From contig NC_092671.1 of NCBI RefSeq assembly GCF_964355755.1, forward strand, positions 9,435,001-9,499,000: DNA of 64,000 nucleotides, written 5' to 3'. The notes beneath the pieces were generated by a model that saw only the letters and a list, made by a program, of their open reading frames with translations, did no database searches and was not told the origin of the DNA. This document shows, in pieces, positions 1-64,000 of this stretch; position 1 is the stretch's first letter; each line of letters starts with the position of its first letter. Origin of the DNA: Antedon mediterranea. Its lineage: Eukaryota; Echinodermata; Crinoidea; Comatulida; Antedonidae. A program made the position numbers and the translations under genes.

Positions 1-554
1 GAAACTATGTTTTTTTTTACCCTTAAGTCTTACTTTGGGTCCTACACTAGGTAGCACTATGCCTAAAATTATTTCTTGTTATTCGTATACATTTCCTAGA
101 TATTAACCGTAGGATGTCAAAATTACATTAAGAGTTGGAAGTCGCTGAACAATAAAATAAGCTTGTGTCAATTAAAAATCTATTTGCATTTTTACTTTTT
201 TTGTACTGTTTCTTGAAAATAACATGATTCATAAACACTATCATATTTGTAATAAGCAGAAAAGAGTTTTGTCACCCTGTTTTTTAATTTTTTACTTATC
301 AAAGAGAAGCAGTTAATTGTTTCGAACCTATAGCTGACAACAAATATTTAAAGTAAAGGTCGATTATATTCAACAAATAAAATGTTCTATTGAATTTTAT
401 TATTTTAATAATATTTACTTGATATAATATTTACTGCAATATATTATTTACTGCTCAAAGGTAACTAAATATCACATTTTTTTTTTAAATTATGGTTTTT
501 TCAATATTAACATTAAAGATACTGTAACATAGAATAATCATACCAGAAAGTTGC
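1..554. other. AT-rich flank downstream of the tau-like gene
   Basis: No gene, RNA or repeat that I can support. It may contain distal 3' UTR of the minus-strand tau-like gene. Confidence 0.4.
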
Positions 555-738
555 TACATTCTTTACTACAGTAGACTTGGCTTCATACAAGTGTAGTACA
601 TACATTCTTTACTACAGTAGACTTGGCTTCATACAAGTGTAGTACATACATTCTTTACTACAGTAGACTTGGCTTCATACAAGTGTAGTACATACATTCT
701 TTACTACAGTAGACTTGGCTTCATACAAGTGTAGTACA
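555..738. repeat. 46-bp tandem repeat, four copies
   Basis: Four head-to-tail copies of a 46-bp unit (contains ctacagtagacttggctt), practically identical, in the region downstream of the tau-like gene. It has the form of a young minisatellite. Confidence 0.93.
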
Positions 739-1616
739 TTTTCTGCTACATACCTTTATTTTTATACTTTGTGATAAAGTCAAGCACATAAAATATAGGT
801 ATATTGTGTTATTTTGATTATTGTGAATATGATTTAAGTACATTTTAGCCTGATTAATTTACTTGTACAAAAGTTGTAAAATGATCTTATTGCTAGTAAA
901 GTAAGATTTACATCCATACACCATTGAATTAAAGTAAAAGTTGAGAATGTCTCAATGAATTACAGACAGCTTTCCTAGTATTAGAAGACAATTGTAGCAT
1001 AACTGCCAAAACGTTTTAGGACATTCTTAACCACATGGTGTACTGCAAGCCTTATTTTACTAGTGTTTATCCAAATCTTTAAACATATTTGTTATAAATA
1101 CCGTGTCTTTTTTTTTTGTCCTTCAATTTTATTTGTAGCTCAAAATATGAGTTAAATTTTGTCTGTATAAAATCTGAATACAAAAATACTTGGTAATGAT
1201 CCTCTCTTTGTGTACAACTAACTTCCCAGAAGCAGGTGTTTAAGTATGTGGACTTAACCAAGATAGTATAGCCTATACATATAGTTAGGATTCAATTTTA
1301 AAGTGTACATTTATATACGATACTTATTACATTTCATGGTACCGTCCATGCATGTTACATAATGGATATTTGTGGCATGTTACACTCTGTTGTTTTTAGG
1401 TATTTAGTTGTGCTGCTATATAATGGGTATTTGTGGCATTTAATTGCAAGGTATTACTGTTCTTTTACCAATAATTTAATACCAATTTTGAATAACTTTT
1501 ATTTACTTATTTCTTTCCAGTTCAAAAATATTGTGCTAATAGTCGTTACGTTGAACTACTGTATAATTGTTGTTCTCCTGTTTTTTTGATGATTATTTAT
1601 TTCAGAGATCATGTTC
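739..1616 (-). other. probable 3' UTR region of the tau-like gene
   Basis: Sequence directly downstream of the stop codon at 1617. Several AATAAA signals occur on the minus strand (plus-strand tttatt near 1500 and 1127), so a 3' end in this stretch is likely. Which signal is used cannot be told. Open frames here are short and unconvincing. Confidence 0.4.
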
Positions 1617-1703
1617 TCATTCTTCTTCACCTTCAACGAGTACCATTCCGCAATCTGTCCGTGGGGTCGCTGTTTCTTTGAAGTTCAATTTCTCATCCAA
1701 TAT
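1617..1703 (-). CDS. MAPT-like: tau-like gene, C-terminal exon
   Basis: Acceptor atatttgtag, phase 0, 28 residues and TGA at 1619-1617. It begins as a half repeat ([19 protein letters not shown]), matching the family's C-terminal 'repeat-prime' region (LTFRENAKAKTDHG in tau), and ends in the acidic tail VEGEEE. The acidic end is unlike the longer tails of vertebrate tau and MAP2. Confidence 0.88.
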   Translation of the reverse strand: MLDEKLNFKETATPRTDCGMVLVEGEEE

Positions 1704-4700
1704 CTACAAATATAATATATAATAATAACTCAATTGTCAAGAAATATTTAAAATTATGTTTAATTATGTTTGAATAAAAGTAACAAATTAAGACATATTA
1801 TTTTGACCTAAACATGTTTTAAACAACAGCCAGGTAAACAAAAATAAATAAATAGGGGCGGCTCTACTATTGTATTTACAAAGCAATCTCTGATTAGTTG
1901 TCTTAATTGTAAAAAGATGACTGTTGATAAAAGCAGAAGCAATTAAAAATAAAATGTATAAAGTCCTCATTTACGTTACCAACTATTGGATTCAATACCT
2001 TGATATTGCCACCCTAGGAGTGTACGATATATTAGCCAAAGAGTCAAGTCTACTCTCTGCTTTTTCTGAGAAGTCTACCTAATCTATCTAAATCAATATT
2101 GTATGAAATAAAAATACATTTGAAACAATTAATATTAAAATTCTGTACAATAACAATAAGTCACCTAATTATTAATGTCTGTAATCATGTTTCTGTGTTT
2201 GGTATTGAGGCCAAAGGTCAAAGGTAAGGGTTGTCAAACAAGTGCTCTTTGTTGAGTTGTAGCCTCAAATTTTCAACCGATTTCAATTTATCGAGGGAAA
2301 AATAATAAATAAGATAAAAATTTTAATAAAATTTAATTATTGTACAACTCAATAAATAATTTCCCACCTGTATATTGCCACCTCCAGGCTGATGCTTAAG
2401 GTTGATCTTCGACCCGACCTTTGGCGCTGCCGTTTCTTTAAAGGTCAACTGTTCATTAAGAATCTGGATATCTCCCCCACCAGGCTTGTGTTTTATATTA
2501 ACCTTTGAGCTGACTTTTGGAGCAGCATTTTGCTTAAATTTAAGTTGTTCATTAGTGATCTGAATATCTCCTCCTCCTGGTTGGTACTTCAAATTGACCT
2601 TTGACCCAACCTTAGGCGCTGCTTTCTGTTTAAATGTGACCTGCTCGTCAACAATCTGGATGTCACCTCCTCCTGGTTTGTGTTTCAGATTATCCTTTGA
2701 TCCTACCTTTGAGGTCGTCTTACTAAAGTCCAATTTACGGTTCTCAATCTAGAATTTAATGAGATCCTTTTCATCAGAAAAAATTATGAATTTATTTTAC
2801 AAAAACATCAAAATTGTTGGCCATGTGGATGCGCATACTTATCTATTTTGGTATTGCTGACACTGATGTTGTAATTTGTTGCTGTGGGTATAACATATAA
2901 ATGTTGTTATTATTTACTTTGACCTGTCCACCTCCAGGTGTGTGCTTGGCATTGTGTAGTGACCCTATCTTACTTTGGGCCTTTTCTTTAAAGTCCACTT
3001 TTTGATTCAAAACCTGTGGAAAATATAATAATATAAATACAATATGAAATGATGAATAAAGCCTTGGCAATGCGAAATCCGTGCTTATTTTTGCTATCTT
3101 CATCTTTACTGAAAATCAATTGTGAATTGTTCAATCATAAACACTGTGTAGCTTTGTGCTGTTTTAAAATACTGAAGTCTTGAGTATTGTTGTAGGACCG
3201 TAATCAAAAGCTACCCACTATCCTATATAATTAATTTTTGTTTATAACTGAAATATCTGTATTCAGTTTGCTGTAACTTTAGAATTGAAGAGTTTTGTTT
3301 ATACAGTGTTTTATTTTTTCTTCAGATTTCTCTTTAAGATCTTTACTTAAATTATTTATAAAAATTAACATTCTAGTTTCTTGTTATTGATTACTACCAT
3401 AATGTATGTAAAATGAAAGGGTAGAGATAATATCAACAGTTCATTTCTCTGGATTGAAGACGCTGTTGATAAAAGCAGATAATTAAATTTAATGAAAAAT
3501 AAAACTAAGCATGCAATACCTGGACATTGCCACCCCTAGGAGTGTACGATCTATTGGTCAAGGAATCAAGTTTACTCTGGGCCTTTCCTGAAAAGTCTAG
3601 TTTAATGTTTGCAATCTAAATCCATGATGCCAAAATAAAAACAGTTGAAAAAAAAAGAACAACAATTAATAACATGCTACATGCATCCATGCTTTTATAA
3701 ATAACTGACCTGAGGTCAGCTGCATTAAGTGACCTGAGGTCAGCTGCAATAACTGACATGAAATCAGCTGCAATAACTGACCTGAGGTCAGCTGCAATAA
3801 CTGACCTGAGGTCAGCTGCAATAGATGACCTGAGGTCAGCTGCAATAAGTGACCTCAAGTTAGTTGTGGAGTGAGAGTAATGAAAATGTAGGCCTATCAT
3901 TTAAATTAGAAACTTATATTTTTAAATGTTTTCATTAATATTGCAATAAAATAAAAGCATAATGTTAGTATGCACCACATATACTTGTACAAAATGCATA
4001 CTAGCCATATCAAATCAAAATTGCAATTACTAATTGAGCAGTATTTTGTGGCAATGCATCGATGATGATACTATAATGCCCGAACCTAAAGATAGAATGC
4101 TACACTAAACTCCATAGTCTGAAAGTTAATAGTGCTATTCCCTGTAAAAGATCATTATCATTGTGCTGCCGTCAAAGTCCAAAGTTAATTGATCCTTCCC
4201 AAGTCAAAAGTTACAATGCTATTCCATAACTCAGAAGTTAATTGTTCTGCCTAGAGGTCAGAAGACATTATCGCTATTCCTTGTCAGAAGTTAATTGTTC
4301 TATGCCATAAACATATAATTATTCATTATAGTGTTCAAATATATTTCCGTTTGCGAAAAATGGTTTTGTTCATATTCTACACTGTGTGACCTCAAACCTG
4401 GTAGCAATTTGAATAAGAAGTCCAATGATTAATGTAAATTACTTGCTTCTACAAATTTAGAATAATATGAATGCATTATATAGGATATTGAACGAAAACA
4501 GCTTTTAGCTTAGATTTTTTTTTATTTGAGAATGCGTAAAATGTTAGTAATCATAAGCATGTGTATTATGAATTATCTATCCAACACCCAGATATAACTT
4601 ATTCTCCATTTACCCATTTAACATTATGATTAATATTTATCACATAATCTAATCTATAAACTACTGTAAATCCTTCAATTTTTATCTATACTCTTTTCAT

Positions 4701-7700
4701 TTCTCATGTCATCTTTCTACCTTTTTTTTCCATTATACTGTATACAGTATATCATAAATCATTTTTTATCTATCTTTTCATCGCTCCTTTCATCTTTCTA
4801 TCATTTTTTTATTGTAATTACATATCCATTAAATAACAACCTATATACTATATGTACTATAATCTACAAATAAATCCTTTCATTAATTGTATCTGTCTTT
4901 TTTCTTTTCATCTTTCGATTTTTTCCCCTTGTTATTAAAATATATCCATTAAATATCAACCTATGTGTGCTATTAATCTACAAATAAATCCTTCCATATT
5001 TATCAACCTATCTATCTTTCGGTGTATGTGTCGGATTAAATTACCTACAGACATGGGTACCTTACAGAATATGCACTGTCTATTACGTTATACAATCCTA
5101 TTATAGGCTTAGTTAAGCATTGATTTTCAAATAGGGTTGATACACTTGCCGTACAATACTTGCCGTCTAAATTTCAATTTGCATTTCATCCATTAATAGA
5201 TTATACACATGTGATGCCCATGAATTTATTATAACACATGCATTGCATCTTATGTGTCTATTTTTATAATTTTAATATCAATATCCTGATTTCTTTTGGA
5301 GAAAAGGAAGCACTTGAAAAATGCCAAAATTAAGGGATACATTTCAAAATTTTGTAATAAAATGTCTGATTTTTCTGAATGTACCTTTTAAACTTTTTAC
5401 TTTTAAACTAACCCCTCCATTATGTTTTCTTCAAAACTTTATAAAAAGTCTGACCCTTCATGTAATTTGTTCAGAGCTTAAAATCAATACCAGTTGAATT
5501 ATGTATTATTAGTGTCTAAGAGTTAACCAAGCACATTGAATATATTCTATGCTCGCAAAATTCCTGATTCCATGCCTCCACCATTCCTGTTAAGCAAGTG
5601 CAATTGGGAGCGTGCGGGACCTATACCTTGATTTTACCGCCGCCAGGGGTATGTCGTATGTTGTTCTTTGAACCAACTTTACTTTTCGCATTCTTCGCAA
5701 ATTCTACTTTATTGTTCATAATCTATTCAGATAAAATTGGTGAAAATAGTTTTAAAAATTCTAAAAATAGTAAATTAAAAACAAAATATAAATTTGAAAA
5801 AAAAAGTAGATCAAATACCTTACAAAAATTGTTCTCATATTATTCTACAGTATGGTATGATTTTTTGCCAAATGCGTTTTATTGCGATACATCAGAATGC
5901 AATTTGCGTATCTGATAGGTTTTGTGAACTCAATCTGAAATGCACCTGTTTTCTAAAAGCTATATAGCTATTACCAATTATGTATACAAATATTATATAA
6001 AAAGTTCTCTGAGCTATATCCTATCTATCCTCCTAGATATACTGTAAATGTATCTCAAATAATACGGCTGTAAACATCAGTTTGTAAACATTGTTGTTAA
6101 AAGTAGAAATGCTGCTGCAATATGCAAATTTTATTTTTGCCATTTAGATCGGTGTCACAAATTATATTATATATTATTTTTAATTTAAATTTATTTCAAA
6201 CACGATTTTTAGCTTAAACATCCTTTAATGTATGTTACAACCCATTTTCCCCCGTAATAATGGTGCCCCTCAACTTCGTGTCAAGGGCTTTCTGGGGCCC
6301 TCTTGAGAACCTAGTTCAGAACCTTGCTCTGCTGCCTAAACAATGTCATATTATTACTGATAAAATGAATTTTCAATTTTATATCATCTGTATCTTAATA
6401 ACATTATGCAAATTATTGTAGGGATAGGGTCAAATGTGATGACTAATGCTTTAAATAAATGAAAGCACAACAGCAACAAAATTCAATGTGCATTGTGACA
6501 AGCTTTCACAGAAATATCAATAGCTACTTTATCACGAAGCTTACAAATATAAAAACATAAAAAATGGATATAAATCTATTTATAGCATCAATCATACGAG
6601 AAATAAAAACCAAAAATAATGTAAAACATAAATAAATTGTTTTGATCATGTCTTGAAACAATATTAGCATTCAAATACACATTTAATGTAAACAAATTAA
6701 AAAATACAATTTAAACAAAATTTCTTTCTTAATTAAACCTAAACCGCAGCAACAGTAATGTATGTATTTGTAGAAAACAATTTTTAGAATATCCTTTTTT
6801 CAGTCTATTTATTAATTTATTATCTAAGTTATTGTTATCAATCTTAGTTTATTAAAATTTGTATGGAAGTCGTTAATTTCTGGGTTATACCTTTTAAGAA
6901 TTTTTTTTCCATGCAAATTATACGCACCGCAACACAAATTATAATAATGATATGTTCAAGTAAGTATATAGCTGATAAGTACTCCTGACATTTAAAGGAA
7001 ATAAGAAATTAAAGGTGAAAAAATTTACGCGTAAAAATATTTATATTCTAAAATAAATTTGATATTAAAATCGTATATTAATGATATATTTATTAGTTAA
7101 AATGTGGTCTCTTTTTAGTAAAACAAGCTTTCATACTAAAGTAACTATAAAATTACTATTAAAAAGCTAAATTACAGTAAAACAGTCAAAGCATTGTATT
7201 TGAATTCATATGGATTTTACATAACATTCTAAAGCCGCATATTTAATGATATTAAAGCATGTCAATTTTTGCAAATATGAAAATAATCCAAAAAAATGGG
7301 TTTAAGATTAAAAGTTACAAATTTGGTGTTTTTTATATCAGAAATATTCTTTATACTACTTCAGTAGAAAGTAACTTAAATATCACTTTAAATCAAATAG
7401 TAAAATGCACTTTTTATAATGCAATGTCATGCACCAGTGTAAACTAATCAAGCCTGTACTTTTAGTTAATTATGCATTACGTGTTAAAAGAATTGAAAAT
7501 TAGATTGAAACATGAAAAAATAGTACCAAAAAATGCAGGCAATTATATTGCTTTTATATGAGAAAGGTATACTGAAATGGCATTCATTAAAACATATAGT
7601 TAAAATACAGAGTATATATTAAAGAATTAATTAAAACACAGATTTCAAATTCATAAACTTCACTACAAAAAATAGAAATAGAAAAATATTTTGAGTTGTA

Positions 7701-10700
7701 GTAACCAGTTTATATGGTTTGTCAGGATAGTAGTGAGGGTCAAACATCTCCCTCTACTTTTGAATTATTAGGGACCAATTATTCGACCAATGTGGCACCA
7801 AAGAATACACTCTATAGAACTAAGTTTTAATATATTGTACTGTACAATACTTTCAATGTAGGCCTCAGAAAGAGTACCATTTTGGTGGCAAGGTTGTGTC
7901 CGTGACCAAATCAAGCCAAAGTATTCTTTGGTACCAAAGTTATACAATCAAAAAGGTCCTTAAAGTCATGCCGAGAGGATGACTCCTGTATAGTGAAGTT
8001 GATGAATAAAGGTAAACTCAAACCAAATACCCTGCATTGCTATATTACACAAAAGTTATACCTTAACATTTCCCCCTCCTGGAACATGTTTGCTGTTAGC
8101 CAGAGAACCTGTTTTACTTTTAGCCTCCTTTGAGAAGTCAAGTTTAGCATTAAATATCTATCAAAAATTAGTAAATAAAACAAAAAAAAACAAAACTATT
8201 TGAATCTAAATTCAACTACTGTACTCCTTTAGTTTTGCTGTAGTACTGTTTTCATTGCTAAATAGTATAAGTCAAGCAAGATAATCATGTTAAAATTCTT
8301 TTAATATTCTTCTTTTTCAAATGCGTCTAGGTCAAACTTCAACCCATACACATGGCTTAACAATAGGCCAATATCAATCATTAGTATTTTGTTAATCCAA
8401 ATATCAATGTGTTAAAGTAGAATTTTAGGGTGAAAAAAAACAAACTAGTATGACGTTTATTAATATATTATTCCTTCTATTAATTACTATTAGAATTTAT
8501 TTAGATCAATCAATCGAGAATTAACTGTAAATTCGAATAAATAAATTTGAAATTTCCCAATTTAACCTTATACTTACAAAATGTGTTTTGAGTACTTAAT
8601 AACATTGTTTAGTTGAAGAATTGACAATTATTATTGACTTTACCTGCACATTGCCTCCGCTTGGTTTGTGCTTAGCATTGGCCAGGGATCCACACTTTGA
8701 TTGAGTTCCACTGAAATCTAATGACTTGCTTTCAACCTTTACATTCCCACCACCTAAAATATATAATAATACTGTAATATCAAAAGTCTTAGTCAAACTA
8801 ATGAAACAAGACTGACTTATCAATTTCCAATAGCAATACCGTACTGGGATCTTTTTTTTTTTGGAAGCTGAAAAACTTGAAAAAAAGTTGGAAAATTGAT
8901 AATATTCATATTATTAAAATGTATTTTTCTAAATAGACGCTTACTATATAACTTTACAATAAAATTTAATGACAAAAAAACAAGAAGATCGACGTTTCGG
9001 AACCATCATGGAACCATGTTTAAGATCAAGTGATTGAATTATACAAAAACAACAAACACCAATGGGTAACAGGAAATACTAATTAATTGGTTAATGTTTG
9101 ATTTGATGTTTATTAACCAATTAATTAGTATTTCCTGTCACCCATTGGTGTTTGTTGTTTTTGGTATTTTTCTGATAATAATAATTCATAATTTATGAAA
9201 TAATGATAAAATAATAAATAAGTAATAATAAGCGTATATCAAAAGTTCTCCAATGCTTGTTTTTGTACAAAGTAATTTACAAATATATTTTAATTTTGTG
9301 GTGGTTTTATTTCTATTTGTTTACCTGGTTTATGCTTTATGTTTGCTTTGGATCCACACTTTGATTGAACTTGGCTATAGTCTTTTTTCTCATCTCTTAT
9401 CTTCACCTGTAAAAAGAATAGGTATTATGAGCACATAAACAAAAACTAATTTATTTAAACATAATTCAATTTTCATCGCAAAGAATGATTATCATTGACA
9501 ACTTCACCAATTAATCATTATGAATAATTAGCGCTTAGGTAGGTTTTCGCAACCTTTATATCGTAATTTATTTCTTAAACTTTTGAGCTGATCCCCTTTC
9601 ATATTCTTAAAGAGTACCGGTATTTGTTTTGTTAAGAATAAGCAGTCATATTCCAAAATGAATAAAATATATAGTTTTTGATTTATTTTATCAAATTTTG
9701 CATTGCATCAAGAATGGAAATGATACTTAGTAGTAAAAACATATTTTTATAAATACAGATTTTTTTTATAGAACTAATTTACCAAAATTTTGAGGTCAAT
9801 TTGGCGAAAATTTTAATAAATAGCCACCATAGCTATTAGAATGGCAGCCTCAACATTTTTTACATGTGAAACAGATTTTAACGGGCTTCTGAAAACATGT
9901 GGCATATATTTGTGTTTTTTTTACGTCCATATTATTATGTGAGGGAGTGTGGCGCAGTGTGTTGGACGTTCTACTACTGATCGGGGGAAATCGAGGTTCG
10001 AATCCAACTCTCGCTGCATTGCTTGTATCCTTAGGCAAGATACTTTACTTGCGTTTGCCTCCTCCACCCAGGTGTATAAATGGGTACCCAGTTAGATCAA
10101 AACACAACTTTGTGCTAATTACTAGCTGCATTATGGGAGTATGTTTCCATACGTGTTTGGTCCAAAAAATGACTGGGGTAATAATGTTCAGCGCATTGAG
10201 AGCTTGCTTACATGCGCTATATAAGAATGAACTATTATTATTACTGTATTAAATATAAAAATCATCATCAAAATTAAATCATAACCATAATGATTAAGAT
10301 ATCACACCATCACGATTATAATAATATAAGTATTTATATTTAGCACATTAAAATGATTAATGTTGCAGTTGTCTTACCTGTCCTCCTCCCGGAACATATT
10401 TGATGTTTGCAACTGACCCGACCTTTGACTTCACTTCCTTTACGTTTGGTTTCGGGCAGTCGCCAACTTTTGTCTTAGAAGGTGGATCTCGTCGTGGAGA
10501 ATCTAAAAAGTATGCAATTTAACAATTCATTAAGCCTTAAGGTCAAGTTAGATATGGTCATTTTTTTTTATAGAAAATTATGAGGTCTACTAGAAAATTA
10601 AATTATTTTCATGAAAAATGTTATATGGTTTTGTTCTACCATAGAATCATTTTCAACAAATGAGTATAAAAATAAATTAATATTTGAAGACATTAAAAAA

Positions 10701-13700
10701 ACGAAACTGTAAAATACAAGTCGCATTAAATTAGTATAATACTTACCAAGTTTACGTGGCGTTTTTACTGGAGACTTAACTCTTGGTGAAGGCATTTTCT
10801 GTAGAAGGAAGGAAACAGAATCACATATTACTAAATAAAACAGAAATTTATCCAAATGTCTAGTTTTCCTGTTCGTATTATGCTATAGTTCAGTAGATAT
10901 GTGATTCGAAAAACAGTTGTTTATCTTAAATCCTTCTCGTAAAATGTTGATAGTTGACAACACAGCACAAGATCACAATATGTTTTTACGATGCGTTCTA
11001 TTTTCATTGGTTCATGCGTAATTGTATTTTCTATCACAAAGTATTTAGGCAATTGGGCAGGCGCACATTTCGTGTTTCATTAGATTATAAAACATTTGAA
11101 ATATGTTTATTTCAATATTTAGTGGATAAAGCAAAATTGCTCATTACGCGATGAGAAGAATACAAAAATCATAATGAGATATTTAAATATATATATAAAT
11201 AGAAATCTTACTTTAGGGCTTGATCTTGGTGAACTAACTTTGGTAGATGCCTCCTGTTTAAAATATAAACATAATTTTCATTTTGACAAAAAAAAAACAG
11301 AATAGATCACATTATTTTGTATGAAATTTATAATTTTTATAATAAGCAAAGAGGTAACTGAAAAGTATGAACATTACCTTAGGACTTGATGGTGGTTCTT
11401 GATTAGTGCCAGCAGACTTTGGCCTTGTAGATAACCTTGGAATACCGCTTCTTGGACTTTGTGGCGTTGGTGACTTTGTGCCACTACTTCCAGAAGACAA
11501 CTGCCTCTTTGCAATGTCAACTGATAGTTTTGGTTTTGCAGAAGTCGCTGCTGAATCTTTCTGTTCTGGTTCTTCAGATTGTGCTTCCACTTGGTTAAGT
11601 TCTGGTTCTGGTTCCTTTACTTCTTCTTGTATTTCTGATGGTGTTTCTGGTTGTTGTTCTTCAGGCTCTGGTGTCGCTGGCTCTGGTGTCGCTGGCTCTG
11701 GTGTCGCTGGCTCTGGTGTTTCTTGCACTGGTGTATCTTGCACTGGTGCTTCGTCTAAAGCATTGTGAATTGCTTCAGATTCTTGTTCTGGTTCTGACGT
11801 AGTTTCTGCAACGTTATCACCTTCCTCCTCAGGAACATGGGCTGTTACAAATAAAATAGAAAACAGATATTTACTTACCGATTTTCAAATTCAACCAAAG
11901 ATTAATCTTTCAAATGGATTACTTTAAGTCTTTAAATTCAACTGGAGAAGTAGTCCAAATGATCAAAAACCTAGATGTATATATCCAGTTATCGCAGCTT
12001 TATTCAACACAACCTTTCTATATGGCGATTACTACATAATTGATTAGCGGCAGATATAGATGTTTGGCTTTATACTAGTAATTGCATCCGATGCACACTT
12101 TTGAATGGGTTGGAGTTGTGAAGTTGATGTGTTTTCAACACCACTTTAGGCTCTTATGTCCCTGCAGGATTTATTACCATTCCAGGCATGTAAGGCACAT
12201 TTAAATTCGCTTGATTTGCAAATTGGGATTAATGCGTGTAGGGTATTCACTTACAAACTGTATCCGTTCATTAATATAAATAGAATACATGATTATTTGA
12301 ATTAGTATGTTTATTAGCAAATATAAATGAAACAAATTACTTAATTAAAGATCACATAATTAAAGCCCCAAGAAACCAATTTTCGGCGGCCTGAATACAA
12401 AACATAGTTAGCTCTTAGATAAAGTGATGGTACTTATAGTTAAATCAAATCATAGAGGTATTATAATATCTCTATGGTTAAATTACATTCCCAAAAATAG
12501 TCCTATAGTTTTAAAGATGATATTGAACTACAGTAAATATAAATAATTCTATAAATTCTGATAAAAAAAATGGCTTCCATTGGGACACTCCTAGTACAGT
12601 AAGAAACATACAAGGAGTAATGTATGTTTTATGACCAACCCTTCATTCAGGGAATGTTCCTATTGGGATCCTCAAGTCCCTTTATTTATCTATTCAATCA
12701 ATTATTCGTAATGTAGAAAATTAAGATACATCTTGGTATTTAAAGTAAGATTAAATCCTACACCAAGTGCGGTATGTTTTGTGTTTTATATTCCCTAGCA
12801 TTTATTGACTGTTTATGTAAGAGTACCATACAATATTCCATGTTTAAACAAAGTCATTCATTTGTTTATTTTGCCAACTGTGAATGACTGGCAGTGTAAA
12901 TGTACATTACAACTTATGAACATTTTAATAAGTTGCAGAAAGAAATGTAGAATAGAATACAACATTATCCCTCCTTGTGTTTGTAAATATGTTTGAACAT
13001 GGACAAGAATATTCTTATTCTTTCTCTATGGTTTACATAAACAATGCCTACACCCTAGTTGTCACAATAATAATGTTGTAGTAATTAGTATTGAAATAGA
13101 AAATGATTATTCATAAGCAAGAACTTATTCTTTAGTGAATGAGAAAAAAAAACACTTCTTTTCGCTATGAAAATAAATAATTATCACTATTTGGAAATAA
13201 ATATAGCACTGGCATTTTTTCAACAATTAAAAAGAATACAAATTTCTAGAATTATTTATATCTTTATGTATTGATCACTGAATTTGTTGTCAACTATCAG
13301 TACTTTGTAAGATGTTGCCCCAGGTTATATATTAGGTGGTGAAAAACCTCCGAATTGACGCCGATTTCAACCTCATCATTCTAGTCTATTTGTACTTTAT
13401 TTCCTGCATTAATTCATTGAATCACTGGCACCATTTTAATCTCACTTGAATGCCTGATTCGTATCTAATTAACAAATTTCCTCTCTTTCTCGTAACATAT
13501 ACAAAGTTAATGTGTAACCTTCAATGCTATATCTGATTGTGTAATGAAAAATAATGACATACATTTAAATATTTATCAACTAAAAAATGGCATGATTTAA
13601 ATATTCTCTACCGTAACATAATGCAATTTTTTTTATATTATTTTTGTACAAACTTTCAGAAAAGATATAATTTGTTTTTAAATCATTGTAAATCAATAAT

Positions 13701-16700
13701 AATATTTTTAAGTAAAATATAATTCTGACTTGCGATTTCTTCAAATCTATATTAAGTTTTTACTTCATTTCTACTGAAGATATAATATATAAGAAGTTTT
13801 GAAGAAAGATAAAGAATTGCAGATATGAAGATGAAGGAACTGATTGCTTTAAAGATAGAGTCGAAGAAAGATCAGACAGAGGTTAAAGGTCAAATTGTTT
13901 AGTACAGTAGTAGATTTTTTAGTTGGGATACATGCATATAAACATCTACAGTATTTACCTGTGATACAAAACAACATTCCAGGTTCTAAACAAAACAATA
14001 AAAACCAGGATTAATAAGGAACAACTGACGACGTGATCATGCCAGCGATGTGATCATGCAAACAACGAGTAATGCGAAGGAATTGATCCTGCACAACAAT
14101 GTGATCATGATACATGATTATGCAGATCAAGTGATCATGCAGGTGGCGATTAATTTCAACCATCTAAATTTCATCGTTCAAATGGTGTCTATAAAATATT
14201 AAATTCATGCCAACTATATCTTCTAATACTATTCTAATTTACTATTCTAATATTATGCAACTTGTTTTGCATGTTTTTTCATTTGTTTATTGTAGATAAA
14301 AGGCATATTATATTCTCATAGCTTTTTACAATTTTAGCAAAAGTAAAACCGTGCAGCACCAGTGGGCTACTTGGAACATTTTGCCATAGGAGTGCTACAG
14401 CTTGTTGGGTATTTTATGTCCAATACTTTCTACAATATGCTTGCTTCAATAAACAAATGGAAATCATGTTCAAATTGCATTCTCTACACTATAAGTAATA
14501 CTAATTTTCTAGGATTTTGTTATGGTAACTAACTACATTTTTATGAGCAATATTAGTAAACTTTTTATACCTTCCTCAGCCTCGGAATATGCACACATTA
14601 GTAGAAAAGTTTAGTATCAAACAAGTGCATTATAATGATATATTGCAAGCGTTAATGAAATTGTAATGTATAAAACACCAAGCAAAATGAAGGATAAATG
14701 TAAAACATTAAAAAATCATTTTTAATTACAATATACTATTTAAAACAACTATTTTATACTGGGGAGTTAGTAGGCATAGGATTAATCGAGAACTTTGTTG
14801 TGTCTCAAAGTTGTCCTCCCCTTAATAGGGGTTCTATAGTTAGCGTATAATAGTTGTTATTGTTTTGTTCTACATGGTAATAACAGTAGCCTATGACTTA
14901 TGAATTATACTAGCAATTATGAAGCACATGGTTGTCATATATCATATTTGTCATGACATTATGAAATGTCACAGAGCTTGTTAATGTCACGACACTAATG
15001 GTTTGTACTTGATAACAAAAATCTTCTTTTACACGTACTGTATCAATAGATTACAAAATCTACTTTAAAAAAATGGATATTTAGAGCATTCCAGTTGAAA
15101 TTTAGGCACTATTTTTTTCCTAGACCTGTGTCCAGATTTAATTATATTAATTATTTGGTTATGCTTCATTCTCTGGAAATTGATTGTACAGACACATGGT
15201 TACGTATTACAGTACGTCTCCATGCCCTTCTTCACTCTTCTTCACTTTCACTCTGCCCTGTGGCCTCCTTCCTTTTTCACTATGCCCTCCTTCACTCTGC
15301 CCTCTTTCACTCTGCCCTGTGGCCTCCTTCCTTTTTCACTATGCCCTCCTTCACTCTGCCCTCTTTCACTCTGCCCTGTGGCCTCCTTCCTTTTTCCCTA
15401 TGCCCTTCTTCCTTTTTCCCTATGCCCTCCTTCACTCTGCCCTCTTTCACTCTGCCCTGTGGCCTCCTTCCTTTTTCCCTATGCCCTTCTTCCTTTTTCC
15501 CTATGCCCTTCTTCCTTTTTCCCTATGCCCTTCTTCCTTTTTCCCTATGCCCTCCTTCACTCTGCCCTCTTTCACTCTGCCCTGTGGCCTCCTTCCTTTT
15601 TCCCTATGCCCTTCTTCCTTTTTCCCTATGCCCTCCTTCACTCTGCCCTCTTTCACTCTGCCCTGTGGCCTCCTTCCTTTTTCCCTATGCCCTTCTTCCT
15701 TTTTCCCTATGCCCTTCTTCACTCTGCCCTCTTTCACTCTGCCCTGTGGCCTCCTTCCTTTTTCCCTATGCCCTCCTTCCCTTTTGCCCTGCACCCTCCT
15801 TTCCTCTGCCCTGCACCTTTTCCCCCCTGCCCTGCACCCTCTTTCCCCTGCCATGCACCCTCCTTCCCCTCTGCCCTACACCCTTCTTCCCTTTACCCTA
15901 CACCCTCCTTCCCCTCTGCCCTACACCCTTCTTCCCCCTGCCATGCACCCTCCTTCCCCTCTGTCCTTCACCCTCCTCCCTTTCCTTCATAGAGCTACCT
16001 CAATCTACACTCACCAAGAAAGGTTAATAATTGCAGATAAGTTCTTTGCCAATAATCCTTACAATTATTTGCAAGTTACAATTTAATGGCCTATCCAGTG
16101 AATCGATTCCTACAGAACTTAATGCATTGCAATTAAGACTGATTGTTTTTTCTTGGATTCAATGTTCTATAATTGTTTTGATCAAGTAGTGTGTAAATTA
16201 GATTAAGCTCACGCTGAATTGACATCCAGTCTGCACGTTCCTGATTATGTTTATTGTTTTTAAGTTATTATTCAAATGTATAGTAGACTAGAAGGCATAT
16301 AATTATGGAACTTTCTATATATTTAAACAGCATAATTTGTGTTGATTGTCTATGTTAAAATTCATTATTAATTTTAGACATTTTAAAATATATTGTGAAT
16401 ATTTTATTGATTCAGATGCCTAAATATTAATTAATATTGTTTATTATGGTGAAATTGATTATTTTAGTTTATTGTTATTCTTCAGTTACTGTATGGTCTC
16501 AATTGTCTGTACACTTAGTTACAATAGAATCCCTATTAAGAGGAGCCTTCAGAAATTGAGTGTCCCATGAATAGGGGTTGGTTGTAGTACAAAACATACT
16601 GTAAATTGTCATCCATGATTGATTCACAGAAAAGGTGTCCCAAAGGAAGGCCTCTGCTATATTTATATTTGTTCTACAGTATGAATATGCATCTCAAATT

Positions 16701-19700
16701 AAAGAAATAAATGAATAATATACAAATAAAATATGAATGTTTCTGCACTCATCCTTGGCATTTCATAGTATTCATTGATGGATTCAGGAAAATACCACAA
16801 AAATGTAGTTTACTATTTAGTATTGTTCATAAGTCAATAAAAGTTTAACATGAGTAATACAGAAGGGATCAATCTAATCCTCTAATAAGAAGGATGGAGA
16901 TAATCCATTATTGTTTATTTCAATTGTGTCTGGTTTTGTGGTCTGTTGTTGATTTGTGGAAAAGTTTAGTCTAAACTTTTCGATGCATTCAGAGTTTTTT
17001 TCTTCAAGTGTTTAAGTAAGTGCTAATGATAGTAGATGACATTATGTACTTTTATTTAAATTCTACAATAGGTAGTGTTAAATGTTCTAGATTGAATGTC
17101 AGAGATTTAGCGGATTTTTCTAAGTCGCCTTTGTTGGGTTCTTGTAGAAAGCATTAATGAGATTGGATTATGAGATAAGAATCAAGAATAAATATTAGAA
17201 AAAAAGATAGATAACTGTCAAAGGTGGCAATTAGCGTTTCATAGATTAGTATAGCAGTTGAAATTCAATTTTAGTAACATTTATAAAACATTTTAAGCAC
17301 AGCAAATCTACAACTATACTTTAATATACTTACTCTTTTCATTTGGTTTCACTGCTTTAACTTTTGGTGAAAGATAAAAATGTTTTTATAATTGAAACTT
17401 TAAAAAAAGGTAATTGTAGATGTCTCCCCTAAACAGTAAACTACTCAAATAAACCTAAACTTCATTTAGAGTGATCTACTTAGAGATCAAAATATATAAG
17501 ACCCTAGTTTTTTTTAAAGTTCTTTTTTTTAAATGGAGACCTGTGGTTTATAACTCCATTTCTGCATGTGTTAATGTTTCATCTCTAACTGAACCATGGA
17601 GCCTAGCATTATCCTGCCATGGTTCAATACTGTAGACATACATTTCTCTTCAATGTGTTGGATATGACACAACATAAAACCTAGTAGCATTTATTATGTT
17701 ACTTCTCCCATTAGATTTAAGTAGGCAACAGTTTAATGCGTTCTAATTTAGGCTCTCATGTATAACAAGATCATGCAGAGTTGTTAAAATATAAGCTGAC
17801 CGTAAAAATAACATCCCGGATTGGGTACAGTATATTTTGATAATACATCCCCTGCGATTTTTCCTCGGAAGATAAGATATCAGGTAATTAAAAAGAATGC
17901 AGTAAGTAAATTATCTTTAATTAGGGAAGAGTAAAATTTCGTTCTTCTGCAGTTGTAATGATATGGACCTCTTATCTATGACATCTTTTCAGGTGACTTC
18001 AAATATAAACATAATCACGTTTATGATAATTTTATGTTGTACTATTTTTTCAAATTCAAAATAAATAACCGATAAATTAATATTTTTTATTGGTAACGAT
18101 GCATATTCAAATATAAAATTTAAAAAAAAAAGACTAAATTAAATTGCCTGATTATCGTAGAGCAGTTTAACTCAAACACGAAATAGAGATAATTATAGTA
18201 ATCTCAATTTCTTTTTTTTTTACAGAGGTCAATTTATACTTTCTGAATTGGAATTGTGTTACTGTATGTGTGCCATATGATGGCGCACATTAATTGTAAT
18301 TTAGCAAAATATTTGTAATTTCAACATGGATAAATTTGTGGTTTTCCGTACCTAATTTACATGTACCTTCAAACTGAATCTCCAATATTATGGTGTTACT
18401 GTAGATACACAGCGTTTTAAGAATTTTTTGGTAATGTCTTTAAAAAACGTATTTCATATTTCTGAAAGTTTATGCAGTAATTGGAACGATATTTTTAATG
18501 TTGATTCGTCTAATTTCGTATTCATTAACAGAATTGCACGCATAATGAATGTTAAGTACAAGTAAGCAGCGAAACGTGATTAATGACGAACATTCGCATC
18601 GGTATTTGAAGGCTAATAGCAAACATTACTACTTTCTCGAAAGTAATGCTTTTTTTTTTGTGAATTTTTAATATTACATGAAAACTGCCTGAAATATGCT
18701 ATATTTATGGCTACAGAAATATTTTTTTAAATTTTGATTTCAACACAACTATGGGATCATCATATTTTAAAGCCTTGTCTACACTATCAAACTTTATGTG
18801 TCAAAAAAATGTGATGTACCCATATATGGTAGTGATGTGCCCAAATAAGGTAGTAATATGATATCATCTTGTCCACATCACATTTTTTTGTCACATAAAG
18901 TTTGATAGTGTAGACATGGCTTAACCATTGTATTGTAGAACGCATAGTTTATAATAACATAACTAGTAATATATTAGATATAGTAAATAATCAATTTTGA
19001 CTATTATAATATACATACATCCCTGCCTTGCACCAGTGTTACGTGCCCTATTATTCATCTGTAGGTCCACCAAAAGTTACATTATCTAGCCTATAGTGTT
19101 GCACTCAGTGGTTAATAGCCATTCTATAAAATCATTCAGTGTACAATATCTGTACACTGTGTATGTTGCTTATCAATACATTGCATAGTACATGCTATTA
19201 AACATTCATTTGAGCAATTCAGTTAATTTGTGATGTGTGGAGTATATGAACAATTACATCATTCAATTCAAACATAAAACAGTGCACATAACATACATTT
19301 ATATACAGTACCAATTAAAAAATATGAATAAATATTTAACAGAAAGTAAAGATTATCATTTTGAAAAAGCAGTATAGAGCCTTTAGTGCTACAGTGGATT
19401 TTTGGATTGGATATCAGTACAGGATGTCAATTTATACTATTTTTTATGTACAAATTTATTGTAAAAATTAATACAATACTTTCTTAATTAATTTGATATA
19501 CAGTAATGATCTTATTTGCAATTAGCATAAAGTATTTCCACAAAAAAAAAACGAATTGAAATTGATAAATCTGTAACATTGTATTTTGTAAAATGTTTTT
19601 TTATGTTATATTAAATTTCTACAAAATGCTTCCTTTTTCTTAAAAAAAATGTTTAATTCTGTAAAATACATAAATTTGAATTTTAAAATTGAAATAAAAA

Positions 19701-20339
19701 TATAATTAAATATATAATTATTTTGATATCTTGTTATTTATGAGAAGGATGGAACATTCCATTATTATCATTTCACAATTTTGTTCTACAATTTTTCTAT
19801 GTGTGTTGATGGTAATCTAATTCTGTGTTATCAGGGTAAGACCTAGGGATTTTATGGAGTGAGGTCACTAATTATTGAACCTCAACATGTCGTACGCATC
19901 TTATCTACATCACCGCAGGATGCCGAGTTTGTAATCGATACGAGACACGCTTCACATTCTAATAGGTTGACTCACCATTTGGGTCGTCAATGTAGGTGTC
20001 CGTGACAACTGCGACGTCCTCTTCAAAGGCGTCCTCATAAGATGACGATTTTGGAATAGTGGAATGCAAGCTGGGTAATTCATCTCCCTCTGAATCTATT
20101 TTTTCGGCTTCTGCCTCTTCTGCCTCTTCTGCTTGTTTCATTTCTGATTCGACGATGGGCTCTCCCGAGTCCGCTGCCATTTGAAGATTCTTTAAATTTA
20201 AGTTCTCATTCATATCTATTTGGTTGTGATCGCCATTGGCAACAAGATGATCGCCATTTATCAAATCTTCTTGTAAACTTCCTCCATTGTCCATCCCTCC
20301 ATTGGCTGTTATGACATCCATGTCGGCCATTTTGTTTTG
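1617..20339 (-). CDS. MAPT-like: MAP2/tau/MAP4-family microtubule-associated protein (whole gene, multi-exon)
   Basis: The family binds and stabilises microtubules through tandem tubulin-binding repeats that end in PGGG. Exons with consistent phase run 20339-19976, (17360-17334, 13985-13959), 11841-11378, 11253-11212, 10798-10747, 10502-10378, 9406-9325, 8753-8644, 8157-8062, 5722-5627, 3615-3520, 3013-2918, 2748-2368 and 1703-1617. Without the two micro-exons the product is 693 aa: acidic N-terminus (1-119), P/E/T-rich and SPK-rich linker (about 120-325), 11 repeats (about 326-665) and a short acidic tail. Repeats 2 and 3 carry the tau-like motif SKCGS. The hexapeptide-like segments read IQI(V/T/L). 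Vertebrate members carry 3-5 repeats, so this one is expanded. Family assignment is secure; which vertebrate paralogue it matches is not meaningful for a single invertebrate gene. Confidence 0.93.
1999..2090 (-). pseudogene. decayed tubulin-binding repeat exon (pseudo-exon)
   Basis: The minus strand reads clearly as a copy of repeat exon 6 (DFS.KA.S.LDSL.N.SYTPR), ending at a donor-like gtattg. One base is missing in the run of G that encodes GG, the acceptor side is eroded, and an in-frame TAG lies near its start. The intron next to it (about 1920-1960) also matches the intron next to exon 6 (about 3468-3510; shared ctgttgataaaagcag). It is therefore a duplicated exon that has been lost. Confidence 0.75.
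2368..2748 (-). CDS. MAPT-like: tau-like gene, exon with four fused repeats (8-11)
   Basis: One 381-nt exon (127 codons, residues 539-665), acceptor aattctag, donor gtgggaaa, phase 0-0. It holds four repeats in a row with no intron between them, ending [24 protein letters not shown] and PGGGNIQ. The units are one 96-nt register apart and share AAPKV(G/S)SK, so they arose by in-exon duplication or by intron loss from single-repeat exons. Confidence 0.92.
2918..3013 (-). CDS. MAPT-like: tau-like gene, repeat 7 exon
   Basis: A 96-nt phase 0-0 exon, donor gtaaat. It encodes [18 protein letters not shown], then [14 protein letters not shown], a standard-looking repeat. Confidence 0.9.
3520..3615 (-). 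CDS. MAPT-like: tau-like gene, divergent repeat 6 exon
   Basis: A 96-nt phase 0-0 exon with intact splice sites (acceptor ggatttag, donor gtattg). The repeat has drifted: the usual (V/I)GS is LDS and PGGG is PRGG ([10 protein letters not shown]). It is the nearest relative of the decayed repeat exon at 1999-2090, and the two share flanking intron sequence. It may be weakly binding or on the way to loss. Confidence 0.82.
3702..3869. repeat. 24-bp tandem repeat, seven units, each with an everted nuclear-receptor-like site
   Basis: Seven 24-bp units start at 3706 and recur every 24 bases. Five contain the perfect palindrome TGACCTGAGGTCA (AGGTCA half-sites as an everted repeat with 1-bp spacer) followed by the E-box CAGCTG; units 3 and 7 are degenerate. 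It lies in the intron between repeat exons 5 and 6 of the tau-like gene. The apparent minus-strand ORF is just the 24-bp periodicity. Confidence 0.9.
3870..5626 (-). other. intron of tau-like gene (between repeats 5 and 6)
   Basis: No gene. At about 4115-4310 there is a degenerate direct repeat of a phrase around 'agaagttaattgttc'. At 4670-5020 there are loosely repeated 'atccatttatctatctttc' stretches. Otherwise plain AT-rich intron. Confidence 0.5.
5627..5722 (-). CDS. MAPT-like: tau-like gene, repeat 5 exon
   Basis: A 96-nt phase 0-0 exon, acceptor ctgaatag, donor gtatag. It encodes [15 protein letters not shown] and a standard core, [15 protein letters not shown]. It is separated from repeats 4 and 6 by introns of more than 2 kb. 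Confidence 0.9.
5723..8061 (-). other. intron of tau-like gene (between repeats 4 and 5)
   Basis: Very AT-rich and without a recognisable gene or mobile element. Short open frames, for example 7259-7447 on the plus strand, have no recognisable motif. Confidence 0.5.
8062..8157 (-). CDS. MAPT-like: tau-like gene, repeat 4 exon
   Basis: This is the first of a set of exactly 96-nt exons, phase 0 to 0, each coding one whole 32-residue repeat. It encodes [15 protein letters not shown], then [16 protein letters not shown]. The donor is gtataa. Confidence 0.9.
8644..8753 (-). CDS. MAPT-like: tau-like gene, repeat 3 exon
   Basis: Acceptor atattttag, donor gtaaag, phase 1 to 0, 36 codons. It starts with the GGG that completes repeat 2, then encodes repeat 3 with the second SKCGS cysteine motif. 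The signature here is PSGG rather than PGGG, a substitution within the turn motif. Confidence 0.92.
9044..9162. repeat. foldback element with about 51-bp arms
   Basis: The arms 9044-9094 and 9112-9162 are inverted copies with one mismatch seen, separated by a 17-base loop. It lies in the intron between repeats 2 and 3 of the tau-like gene. Just left of it is 'gacgtttcggaacc' at 8991, a phrase that looks like the edge of another repeat. It is probably a MITE-type or foldback insertion. Confidence 0.85.
9325..9406 (-). CDS. MAPT-like: tau-like gene, repeat 2 exon
   Basis: Acceptor ctttttacag, donor gtaaac, phase 0 to 1. It encodes repeat 2 up to KHKP-G, with the intron falling inside the PGGG signature. 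The core [15 protein letters not shown] is nearly identical to vertebrate tau repeats 2 and 3, including the cysteine. Confidence 0.92.
9945..10250 (+). mobile_element. tRNA-derived SINE
   Basis: It starts with a tRNA-like head containing an A-box-like gtggcgcagtgtgttgg and a B box (gaggttcgaatccaa). A body with cctccacccaggtgtataaatggg follows, and the end 'gcgctatataagaatga' is followed by an att-rich tail. A second, minus-strand copy occurs at 46150-46552. It sits in the intron between repeats 1 and 2 of the tau-like gene, opposite to its direction. Confidence 0.85.
10378..10502 (-). CDS. MAPT-like: tau-like gene, end of proline-rich region and repeat 1
   Basis: Acceptor actttttag, donor gtaag, phase 1 to 0, 41 codons (306-346). 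After [12 protein letters not shown] it gives the first tubulin-binding repeat, [19 protein letters not shown], closely matching the VKSKIGS...PGGG form of tau repeat 1. Confidence 0.92.
10747..10798 (-). CDS. MAPT-like: tau-like gene, 52-nt SP/TP exon
   Basis: Acceptor ttctacag, donor gtaagt, phase 0 to 1. It encodes [17 protein letters not shown] plus a split glycine. The two SP and one TP sites with following K/R are potential proline-directed kinase sites, as in the proline-rich region of tau. It joins in frame to the repeat-1 exon. Confidence 0.8.
11212..11253 (-). CDS. MAPT-like: tau-like gene, 42-nt SPK exon
   Basis: A 14-codon exon, phase 0 to 0, with acceptor tttaaacag and donor gtaag. 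It encodes [14 protein letters not shown], continuing the S/T-P/K linker. It is too short to stand on coding signal alone, but both splice sites and the phase fit the flanking exons. Confidence 0.75.
11378..11841 (-). CDS. MAPT-like: tau-like gene, P/E/T-rich projection-domain exon
   Basis: The acceptor is tttgtaacag and the donor gtaatg, phase 1 to 0, 154 full codons (residues 120-273). The first part is acidic with imperfect repeats of TPEPA. The end turns basic and S/P-rich ([20 protein letters not shown]), like the proline-rich region that precedes the repeats in tau and is phosphorylated in vertebrate members. The exon also reads open on the plus strand, but that is a shadow of the repeat composition. 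Confidence 0.88.
11842..13958 (-). other. intron of tau-like gene
   Basis: No exon that I can join in phase, and no clear mobile element. The ORF at 12805-12996 on the plus strand has no motif and looks random. Confidence 0.45.
13959..13985 (-). CDS. tau-like gene, candidate 27-nt micro-exon 2
   Basis: It also has exactly 27 bases and phase 1 to 1. The acceptor is strong (tttattgttttgtttag) and the donor is gtaaat. The encoded residues (x-PGMLFCIT) are more hydrophobic than the rest of the protein, which weakens the case. Its symmetry and strong acceptor support an alternatively used cassette. Confidence 0.35.
14015..14150. repeat. degenerate repeat of the palindrome TGATCA(T)
   Basis: 'gtgatcatgc' or close variants recur about six times in 130 bases, immediately upstream (in gene direction) of candidate micro-exon 2. 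It is either a degenerate minisatellite or a cluster of protein-binding sites in the intron. Confidence 0.55.
15225..15995. repeat. T/C-rich minisatellite
   Basis: About 770 bases of strand-asymmetric pyrimidine repeat on the plus strand, built from ctttcactctgccctgtgg, cctccttcctttttccctatgccc and related modules. Three plus frames and one minus frame are open across it because the modules lack stops, not because it is coding. It lies in an intron of the tau-like gene. Confidence 0.9.
16090..18760 (-). other. intron of tau-like gene
   Basis: Apart from the micro-exon candidate at 17334-17360 it holds only plain AT-rich intron. A short piece at 16528-16590 belongs to the dispersed 'cccctattaaga' repeat also seen at 14808, 32335 and 38711. 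Confidence 0.45.
17334..17360 (-). CDS. tau-like gene, candidate 27-nt micro-exon 1
   Basis: The 27 bases lie between a pyrimidine-rich acceptor (ttttatctttcaccaaaag) and a strong donor (gtaagtat). The phase is 1 to 1, so it can be included or skipped without shifting the frame between the flanking exons. It would add nine residues, VKAVKPNEK, a basic stretch in keeping with the protein. It is predicted from splice signals and phase only. Confidence 0.45.
18771..18921. mobile_element. MITE, 151 bp, TAA target duplication
   Basis: The terminal inverted repeats begin AGCCTTGTCTACACTATC and are about 30 bp long. It is flanked on both sides by TAA (18768-18770 and 18922-18924). A 3-bp T-N-A duplication is typical of PIF/Harbinger-derived MITEs; the superfamily is inference. 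Relatives are at 25355-25517 and 45245-45364. Confidence 0.88.
18925..19975 (-). other. first intron (within coding part) of the tau-like gene
   Basis: AT-rich with no exon or element that I can support. Confidence 0.45.
19976..20339 (-). CDS. MAPT-like: tau-like gene, first coding exon (acidic N-terminus)
   Basis: The ATG is at 20330-20328. Nine bases of 5' UTR precede it, then a good acceptor (tttgtag) at 20341-20340, so at least one non-coding exon lies upstream. It encodes 118 residues beginning [12 protein letters not shown] and a run rich in E and D ([10 protein letters not shown]), ending in ...YIDDPN plus one base. The donor is gtgag, phase 1. An acidic projection-domain N-terminus is typical of the MAP2/tau family. 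No conserved domain is visible in it. Confidence 0.85.
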
Positions 20340-21917
20340 CTACAAAATAATAATAACATAATTACATTAAATTTATCATATTATAATTTGAATGAGCCTA
20401 AAAAAATTGAATTTAACGTAAGGAATTTTGATTCAATTTCTTTTGCTGACATTTAATGTGAAATACATTTTTCAAAACATAAGACTGTACCATTTTTTGT
20501 TTAATACTGTACAATTATTAGGTATATAATCAGTTAGTCAAACTACGAAAAAAGTTAGCCAACCTATAATGATTCAATATTTCAAACTTTATTTGCTTAT
20601 CTTCAAAAAAGTTTATCTGAAAGAGTGAACACAGTTTTCAATATAGAACACTTAACACTAAATTAGAACATGTACTAAACTTTGTTTATACTACTGTATT
20701 TATATTCATTCTTTTGTTGTGTATAGTAGCCTTATGTTGACTCATGTAAGTCTGTCTATAGGTGGATTTATTCCCACTATTGAAAGCCCAATAACTTAAT
20801 CCTAGCTGTATTGTGACACTGTACAACCTTGATAACATTGCCGAAAGTTTTTGTAGCATGTTTTTATTTATGCTAGACATCCGTTATATATTTATTCCTT
20901 TGTATGTTCTGCACTACTTGCTTTGAAATAAAAATATCTCTGTATCATTTAAATTTATTCATTTTTAAAGGAAACTAGTTGTTACAAACAAGACTTTTTG
21001 CTTATGAAGATACCATGCCATTATATAAATATTAACTTCCCGTAGAATAATATTAGATGAGTACAGTGGTCGAAAGGCCGAACAAATCATTTTAATATAG
21101 GTCATACCATCGCTTACGATCTTTAGCTACATCTCTTAAACAACAACAGTATGTCATGCCATTAACTGGGTGTATTTTTATGGTATAATTGTAACAATTA
21201 ATTTTTATTGGTATCTATATATTATATAGTGAAGAGAAACTGTAAACACAACTTTTCTCATGCTTTGCATTGCAGTATATGTTATTTATAGCAATAGGAA
21301 ACATACTTCGTATTATATGAGTCAGGTTTCCTTTCTTTTGCTGCTTCATAATTAATATAGTTCATAGTCTTATGCAAGAGTGCTTGCCATTCTCTACAGT
21401 GTCGAGATTATAATAAGCATCTCTTGTCATACTCTAGAACAAATATTTATATTTTTTTAAAGTAAAAAACGAGGAAACCAATTACAGTACAGTATATGAT
21501 TATTATTTTTTTAACTCAGGAACTACAGTAAAATTTGTTGAAGGCAGAAAGTAGTTTGGCAGATGGAAAAATCAGTATACTGTATGCATAATTTTCAAAT
21601 TCACATAGTGGAAAACAGGCTTGAGGGCATCATATATACTAACTGTACTACTTTTTGTATATTATGCACATTTTTAGAGCATGTTCAGACTCAGAATTTT
21701 ACTTACATGTGTACTGTAGGTACAGTAAACTTAATACTCTAGGTATAAACTAGGTAATTGTTTTTTAAAGCACCCACTACGACACTCCATATACCACATT
21801 ACAAACAATAATGTATGATCACAGAAAAATGTACGATACCAGTCGCTTGGTAACCTACAAACCAATCCAATTGATGGTTGTGACTAAACCAGGGAACCAC
21901 CACCGCATTATCGCCAC
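20340..21917. other. non-coding upstream region of the tau-like gene
   Basis: This lies inside the 5' UTR intron of the tau-like gene, since its first coding exon begins with a 3' splice site. No ORF with a motif is visible. Confidence 0.4.
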
Positions 21918-21920
21918 TGA

Positions 21921-22138
21921 AGCCTGGTTTCCATTAAAATCGCTACAGCGTTTCCATTAAAATCGCTACACGCGCAAATCGGAAAAGTTCAACCATGTTC
22001 AACTTGATTTTGTCGGCGATTAATCGTATACGCGTACCAAAGAATATTTAGCACTCGCGTACTAGATCCCCGATGAATTCTAGCGTTTCCATAAAATCGC
22101 TACGCTCTGTCGTGTAGCGATTTTATGGAAACCAGGCT
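21921..22138. mobile_element. MITE, 218 bp, TGA target duplication
   Basis: The terminal inverted repeats begin AGCCTGGTTTCCAT and continue imperfectly through 'aaatcgctaca'. It is flanked by TGA at 21918-21920 and 22139-22141. It is internally richer in CG than its surroundings, and the phrase 'gcgtttccattaaaatcgctac' recurs inside. Confidence 0.88.
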
Positions 22139-22141
22139 TGA

Positions 22142-23937
22142 CATATAAAGTGTGAGAATGTCATTAAATACTTAATTTCAATGAAGATATACATTTTTTA
22201 TTAGGTCTGCAAAAGCATGGTAAACTTTTGTATTAAAAATATGATTAGACTCAATTTTTAAATGCATATTCAACATTATATCATAGTAGTAACTGTAGAA
22301 TATGTGACCTTTTTATAAACTGTTCTAAAATATGGATATAATAGTTCAGTTTAATTCCCTCTATCTTTTTGAAAATCCTCTACAACATCCCGCGAGATTA
22401 AGTATGACGTTACTATACCCACACAATCCATCTAACCACTCATTTGTATCCTTTGGAAAGTCTGATATCTGTAACTGAATTAGCTGCTTATTAATTGCAG
22501 TAGTGTGAATTAACAAGGTGATGTACAGTATCTAGGTAATAAGGGATACTGTATGAATGGTTATCAAAACTATTATGTTTAATTATAGACCAAGTGGACT
22601 TGTACTAATTAATAATTGCTTGTTTTTGCCTTGAATATTACTTGTATTACCAGTATTAATAATTTATTATAATTTATCTTTCTGTTTTGAAAATGTTAAT
22701 GATTACTAGTCTTTACCTAATCTTTCCTAGTGAGTGTGCGCAATACTGTACAGTACTATTAAATTAATTGTTTAATCAAATACTACAGTTTACATTACAT
22801 TCATGAACATGGAATGTGATTACAAAAAACATCAATTAATTTGACATTAACTAAAGAAATAACAATATGTAAAGTAACCAAGTCCGTAGCCAAAATTATA
22901 GGGGTTCTTTTTCCGTCAAAATGCAGACCAATATTTGGTTCAGATGCTTAAAAAATAACGTATAGGCCAATATTTCAACAAACTTCAATTTAAACCAAAT
23001 TCTCACATTGATGTATATTTATATACAGTATTAAATATGCCTATTGTAATGAACTTACCTATAAACTTTCTTTGAATGTTTAACACTACTTTTAAAGGCC
23101 TACTATTTGCAAATGATGTACATCTGGGGATATTTTCTGTTTGTGCCGGAACCAATTCTTCTTCAACTCTGCAGGTGGTTCTAATAAAAACAACGCTCCT
23201 AGACTGTTTGCACTCTTTAAGAAATATATCCAAATAGAATAGCTATATAAAATTGATCTATTGTTATGGGTGTCAACAGAAGAGTAATTGCTATTTTGTA
23301 GTGTATTATAAACACTGCTTATTCAAGCATATCTAGACATAAAACATTGTTGACCCTGCTTTGTTGTGATTGGCTAATAAGTAAGTTTGTATACTTCTGT
23401 GTATTGGCTATTATTGAAAACCCTTCTTTTATTCGTAAAGTGCTGTATTACAATGTAGTACATGAAGTTTGTGTGATAATTACCACCAACAAATATAGAA
23501 GTGGAATATGAAAAGGCCACTGCTGAGGATTAACATAGATAACAAAACAAAACATTGTAAAATATTGTGTATTAATTAACTAGAGAAATGTATTATTCTA
23601 TAATATAATTTATCTTTGTCCATGGAAGAGTTCAACAAGTTCTGTTACATCATTGAGTTGTTAAACAAACTTTCTTGTTAGATAGTTTCTCCATTATCAA
23701 TCATATTCTATGATAGTAAAGGATATCTTTTTGTGTTTTGAACCTGTTGGATTGTATACTATGCGCACGTTTGCAGACCAAGATGAACAATTCAAGTATT
23801 CCTAAATTACCTCAAAATAATGTTCAAAGTTAGTGTCACTCAATGATGCCCACCCTAGTGTTCAACACTCATGTCATAATACATATGTATGATAAAGTGT
23901 TTAGCAAGAACAATAATCTTGTAGATATTCTATAATC
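22142..23937. other. non-coding stretch, possible 5' exon of tau-like gene inside
   Basis: It contains the candidate non-coding exon at 23059-23215. Nothing else is recognisable. Confidence 0.35.
23059..23215 (-). other. candidate 5' exon of the tau-like gene
   Basis: On the minus strand an open, non-ATG stretch ends at a very good donor (tttatag/gtaagttc). An acceptor-like tttcttaaag lies at its upstream end, and a TATA-like tatatag sits about 25-35 bases further upstream. It could be a first or second 5' UTR exon feeding the acceptor at 20340. gtaag occurs often by chance, so the evidence is thin. Confidence 0.25.
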
Positions 23938-24462
23938 AAGTACAAGATACAAGATACAAGATAACTTTATTGTCAAAATTGTTAACAATTTCGAGATATG
24001 TTTTGTACCTGAGTAGAATAAATAATACGATGTGATAACTATATAAATAAATACAAATGATACAAGTGACTATCTTGAAAAGTTTTTGTTAAATAAATTG
24101 CATGCTATGTACATTGGTGAAAATCTGAAACGATTTGTGGATATTTTTTCCTGTGTCAGTCTAACCCTTCCTGATCTACTTATAATGATGTCTGAATGTA
24201 ATGGGTGTGATGGGTCTTGCATAATTGTGTCAAATTTCTTAAGTATGAATGTATTAAACATTTCATCTAAAGATTTCACTTCTACACCGATAACTCTGCT
24301 GGCCTTGTTTACTAATCTCTGAATTTGACTTTTACTGTTTACATTGATATGAGAAAACCAAACAATAATACAATAAGAAATGATTGATTGAACAACAGAG
24401 GAATAAAACATATGAATGAGATGAGAACTAACATTAAACCGTTTCATTTTGTATTACTGAAG
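23938..24462 (-). mobile_element. 5'-truncated L2/CR1-type retrotransposon, RT C-terminal end
   Basis: An open frame of 125 codons on the minus strand (24447-24070) matches the C-terminal part of non-LTR retrotransposon ORF2: a region like FYSSVVQSIISYC, then DPSHPLHS, SGR and the terminal fN motif. The 3' end carries tandem 7-mers (acaagat on the plus strand, 23940-23965), a hallmark of L2/CR1 3' ends. The reverse transcriptase catalytic part is missing, so it is dead. It is related to the copy at 48555-49600. Confidence 0.85.
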
Positions 24463-24721
24463 ATTTCTTTCTTCTTCCTAAATTAAAGAGTTATGTAGAC
24501 AGGAATAATAAATATAGATTATATACGACCTGTGATGGATATGCAAATTGAATGTACATTATTTTAGACAAACTTCCATGGCAACGCTGACATGCTTGCT
24601 TGCAGACTATAATTAATCTTGGAGATTTCAATTATCATAACGAAATGTACAATAGCTTGTCACAGTGACATTATAATACTTTAATAAATTTCTATTGTGA
24701 ATTATTTACTAGTTATATCAT

Positions 24722-24995
24722 ATTGGAGTTGGATAGCCGAGTGGTTAGGACACTTGACTGTCATAGAGATAGACCCGGGTTCAATTCCCGACAAATCCCA
24801 GTCCACTTACAGTAGCTGTAAATGAATACCTAGTTAAAAATACTAGGGAGAAAAAAGGCGGCGTGGAAAGGAACTGGCCACCCTACCACATAATGCCGAG
24901 GCTTAGTACAATGAGCTCCTAACAGCTCATTCCCCTACGTTCAGAATGAACACGGGACTCACCTTTTATATCATTGTATTGCTTATGTAGGCTTA
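24722..24995 (+). mobile_element. tRNA-Asp-like SINE
   Basis: The first 72 bases resemble a tRNA with tagccgagtggttagg (A box) and cgggttcaattcccg (B box), and an anticodon-loop position reading GTC. The anticodon stem does not pair, so it is not a working tRNA. A non-tRNA body follows (gaatacctagttaaaaatac...cgtggaaaggaactggcc). It is a SINE family different from the one at 9945. Confidence 0.8.
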
Positions 24996-25354
24996 AATTT
25001 GTGTATCTTTTTAATAAAAATACAGTTTCTACAATTTTGTATCTTATTGTTACTTTATCTGCCAGTTAAGAATGAAACCTGTTCTGTAGGTTTGCTTATA
25101 ATTTTTTTGGTTGTTACAAAATCTTTCTTATACCTATTGTAAAACCAGATGAAATTTACATTTATCCATATTGATATGGTGAATGTAATACTGTGACTTT
25201 AAAAAACATGGTACTATCTTAAATTGATTATATTAAGAAATACTAAAATAAGTGGTATTGATATGATTATCATTTCAAATGCAAATATTTTGTATTTAAA
25301 AAATATACATTCTAAAACCCGGAGCTGCGACTTTTTAATACTTGCTATATTGTA

Positions 25355-25517
25355 AGCTCTGTCTACACCATCAAACTAGTTTGACAAAAAAAGTGAGATG
25401 TGCCCAAATAATTAGTAGTGATATGAGTAAATATGGTAGTGATATGACATCATCATGTCGATATATGGGCACATCAGATTTTTTTGTCACATAAAGTTTG
25501 ATAGTGTAAAGAGAGCT
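25355..25517. mobile_element. MITE, same family as 18771-18921
   Basis: The ends read agctctgtctacaccatcaa and the inverted counterpart ...tttgatagtgtaaagagagct, with an internal part close to the 18771 copy (gtagtgatatga). Its target duplication is no longer perfect, so it is an older copy. Confidence 0.8.
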
Positions 25518-26865
25518 TTAAAGACATTGAATTATATTTACAACATAAGGTAAATTGTCTGACTCGACAAAATCATTGATAGGCCAACAAACCCTGGCCA
25601 TTTGTTGCTAATTCAATTAAGCCTAACTCTTTCCTGTATGTGGATAACCTGGACTTTTCTGGCAATTATTTCAGTCATTTAACCTTTTTAGATAGAAATG
25701 TAATAGTTCTCATTTCATTAAGTTTCATTATTTTGTGGTAAAAAATGTACTGTATTGATCGTTTATTTTTATTGGCCAAATCTTGCCAATTTGTTTTTAA
25801 TTGTAAGTTTTATCTTTGGAGGACAAGATTAATTATCACATGCTTTGAGTTGATAAGTTTGTCTTTACTTTCTATTTCGGTAAAAAGTTCATTTTGTTAA
25901 CTTAAAACAAAAATCGATAAACTACCATGCATCAAGCCTGTGGAAAACATTATTTTATGGAGATATGTATTTTTATTAATATTATATTTTATACATAACC
26001 CAGACAACATGTGCAGGTCATGGGGCATACTAATCTTCGTCTCTGACCCCTTTTACATCTGCAACAGGGCATGTTATTCAATTTTTTAAAGTTAAAAATA
26101 GATCATTATATAATTTGGTTTAATAAAATTCATATTAACTTTGTGTATTAACTATACTTTAACATATCTTTTTATTAAGCTAATTTTACTCAGTATAAAA
26201 CTTTATTTTATAGTTACTTTGAAAAAGTTCTTTTATAATCTTTACTTCATATATACTGTTTTTAGTCGCGTGGACGCGACTCTATAGTTCACTATGTCGG
26301 TCGGTCTGTCTGTCGGTCCGGTATAACTATGCGTTTTAGCACGCGACTATGGCTGTTGGCCTTGTTAATGCATCTAGTTGAGCTGGATTTTTTACTAAAA
26401 TACACTTTAACAATTTATAATTCAAAAACACTTTAATAACAATAACACAATTGAATTTAACAATAACAATTATCTTGAATTCATTGTTATTACTCATTTT
26501 TACAAATGTGAAATCCTACTATTCACATAGTGACCTAGGCTTAGAGTAAAGTGCAATTAAAACTACAAGTTTCTTTCTGATAGTATTTAATAATACTTAA
26601 TAGAAAGTTCTTCTCATAACAACACTGACGATAAAATATTAAAAAATCCGGTTCAAATTTATAATTACTAAATACTACTGATTTAAAATTCTTTTTACGC
26701 ATAGTTTATTTCGTACAGACAACTTGTGTACTTTAGGATATTGCATTAGACTGCCTCAGCAAGCTCCATGTTTGATTGCTCTGATATCGTTAGTTAATAT
26801 CCTTTAAAAATGATCAAATCAAACTAAAATCCTTGATTCCCAGACTATTTCCTTAAATTTCTTAC

Positions 26866-26952
26866 CTTGTTCCGTAATATCCCGGTTATAATTCTCCGTG
26901 ATTTTTTATTAGAATCCATGGTAAGGTCGAAGGAAAAGTTTACGCTGCTCAT
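26866..26952 (-). other. candidate alternative first coding exon of the tau-like gene
   Basis: An ATG at 26952-26950 opens 29 codons (MSSVNFSFDLTMDSNKK, then a basic end) that run exactly into a consensus donor (aag/gtaagaaa) in phase 0. The acceptor at 20340 would continue in frame through CAA AAC AAA into the known ATG. This could be an N-terminal variant, or chance. Confidence 0.2.
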
Positions 26953-28173
26953 GTTGTCGCGTTGAAGGTGAAACTAAATGTTGTCGTTGATTATTTCTTT
27001 TTTGTAGGGGAAGAAACGAATTAGATGCTAAATTGTTTTAGGTTTTCAGGAAGTCACTGAAATGTGATAAGCTAAAAGCTAAGGCTTTTACCTGTACTGT
27101 CTGCCTTAAACTCTTTTTTTATTTATCTATATATATCTATATACAATGCTGTATATTTTTTATTAATTTGATAGTAATATATTTTTATATAGGTTTTTTT
27201 TTTAAATTCTAGTAAGTTTTTCAACTTTTAACAAAGATTTTCAAAAACAGATACTCTGCAGCCACTCAAAATTGTTTGAAATTTTTAAGTAAGCAAAAAC
27301 TGGTATACTGTAGGCATCCTATTTTCTATCATGCATTCTTCTTCATTATTAGCTATTTCTTTTGAAATTCCTAATAGAATATCTGTTTATTGTTCTAATT
27401 GCAATATAAGCTCCAAAGTAAAGAATGAATTACTATGATTTTAACAACTCTCAATAATTAGTAATAATCCCACTGGTAAAGATAATATTCTCCTCCAATA
27501 AATTAGTAATCATAGATGATATTTTAATGGGCTATTAAATATTGATTCCAGCCATTTTATGTTCTTGGATACAGTAGAGTATTTGTTTGGAATACTATAA
27601 TATTTGGGGTGGTGCATTTGCTAAAAGATTTTCGATTCAAAAGAGAGTTTTTTCTTGAATTGTACATTTAATAAAGATAATTAAGCGCATTTAAAAAAGG
27701 ATGCATTTTATTAATGAATAAATTATTTTCTAAATCTAATTGCTGGTTATTGTCTAGGAAATGAGTTTGGATTAAAACTTGCTACAGCTAAATTCATTAA
27801 CTGTCTTGTAACATCTTCATGATAATTTTTTCTTTGTGTTTGCGTCCGTTACAAAGAGCAATGAATCATTTTCCTTCGTGCGCTAGGTGTGCCATGTTTA
27901 TTCAGTGAGTAACAAATTTTCGTCTTAAATTTTAAAAGTAAAATAAAGACACATTAACCTGACAACTTCCGTTCTTATGTCTTCGTTAAATTTGCAAGTT
28001 TATCTACATGTTTGATGTGATGAAAAGTGAAAGATCTTACGTTGTGTAGTGTTGTGGAACGGATGTTAGGAAGGGGATGTTATAGACTTATCGAGGTCAA
28101 TGAATCTAAAATGCTTTCAACTTAACATTTAATATCAAATATAATGAGGTTAATTTACTAAGTTTTATCAATC

Positions 28174-28446
28174 AATATACGTTTAATATCCAACTTGAGT
28201 ATATGCTTTTAACACATACTGTATATATATATATAAATATAAGGTTGGGTTTAAATAATTACTTGATATACTACTATAATGCACTGTTATAAACAACTTT
28301 GAGCCCTAAATTTAAGAATTAATATGACGTTTAACATCCAATTTGAGTATATCCTTTTTACACATAATGTATATTATATTATAAGAATGTTGGGTTTAAA
28401 GAAATACTTGATATACTACTATAATGCACTGTTATAAACAACTTTG
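28174..28446. repeat. direct duplication of about 130 bp
   Basis: 28174-28303 and 28321-28446 are diverged direct copies. They share ttgagtatat, ttgggttta and a closing 'ttgatatactactataatgc'. It has no coding content. Confidence 0.8.
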
Positions 28447-31440
28447 TGCTCCAAAGGCTTTCAAATTATGTGAATGATTGAAATCAAAGTGTTCTAGTGT
28501 AACAATTCTTTTAATAAATTCATAATAATAATTAATCCAGAAATAATTATCTTTATCGCGTTTATAGCAGCCACTTCTACTGATTTTTTTTCCTCAACCC
28601 AATGAAAATTTATTCATAATTATAATCTGGGTGCACAAATATAGATATTTTCTCATGTATCAACCAATCATTGATAATGGGTACTGCTAGTATAGCGTGA
28701 TAAATTGTTATTAATTAATGTATGTATTTTAAATCAAACATTTTTTTTATTATTCGTCGTGTAAAATTTTAGCACACATAATACAAACTGAATGATGCAT
28801 ACATACTTATTTATGGCAAAGTTTTTTTTAGTGTTATTTTCTTCATATAACAATTTAAAGGGATGTTCATGATCCAGGAAAATCCTAATGGGAAAATACA
28901 CATAATTCTGCTTATTGTTTTGTTTTAGTTTTGTATTGCTGTCTAGGTTTTTGTGTCAGTGTTTCTATTTCCTGTATTTATGAGAATCAACCTTAATTGC
29001 CTAGAGTGTTTATAGTGGGCCTACTATACAGTGACAAATTAATTTATAAATATAACACATTTTTTTCTGGTATTCACCTCAGCATAGTTCATTTTATTGT
29101 TAAAAATCATGGTGAAAAATAAATTGAAGGGGTTAAGTCAAATAGTACCTAGGTTACCAGGGTACAAAGAAATGGAATATAAAGTATATAGAGGACCCCT
29201 TTATACTATAAGTTCCTTTACAATAGAAAAAGAATTGCACAGATTATCCACTGGAAAGTAAATAAATATGGAGTACTGTAGTTTCAGAAATATTTAAAAA
29301 TAGTGGCTCGATCACTTTTAGGTACAAAATAAATGGAATTTTATCTTAATTCTTGTAATAGTGATTTTCGTTTTTCCGGCACATATGCGACTATGCAGCA
29401 ATTGAGTCTAACAGTCATTCTGCATATGTCCATATGAGTGTGCGCACTATAACTTTACAGCTGTGTAGTTAAGTGTCACGTCTTGAAAACAAAAGGTTGC
29501 TATTTATCAGTACAATCACGTAATATAGCAAATAATTTTTTTATTGTAGAATTATGTCCCAGAATTTGTGTAACTAGGTTACATTTTATAAGCAATAGCA
29601 TGGTAGTGTTTGATCATACTGTTTTATTACCACTCTCTCATCTTTAGATAATGATATAGTATTATTATCTGCCATAAAATTTGTAGGTATATTGATGGGT
29701 TGAGGTATATTCAAGGGCGTTTTAAAGTAAAAAACAACAATAAAGATGTACATATAGTTATGCAAATTAATTAATTCTACCCTTTAATATTCCTAATTGG
29801 TCATACCTACCAGGCCCCTACTTGATTATACTGTATTATGCTAACCCATTTCCAAGACAAAGACAAAAGTGAGTATAATAGAAATTATATACACATTTCT
29901 TATGTAATAATTTATAACTTAGAAATTGTATAAGCAGTCAACTTCCCCCATTATCATGTGTCTAGTATCATTGGGGAAAGTAAAAGAATATTATATATAA
30001 ATTTACAGAAAAACTCTAAACTACCAAATGGTATATACTGGAAATGAATTAATTTTTAAATATTGAAGATGAGCAAATATGTGAGCTACTCAAAACCCAT
30101 TGATAATGCTTAAATTGTACAATTTTGTTTTTAGCTTGTCAGAATACAGTGAATCGTATGCCATTCATTTTACCACACATAGACATATACTGTATGTGGT
30201 CATAGTTTCTTTGTATTTTGCATGATTAGCAAATAAGACATTTGAATAACACTCAAATAAAATCTCTTTACACACATTTAACTTTCATTTCATAAAGGTA
30301 TTTACGTCTAGATATTTGTGAACAAAGATTCTGACGATTTCATTATGAACTGCACAATGTACTTCCTTTCATATCATTTGGGAATTTTCTCTGGAAATTT
30401 GCCAAAAATTATCATTACATTCAAACAAACTTCTGTCATATTTGCTTGTGAACATTTCCCAGTGTGTACCATTAAATTGTGATTTGTTATTGTATGATAT
30501 CATTCTGATTTAAGTAAAGGGTGTACTGTAAATGCACCCTTTTAAAATATTAGTGTTTTCCATTTTGTCAATAAGAGAAATAAATACTCATTAAAAAATA
30601 CATTTCCATGCACCAATGGCAAAAATACTCTCAGCCTGCATATGATATATTGTGGGCATACTGTAATATTTAAGCCCTCATAAAATTATGAGTGAACTAT
30701 CCACTAATGCATTGGTCAGAAATAGTTATAAAATGGAGGACCAAGATATATTTATTTATTGATTCTCGTAAAGTCAGAACAAAAATGATTGTATTACAAA
30801 AAATATAAAAATTGTATGAAAAAAGGATATCAAAAATATTGAATTACATATTGAAAAATTACATATAAAATTGTCATGATTGATTGATTAGTTATTTCTA
30901 TTCTCTATTTTTCAGATTCGGTATAGATGTACAGTACTTAATTGATGCCATATTACAATGGGTGACAACATAACCTACCGTACCTCAAGTTCACCGTAAC
31001 ACTTTTAAATAAACAACATGGTATTGAAATTCAAAATTCATTTATGGCTAAAGTGGTTTTGAAAAGGTAGTCATAGTTACAAAGTAATACAATGATCTGT
31101 TTCGCAGCCTACATTAATATTGTAAAAATAGAACATTATATTTTTATAGAAATTATTATAATACGATGTGCAGGGTTCAATGAACTGTATGAAGTGTCTT
31201 CTGCAGTTTGAATTACGCCAGAGGACCAATAATTAGAATAATAATGAGATGTGCATTCAAGCATGACATTTCCTAGAACATGAGACGATATTTAATTTTC
31301 AAATGAACTACAAACCAAACAACATATATTTTTATAGTTTTTTTAAATTATATATATCATTGTATGAGTACAAATGGGTGTTGACTCAGTGCTATATTTA
31401 GAGTGTGTGCTCACAATGTTCATTCTCAGGGGATGGCTAA

Positions 31441-32300
31441 GGCATATACAACATCTTAAGTGTAGGCATAGTACAGCACAAAGCTAACATATACAACATC
31501 TTAAGTGTAGGCATAGTACAGCACAAAGCTAACATATACAACATCTTAAGTGTAGGCATAGTACAGCACAAAGCTAACATATACAACATCTTAAGTGTAG
31601 GCATAGTACAGCACAAAGCTAACATATACAACATCTTAAGTGTAGGCATAGTACAGCACAAAGCTAACATATACAACATCTTAAGTGTAGGCATAGTACA
31701 GCACAAAGCTAACATATACAACATCTTAAGTGTAGGCATAGTACAGCACAAAGCTAACATATACAACATCTTAAGTGTAGGCATAGTACAGCACAAAGCT
31801 AACATATACAACATCTTAAGTGTAGGCATAGTACAGCACAAAGCTAACATATACAACATCTTAAGTGTAGGCATAGTACAGCACAAAGCTAACATATACA
31901 ACATCTTAAGTGTAGGCATAGTACAGCACAAAGCTAACATATACAACATCTTAAGTGTAGGCATAGTACAGCACAAAGCTAACATATACAACATCTTAAG
32001 TGTAGGCATAGTACAGCACAAAGCTAACATATACAACATCTTAAGTGTAGGCATAGTACAGCACAAAGCTAACATATACAACATCTTAAGTGTAGGCATA
32101 GTACAGCACAAAGCTAACATATACAACATCTTAAGTGTAGGCATAGTACAGCACAAAGCTAACATATACAACATCTTAAGTGTAGGCATAGTACAGCACA
32201 AAGCTAACATATACAACATCTTAAGTGTAGGCATAGTACAGCACAAAGCTAACATATACAACATCTTAAGTGTAGGCATAGTACAGCACAAAGCTAACAG
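31441..32300. repeat. 45-bp tandem array, 19 copies
   Basis: Nineteen head-to-tail copies of a 45-bp unit (contains catcttaagtgtaggcatag) with no difference seen between copies except at the left edge. Because 45 is divisible by 3 the minus strand reads as a 297-codon open frame of a 15-residue unit (MLALCCTMPTLKMLY), but it starts from a TTG and nothing suggests a gene. The perfection implies very recent expansion or strong homogenisation. Confidence 0.95.
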
Positions 32301-35300
32301 TACGATTAAGAGGATGGGGGAAACTTTCAAGACCCAAAAATGTGTCCTCTTAATAGAGGTGCCACTGAATAGGAGTTGGCCTTAACTTAGTGTTAAAAAA
32401 TAATATATTTCCCCCAGTTTGTTTAACATGTGGGTCCCCTTAATAGTAGTGATGTTCCCTAGTAATTTCTAAAAATGTAGCTTGGTAGACAGTGTATTCT
32501 TATGTATATAATTAGATATATTGTTCAAAGGCAAATTACTGAAAAAATGACAATGCTGAGACTGGATCTCAATGGAGCAAAAAGCTAAATCAAAACAATA
32601 AAGTTAAACAGCCAGAACAATTTGCAGAGCTTTCGGGTATTAATTAAATGTATTGTGTTATTTTTATCTATAATTCAATTCAAAGTCAAAATAATTTAAA
32701 CTTGCTTAGCTGTTTGATTCTCATTGGTTCTGAGGTAACGTGTGTACAGTATGAATAATAAATGATCAACTGACATTTAAATTTCTTGGATTATAAAATA
32801 TAACCGTCATATTATCATTGTTGCCAGAATCTCACAAATATTTTTAACAATTGAACTACAGTCTTCCATAATTTATGGATAGTAGATTTCTGGCAATAAT
32901 TCTAAAAATATCCTCAAACGACATGGCAAATAACATAATAATCTCGTTAATGACATGATTGGAAAATATCACTACAGGATTTTGACCAATGATTGCATCA
33001 TCTTCCTCCTTAGTTTAGTATGTAAAATATAAAAGTGATGTTTTAAAAGCTTTAAAATGAATGTGATGATGTATTTAAAAGATTCACGAGGCAAAAAAGG
33101 AGATTTGAATTCGTGAAATTGAAATGTTCTAATGAAGTTTTTGTTATTGAAATTTATTGAGAATCTTCTTTTCCTATCTTCTTCTCTTTTTATATTTACA
33201 TCTACATTTATCAACAAATTTTAAAAAAACAAACAAAAACTTCCAAAATGTTGAAAATACAGAACCCCTTGTATTGAGAGAACATTTTCTCATAAAACGA
33301 ACAAGGGGAAAAATGTTGTTTTACCAATATGATCAACCCCTTAATATAGGTTCTATTATTATTATATTGACAACATGGAACTTTAAACAAGGCAATCTAA
33401 CCTTGCTTTAAACATGTTTCTGAGATTTCAGACACCCCCCATGTTATCTAGATCTGATTCCATTTCCCTTCTATTATCACTCCATCAATTTAGTTTCAAT
33501 TCAAAACCCTTATTTAAAGAATATTGTTTGTCTATAGCCCTAGATAATGTCATTGTTTTGCCAGTCAAATGTTTCTTAACCCCACTGGGCTTATTGGCGA
33601 GTATGCACAGTGCAATTTATTGTCGATAAATAGTGTCTGTTAAATTAACTGTAACCTGTTAGCATGTCCGGGAATAAATAGATAAGTAATTAATTAAGAG
33701 CGAAATACAACACCCAGATATTGATTTTTTCACAATAGTTGATGAAGTTGGTATCTTCGACTATGTCTGTTATTGATGTTAAATTGAATATTGGTATGCT
33801 AATCTTCAAAATATACATTTGTGCACGCAACCGGTCATACACATTAGAATTATACAAAATGCCTGTAATTTATGGTATTAATTATTACCGTACTGTACTT
33901 GTTTACTTGTTCTCGCAAAATGCGGGAGTTAAGGCTTAAAAGCCCTGGAATATGAGTGAAGTATCTTCATTTCATATTAAAGATTTATTATTTTTATTTT
34001 TTACCTATTTATCTAGTTATTAAAGACCAACATTAACATTATTTAATGTTAGTAGTTTAGTGAAAGGTTACGTTAATATTGCCAAAGACCTCTTCAATTG
34101 TAAGGAATATTTATTCTGAAATAAAGTGATCAATCAATTGAAAATCCTCTAATTTCTGACCTATAGTTTTCACCTTTTACAACGACCACATTTTGACATA
34201 TTTTTCGGCTCGCATCTTCGAAAACAAATTTTACAGTATTGAATTTGATATGTCATGTTTTCAGTGTTGCCACTGTCAGCATGAGATATTCGAAAATCTT
34301 CCCATGTATTACTGTTCAACCGAAACTATGGGATTAGCTAGAATTACGATATCGATACATTCACTATCCTACCCTTTACTAATTAGAGCTGTCAAAATGT
34401 ACGCATAACATCATTATTTATAAATACATCCGCGTGAACATAAATAGGCCCATCTGAAAGGTTAAGCTAAATGCATGTGTTTACGCGTTGCGATTGATTT
34501 GATATTTATATCTGTCGAGAGTGTAAAAATTGAACGCACTGTATTATTGGGGCATCCAAAAGGATCTTCTTATCTATAATGAAATCCAGTAGAGGAAAAT
34601 TGGCCGCTTTTATGTTGAATGAAACTCACAGATATGACATTTATAGGCCTATAGCACATCAATTAACAAGTTTTCGTTGCGTGGCCCTCGAATCTCAACA
34701 TAATTGAGATGGGTAGAAATTGCCAAATGTAGGTCCATTATTTATTTTTTGTGTGAAATTAAATTGAATTTAACTGCCATCCAAAATACATTAAAAACAT
34801 TACGTAGGCTTATTTTATTAGCATATTACGTATGCCTCATAATAACATAATTTATAACATATTTAATGTTCAGTCAGAATTTTCAAGATGAATCTCATTA
34901 AACAATTCAGTCTACATCTTTAGACGACTCAAGTAATTGTCTATACGTTGGAATTCAATGGAGGTCATATCGATCTCCAGTCATTAATATCGGTTGACCT
35001 CTAAATGACGTCTTACGTTTAAAAGTTATGAGCGATTCATACCAACATAACAACAGAAGATACTGTCAATTAGTTATAATCGAACCGCATCATTTTGTTT
35101 GGTGTGTAGGTGTGTAGTTTGACGTTCAAAGAAAAACATGCTTGCGAACAAAATAATTACACGTGACAATCCCGAAAGATAAAAATTGGAAACTAACTAA
35201 ACAAAATCCCAAAATCTTCTCAATCATAATTATATACGAAGGAGTTGACGACATACGGCCTACTATAAATTTGCACACAAAATGCAGGCATGTTTTTAAT

Positions 35301-35446
35301 GAACATTGTTGACAAGAAAGTTGCTTCCAACATTTATCCAGGTAGGTATTAATCTACGTGTTCAAACCACAGAGCTCCATGTCAGGACTACTATACGTTT
35401 TTCTGGGGCATCATTACATCACATTAATGTGAACGCATCCAAACCA
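32301..35446. other. non-coding stretch with dispersed repeat scraps
   Basis: At 32335-32385, 32425-32455 and 33262-33355 there are scraps of a dispersed element with the phrase 'cccttaatagaggtg'. The piece at 32523-32580 recurs at 55303-55365. No gene is recognisable. Confidence 0.4.
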
Positions 35447-35449
35447 TAA

Positions 35450-35597
35450 AGCGTGGTTCTCACTAGAAATACAACGCAAAGACGCACGCGCAATGACCAA
35501 TGACAAGCCACTCTTCGAGTAATCCATCGCTTGTGATTGGTCAAATCACTTACGTTGCGTTACGCCCTTGCGTTGCGTCGCTAGTGGGAACCAAGCT
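35450..35597. mobile_element. MITE, 148 bp, TAA target duplication
   Basis: The terminal inverted repeats are AGC(G/T)TGGTTC(T/C)CACTAG, flanked by TAA at 35447-35449 and 35598-35600. The interior is CG-rich (cgcaaagacgcacgcgcaatg) and also partly inverted. This is a third MITE type in the window. Confidence 0.88.
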
Positions 35598-35600
35598 TAA

Positions 35601-38600
35601 CATGTGACACTACCAATTTTCACGATTTTTTCCTTCGGCCACCTGACTTGAATCCATCGTCAGGTGGAAGTTAAACAGCGATATCATCACTTATTTATTA
35701 TTCACGATCATCCATTATCAACGTCTTATAGGCTAACACACATAATAACCTATCAATTATTAACACATCTTAATCTAACTTGGCCTATGTTATTGCCGTC
35801 CGGTTAACCAACAATACAATAATCACGGATCAATAATATATCCTTTACCGTTTCTTTGTTCACTAGCCGGCGTTCTCATTGTTCTCATACAAAATTAATG
35901 TGTGGATGCCTCTGTCTCATCTTAGTGCCTCTGTCTTATCTAATATTGTCTGTCTTGGTGTAGGTCTAGCAAATTTTCATGAATCGACCCAGGCTTACTA
36001 TTTGTGAATACAGTATTATCAAATTCTTTGCTATTATGTAATAATGTGTAGCAATGTAATGGGTGTGTTCCTTGCCTCGTGTCAGTAATCTCATTTTCCC
36101 CTTGTTTCTGCCCTTGTTTCTGCCCTTGTTTCCCTGCCAAGGTTTCCAAAATAGAGGGGCCTGTCCTGTATCATCTTGATGCTTTCAATCGGAGGTCATC
36201 GACTTCAAATATAGCCTACTTTCATAATTATATTATCGATTACACTAATGTGATGATTAATTTCATTCATCAACATTACGAATTCAGCTTTGCGACATTC
36301 GGAATGCTCTCGTAACAAAGCTGCTTAAGAAATAATATGGATTAGCGCAGAAGACAATTAAGCTTAATGCATTATGCGCATATAAACTACAACAATAGCA
36401 GTACATTATCATTTCTGTACTGAAACCCCTTTTTAGTCCATAAATTCGATGAAGGAAACAATAATGATATTATTATGAAAATTGTCATCCTTCCGTTGAT
36501 TCATGTGGAACCAGTAACTGCGCGCGCAGGGTTCATTCTAAGTCATGTGACCGGAAACATTTGATCAGGTGTGTTGAAGCGAGTTCACATTAAATCATAT
36601 TTAAATTAGAATAAATTTCCCCTTCTTCTTATCATAATAATACTTCAAGTTTTGCATTATGGTTGTTGAGTATTGGAAACGGAAGTAACGCCATTCATTC
36701 AATATAACCATACGTAGGCCAATGTCACCTGTATGTAAATTAGGTCATTTCTGCTTTGTTTGAACTATATAAACCACGGCCCATATTCTTACAATTATTA
36801 ATTCGAGAAATATAATACCGAAACGCCTAAACTATGTAAAACAAAAGAGTAGAAATTGTCAGTGACGATATTAAAAAATAAACGCAACACGAGTACGTTC
36901 TATGCAGTAGATTTAATGAACATAGGCCACGGGGTTTCTTTCCATATATTCTTATATCCAGGAAATCCGTGCCTGAGAACGAAACTGACTATCCTAATAC
37001 TGTAGATAGATAAATAAATCTGGGAAATAAAAGCGATGCTTTGTCGTATTATTACTTTCAATTATTAAATGAAGGAAAAAGCTAAGAGAAATGACTTGGC
37101 TTGATTTCGATCAGTCCTTGTGATTTGTGACCTAATTTTTTAATGATAGCTATTTCTTTGTCTTCAAGTTAATTGATTGAAGAGTCGCTTAGATTCAGTT
37201 TGAATTGTAGTTCAGTCATTGTCTCAGGAGTACATCGTAAATATTTTGGTTAGATTTTGCTATAACCTGGCCGTGGTGTTTTCATCGATTTATGAAACTG
37301 AATTAAGAAATGCGAGACGAACCCGAACTATTTTGTGTAAAGAACGTGTCATAATATGTTTAATTCTATTATTCAAATCTATGATTTAATCCCCTTACTG
37401 GGGCGATACAACCATCACTGTCTGAAGCATTATCATCACTATCCACATTATCATCATCACTATCACCAGAATTGTATCCATCACCATTGCCATCAATATT
37501 TTCGTTACTATTACCACAATCGAATTATTCATAACCGTACACTAACTCATCATATCGAAATGAAACAGATACGGTACACATACCTATTCCTAGAATGATT
37601 TCATACATCTTATTGCATTGTATACGTAAGGTCAACCAAATAATAGTCTTCTTCATTCCATATTTAGTCATAATGTACGAATCCACCCAACATACTAATT
37701 AACATAATCAGGTGGAATAAGGTGAATGAACATCATTGGTTAATTTCTAGTCTTCGTGTCCCCAGCGCGTGTGTTTTTACTCGACCGTGTCTGCTGGCTG
37801 TAACATTGTGGAAATCCAACAGCAATTTCGATTTCCTCGTCTGATATATTAATTAATATACATCCATACATAAGATAAGCTATTTATTTTCGTAGTGAAG
37901 CTTTATTTTTTACAGGCCACACCCAAGTACTTTATTACAGTATCTCCTAATTTTAGTCGTCTGGTATTAATTTATATCCAGAAGCTTTACGTACACAATG
38001 CATTTCAAATGCATCGCAATAAATGGGATAGATTTCCGAAAACAACTTTATATAAGGCTAATCTTAAACGTCGGTTAAGAACATGAATCTGTACGCAAGC
38101 AATTCGGTAATAGGGAAATCCCCCTTCGATTACGTCATATGCTAAAAAAGGAAACCCGCATTCCCACCGCTACCCGAAGCCCCTTATTTAACCATAAAGA
38201 TTACTATAATATCTCTATGATTTAACAAAAGAGATAATTAGATCTTGTTTTATCTTTATTAAATTATAATGCATCTTTGAAAACGAGAACACTACTGCTT
38301 CGTTAAAAGACAACAACGATCAAACGAGGCGATAATGGTCGAGTTCGATGCCCTTTGTATAAAAGATACAACGGCATTGTCCACATTAGCTCAACCACTC
38401 AACGACACAATCATATTAAAATGTTACAATGCAATATTGGGCCGCAATTCCAGCGTTATTAGTGTTCGATAAAATAATGGTTCGGGCGTCGTTCCAGTAC
38501 TTTCCGATGGAAATTGCGTTACTTTGTGTTTAAATATGCAGTAATTAGTCTACTGACGCGTTTATGTACACACGCTGTACTACTGTGACATCATAATTTA

Positions 38601-40248
38601 ATATGCTTTTTTGTATGCTCCGGTTTACTTAATAATACTAATAATATTTATTTATAATAATATAACAAGGGATATATAAATACCTCCCTGATATAACTAT
38701 GCAGAACACTCTTAAGGAAATAAAGTGTCCCCTTAATACGGGTGTATCTACCCCCTGGATAAGATTTGGTTGTAGTATTAAATCATACATTCCACATGAA
38801 TCGGGGTGTCCCCAAAGAATGGATTCTACTACTGTAAAATTACATATATAATTTTATATTTTCACCAATGAAATTTAGAGTGAAATAATCAGCATAAAAA
38901 CAATAGGCGATACTGCCGTTTATGAGTTGTTACTTGCATAAAATCATAGTTTATTATAATATATCATAATAATATTATGATATAATAGTTAAGTCAAAAA
39001 ACAATAATATTCCCCTGGTATTGGTCTTATCGCTTAAAATTAATTGTTATTAGCGACGTGGAGGATTACACCGTATTCGCTATCTATACCATCATAGTCA
39101 ATATGATAAACGCGGGGTAATTTACATAAATTGCATTTTAATAGATGGTGGATTAGATGACGTCTGGAACTTACTGGATCATTCAGCAGTTACATTATTT
39201 TTCTTTATATTGGTACATGATATTTTGTACAAGGTCAGAACCATTATCAATGGATATTCTTTTAATAGTGTGATATGATCCAGGTTCCACAACCATGACA
39301 CCTTATTACGTCACACTTATCATTTAAACCAGCGTCTTAAATAATGTCAATTAAACCATGTAAACATGTAAACATGCACCATAAAACATAATATAACTAT
39401 GGAGATATACCTCTTTTATATAACTTAATATGCGCGCGTATGTTTTTCCTTTTATTTACAATTCCATTACACTATTTCAGATGCATATTATTTTAATTTA
39501 TTATGATTAGTGCGGTGAGGCGGCAGCAAGGAATTAAAATGTAATTTTAGAATTAAATTATAATTTAAGATTTCTTACCTTTTGTATATAAAATATTAAT
39601 TCCTTGTGATCTTGCTTTAAAAAACGCTAGATCCAAACGTGCTCCGATAACACAATGTTTAGCTTCGGTTTATGAAAAATTCAAGAAGCAGGTTGCGCGT
39701 AATGATATGAGCGGTTAAAGGCCAAAATGCTGCCAGCAGACGATCTTATCGCTGTTCTGTCAACGATATAAGAAATCGATAATCGGTCTAGCGTTTATTA
39801 TTATCAAGTTATCCAATCATGTGACGAGTTACAATGTCTTCGATTTCTACCGCTTCCCTAGTCAATAGGCCTATACGTTTCAATGTTTCGGTTACGTAAT
39901 AGTTGGTTGTAGATAAGAAGCCCTGGAATATTTTAGCGCAGTCAGTAGTAATGACGTCATGAATTTAAGACGTGTCGTGCCTTGAGTTTTCACTCAGACT
40001 CTCAGTGGGAACACGGTCGGTCGGTTCTTTTTTGGTTGTGAATATATAACTTAGATGTTTAATGATTCCCCTTTCCCGCATTCAAGAATTTGGCTATAAT
40101 GGTTATACTGATCCAACATTCTGTCTTTCAGACAGAACTGGTTACTATGGTTGTAAAGGAAGGTGATAACACAAAATATACATACGCATATACGCCTGGA
40201 CAATTATCGAAAAAATCCCTAACAGTGAAATTTTCAGAAACTTTGGCA
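35601..40248. other. non-coding stretch
   Basis: No gene that I can support. A (cat/cac) run at 37420-37470 produces a spurious His-rich frame. A candidate donor (aaaag/gtaagaaa, minus strand) at 39578 could end a 5' exon of the tau-like gene, but there is no other support. Slightly more CpG is seen at 39600-40060. Confidence 0.35.
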
Positions 40249-41075
40249 ATATTTCTACCTTTTTATTTTGTACTATAGTACAGGGAAATTTTCGAAAAAT
40301 TGCCGATTTTCGACCCTTTTATTTTCTGACATAAATGGTTACTATTGCATAATAAACATGCGCAGAGACGAATAATAGGTTCTGCGCATGTCAATTGTGC
40401 TACAGTAACCAGTTTTGACATAAATGGTTACTATAGCATAATAAACATGCGCAGAGTCGACTAATGGGTTCTGCTATCATAACCATAAATTATTTGATAA
40501 CCATATAGTACAGAGATTTTTTTTTAAAACGGAGCCAAATTTCGACCCTTTTAGTTTTCGACATAACTGATTATTTTATTCTAAATATGCATGCGCAGAG
40601 GCCCATAACGTGTTCTGCGCATGTTACCTCAATGTTATATTCATATTTTAAAATTTCAGTATTTTGCCATTTCCCGGAAAAATCCCTGTACGGGGATTTT
40701 GTTTAAAAAAATAGTCACATTCCGACCTTTTTTTTTCAACACTAACTGGTTATTTTATCATAAATTAGCATGCGCAGACGTACATAATATTTTCTGCGCA
40801 TGTTACCCTGTACTAGTACAGAGATTTTTTCAAAAAATTGCAAAATTTCGACCCTTTTATTTTTTGACATAACTGGTTATTTTATCATAAATTAGCATGC
40901 GCAGACGTACATAATGTGTTGTGCGCATGTTACCCTGTACTATACTACAGAATTTTTTTTTTAAATAACCAAATTTCGACACTTTTCATTTTTTTACATA
41001 ACCGATTATTTTATCATAAATTGGCATGTTACCTTAATACATTTTAAAATTTCGATATTTAGAATCCCTGTACTA
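40249..41075. repeat. degenerate tandem array with catgcgcaga/tctgcgcatg hairpins
   Basis: About six diverged units of roughly 80-160 bp. Each has 'aatttcgaccctttta', then 'ataactggttattttat', then a small hairpin whose arms are CATGCGCAGA and its inverse (40369, 40448, 40590, 40768, 40895). It resembles a MITE that was amplified in tandem. Confidence 0.85.
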
Positions 41076-41295
41076 TTACTATGACAGTTGTTACCAACAG
41101 AACATTTCACTTAAGTGAAAACAAAAGTAAATTATCTTCATAAATGAGCATAATACTTTATTAATAGTAATAGTTTTTAAAGTTATATTATTACTACAAA
41201 TATCTTTTGTAGGCAAAGGGCCGGTAACATATCGTTGGGAATTTTACAAAGACGCACACGCCACACTCACGGGCAGCATTATTTTTCTCCTGTCA

Positions 41296-41506
41296 GGTTA
41301 AGGTAGAAATCGTGAAATTAATTATGGCATAAATTTGAAAAAATTGAGGCGCTATACACAACTCGGCCAAATAATATGGCTTGACGAAAACTGTGGACAC
41401 AAAGTATTTTGATCTATGTCCATGCTTATATAACACCACTTATAATGTCCTAATTTACGCCACAATTAACCTCATGAATTATTCATGATTTCTGCCTTAA
41501 CCTGAT
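41296..41506. mobile_element. possible MITE or foldback, about 210 bp
   Basis: The ends are imperfect inverted repeats of about 45 bp beginning tcaggttaagg(t/c)agaaatc. The exact borders and target duplication are not clear, so the class is inference. Confidence 0.6.
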
Positions 41507-43437
41507 GTGAACGCAGCTTTAGTTGTGTATAAACCAGAACTCCAAAATTCGTATGGCATTCCCTTACGATATACATTTTGTTGACTCTTAGTAAAATCAA
41601 TCTATGACGCCATGTATGGTCATTGCCATAAAACTAGTCACATGTTCCAATAATAAACTTTTGATTATTGTTGACCTCCATGATTATATATTGCAGCATT
41701 GAGAATACATTATTTACTTGCTTAGATCTATGTGTATTATTACTCGGAGTTAACTATATTTTTCTCAAGGGATTATATGTAAGGAGGACCTTACATGTTT
41801 AAAAATATACCAATAAAAAAGGCAATATCAATTATATTACATAGTATAGCTAAAAGGAATTTAACAACCTGACACTAAAATCAATTGCATTTTCATTTGT
41901 TGGTGTAACCATGGACAAAATAAGTAGTTTGTCCATAATGTAACCGGTTAGCACGTTTTATGGAGTGGTAGGCATGTGATGCTATTTTTACACATAATTA
42001 CATGGAAATTTATAATTAAACAGATTATTAAAACAACTAGTAAGTTCCTATATATGTAGAAAGAGCATTTTGAATAAGAGAGAGGGCGCTATGCTTAATT
42101 ACATAACTGCCACAGAAAGAAATTATACTTTACTATAATAATATATATTTTTAAAATTTTACGTCTTGAATATTAATTAACAACATCAAAACAATTATAT
42201 AAATTAATACTAAAATAATGCATGCATGTACAACAATTATCATTGTTATTTTTCTTTTAAAAAGCGAATTATTTACAATTAGTAATACTTTTACAATATA
42301 AAATATATTTTAATTTGTTATAATAATAATAACATTATATACAACGTAACAATAGTAAAAACATGACTGTCATCAAATCTTTTAATCATTTAGAGCTACA
42401 GTACAGATCATTAAGTTATCGGTTTTGAGAGTGATGGAAATAATTTACATTAATCAGAGAAACTGTAAAAAAAGACAGATTGTAGATATTGCAAACAGAC
42501 TTAATCTTTTTATAAAATAGTACATAAAAACATTAGTTTGTTTTACTGTTACAACTTTTTTTATGAACTGGAAAGCATCTTTGATTATATAATATGCAGT
42601 ATTTTATCTTGAAATAATAATAATAATAATATAAACACATATCAAATATTTGAAGCAATAACTGGAAGACAAATATTGCTGACATACTATTATTATTTCA
42701 AAATATTTTGTATAAAAGAGAGTGTTTCAGATGACTGCATTTATATACAGCTCTGCAGTGTAAAATTGTAATGTGACATGTTAAAATTGTATAGCACCCT
42801 CTATTTTTATTTTAGAAGCATGGAGTTACCTCAATGTATAAAGTACAGTATAATTATGTATCAGCTAAAGTTAAAGTGGCAAGGATACAGGCCAAAAGAT
42901 TTGAACCCAAATCTCACAGTCAAGCGACTGAAACATGCCAACTGTGCCATTAAATTCCATGGCATTTTAGTAGACAAGTAAAACTCAGTTAACTAATTAA
43001 TAGTAATAGTAGGATTTTGGTCATAGTAACAGTGAATTATCTTCTTTTAAAAATCTGTTAAAATTATAAAGAAATATTTCAATCATTGCAAATATGTATT
43101 AGCAATTTTTATTTCTTAATAAAAAAATAGTTATTTTACACATCCATTTCTTTAGGTTGATAAAATTAAGTAGTTTTGTCAATACATTTCAGTTTCATTT
43201 CAGACTATTAATTTGCCGTTGATTTAATACTATACTAGATAAGGTTAAGACTAAGATTGTATAGTGCTCTCTACAAATACTATAACTTTGAAATGTTCCC
43301 TTTAATAAATTATCTACTTTAAATGGTTTTCAAATCTATTTATATAAACATTTGAAAACAAGCAAATTTAAATATACAGTAGTAAAATACAGAGTTTTAA
43401 TTAATTCGATGAAAGAGCAAATTTTATACTTTTCTAC
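41507..43437. other. intergenic stretch downstream of the zinc exporter gene
   Basis: AT-rich. A degenerate tRNA-like SINE head on the minus strand lies at about 42880-42965 (B-box-like gggttcaaatct, cttgactgtgag). Nothing else is recognisable. Confidence 0.4.
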
Positions 43438-43790
43438 AAAATTCTACTCTTTTTTTCTCACATAGCATGAGAAAAAAAGAGTAGAATTTTATACTTTCTT
43501 TCATAGAATGCCACACCATATTTTGATAATTAGAAAGTTGTTCTCACATACCACAAGAAAAAAAGAGTAGAATTTTACACTTTTTTCATAGAATGGCAGC
43601 ACCATATTTTGATAAATAGAAATTTGTTCTTGCATAGCATGAGAAAAAAAGAGTAGAATTTCACAATTTTATTCATAGAATGCCAGCACCATTTTCTTCT
43701 GATATATAGAAAGTTGTTTTCACATAGCATGAGAAAAAAGGAGTAGAATTTCTTACACCTTTTTTCATAGAATGCTGTAACTGTCAGCCA
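43438..43790. repeat. tandem repeat of about 88 bp, four copies, with a leading hairpin
   Basis: Four diverged units contain gaaaaa(a)gagtagaattt and tttcatagaatgcca (43464, 43549, 43636, 43727). At the left edge, 43438-43490 forms a near-perfect hairpin of the same phrase, so one unit is inverted. It lies just downstream of the zinc exporter's stop codon. Confidence 0.88.
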
Positions 43791-43968
43791 AATATGGGAA
43801 GAATTAATGTTGGGAAGAATAAATGTTAAATAGAATTAAAACCCTATCAAGAATGAAATAAAATTTAAACTGGAGGTTTAACAGATGGAAAAAAGGGACA
43901 CCGCCAGATTAGCTTTCATGCCCCCTACATTTACCCGCCTTTTAATTAAGCATTGCATTGTGGGATAT

Positions 43969-44129
43969 TTATGAACAAGGTCCTTTGCACTCTTTACAGC
44001 TAGACATAATATCATCTTGGTATTCTTCAACTTGTATAGTAATCTGTTGAATGTTGTACTTTTTTCGTAGCATGCATGATGCTTTACATTGAATGGTCTG
44101 ATAAATCTCTGCTGTCAAGTTTTCATTTG
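43969..44129 (-). CDS. SLC30A-like: zinc exporter exon 7 (cytosolic domain end)
   Basis: Acceptor attttgatag, phase 1, stop TAA at 43971-43969. It encodes the last 52 residues including ITIQVEEY and the terminal CKECKGPCS. Paired cysteines near the end are typical of the ZnT2/3/4/8 group and may bind zinc. Confidence 0.93.
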
Positions 44130-47100
44130 CTATCAAAATAAAATTTTTAAATAAATATATTGTAAAGTCTGGAAGTAAACCAATGCCTTTCCTCTGTGGT
44201 TTTTATTGACAATAATATATTTTATTGTAAATATAATTATTATTTCAAATTTTATTTAAATGTTGCCGAAAAAATATTATTAAAATGGACTGACATTTCT
44301 TCTCTATTTCCGTATAGTCAGAGATCAGAGGTTGTATAATTGAAATAAGTAAACCTTTCACTTTTCAGTAAACTCATTAATAAAGTTGTTTTTTCTCAAC
44401 CGGAACCGAGAGTGAGACTTACCAACAGTAAGATGGACGGCAGTTGCAATTCTATTGACAGTCAGTGACCAGACGTTGAGGCTATGGACGGTCCGAACAT
44501 TCTCAATCCCTTGAAGATCATCATGAACATTCTGGAGGCTAATATTCTTTGGTACACCTGAAAAGAACAATAAATAATGTTTTTACTGAATAGAATTTCT
44601 TCTTTGTAAGAAAGTGAAACTGTATTAATAAAAAAAATACTAATAAACTACAAATGCTACAAAACAGAGCAGCCAAAATTATTACAAAAACAAGGAAATA
44701 CGACTCAAGTACACAAGCCCTGCAAAACTTAAACTGGATAAATCTTAATACTCAACTACATAATAATGAAGCCAAAATGTTATATAAAATATTCCATAAT
44801 CAAGCACCGTCATATCTAAACGAACTATTTACACCCAAACTAGACACATACAATACAAGATCAAAGGATGTATTAAAATTGGATAAACCCAAAACAGAAT
44901 ATAAAAAAAAAAGTTTTTCATATCATGGTGCTAGTTTATGGAATACTCTAAAAAAACCACTGCAAAATGTCACAAATTTAAATACTTTAAAAAAATTATT
45001 GGTGTGATTTATTATTTATTTTGTACTCTTAGCATAAATGTAATTAAGGTTTCTGTTCATATATTTTTGTTCTCTAATTTGTTATTTTTAAAATTTGTTA
45101 TTTTTAAATTTGTAATGTATTACTGTAGTTGATCACGGCCTTGTAGAAGAACACCTTTATGGTGACACAAGCTTTTCCGTGTTAAAATAAAGTATTTATT
45201 ATTATTTATTATTATTACTCTCAACGTTAGTGGACAATGTATTAAGCTTGTCTACACTATCAAACTTTATGTGACAAAAAAATGTGATGTGCCCATATAT
45301 GGAAACAATGATATCGCTACCATATTTAAGCATACCACTACCATATTTGGGCACATCAAAGATGCTCTCTAGATGGAATAGTATCCTGTGATAAGAGCAT
45401 GTTACTACATTGTACTCACTCACTCATACATTTTACTGACTGAATTGAAATATTACTTTTCCAGTTGGAAATATTAATGACAATTGATATTCAGGGCCCG
45501 CTTAAATTCAAATGAAATACATAAATAAAAAAGATAAATAAAAATTTAACATTATTTACACAAATAGGCTATAAAATATATGATATACAATTTAGTTTAT
45601 GATGTATTATGTTATGGGGTCTGCAATGGCAAGGACTCGAACTAGCAAAGGCTTGAATTTTCGACCATTTATTAATAGTCCTATTTGCTTTCTATTTTGC
45701 CTTATTCGTTGGAACAGAAGATAATCGTTAATCCTGTGTGTATACACACATGGTAAACAACTTGGTATGGTATTCAAAAAGAGCAGGGTACTATCATATC
45801 ATGCTGGTCATAAGGGCTACACTGTGGTTGCTGCTGGTCCATACAGTTTTCAGTTAAATTAGGGGCCATTATTATTAAATTATAGTTACTAAACTAACTT
45901 GAGTAAACACTTGCCTACCAGTAGTTATTATTTACTATTGTGCTAGCCTAAATCATAATAATACTAATTAGATTACTTCAGAAAAAAACTAACATTCCAT
46001 AACAACATGCTCATCATATAACCATCTAGCCACCTGGTGATAGGAACCGGAGTTAAATTTTCACCAGCCAACAGGGAACATGGGGAAAACAGTTTGACTA
46101 GTCTATATTCTTTAGACCATGTAAAATCAAGTCTTGTTTATGCATAGATATTAATAATATCCTGGATTTATAAAGCACTTAATGTTGTGAAACTAAGCGC
46201 TGTACATATTATTACCCTTGTCATTTTTGGATCAAACATGTATGGAAACATACTCGCATAAACGATCTTTACACCGGCACTGGCACCGGAAAATCTAATC
46301 AAACGTCAATGTTTCGTTTTCACGCTACTACGCTCATATCGATTGGCGCATAGCCGCATGGAGCATTGATGTGTGATCGCCGGACCGGAACTGTGCCGTA
46401 ACAGGTGTGAAAGACCCTTAATGCCGGTAGTAATCAGCGCAAAGTTGTGTCTTGACCTTACCAGATACCTGTTTGTACAGGTTGGAGAGAGGCAAACTTA
46501 ATCTTGCACAAGTGGATTTGAACCCACGATCACCAACGTTCAACACACGCCCTCTCATTATCATCAAAACAAAACCTCTAACACTGGATAAAAATGCATT
46601 AATTTTTATATGTACAGTACTCTACCTTCCATTAGTAAATATACTGCATCCCGTAGTATAGTGATAGTTGTAATTAGCACCAATATTGAGAAAAAAAAGG
46701 TACATATCGGATCTGCTAACTTAATGTTTGGTTTGTCCTGAAAATTAAAAAAAAATGAAATGTTCTAGTAAATGTTAGGTTCATCTAGAAAGTTCATCAG
46801 TCAGTGAAAGTACTTTAAGAAATGAAAACATTGCCAAGATTAAATATTTTGATTTAATACTGACAACAGTTTGATATCTACTGTACTAATTTGAACCCAT
46901 TGTCAACAATGACAACTTGTTATTTCGTATATATTTAGTTTTACTTTCTAGATATTAAATAAAAGATATTCAACTAAACATAACATGATATATTGTATAA
47001 TACTTATTTCTGGCATCTTATTCAATTCAATGAATATTAACGAAAGCACCATTTATAACTATTTGGTGCAAATTTGACAATAATTTCCAACCTTAGACTT

Positions 47101-50100
47101 AATCAAGGTGGGGCTGAAATGTGAAAATATAGTGTTATTATTATTATCGTTTATATTCTGTATTTTTATCAAATATAAGGTTTAACAAGACAATAAAAAT
47201 AGTTTTCTTCTGATTTTGACCTTATTTCCAGTTTTATTTGCAACACACATTATTATTTTGTATTAAAATAAAAACGAAACTGAAAAAAAACAAAAAAACT
47301 TACAGCTAATTTTATAATCAGCGCTGCAACAAATACACCAACACTTTGGATAAAATCTCCAATGACGTGAATAAATGCTGCCCTCACGTTTATATTTTTA
47401 TGCTTGTCCTTTTGGCTGTGACCATCACCATGAGCACCATGACTGTGTCCATGTCCACCACTGTGGCTATTTTGTTCACCACCATGGCCATGATTTTGTT
47501 CACCACCATGGCTATGGCCATGATTTTGACCAATACCATGGCTGTGCCCATGGCCAGTTTTATGTAAGACACACCCAAGTCTGAAAGCAAAAATATATAG
47601 GAGGTTGTAATTATTTTCATGATTTACTATATAAACATCATTTACAAGTCTGCAGGTAACCCTTAGCACTAGCAGCAGGACTACATGCAGCGTCAACTAG
47701 GCATTCACAGCACTGAAGGCATTTACAGGTAACATTTTGGAATTCATATGCAGGGCTACATGAACCCAATTTATAGGGCTGCAGGATTCCTCTTGTTCAG
47801 ACTGCAGACATCTCAATTGCAGGTTGCAGGCTAAAGGAATCAATTTGCAGGGATAGATGAATCCATCTAAGGTACAGAAACACCATTTGCAGGGAAGCAG
47901 GCATCCATTTGCAGGACTGTGGCCATCAATTTGCACGACAATATTACAATATACATACACAATATTGAGAAACACTCCACAGCCTGCGGTGATCAGCATG
48001 ACATCGGCATCAATCTCAAAATCGTTATGTATAAATCTTAAGACAGCAAGGTAAAGAAGAACACCAGTAAGTACCCAAATAATCAAGATACTTAGAACAG
48101 CTCCTAAAACCTCTGAAAAGTAAACAAACTATTAAATGAAGTCTGTGTATTAGACAGAGCATACCTTAGTTTTACAACTCATTTTAACTGTTTAATGATC
48201 TTTCACCTTTGAGCCAAATACGCAAGTAACGTTCAATAAAATCCACCCTTTGTGAGTTACTGTATATTTCAAAATGGGCTGAGTTTATGTCTAATAAAAT
48301 ATTCTGTTAGCATTAGTTAGGTTTTCAAAGAAAATTACTTTTTATTTTTTTAGAAAATATACTTTTCAGGTGGTTGCTTACTGTAGGGAGGTAATGTAAA
48401 CGATGACCATACAAATAATAAAAGGGACTGGAAGTTAAGTTTACACTTTATAAGAACCCAGAAGAGTACATAGGGGTTACACTGGTGTACTGGTCCATCT
48501 CTGTTTATGGTAGGTACTGCGTTGTGGCTACCGTGGGTATGGAAGGTGATGATTCAAGATTCAAGATTCAAGAAATTTTATTTGTCCATAAAATGGAAAT
48601 TCACTTTGCTTGGTAGATTAAAACAACAGTATTGCAACAATTTAAAAACGTGCAGTATTATAACAGATTAAAAATACAAGATAAAAAGTTAAAAATACTG
48701 TTAAAAATGTAAAACTATTAAAAATTGCATTAACGTCTTACATTAGAATTAAAAATATGAATGCTATTTACAACGAAGGATTTTCTAGTTCTACAAAGAT
48801 TTGCTCTTGGAGGTCGTAGCCTAATGCCTGATCTATTTAAGTTATAACAGTAATGTAACGGATGAGTGGGGTCTTTCATAATATTGTTAACTTTTTTTAG
48901 AATACTCTTTTCATAGATAAATGAACAAGGCGTTAGATCAGCTTTAATTAATACGTTGTGCAATTTTACGTGGTCTCTCAATATTTTTCTTATCATTTTC
49001 AGTAAAGTTACCATAAAAACATCCAATGCTAAAAGATAAAATACTTTGAATAATACTTTGATAAAATAGAATTAAAATAGTGTCAAAATCAACTCTAATT
49101 TGCTTGAGTTTTCTGAGAAAGTAGAGCCTTTGAGATGCCTTCTTGGAAATCATGAGAGAGTTTGACTCCCATTTTAATTTGTTGTCAATTATAGTACCTA
49201 AGTATTTGTATTGGGTTACTCTTTCAACCTCGGTTTAGTTATTACATTATGTTCAACTGCGGTTTTACGAAAATCTATTATCATCTCTTTGGTTTTAGTA
49301 ATATTAAGTATTAAGTTCATATCTTCACACCAATTAACAAATCTTCCAACTTCATTAACAAATTCATTTACATTATGCTTACTATCGCAAAGAAAACCAC
49401 TAATTACAGTATCGTCAGCGTATTTTACAATATTGCAATCTTTACTTAAAATATTAAAACTACTAGAATAAAAAGAGAACAAAATTGGAGAGATCACACA
49501 TCCTTGAGGAGCTCCAACACTGGTAGATTCTTTGTTGGATAGGATACCATTGCACTTAACCATCTGCGGTCTATTAATCAAAAAACGAATCAATTAACGA
49601 ATGCACTGACAGGAAAAACATGAAGGGTTTGTTAAGGCCAATTTACACAGACGAGCGGTAACGGTAAGCGGTAAAGTTGAGCGGAAAACGCAAAAATAGA
49701 ATCTATGTTATTTCTTATGACCATTTACACAGAACGCGGAGCGGACAAGCGGTTGAGCGGAAATCCGCTCAGGATCAAAACAGATTCGATTTTGTGAAAA
49801 TACCGCGCGGTAATTATCGATTCTGGCCAACCAACAACATGATTGAAATGACGTCATCTATCAACAACTTTTTTTTGCGTCAACAATAAATACAAGTGCC
49901 GTAGTAGGCCTAGCCTAGTTTTGCAACTTCTTTTTAATCAGAAATACAAACACCTACGACGTTACTAATTTTTCGTATAAGGATAGTGAAAAGAAAATAT
50001 ACATTTTAGTACGTTATTAGGCAGAAGTCCCTCTAAAACTTAGGTCTGTGTGTGCTAGGCCTACTGACAGTCAGTAACATCCAGGCCAGCAGTGACTGTA

Positions 50101-53100
50101 ACATGCATTAGCCTCGAGGCCTACACGCACCTACTTTCCACCACTCCGTTCGCGAACTCCGCACGCTGTGTAAATGGGAAAAGCCACGCGGTTTTTCGCT
50201 TACAATTACCGCTTACCGTTACCGCTCGTCTGTGTAAATTGGCCTTTATGCGAGTGTGTGTCTATGGTCTCAGAACTGAATAATTTATTGTGAACTATCA
50301 ATTGTTTATAATGAGAGGTGGAACAGTATACAAAAATGACTTCTATATTATTCAGTTGCATGGCTACACAAAAAACTATCCCAAGGCTCTATCCCATGAG
50401 CCTTTAAATGTATAAAGCAGTCATTTTGTAATGCCAGGCATTTTGAAAATACAATAAATCTTAAATATTCCTCAAAGGAATAAACATAGGTCTCTAACCT
50501 TGGTTACCACTTTACAGTATACAGCATCTAATTACAAATATAAAAAAATATTTAAAAAAATGTTTATTGCTCTTTCTATTATTGTCACGTCAGCTCATCC
50601 AAATATTTTGGTATTCTGAGTACATTTGACATCACTTGTAAATCCAAACATAAATTATTATACAAATAATGAATGTTTATGAGTGCAATGGTACAAATAA
50701 TGGCACGAGGTGAATGATGAAAGGTTATATCAACGAGGCAAAGCCGAGTTGATATAACCTTTCATCATTCACCAAGTGCCATTATTTGTACCATTACACG
50801 AATACAAAACATTCATTATTTGTTTTATATAACATCTAAATAACAAACAAAAATGTTTCAAAAAGTACTATTTAACGATCGTTGAATAGTGCGTACTATT
50901 GCACGCCATGTGACCCACATTCGTCCAATCAAATGACAGGAATTTATATAGGTGTTATATAACATGGAATTAACAAAATGCCAAAAAAAAAAGAAAGAAA
51001 GAAAGAGAGTGGTCACAATGAAAAGAAAAATGGCATGATGGAAACTTTTTTAAACTTGGCACTTAGTCCAACATGCTTCACCAACATGCTTCCTTGTAAG
51101 CTAAATACAATATTTTGTTTATTGTCATAACTCTCAAAACTTTGGCTACAGAATGCCATTGTACACAGTGGTATATAACAAATAAATAAGAGTTGAATGG
51201 GGAGCTGAAATATTGACTGAACAAAGTTCAAGTTGAATAGAAACAGAGCATGCAATAGTACATTTAATTGTTACAATGGAAGACAATAATGCATGTTTTG
51301 TTGGCATTAATTATGGTAGTTTACTGTGAAAACTTTTGTAGTCTAGATTTGTTATTTAGCAAGTTTTTTGTTTTTCTGTATAAAATACTGTAAATATTGC
51401 TTGTTTATAACGCTATTATAATTGGGCTCAAATTCCATAATAAACACGCATATCTTAAGTACACTAAACTCTTGTTTGAACATACAGTCAAATAGACGCT
51501 AAATCAACATATTCAGAGATATTCAGATCATAAGGTCCAATAGAAAGTAACCAATTTTATACAGTGCAGTATCTTTTTAAATAGTACAGTTCTTTCAACA
51601 AAAGCCGGACCGCTTAATATAATAGACAATTCTGGATAGTTTTTAATGACGAAAAGGATATTTTCTTGACAACAGACTTTGACAAAATGAAAAGAATTAA
51701 TAATAGTGCTGGATAACCCCAAATAAAGTGCTAAATTTGAAAATCAATGAAATAAAAAACACACATAGCAATTCCACTACACTAAGTTCGTTTATCAGTA
51801 GGTGGTCATTTGACTACAGTATATAAAATAACATCATTAAATATCCACGATGCAATTTGCCATTGTGGGATACTTGTTGTAAATGGCAATTAAAATGTTT
51901 CATCTGAATTTCCAGCATGGGCTTTTTTTTTGCTACAGTGCACAATAAAAATGCTAATGGTAAAATCAGTGGAAAGTAACTAAGACATTAGTGTTGGAAA
52001 AAATATCTTTCACTCTTATGAAGGACAAAAGTGTGAATTCATATATGTGAAAGTTCATATTAAAGGACTCATAAATTGTTACGATGTACAAAGTACGATA
52101 ATTACATGATTATAGACATTTTAAATTTACCATGAATAATTCCAACAAAATGAATAAAAAATGGAAAGAAAACTACATCTTACTTATTGGTAATGAGATT
52201 ATGAATACTGAATTATAATTTTGTATTTATGGAGTCATACTGAATAAAAATGATTTTGACTCGGTTAGTAATAATACAACCCAATTTTGAAATAGCCCAG
52301 TAGAAACTTAGGGATATTTTAACTCATTTCTGGTTTGTTTGCACCCTGATTGGAAAACGATATCCCAGCTGATTGTTTATACAATAAGGCTGAATGAAAT
52401 TTGATTAAGTTAGAATTTAGTGAAGAATTATCCAATGTTGCCATTGGCAAGATTTTACTCATCCCATGCATAATGTATTTGAGGTGTTACTGTACGTAGC
52501 GGTAGACGTTACCGTTCCATCATCTCTCGTACAAATATGCTTCATAACAGCTGCTATTCGGGCACTGAATTCTTGTCAGTATCCCTTACGAGAGTGTTTT
52601 TGTATATCTCAGAGCAAACATAATTTCTATGTATATTTTATATGCAAATGACAATAAATGGAAGTAATTTTCCACTGATGAATGAGTTAATAAAACATAT
52701 GGAAGGTCTATAACATTACCTGCTCGGTAGAAGCCAAATGACATTTTCGTTGTCGGCTTCATGTTTGCTAACCATAATGCAAAAAGACTGATCATAAAAC
52801 TGGCAAAATCACTCAATAAATGGCCAGCATCTGTCATAATAGCTAAACTGTTAGCTATGTAACCACCTGTTGAGACAAATAATAATATAAGCATTAATGA
52901 TTCTTCTTTTCTATAAAGATAGTGCTTAGAAATAGATCTATAACTAAAGTTGGAACTATGGTTGAAAAAGAAAACTAGTGGCTTAACTTTTAGACTATTA
53001 AGTAACTATTGTAATTGTTTTAAGAGAGCTTGGATGGGAGACCATCTGGGAATAGCGGGTGCTGTATACGGAGCTGGGGTCCCGTTAGGCATTTGAAATC

Positions 53101-54044
53101 AGCACTGCTGACTCTTATGGCAGTCCCTGCATCAAAGTATCTGCCTCAGACCTCTGGTCAATGTGGGCACTGGACGAGAGAAGCCCTTGATCAATGTTAG
53201 GACCAATCAAGGTGCTTTAAACAGTCCTGGCTTTGTTTGTATCAAACCAGTGGCGGTAATTATCGCTGTTGGTTTCGATTGAATAAAATAAAAAAACATT
53301 CTTTATGTTTTATAACAAGTAGTAACTTTTATCTATCTAGAGCAGCGGTTCTAATAATATAATTTAGTAAAGTTACGAATAATCTTGCGCGCTTATAAAA
53401 TGCAGTGTCGTAGGTTGGGGTGATTTTATACATGACCGTCTTATCTACTGTAGTTATTAATATTATTTAATTATTAATAAATTATATTAGGCATAAGAAA
53501 GGCATAAATATCTATTTATATACAGTACTGTTGTTAGCCAAAAATTAACAAACATACCAACAAATTCTCCAACCATAAAGATAAGGCAAATAATACTAGC
53601 TATTATCAGCTGATTTCGTGCTCCCCGATTTGAGTATTCTTCTTGAGCAGAATGACAATGATTTTTCTCCTCCTCATAGTCATCATGAACATTATTATCT
53701 TCAGACAAATTCAACAACGGCTCATCATCGTCCTCCATAAAAAAATCCCTGTTTGAACTATTCATACTGTAAGTGCCTGCTTGAAAGCTAGACCTATTGT
53801 AATAACCGTCATTTTTATATGGATCAGGCGGAGACGATTTTACCCGCCCTCTTACACTAACTTCTAGGCCTAGACCATCGTTATGTTGATGTTGTAGGCC
53901 TAGGCCTATGCTCGATCCACCATTCATGAAAGAGCTCGGCGGCAGCCTAAGGTTAGAATCGTGGGGTGGTCCTGTTGAATCTTGTTCTTGCTCATTTATC
54001 CGTTCCATCTCTCTGTTTTCAACAATACATTCAGTTCTATTCAT
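43969..54044 (-). CDS. SLC30A-like: zinc exporter, SLC30A2/3/4/8 (ZnT) type, complete seven-exon gene
   Basis: Cation diffusion facilitator that exchanges zinc for protons, moving zinc from cytosol into vesicles. Exons 54044-53558, 52866-52720, 48112-47959, 47580-47304, 46737-46626, 44557-44423 and 44129-43969 join in phase to 490 aa. It has a long acidic N-terminus with the HCHS motif and six membrane segments. The zinc site is HLLSD (178-182) in TM2 plus HVIGD (334-338) in TM5. A loop at 269-323 holds 16 histidines. The cytosolic domain ends in CKECKGPCS. The HCHS motif, FG(F)YRAE after TM2 and the C-terminal cysteines fit the vesicular ZnT2/3/4/8 group. The N-terminus is longer than in the human proteins. 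One-to-one orthology cannot be decided here. Confidence 0.95.
44423..44557 (-). CDS. SLC30A-like: zinc exporter exon 6 (cytosolic domain, first half)
   Basis: Acceptor gttcttttcag, donor gtaag, phase 1 to 1. It encodes [20 protein letters not shown] and on through [11 protein letters not shown], the ferredoxin-like C-terminal domain common to this transporter family. Confidence 0.95.
44645..45205 (+). mobile_element. 5'-truncated non-LTR retrotransposon remnant (RT C-terminus)
   Basis: An open frame of 117 codons (44654-45007) has the C-terminal ORF2 hallmarks LQNRAAKII, then YNTRSK and [10 protein letters not shown]. It is followed by a short 3' UTR and a (tta)n tail at 45190-45217. The catalytic domain is absent. 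It sits in the intron between zinc-exporter exons 5 and 6, opposite to the gene. It is a different family from the one at 48555. Confidence 0.85.
45245..45364. mobile_element. truncated MITE, family of 18771-18921
   Basis: The left end aagcttgtctacactatcaa and internal gtgatgtgcccatatatgg match the family. The right end inverted repeat is missing, so it is broken at about 45364. Confidence 0.78.
46150..46552 (-). mobile_element. tRNA-derived SINE interrupted by a MITE
   Basis: Reverse-oriented copy of the SINE family at 9945-10250. The tRNA-like head is at about 46500-46552 (minus-strand B box gggttcaaatcc) and the tail at about 46150-46200. It is split at 46262-46418. It lies immediately downstream (in gene direction) of zinc-exporter exon 5. 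Confidence 0.85.
46262..46418. mobile_element. MITE, 157 bp, TAA target duplication, inside a SINE
   Basis: The ends form imperfect inverted repeats (acgatctttacaccggcac against agggtctttcacacctgtta). It is flanked by TAA at 46259-46261 and 46419-46421. Removing it with one TAA joins catactcgcataatgc, exactly as in the uninterrupted SINE at about 10130. Confidence 0.9.
46626..46737 (-). CDS. SLC30A-like: zinc exporter exon 5 (TM6)
   Basis: Acceptor aattttcag, donor gtagag, phase 0 to 1. It encodes [20 protein letters not shown], then LITT...LLMEG, matching TM6 of ZnT proteins (ADPICTF is a family signature). It contains no open frame long enough to be listed by simple ORF calling, yet it completes the protein exactly. 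Confidence 0.95.
47304..47580 (-). CDS. SLC30A-like: zinc exporter exon 4 (His-rich loop, second HxxxD)
   Basis: Acceptor ttgctttcag, donor gtaagt, phase 2 to 0. It encodes the cytosolic loop with GHGHSHG blocks (catggccatgg repeats in DNA), then [20 protein letters not shown] with the TM5 metal site. The His block is a tandem micro-repeat and may vary in length between individuals. Confidence 0.95.
47640..47945. repeat. degenerate repeat with 'tttgcagg' in zinc-exporter intron 3
   Basis: About a dozen imperfect copies of a 20-30 bp phrase around 'catccatttgcagggctgcagg'. It keeps a long minus-strand frame open next to exon 3, but it is intronic because exon 3's donor is at 47958. Confidence 0.7.
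47959..48112 (-). CDS. SLC30A-like: zinc exporter exon 3 (TM3-TM4)
   Basis: Acceptor acttttcag, donor gtatgt, phase 1 to 2. It encodes [20 protein letters not shown] and on to [14 protein letters not shown]. The donor was chosen over an overlapping GT two bases earlier because only this one joins in frame to exon 4. Confidence 0.92.
48555..49600 (-). mobile_element. 5'-truncated L2/CR1-type retrotransposon with part of RT
   Basis: Minus-strand frames from 49593 give reverse transcriptase motifs [10 protein letters not shown] and the catalytic YADDT. After frame breaks come [20 protein letters not shown] and the terminal region near 48735. The 3' end has tandem 7-mers (gattcaa on the plus strand, 48552-48572). 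It is broken by frameshifts and lies in zinc-exporter intron 2. Confidence 0.88.
49635..50245. mobile_element. MITE-like element, 611 bp, TTA target duplication
   Basis: Long terminal inverted repeats of about 40 bp begin AGGCCAATTTACACAGACGA and include 'gcggtaacggtaagcggtaa'. They are flanked by TTA at 49632-49634 and 50246-50248. There is no transposase; the CG-rich interior repeats gcggaacgcgg-type phrases. It is inside zinc-exporter intron 2. Confidence 0.9.
50663..50822. repeat. 160-bp near-palindrome
   Basis: Arms of about 75-80 bp fold around 50742 with few mismatches (caaataatgaatgtt to the left, its inverse to the right; inner arms gatgaaaggttatatcaac). It is likely a foldback or MITE insertion in zinc-exporter intron 2. 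Confidence 0.88.
50823..52719 (-). other. zinc-exporter intron 2, remaining part
   Basis: AT-rich intron without a recognisable element or exon. Confidence 0.5.
52720..52866 (-). CDS. SLC30A-like: zinc exporter exon 2 (TM2, first HxxxD)
   Basis: Acceptor tctcaacag, donor gtaatg, phase 1 to 1. It encodes [20 protein letters not shown], the transport-site motif, then TM3 start and the conserved FGFYRA(E). Confidence 0.95.
53026..53290 (+). mobile_element. 5S rRNA-derived SINE (SINE3-like) or 5S fragment
   Basis: Bases 53028-53072 read as the 3' half of 5S rRNA: gcttggatgggagaccatct, then gggaatagcgggtgctgta. About 200 bases of non-ribosomal body follow. The 5' half of 5S is missing, so it is not a working 5S gene. 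A 5' truncated 5S-headed SINE is the likeliest reading. It lies in zinc-exporter intron 1. Confidence 0.75.
53558..54044 (-). CDS. SLC30A-like: zinc exporter exon 1 (N-terminus and TM1)
   Basis: The start ATG at 54044 is the first in frame after an upstream TAA at 54065-54063. It has 162 codons, phase 1 donor gtatg. It encodes a mostly disordered, polar N-terminus ([10 protein letters not shown] resembles an acidic dileucine sorting signal), then HCHS and TM1 ([17 protein letters not shown]). The dileucine reading is inference; such motifs target several ZnT proteins to vesicles. Confidence 0.9.
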
Positions 54045-54550
54045 ATCACGGTAAGATTCCGTTTATACTTTACCCAAAAATATCAGTTCCATATTATGAA
54101 ATTCAAGAAATAAAAACAAACTTCTCTATCATCTGACAGCAGCAGCAGTGCAGTTTTAGTGCGTGTGCAGTGATGTGTGCAAATTGCCGATGTATGATGT
54201 GACGTGTTGTGGTGGGTGATGATATTGATCATGTGATCTGTTATTTTCTCTATCGTGTTTTTTTTTTTGTACATTTCTTTTGGATGCTTGGATGCACCTT
54301 TGGTCGAGTGCCACTGTTGTAAAAGTGTAATCTCCAAATAAATTATTATTATTATTATTAATTATACATGTTTCGTAAGGTAAAAAGATTTGTCCTGTCC
54401 ACCAAAATAATATCAAATCGCCTGCCAGATTTTTGGTTGAATTTAACCGTTTATTTTCATAATAAGTAATCACCTGTAATCACCTGTCTTGTCGGGCTCG
54501 TAAGTAGACCATACATTTCTGTATGGTACATGTCATGCCCTCCCAATTTC
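54045..54550 (-). promoter_or_regulatory. 5' flank and probable promoter of the zinc exporter
   Basis: The first ATG follows a 5' UTR that is open upstream only to a TAA at 54065. Two TGCACAC sequences on the minus strand (54169-54163 and 54181-54175) match the core of metal response elements (TGCRCNC), about 120-140 bases before the ATG. The start of transcription is not identified. Confidence 0.35.
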
Positions 54551-55302
54551 ATCAAGTCATCACTGCATGGTTTTTTTTTTTTAAAAACGTTATTATTATA
54601 TTAATTTCCCCGTTTCTCTTCCTACGGAAGGTGAAAAAAACAAACAAAATGGCCTGCTAGGTTCTTTGAATGGTATAATCATTTGAAGTAGTCCTATATT
54701 GAACTAATGATTTATTATAATCATTTTAAATAGACTTATAATATAATGGTATGTGAACAAACATCAAGTACTGTACTGGCCTAGGTCTAGTGAATTAATG
54801 CATTAATAATCATAGGAAATAATAATTTAATGAGTATAGCTATTTCCTCCAGATCTCTCGTGAACACATTCAAAACTTTAAGAAACGGCGGCCTAATAAA
54901 TATATTTGTTTAATCCATAAAATAAAATGTGATCTATAAATTTAATTATCATCGAAAAGTGGAAACATTGTTATTGTTATGTAGGTGTGTACGGATACAT
55001 CATCATGGAGGAAATACATTTATTAGATAAACATATGTTGTTTACTCCGTGCTTTAGGCCAAGCTGTTTCTCTAGATCTTAAATACCACTTATTCTTTGA
55101 TGACCTTGAAATCAATAATGAATTTAAAATTACACCAACTCAATTGACCCAAATACGAATTAGCAAGTAATATTTTCGACAAACATTGTAAAATATTTCT
55201 GACCATGGCATGGAACACACAAATATAATATACTGTATTATAATATATTTTTTTGTAATTTGTTCTTATGTCTACTTGTGTTTGTTATTATATATAAATC
55301 CA
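54551..55302. other. intergenic stretch between the zinc transporters
   Basis: AT-rich with no gene or element that I can support. Confidence 0.4.
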
Positions 55303-55365
55303 AAGGCAAATTACTGAAAAATGACAATGCTGTGGGTATCAGTGGCTGGATCTCAATGGAAACAA
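55303..55365. repeat. dispersed repeat piece shared with 32523-32580
   Basis: Both places share 'caaaggcaaattactgaaaa', 'atgacaatgctg' and 'ctggatctcaatgg'. The element it belongs to is not known. Confidence 0.65.
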
Positions 55366-55440
55366 AACACATACTGTACATAAAATCAAAGAACTTATTA
55401 TAATATAAGTTCTTTGATAAAATCAAGAGGCTAATTTTAT

Positions 55441-56151
55441 AGCTTCAATACCTTGACAAACTTAACATCATTAATAAATCACAGTTTGGTTTTCGCAAAA
55501 ACCACTCTACGAGTCATGCACTTTCACAAACAATAGAAAAAATTACTTCAGCAATAGATGAACAAATGATAAGTATCGGCGTCTTCCTAGACCTTTCTAA
55601 GGCATTTGATACGATAGATCATGAGATTCTCTTACAAAAACTCAAATTTTATGGTATTCGGGGCATTGTTCTTGAATGGTTTAAGAGCTACTTATATATG
55701 AGAAAACAATATGTTCACATGGGAAATTGTAAATCAGAATTAAAACTGATTGAATATGGAGTACCACAAGGCTCAATTCTTGGGCCGTTACTTTTTATAA
55801 TTTATACAAATGACATTGTTGAAAGTAGTAAATATTTAGAATTTGTCATTTTTGCTGACGATACTAACGTATTTTTTAAGCACAAAGATATAAACCTTTT
55901 AATTAACACTTTAAATACAGAATTAAGTAAATTAAGTGATTGGTTTACTGCAAACAAATTGAGTCTGAATACAAAGAAGACCAAGTTTATCGAATTTAGA
56001 AGCATGTATAAGAAAAAAGATACCAATAACTATACTTTATTTATTAATGATGTTGAAATTGAAAGAGTTAGTAAAATTAAGTTCTTAGGTGTCATTCTTG
56101 ATGAGTTTGTAACATTCCATGATCACATAGATATCATTACTATGAAAATTG
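55441..56151 (+). pseudogene. reverse transcriptase fragment of the split retrotransposon
   Basis: An open stretch from before 55566 up to the transposon border at 56151. It contains the RT motifs FGFRKNHSTSHAL, LSKAFDTIDHE, GVPQGSILGPLLF and FADDTN, then the thumb (SLNTKKTKFIEF and KFLGVILDE). The true 5' part with endonuclease is missing. Confidence 0.9.
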
Positions 56152-56324
56152 CTCTCTTAAATTCATCGATTGGAAATTTCGATCGTATTTACGTTTGATG
56201 ATTAAAACCAAACTTTTTAGACTGAATATGGTATTCATGAACGTGAAATACGCTCCAGTTGAAAATAAAGTTTCAACTGATAGAAAGTTTGATTACAACA
56301 TCCAATCAGCGCCTAATATATTGT

Positions 56325-56510
56325 GACGTGAAAGCGCGCGGACAACAAAAGTTTGTCTTCCCTCTCCTCGCTTCCCGCCCGCCTGATCTTCAGAGTCAGT
56401 GTCTTCATGCTCATCGATCGCATTTTAGATTCTTTGCCGACAATTTACGAGCTACCGTATTCGTAACATATACCAATTGAATCAATATCTATTTTAGAAG
56501 GTTGGTAATC
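56325..56510 (+). promoter_or_regulatory. GC-rich promoter/5' exon-like stretch within transposon copy 1
   Basis: An abrupt rise in GC (gacgtgaaagcgcgcggac, cctcgcttcccgcccgcc) in an otherwise AT-rich element, followed by a possible donor (ggttg/gtaatc) at about 56505. It could be the promoter and non-coding first exon of the carried gene. The equivalent in copy 2 is at 58887-59072. Confidence 0.35.
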
Positions 56511-57249
56511 ATTTATTTTAAATTGAATCTAAGGCATACGCTACATTGAGGCCTACATTCACACCACCACCACCGCGCACATTTTCTGGCCACAGCACAG
56601 ATCTAGGCCTAGTTAGTAGGCTAGTTGACGTGACAGCAGCGAGTGTGGTGTACGGTGGTTACGGCTCGAGTTTATTTTTGCCGGTTACCGAGTTAGGCTA
56701 TAGGCCTAGACCTAGTTAGTGAGTAGCCTAGGTTAAATTTACTAAATCAAATGTGTTATGCCTTGAATATTATTCTATCTAGGCTAGGCCTAGCCTAGTT
56801 GAATAGGCATTTCCATTGTATAAACAATTTTAATGAATACTAAAAAAACGTTACTTTGTAATTCTTGTAATGTAATGTAATGACGTTCTCTAGCTAGGCC
56901 TACCCTACTACTACTAGCTAGCATAGGCTAGTACTAGCCTAGTAGGCTAGGCCTAACTAGTAGGTCTAGCTGGAGAAGAGCTAGGTCTAATAAATAGGCC
57001 TAGGCTAGGCCTAGTTACTAAGCCTAGGCCCTACTTTAATACTATTTCCTAGACTAGGCCCTAGGGGCCTAGGCCTATAGCTAGAGCCTCTAGTAGGGCC
57101 TAGCCTAGGCGTCCTACGAATAAATTATGATATAATTAATAATTATAATATTAATAAATAATGACGATAGGCTATACTGTGTATACTGTACAGTACTAAA
57201 CTATAACATTTAGTAGAAACATATTATTTCTATCTATTGCACAGGAAAA

Positions 57250-57585
57250 ATGCTTGACTACACAATGTCAATGATGTTTCGGGCTGTAATCATTCACAAT
57301 AACAACATGGACATCATCTTGAACGATTTATATTTATTTTTTGATAGTAAGTAATAATAATATGTTGTATATCTGTATTTAAATCACTGTATTTATACAT
57401 GTCAATTGTGTATAAATTCGTGTTTTTTAAGCTTTAAAACAGGGACTGGATTAAAAAATATTTTCAACCTAGAAGAAACTACTCGACATACCGACCTGAT
57501 GCTAGAAAAAGATTGCCTAATTATTGGTGGCTTGACTGAATCTGAACTAGCCTATTATTTTTACTATTTGTGTTACTATTATTAA
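57250..57585 (+). CDS. two-exon small ORF carried by transposon copy 1 (79 aa, unknown function)
   Basis: Exon 57245-57346 (acceptor ctattgcacag, donor gtaagt) holds an ATG at 57250 and 32 codons (FRAVIIHNNNMDIILNDLY inside). A second exon from 57443 (acceptor gctttaaaacag) continues in phase to a TAA at 57585. The product has no domain that I recognise. Further exon-like pieces follow: 57674-57722 with strong sites, and one starting at 57994 coding DATDVRKEYAGQKFAQPYLL. So it may be a captured multi-exon host gene fragment. A poly(A) signal lies at about 58303. Splicing is inferred. Confidence 0.45.
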
Positions 57586-58556
57586 TGTTTTATAATTTAT
57601 TTTGTGCACTAGGCCTAATGGTCTTGTTATGTTGATTTATATGAAGCATACTATATGTCTCAATCTTATACAGAGCATGAACCAAATCAGAAGCTGTGAA
57701 TTTGTTCATTCAACATATCCATGTAAGCATATTAATTAATAGTACAGTTTTTATTTTCATTTTAAAAATTACGAATGTCAAAATTTACTTAAATTAGAGA
57801 AAAGAGTTTTATATGATACTCTTTTCTGATAATATTGAATAGCAAAACTATTCACCGTTGCTTTTTAAGACCATATTGAAAATAAAAAATTATCAATGAT
57901 AAAGATAGTACAGTACTACTACTAAAGATGCGTACATTTATCAAATATTTTATGATAAATAACAGTTTGTTATGCTTTTTGTTATTCTTACAGGATGCAA
58001 CAGATGTTAGAAAAGAGTATGCAGGACAAAAATTTGCACAGCCATATTTATTGTCAATTGGACGGTCATCATAACTCAACATGTACTTTCATTCAGACAC
58101 ATTATAGAAGCCATGGTTGGGATTTTATTTAGGCTGCACTATATTTTCCTGAATGATATTTGTGGACTTTGTAGATGCCCTCCCAAGAATTAGGGTATAT
58201 CACCAAGGCATATAAGATAGTTTTTGAATTTATAATTATACTACTGAAAGGCAAAGACTACAGCAGTGTCTTGACTATTGTAATATACTGTTGTTATGTT
58301 TTCAATAAAATCAAAATGGAATATATATAAGAAACGTATCTTTTTTAAGCATCGTATTTAAACAAAAAAGTCAATCGATTTTGGTTGAAAAAATAATTTT
58401 TCCAATCTTCTTAGTTTGAAATTTTTCAATCTTTGAATCGATTGAAAATCTTCAATCGTTATTTCAATCAATCCGATTTGTCCCTACTCACAGTCGGCCA
58501 AAAGTTGAAAAATCAACCGTATCGATTGAATATTCAGTCGACCAATTTAAGAGAGT

Positions 58557-58713
58557 GCAAGGGTCATTGGTGTAATGAACAAACTTAAATATATTGTTCA
58601 ATCAGATGTTTTGTTAATAATGTAGGCCTACAACTCGTTAATTTTACCTCACCTAATATATGCAATAACTATTTGGGGAGTTGCGGGGGCAACGAAGCTA
58701 CAGAGAATACATA
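58557..58713 (+). pseudogene. middle fragment of the split retrotransposon ORF
   Basis: 157 bases between the two DNA transposons read in one frame with a single stop (TAG at 58623-58625). They give GVMNKLKYIV, then LILPHLIYAITIWGVAGATK and LQRIH, the expected region after the RT domain. Confidence 0.88.
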
Positions 58714-61116
58714 CTCTCTTAAATTCATCGATTGGAAATTTCGATCGTATTTACGTTTGATGATTAAAACCAAACTTTTTAGACTGAATATGGTATTCAT
58801 GAACGTGAAATACGCTCCAGTTGAAAATAAAGTTTCAACTGATAGAAAGTTTGATTACAACATCCAATCAGCGCCTAATATATTGTGACGTGAAAGCGCG
58901 CGGACAACAAAAGTTTGTCTTCCCTCTCCTCGCTTCCCGCCCGCCTGATCTTCAGAGTCAGTGTCTTCATGCTCATCGATCGCATTTTAGATTCTTTGCC
59001 GACAATTTACGAGCTACCGTATTCGTAACATATACCAATTGAATCAATATCTATTTTAGAAGGTTGGTAATCATTTATTTTAAATTGAATCTAAGGCATA
59101 CGCTACATTGAGGCCTACATTCACACCACCACCACCGCGCACATTTTCTGGCCACAGCACAGATCTAGTTAGTAGGCTAGTTGACGTGACAGCAGCGAGT
59201 GTGGTGTACGGTGGTTACGGCTCGAGTTTATTTTTGCCGGTTACCGAGTTAGGCTATAGGCCTAGACCTAGTTAGTGAGTAGCCTAGGTTAAATTTACTA
59301 AATCAAATGTGTTATGCCTTGAATATTATTCTATCTAGGCTAGGCCTAGCCTAGTTGAATAGGCATTTCCATTGTATAAACAATTTTAATGAATACTAAA
59401 AAAACGTTACTTTGTAATTCTTGTAATGTAATGTAATGACGTTCTCTAGCTAGGCCTACCCTACTACTACTAGCTAGCATAGGCTAGTACTAGCCTAGTA
59501 GGCTAGGCCTAACTAGTAGGTCTAGCTGGAGAAGAGCTAGGTCTAATAAATAGGCCTAGGCTAGGCTAGGCCTAGTTACTAAGCCTAGGCCCTACTTTAA
59601 TACTATTTCCTAGACTAGGCCCTAGGGGCCTAGGCCTATAGCTAGAGCCTCTAGTAGGGCCTAGCCTAGGCGTCCTACGAATAAATTATGATATAATTAA
59701 TAATTATAATATTAATAAATAATGACGATAGGCTATACTGTGTATACTGTACAGTACTAAACTATAACATTTAGTAGAAACATATTATTTCTATCTATTG
59801 CACAGGAAAAATGCTTGACTACACAATGTCAATGATGTTTCGGGCTGTAATCATTCACAATAACAACATGGACATCATCTTGAACGATTTATATTTATTT
59901 TTTGATAGTAAGTAATAATAATATGTTGTATATCTGTATTTAAATCACTGTATTTATACATGTCAATTGTGTATAAATTCGTGTTTTTTAAGCTTTAAAA
60001 CAGGGACTGGATTAAAAAATATTTCCAACCTAGAAGAAACTACTCGACATACCGACCTGATGCTAGAAAAAGATTGCCTAATTATTGGTGGCTTGACTGA
60101 ATCTGAACTAGCCTATTATTTTTACTATTTGTGTTACTATTATTAATGTTTTATAATTTATTTTGTGCACTAGGCCTAATGGTCTTGTTATGTTGATTTA
60201 TATGAAGCATACTATATGTCTCAATCTTATACAGAGCATGAACCAAATCAGAAGCTGTGAATTTGTTCATTCAACATATCCATGTAAGCATATTAATTAA
60301 TAGTACAGTTTTTATTTTCATTTTAAAAATTACGAATGTCAAAATTTACTTAAATTAGAGAAAAGAGTTTTATATGATACTCTTTTCTGATAATATTGAA
60401 TAGCAAAACTATTCACCGTTGCTTTTTAAGACCATATTGAAAATAAAAAATTATCAATGATAAAGATAGTACAGTACTACTACTAAAGATGCGTACATTT
60501 ATCAAATATTTTATGATAAATAACAGTTTGTTATGCTTTTTGTTATTCTTACAGGATGCAACAGATGTTAGAAAAGAGTATGCAGGACAAAAATTTGCAC
60601 AGCCATATTTATTGTCAATTGGACGGTCATCATAACTCAACATGTACTTTCATTCAGACACATTATAGAAGCCATGGTTGGGATTTTATTTAGGCTGCAC
60701 TATATTTTCCTGAATGATATTTGTGGACTTTGTAGATGCCCTCCCAAGAATTAGGGTATATCACCAAGGCATATAAGATAGTTTTTGAATTTATAATTAT
60801 ACTACTGAAAGACAAAGACTACAGCAGTGTCTTGACTATTGTAATATACTGTTGTTATGTTTTCAATAAAATCAAAATGGAATATATATAAGAAACGTAT
60901 CTTTTTTAAGCATCGTATTTAAACAAAAAAGTCAATCGATTTTGGTTGAAAAAATAATTTTTCCAATCTTCTTAGTTTGAAATTTTTCAATCTTTGAATC
61001 GATTGAAAATCTTCAATCGTTATTTCAATCAATCCGATTTGTCCCTACTCACAGTCGGCCAAAAGTTGAAAAATCAACCGTATCGATTGAATATTCAGTC
61101 GACCAATTTAAGAGAG
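58714..61116 (+). mobile_element. 2.4 kb inverted-repeat DNA transposon, copy 2
   Basis: The same element in the same orientation as copy 1. I found only three small indels (6, 5 and 1 bases) and two substitutions between them, so both are recent. It is flanked by TA (58712-58713 and 61117-61118). Removing it with one TA restores L-Q-R-I-H-I-L-Q-K-R in the host frame. The carried small gene is intact here too. Confidence 0.92.
59811..60146 (+). CDS. two-exon small ORF carried by transposon copy 2
   Basis: Exons 59806-59907 and 60004-60146, with the same splice sites and phase as copy 1. A t-to-c change (tatttccaacc against tattttcaacc) is silent (TTT/TTC context). The reading frame has stayed open in both copies, but the copies are too young for this to prove selection. 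Confidence 0.45.
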
Positions 61117-61508
61117 TATACTTCAAAAACGAGCGATCAGAATTATATGTAAAGTGCATTATCAGCATCCATCAGCAAATTTATTCTATAACAAAAACCT
61201 ATTGAACATTTTTGACTTGTATGAGAAGTTCACTGCTGTATTTATGTTTCAATTCTGTATGGGCAATTTACCAGTTTCATTTAACTCTTTTTTTAACAAA
61301 AATGGAATCTGTACATGAGTATGGTACGCGGAAGAAGAGTGATTTCCGTATTCCTCTAAAAAGAACAAATATAGGACAAAGAAGTATTGCCTATAGAGGG
61401 GCAAATATTTGGAACCGTTTACCTGAAAACATAAAGTGTGAAACTAAAATCGGACAATTTAAAAAGGAAATACAACAACTATTAATAAATAAATACTCAC
61501 TCATGTAG
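61117..61508 (+). pseudogene. C-terminal fragment of the split retrotransposon ORF
   Basis: It starts in the frame of LQKRAIRII, shifts frame at about 61310, then reads HEYGTRKK, RTNIGQRSIAYRGANIWNRL and a TAG at 61508. This ending is characteristic of ORF2 of CR1/Jockey-like elements. Confidence 0.88.
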
Positions 61509-61829
61509 AGTTCACTTTTGTTACTTTTAGCCTACTTTTTATTTCTATTTGTACTTTTATTGTTTTATTTGCTAATTAGATATCTGTATTATAGGGTAAT
61601 GCGTTTAAGAGCTTCGGCTCATTGCATACCCGTTTTGTATCAAATAAGTTTATAGAAAAATATTCCTGTGAAAGAAATACTGTATTATTTTGTTGTTGAT
61701 ACAAATAAATGGTACGTATATAGTACCGCGAATGATGAAATACAGTACTTGTTTGGTTTAAACCATGGAGTTATAAAATAAAAACTACGAGTAACGTCCT
61801 CTAATATATAATATAAATAATAATAAAAT

Positions 61830-62100
61830 AAAATACGTCACTGGAATACGGAAGTGATGCGCGCACCGCACGACGGCGACGGCGGCCGGCCGGCCGGCCA
61901 CGTACTATAATTATTTTGTAAACCTTTCATCAAAGAGCGCCACCTACGTTACACCATGATTACGTCATCTTCTTCTAGAACTTTAATGTATTTTTCACAC
62001 GGCTCGCCATTTTCATTCACACGGCACCCAAAAACGAACTGTTTTCACGAGGAAAACAAATTTGATTGATCAGAAGTTCCCAGCTGGCGCAGTGTGGTGA
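61830..62100 (+). promoter_or_regulatory. candidate promoter and first non-coding exon of the ZIP gene
   Basis: The most CG-rich piece of the right flank. In order: tacgtca (CRE-like, 61835), acggaagtg (ETS-like, 61849), tgcgcgc (MRE-like core, 61858), then a ggccggcc run. Good donors follow at gtgtg/gtgagtgc (62096) and aact/gtgagtagg (62120), so a non-coding exon 1 spliced to 63701 is plausible. The factor sites are short and inferred. Confidence 0.45.
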
Positions 62101-63700
62101 GTGCACAAAAACCCAAACTGTGAGTAGGCCTAGGCCTATATTATTTGTTATTGTTCATGTTGTTCCATTTTTATCATGTATTTTACTATATTACCGTATA
62201 TGGCTGAAGACAAAGACAAAGGACCCAGTCAGCTCAGCAGCGAGGCTAGAGATTGGCCTAATTAACTAGCCTACTATAGTACTAGAGAGAGAGGCTGTCT
62301 TTAGCTTGTTTATTAATTACTAATACTAATAGAGTCTGGCCTAGCCCTAACATAGGCCCTAGTAGTACTAGAAATAGAGAGAAGGAGGACCTACTCTAGA
62401 TAGCTAAGCCTATCTAGCAGATCATAGGCCTACTACTAGGCAATGTTTTTTAGTAATAGTAGGCCTATGTTGGCCTCTAGGGCTAGGCCTAGCCTAGATA
62501 GGTGGAATAGCCTATTGTCCATTTTGCCTTGGCTTAGCCTTATATTAGTGCTAGGCCTAGGCTTGACCTATACAGTGTTTAATTCTTAATAATAATTAAG
62601 TAAAGGTGTGTCTAAAAGTAGTCTAGGTCTATCCACATGTGGTCAACCAAACATTATAATTAATAAATAATTATAGAATAGGCCTAGGCACAGTCGACCG
62701 TGTAAATTCATGTTTATCTTAGCAGCAAGGTCAACTGTGCGTCTAATGCCTTGTTTGCGATTGGCAGCAAAATCGACCTTGCTCCTTCTTATTCTATGTT
62801 GTCTTATTGGCACAGCCACGGTGAACTATACCACAGTCACAAAGATGACCACGGCAATAGAAAACTGTGTGTGGACCAGGAAACGCACATTCATTGTAGA
62901 TAGGAAATGTCTTTTTGGCATTGATTGGCACGGAAGCAACTTCCAGTATTAACATGATATTGCTTTGTGGTTTAAATATTGTCTTATACACAGTGTATAC
63001 TTTTTTTAATTGATGTTCCAATAGTACTAGCCAACATACATACATGCATTGCATTTTTTGGCAAATAAAGATTTCTCCTGGGTCTGGCTAGTGAGTGCAC
63101 AGCCCTTTTACTGTAAGGTCATTTTTATAGGTTAAGCCACTATATAGGCCCATTATTTGCTATTTGATCTATTTACAGATTAACCTGATGGGAAAATGTT
63201 TTTAAACATTACTTGGCATGAATAGTAGTAACTGTACACTATATTGACATTTTTAAAGTACAATGTTAACCTATAAGTTTACTGTATGTTGAATTAGCAT
63301 ATTAAGCTGGTTTATTGGATTTAAATTTATGAAAAATACAGCAAGTATGAACAAATGAATCCTGATCATTAATAGCAATCGATATTATATTGTAAACAGT
63401 GTTATCTTTAATGTACCAACTGTTAGAGATAGATCATAAGTATACAGTAGATATACCTATTGAAATTTTATCAGTGAAGTACAATAGCAGAGCGCCAGAA
63501 AATGCTATTATATAATCTATTAAGTTAAATATAGTAATCTACTGTGTACCGTATGCCGTGGTTGTGACTGATTTCAGTCATGTGATAATTGTGATTCGTA
63601 TTAATATTATTAATACTGTTACTGTATATTCACATTTCACAAACTGTAGCTATAAAACACACAGTACACAGTTTGACTAGGAGTGTTTTTTTTCCGTTAG
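62101..63700 (+). other. probable first intron of the ZIP gene
   Basis: It contains 'taggcctaggcc' low-complexity DNA (62125-62700) and AT-rich sequence, ending at a strong pyrimidine-rich acceptor (tttttttccgttag) at 63700. The ORF at 62710-62952 has no family I recognise. Confidence 0.5.
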
Positions 63701-64000
63701 GAATGGGGAGATCAAGATGAATTTGAAAAACACACGCACACGTTCGTTTATACTTTTCTGCTACATCTGTTTAGTAGTTGGCGTTAAAGAAATATCCGAA
63801 AACAGGTTTCATGAGACTCCTGGTCACTCCTACCGACCAAAAAAAGGCATAGACAATCACACATTAGGTCATTTGTATGAAGAAGAAAGTCTAAAATTAA
63901 TTTTTACCAAACATGGTAAAAACGGGACTATGGACTATGAAGCCTTTCAAGATTTTATAATACACCTTGGACTTGGAAATAAACCAGATGAATCGCATGA
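63701..64000 (+). CDS. SLC39A-like: ZIP zinc transporter (SLC39, LIV-1 type), N-terminal exon, partial
   Basis: The ATG is at 63717; 94 codons run to the window edge. It has a signal peptide (RSFILFCYICLVVGV), then an extracellular stretch with IDNHTLGHLY and the motif LIFTKHGKNGTMDYEAFQDF, followed by IIHLGLG. This matches the '(Y/H)G.NG.(L/M)...F..LL..LGLG' block near the N-terminus of LIV-1 subfamily ZIPs such as SLC39A6 and SLC39A10, which import zinc into the cytosol. The His-rich region and eight membrane segments would lie beyond the window. A 3' splice site precedes it, so 5' UTR exons are upstream. Confidence 0.8.
63703..63720 (+). promoter_or_regulatory. 5-codon uORF overlapping the ZIP start codon
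   Basis: An ATG at 63703 encodes M-G-R-S-R and stops with TGA at 63718-63720. The stop overlaps the main start codon as ATGA. Such an arrangement can reduce translation or permit reinitiation; the effect here is inference. Confidence 0.6.

What the first reader, a model, noticed from the sequence alone, without database searches (positions are those of the whole stretch)
56325..58320. A small intron-containing gene carried inside the transposon
Between the inverted repeats there is a GC-rich promoter-like stretch, an exon with ATG and strong splice sites, an in-phase second exon to a stop (79 aa), two more exon-like pieces (57674-57722; 57994 on) and a poly(A) signal. There is no transposase. 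This looks like a Pack-type element that has captured host gene material, or a cargo gene of unknown function.
Basis: partly seen in the sequence, partly recalled or inferred. Interest (0 to 1): 0.75.

Follow-up and report, generated by a model that had tools for sequence, protein, structure and literature searches.

The report
Nonautonomous transposon with dead accessory gene
This is a 2.4-kb cut-and-paste transposon, present twice in the window, that cannot move by itself; the gene inside it looks like the worn-out remnant of a gene that related transposons in the same genome carry, rather than a captured host gene or a working new gene.

Summary
The transposon is real: copy 1 is 56152-58555; a near-identical copy 2 lies at 58714-61116, both inside one LINE. 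Ends are CTCTCTTAAATT...AATTTAAGAGAG. Of 13 copies with both ends, 12 have 2-bp target duplications (TA 9; TG, CA, CT one each). None has a frame long enough for a transposase except an inserted LINE.

The 79-aa product is not supported: spliced frames this long arise in 22 of 300 shuffles, and changes across copies are 18 nonsynonymous to 3 synonymous.

Two 3' exons (57674-57722; 57994 on) are real but decayed. A diverged relative, L020, encodes them readably. Its last exon recurs at 12 other loci, 9 with a CTCTCTTA-type end downstream; these 9 are two transposon families. One 18.5-kb element with such ends also holds a transposase-like gene; L045 and L046 repeat the order transposase, then this gene, with weak profile support.

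Most likely it is a nonautonomous derivative keeping a pseudogene of its lineage's accessory gene, not a Pack-type capture. The EnSpm-like (CMCT) class rests on motifs, which alone are weak. No autonomous partner with its exact ends was found.

The parts
56152..58555 (+). transposon copy 1 (2404 bp), flanked by TG/TG (56150-56151, 58556-58557)
58714..61116 (+). transposon copy 2 (2403 bp), flanked by TA/TA (58712-58713, 61117-61118)
   Evidence: one search used an end one base too long
56152..56178 (+). left terminal inverted repeat; first 12 bp perfect, 22 of 27
58529..58555 (-). right terminal inverted repeat
56325..57110 (+). GC-rich stretch followed by a TAGGCC-rich, intron-like stretch; taken as promoter and first intron by analogy with L029 and L042
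   Evidence: function inferred
57250..57585 (+).
57674..57722 (+). decayed exon homologous to L020 (frame AWTKSEAVNLFIQHIH)
57994..58195 (+). decayed last exon of the accessory gene; frameshifted relative to L020; lacks 7 nt present in copies L008-L011 and in L016. The 3' limit is by eye
58304..58309 (+). AATAAA polyadenylation-signal match
60235..60283 (+). same decayed exon in copy 2
60555..60756 (+). same decayed last exon in copy 2
55442..56151 (+). LINE (reverse transcriptase) into which both copies inserted; continues 58558-58713 and 61119 to about 61510

Best explanation
A nonautonomous cut-and-paste DNA transposon. It keeps both ends, a 5' GC-rich region and the decayed 3' exons of an intron-containing accessory gene of its transposon lineage, and has lost the transposase gene and the middle of the accessory gene. 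It was moved in trans by a transposase from a related element, most likely of the EnSpm-like CMCT clade, which duplicates 2 bp of target, usually TA. Shown: ends, duplications, copies, absence of a transposase-sized frame, decay of the exons, occurrence of the same exon in other elements with the same terminus, one such element with a transposase-like gene. Inferred: that this lineage's transposase moved this family, that the gene was ancestral to it, the CMCT class, and what the accessory protein does.
For: 13 copies with both ends, 12 with matching 2-bp flanks. L020, a diverged relative with right end TAAGAGAG|TA, carries both 3' exons at 65-72% DNA identity and reads as a coherent protein with one frameshift. 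Its last-exon peptide finds 15 rows at E up to 1: two are L020, one the L016 relic, leaving 12 loci, four of them at E 0.007-0.15 but three of those four tied to stronger rows by 90% or more DNA or peptide identity. Nine of the 12 have a CTCTCTTA-type right end downstream, 8 exact and 1 with two mismatches; they make up two families, and L035 and L042 are one insertion duplicated with its flanks (60 of 60 and 59 of 60 flank bases). An 18.46-kb element with TA/TA flanks (L044:173 to L031:8035; 600 bp between them not fetched) carries a SAM-like exon (by eye; no Pfam match), a transposase-like gene and this last exon, frameshifted, on one strand. L045 and L046 repeat the order: last-exon profile E 0.0022 and 0.0018, best reversed control 0.98. 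L047 shows it by eye only; in L048 a transposase (88-92% DNA to L044) is followed by DNA of the L042/L031 gene region that stops just before the last exon. The same profile scores the last exon of the L009 copy of this family at E 6e-6.
Against: This element shares only 8 terminal bases and the exon with the 18.5-kb element. No element with its own 12-bp end and a transposase was found; three unpaired ends were fetched without success. L045-L047 show no CTCTCTTA ends in the stretches fetched. Three of the 12 exon loci (L028, L032, L034) show no such end. Profile support shrinks when L020 is left out (L009 1.5e-4, L045 0.0034, L046 0.022, L010 0.28) and more when L032 goes too (L009 0.0088, L045 0.0089, L046 0.051, a reversed control 0.049). 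The generic C(2)C-H(3-4)H-E signature also appears in 93, 176 and 20 of 500 shuffles of L045, L046 and L047, and my motif patterns were written after seeing the alignment. Three of 12 duplications are not TA.
Confidence: 0.7

Rival explanations
1. Ancient capture: an ancestor of these transposons took up a host SAM-domain gene once, with introns, and the families inherited it.
For: L028 is a locus of this gene with a SAM domain (Pfam SAM_1 E 2.8e-7), an open last exon, C2H2 zinc-finger frames nearby, no CTCTCTTA end in 13.9 kb and none of the 12 transposase rows near it.
Against: A transposase-like gene and gene pieces of this kind lie together at the 18.5-kb element, L045 and L046, and less surely L047 and L048, so any capture is far older than this family; L028 could equally be an escaped or domesticated transposon gene.
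Confidence: 0.17
2. Recent Pack-type capture of a host gene by this family alone.
For: Gene-like pieces with splice sites inside a transposase-less element.
Against: No donor found by DNA or protein searches of the genome, which can miss weak matches; L012, L016 and L020 share parts of the sequence at 65-92% identity, so it predates this family.
Confidence: 0.05
3. The 79-aa frame is a working cargo gene.
For: Exon parts open in most copies; GTAAG donor and CAG acceptor kept.
Against: 18 nonsynonymous to 3 synonymous variants; 22 of 300 shuffles as long; no Pfam match; outside the family only fragments with stops.
Confidence: 0.03
4. A Tc1/mariner-type nonautonomous element.
For: TA duplications in 9 of 13 copies.
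Against: TG, CA and CT duplications in three copies; the related 18.5-kb element carries a different transposase-like gene.
Confidence: 0.05

Closest known systems
ESTA (EnSpm-like transposons with TA target duplications, fungi; PMC12730594, passages read)
   Same: EnSpm-like motif order in related elements, mostly TA duplications, an extra gene beside the transposase
   Different: Ends CT...AG; duplications not always TA; extra gene is SAM-type, not TET/JBP; phylogeny not tested; host not named here
EnSpm/CACTA and the CMCT clade
   Same: D, D, C(2)C, H(3)H, E order in related transposases; 2-bp duplication within the 2-5 bp range of PMC12730594; CACTA elements have a second protein that in some families supports excision (PMC4158355, passage)
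   Different: Terminus not 5'-CA...TG-3'; CACTA makes 3-bp duplications; no confident Pfam transposase match (DUF4218 only at E 0.12-0.16)
Pack-TYPE elements (PMC8903248, search listing and start of abstract only)
   Same: Nonautonomous transposon with gene-derived interior
   Different: Interior appears to be the lineage's own gene; no host donor found
SAM-domain 'SAMD3-like' multi-copy proteins of fish (recalled, no call)
   Same: SAM domain at the start and a similar last domain, from memory
   Different: Not compared here; whether those genes lie in transposons is not known to me

Membership tests
CMCT clade (EnSpm-Mirage-Chapaev-Transib-like) | transposase with D, D, C(2)C, H(3-4)H, E | tested here: inconclusive
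   Order complete in related loci L045 and L046; L047 lacks the first D motif, L044 the E. Generic signature is frequent in shuffles (93, 176 and 20 of 500). The window element itself has no transposase.
CMCT clade (EnSpm-Mirage-Chapaev-Transib-like) | 2-5 bp target duplication | tested here: met
   12 of 13 copies have 2 bp, L008 none
CMCT clade (EnSpm-Mirage-Chapaev-Transib-like) | 5'-CA...TG-3' ends (in most cases, per PMC12730594) | tested here: not met
   ends are CT...AG (source passage)
ESTA | TA duplications | tested here: inconclusive
   9 TA, 3 other, 1 unmatched of 13; 7 of 8 related elements TA, two of these one duplicated insertion
ESTA | transposase in the ESTA clade of the tree | not tested
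   no ESTA sequences at hand
Tc1/mariner | strict TA duplication (recalled) | tested here: not met
   TG in copy 1, CA in L001 and CT in L003
Pack-TYPE element | interior matches an identifiable host gene | tested here: not met
   no donor; L028 matches only at 35% through L020
Pack-TYPE element | no transposase in the element | tested here: met
   longest frames of 12 of 13 copies are 77-106 aa; the 453-aa frame of L009 is an inserted LINE

The most novel reading that the evidence does not exclude
Animal genomes hold a lineage of EnSpm-like transposons, with CTCTCTTA ends and 2-bp TA-biased duplications, that pair a zinc-finger transposase with an intron-rich SAM-domain accessory protein; much of what is annotated as multi-copy SAM-domain genes in animals would then be transposon-coded or domesticated from it.
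Probability: 0.3. Interest if true: 0.6.

Novelty: new member of a known kind. Interest (0 to 1): 0.32.

Why it matters
It turns an apparent captured gene into a likely fossil of a transposon's own accessory gene, and links an unnamed SAM-type gene family to a transposase. That would give annotators a way to recognise such genes as transposon-coded rather than host genes.

Tried and rejected
Host donor: genome searches with the whole element, its parts and its peptides found only family members and decayed relatives. L016 looked like a donor gene because its matches are colinear over 6.8 kb; it reads as a mosaic with another long-inverted-repeat element inserted. L021 carried a transposase-like frame (SAKLHMLEDHV...GEQGGESIHA) near a 3'-end match; the genome search lists 76 matches, and of the loci fetched (L021+L026, L023, L024, L025) only L021 matched the element, so it was dropped. 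Four left-end fragments on C1 (8.1-8.3 Mb; two of four fetched) lie beside similar zinc-finger frames and look like duplicated DNA, not separate insertions. Three unpaired ends: two share no more with the element than the end pattern, one shares 29 bp; none of the 12 transposase rows lies in them. Rfam: no match in 55000-64000. PDB: no match to the L046 transposase. NCBIfam gave nothing of use for L045 and L046.

Papers: no report of a SAM protein in EnSpm-like transposons was seen in the listings (0 papers; 12 of 233 listed; 12 of 30; 2; 8 of 40; 2, both off topic). One search was poorly framed (two of its terms match each other; 15 of 772 listed). Repbase and subscription journals were not searchable.

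Structure prediction was not used: its stated rule names window proteins and loci from other tools, and the window's own peptides are decayed. The Pfam DUF4218 hits (E 0.16 and 0.12) are too weak to count.

Full report
What is there. The finding's coordinates lie inside a transposon of 2404 bp, 56152-58555, with ends CTCTCTTAAATT...AATTTAAGAGAG (12 of 12 terminal bases match, 22 of the first 27) and a TG duplication; a second copy of 2403 bp, 58714-61116, has TA duplications and differs by 2 mismatches and 11 gap letters. Both interrupt one LINE: with both taken out and one duplication kept, LINE frames of 258 and 95 aa run across the two junctions; the LINE is itself broken by stops between them.

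Copies. A search with 56325-58320 gave 49 matches, ten of them over the full query. Thirteen copies with both ends were aligned (the two in the window and L001-L011): pairwise identity 96-100% over shared letters, L009 and L011 carrying insertions of about 1.6 and 3.5 kb. Flanking dinucleotides: TA in nine, TG, CA and CT in one each, unmatched in one, L008. A 14-base end pattern has 28 matches in the genome against 5 for the control. The longest frame is 77-106 aa in 12 of 13 copies; the 453-aa frame of L009 is an inserted LINE. So no copy encodes a recognisable transposase.

The 79-aa frame. It exists (57250-57346 joined to 57443-57585), but a two-exon frame of 79 aa or more appears in 22 of 300 dinucleotide shuffles of the region, and across 13 copies its variants are 18 nonsynonymous to 3 synonymous, where 72% nonsynonymous is expected by chance. 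No Pfam family matches. A genome search finds only this family, apart from decayed fragments with stops. I take it as not coding.

The two 3' exons. In L020, a diverged relative with right end TAAGAGAG|TA, DNA matching these exons at 65-72% reads as ...STSEAVKYFNQHIP then DGTDVEQ...QPYLLAIRPP...YFLVLDK...IIEAMDKLLKAHYVF, with a frameshift after that. In the window copies the last exon is shifted out of that frame and lacks 7 nt present in L008-L011 and L016. So these are pseudogene exons with intact-looking splice sites.

Whose gene it is. The L020 peptide finds 15 rows at E up to 1; two are L020 and one is the L016 relic, leaving 12 loci, some at weak E (0.007-0.15). Nine have a CTCTCTTA-type right end downstream (eight exact, one with two mismatches) and three, L028, L032 and L034, do not. 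The nine are not independent: they form two families, L029/L030/L033/L037 and C7:27773853, and L031/L035/L036/L042; L035 and L042 are one insertion duplicated with its flanks. L029 and L030 are copies of one 3.7-kb element with TA duplications and a layout like that of the window element: GC-rich start, TAGGCC-rich stretch, degenerate exons, last exon, end. The second family (L035, L039, L041, L042; 3.0-3.9 kb, with L040 a partial relative) has a similar layout. Of eight related elements whose flanks I saw, seven have TA on both sides and L039 does not.

Transposase. Pairing ends of the pattern CTCTCTTAWTGTAAAMGAGTGA (37 matches, none for the control) gives an 18.46-kb element on C1 with TA/TA flanks, of which 600 bp were not fetched. 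It holds a SAM-like exon (by eye; no Pfam match), a transposase-like frame, retrotransposon insertions and the last exon with a frameshift, on one strand; it is itself decayed. A search with its transposase gives 12 rows, among them frames of 828, 843 and 426 aa at L045, L046 and L047, and two broken ones at L048. In L045 and L046 a last exon of this kind follows on the same strand (profile E 0.0022 and 0.0018, best reversed control 0.98). L047 shows a following gene by eye only. In L048 the first transposase is followed by DNA 82-95% identical to the gene region of L042 and L031, ending just before the last exon, where another retroelement interrupts. Leaving L020 out of the profile gives L009 1.5e-4, L045 0.0034, L046 0.022; leaving L032 out as well gives L009 0.0088, L045 0.0089, L046 0.051, with a reversed control at 0.049. 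The SAM assignment is by Pfam for L028 only (E 2.8e-7); in L045 and L046 it is weak (SAM_TNK E 0.08 and 0.032).

Class. The transposases show D, D, C(2)C, H(3)H and E in that order, complete in L045 and L046 and partial in L044 and L047; the blocks align across families. My patterns were written after seeing the alignment, and a generic form of the signature appears in 93, 176 and 20 of 500 shuffles of L045, L046 and L047, so the class rests on conservation more than on presence. [quoted passage not shown] ESTA is a TA-duplicating branch found in fungi. PMC4482050 (passages) gives 2-4 bp for CMC. PMC4158355 (passages) says CACTA elements make 3-bp duplications and carry a second protein that supports excision in some families. 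The CA...TG ends usual in the clade are absent here.

Mechanism. Best supported: a deletion derivative of such a transposon, with both ends and a dead accessory gene, moved by a related transposase in trans. Shown: ends, duplications, copies, decay, co-occurrence of gene and ends, one element with ends and a transposase-like gene. Not shown: a partner with this family's exact ends; activity; the accessory protein's role. An ancient capture of a host gene before the families split is not excluded; L028 is the locus to test.

Novelty. A nonautonomous family like this is ordinary. The pairing of an EnSpm-like transposase with a SAM-type gene was not seen in the listings, but Repbase and most subscription journals could not be searched, so I do not claim it is unreported.

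Noticed in passing
56152-61116: Two copies of the same transposon inserted 158 bp apart in one LINE, at different dinucleotides (TG, TA).
   Followed up: yes
L017 and L018; C1 8.1-8.3 Mb: About 206 bp of the transposon's left end is found four times; the two loci fetched have similar zinc-finger frames beside it.
   Followed up: partly
L022:6326-6523: A roughly 200-bp stretch with diverged versions of both ends of the transposon, perhaps a miniature element.
   Followed up: no
L028 (C5:10518600-10528500): SAM-domain gene of the same family without transposon ends or transposase found nearby; a candidate host or domesticated copy.
   Followed up: partly
L023, L024, L025 (C4 10.22-10.34 Mb): Three loci about 98% identical over several kb; frame lists of L023 and L025 show large frames, some looking like those of large DNA viruses (by eye, kinase-like).
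   Followed up: no
window 31443-32299: Perfect 45-bp tandem repeat, 19 copies.
   Followed up: no
window 61850-62700: GC-rich stretch followed by a TAGGCC-rich stretch, the same layout as in the transposon's 5' part; may be the start of the next gene.
   Followed up: no
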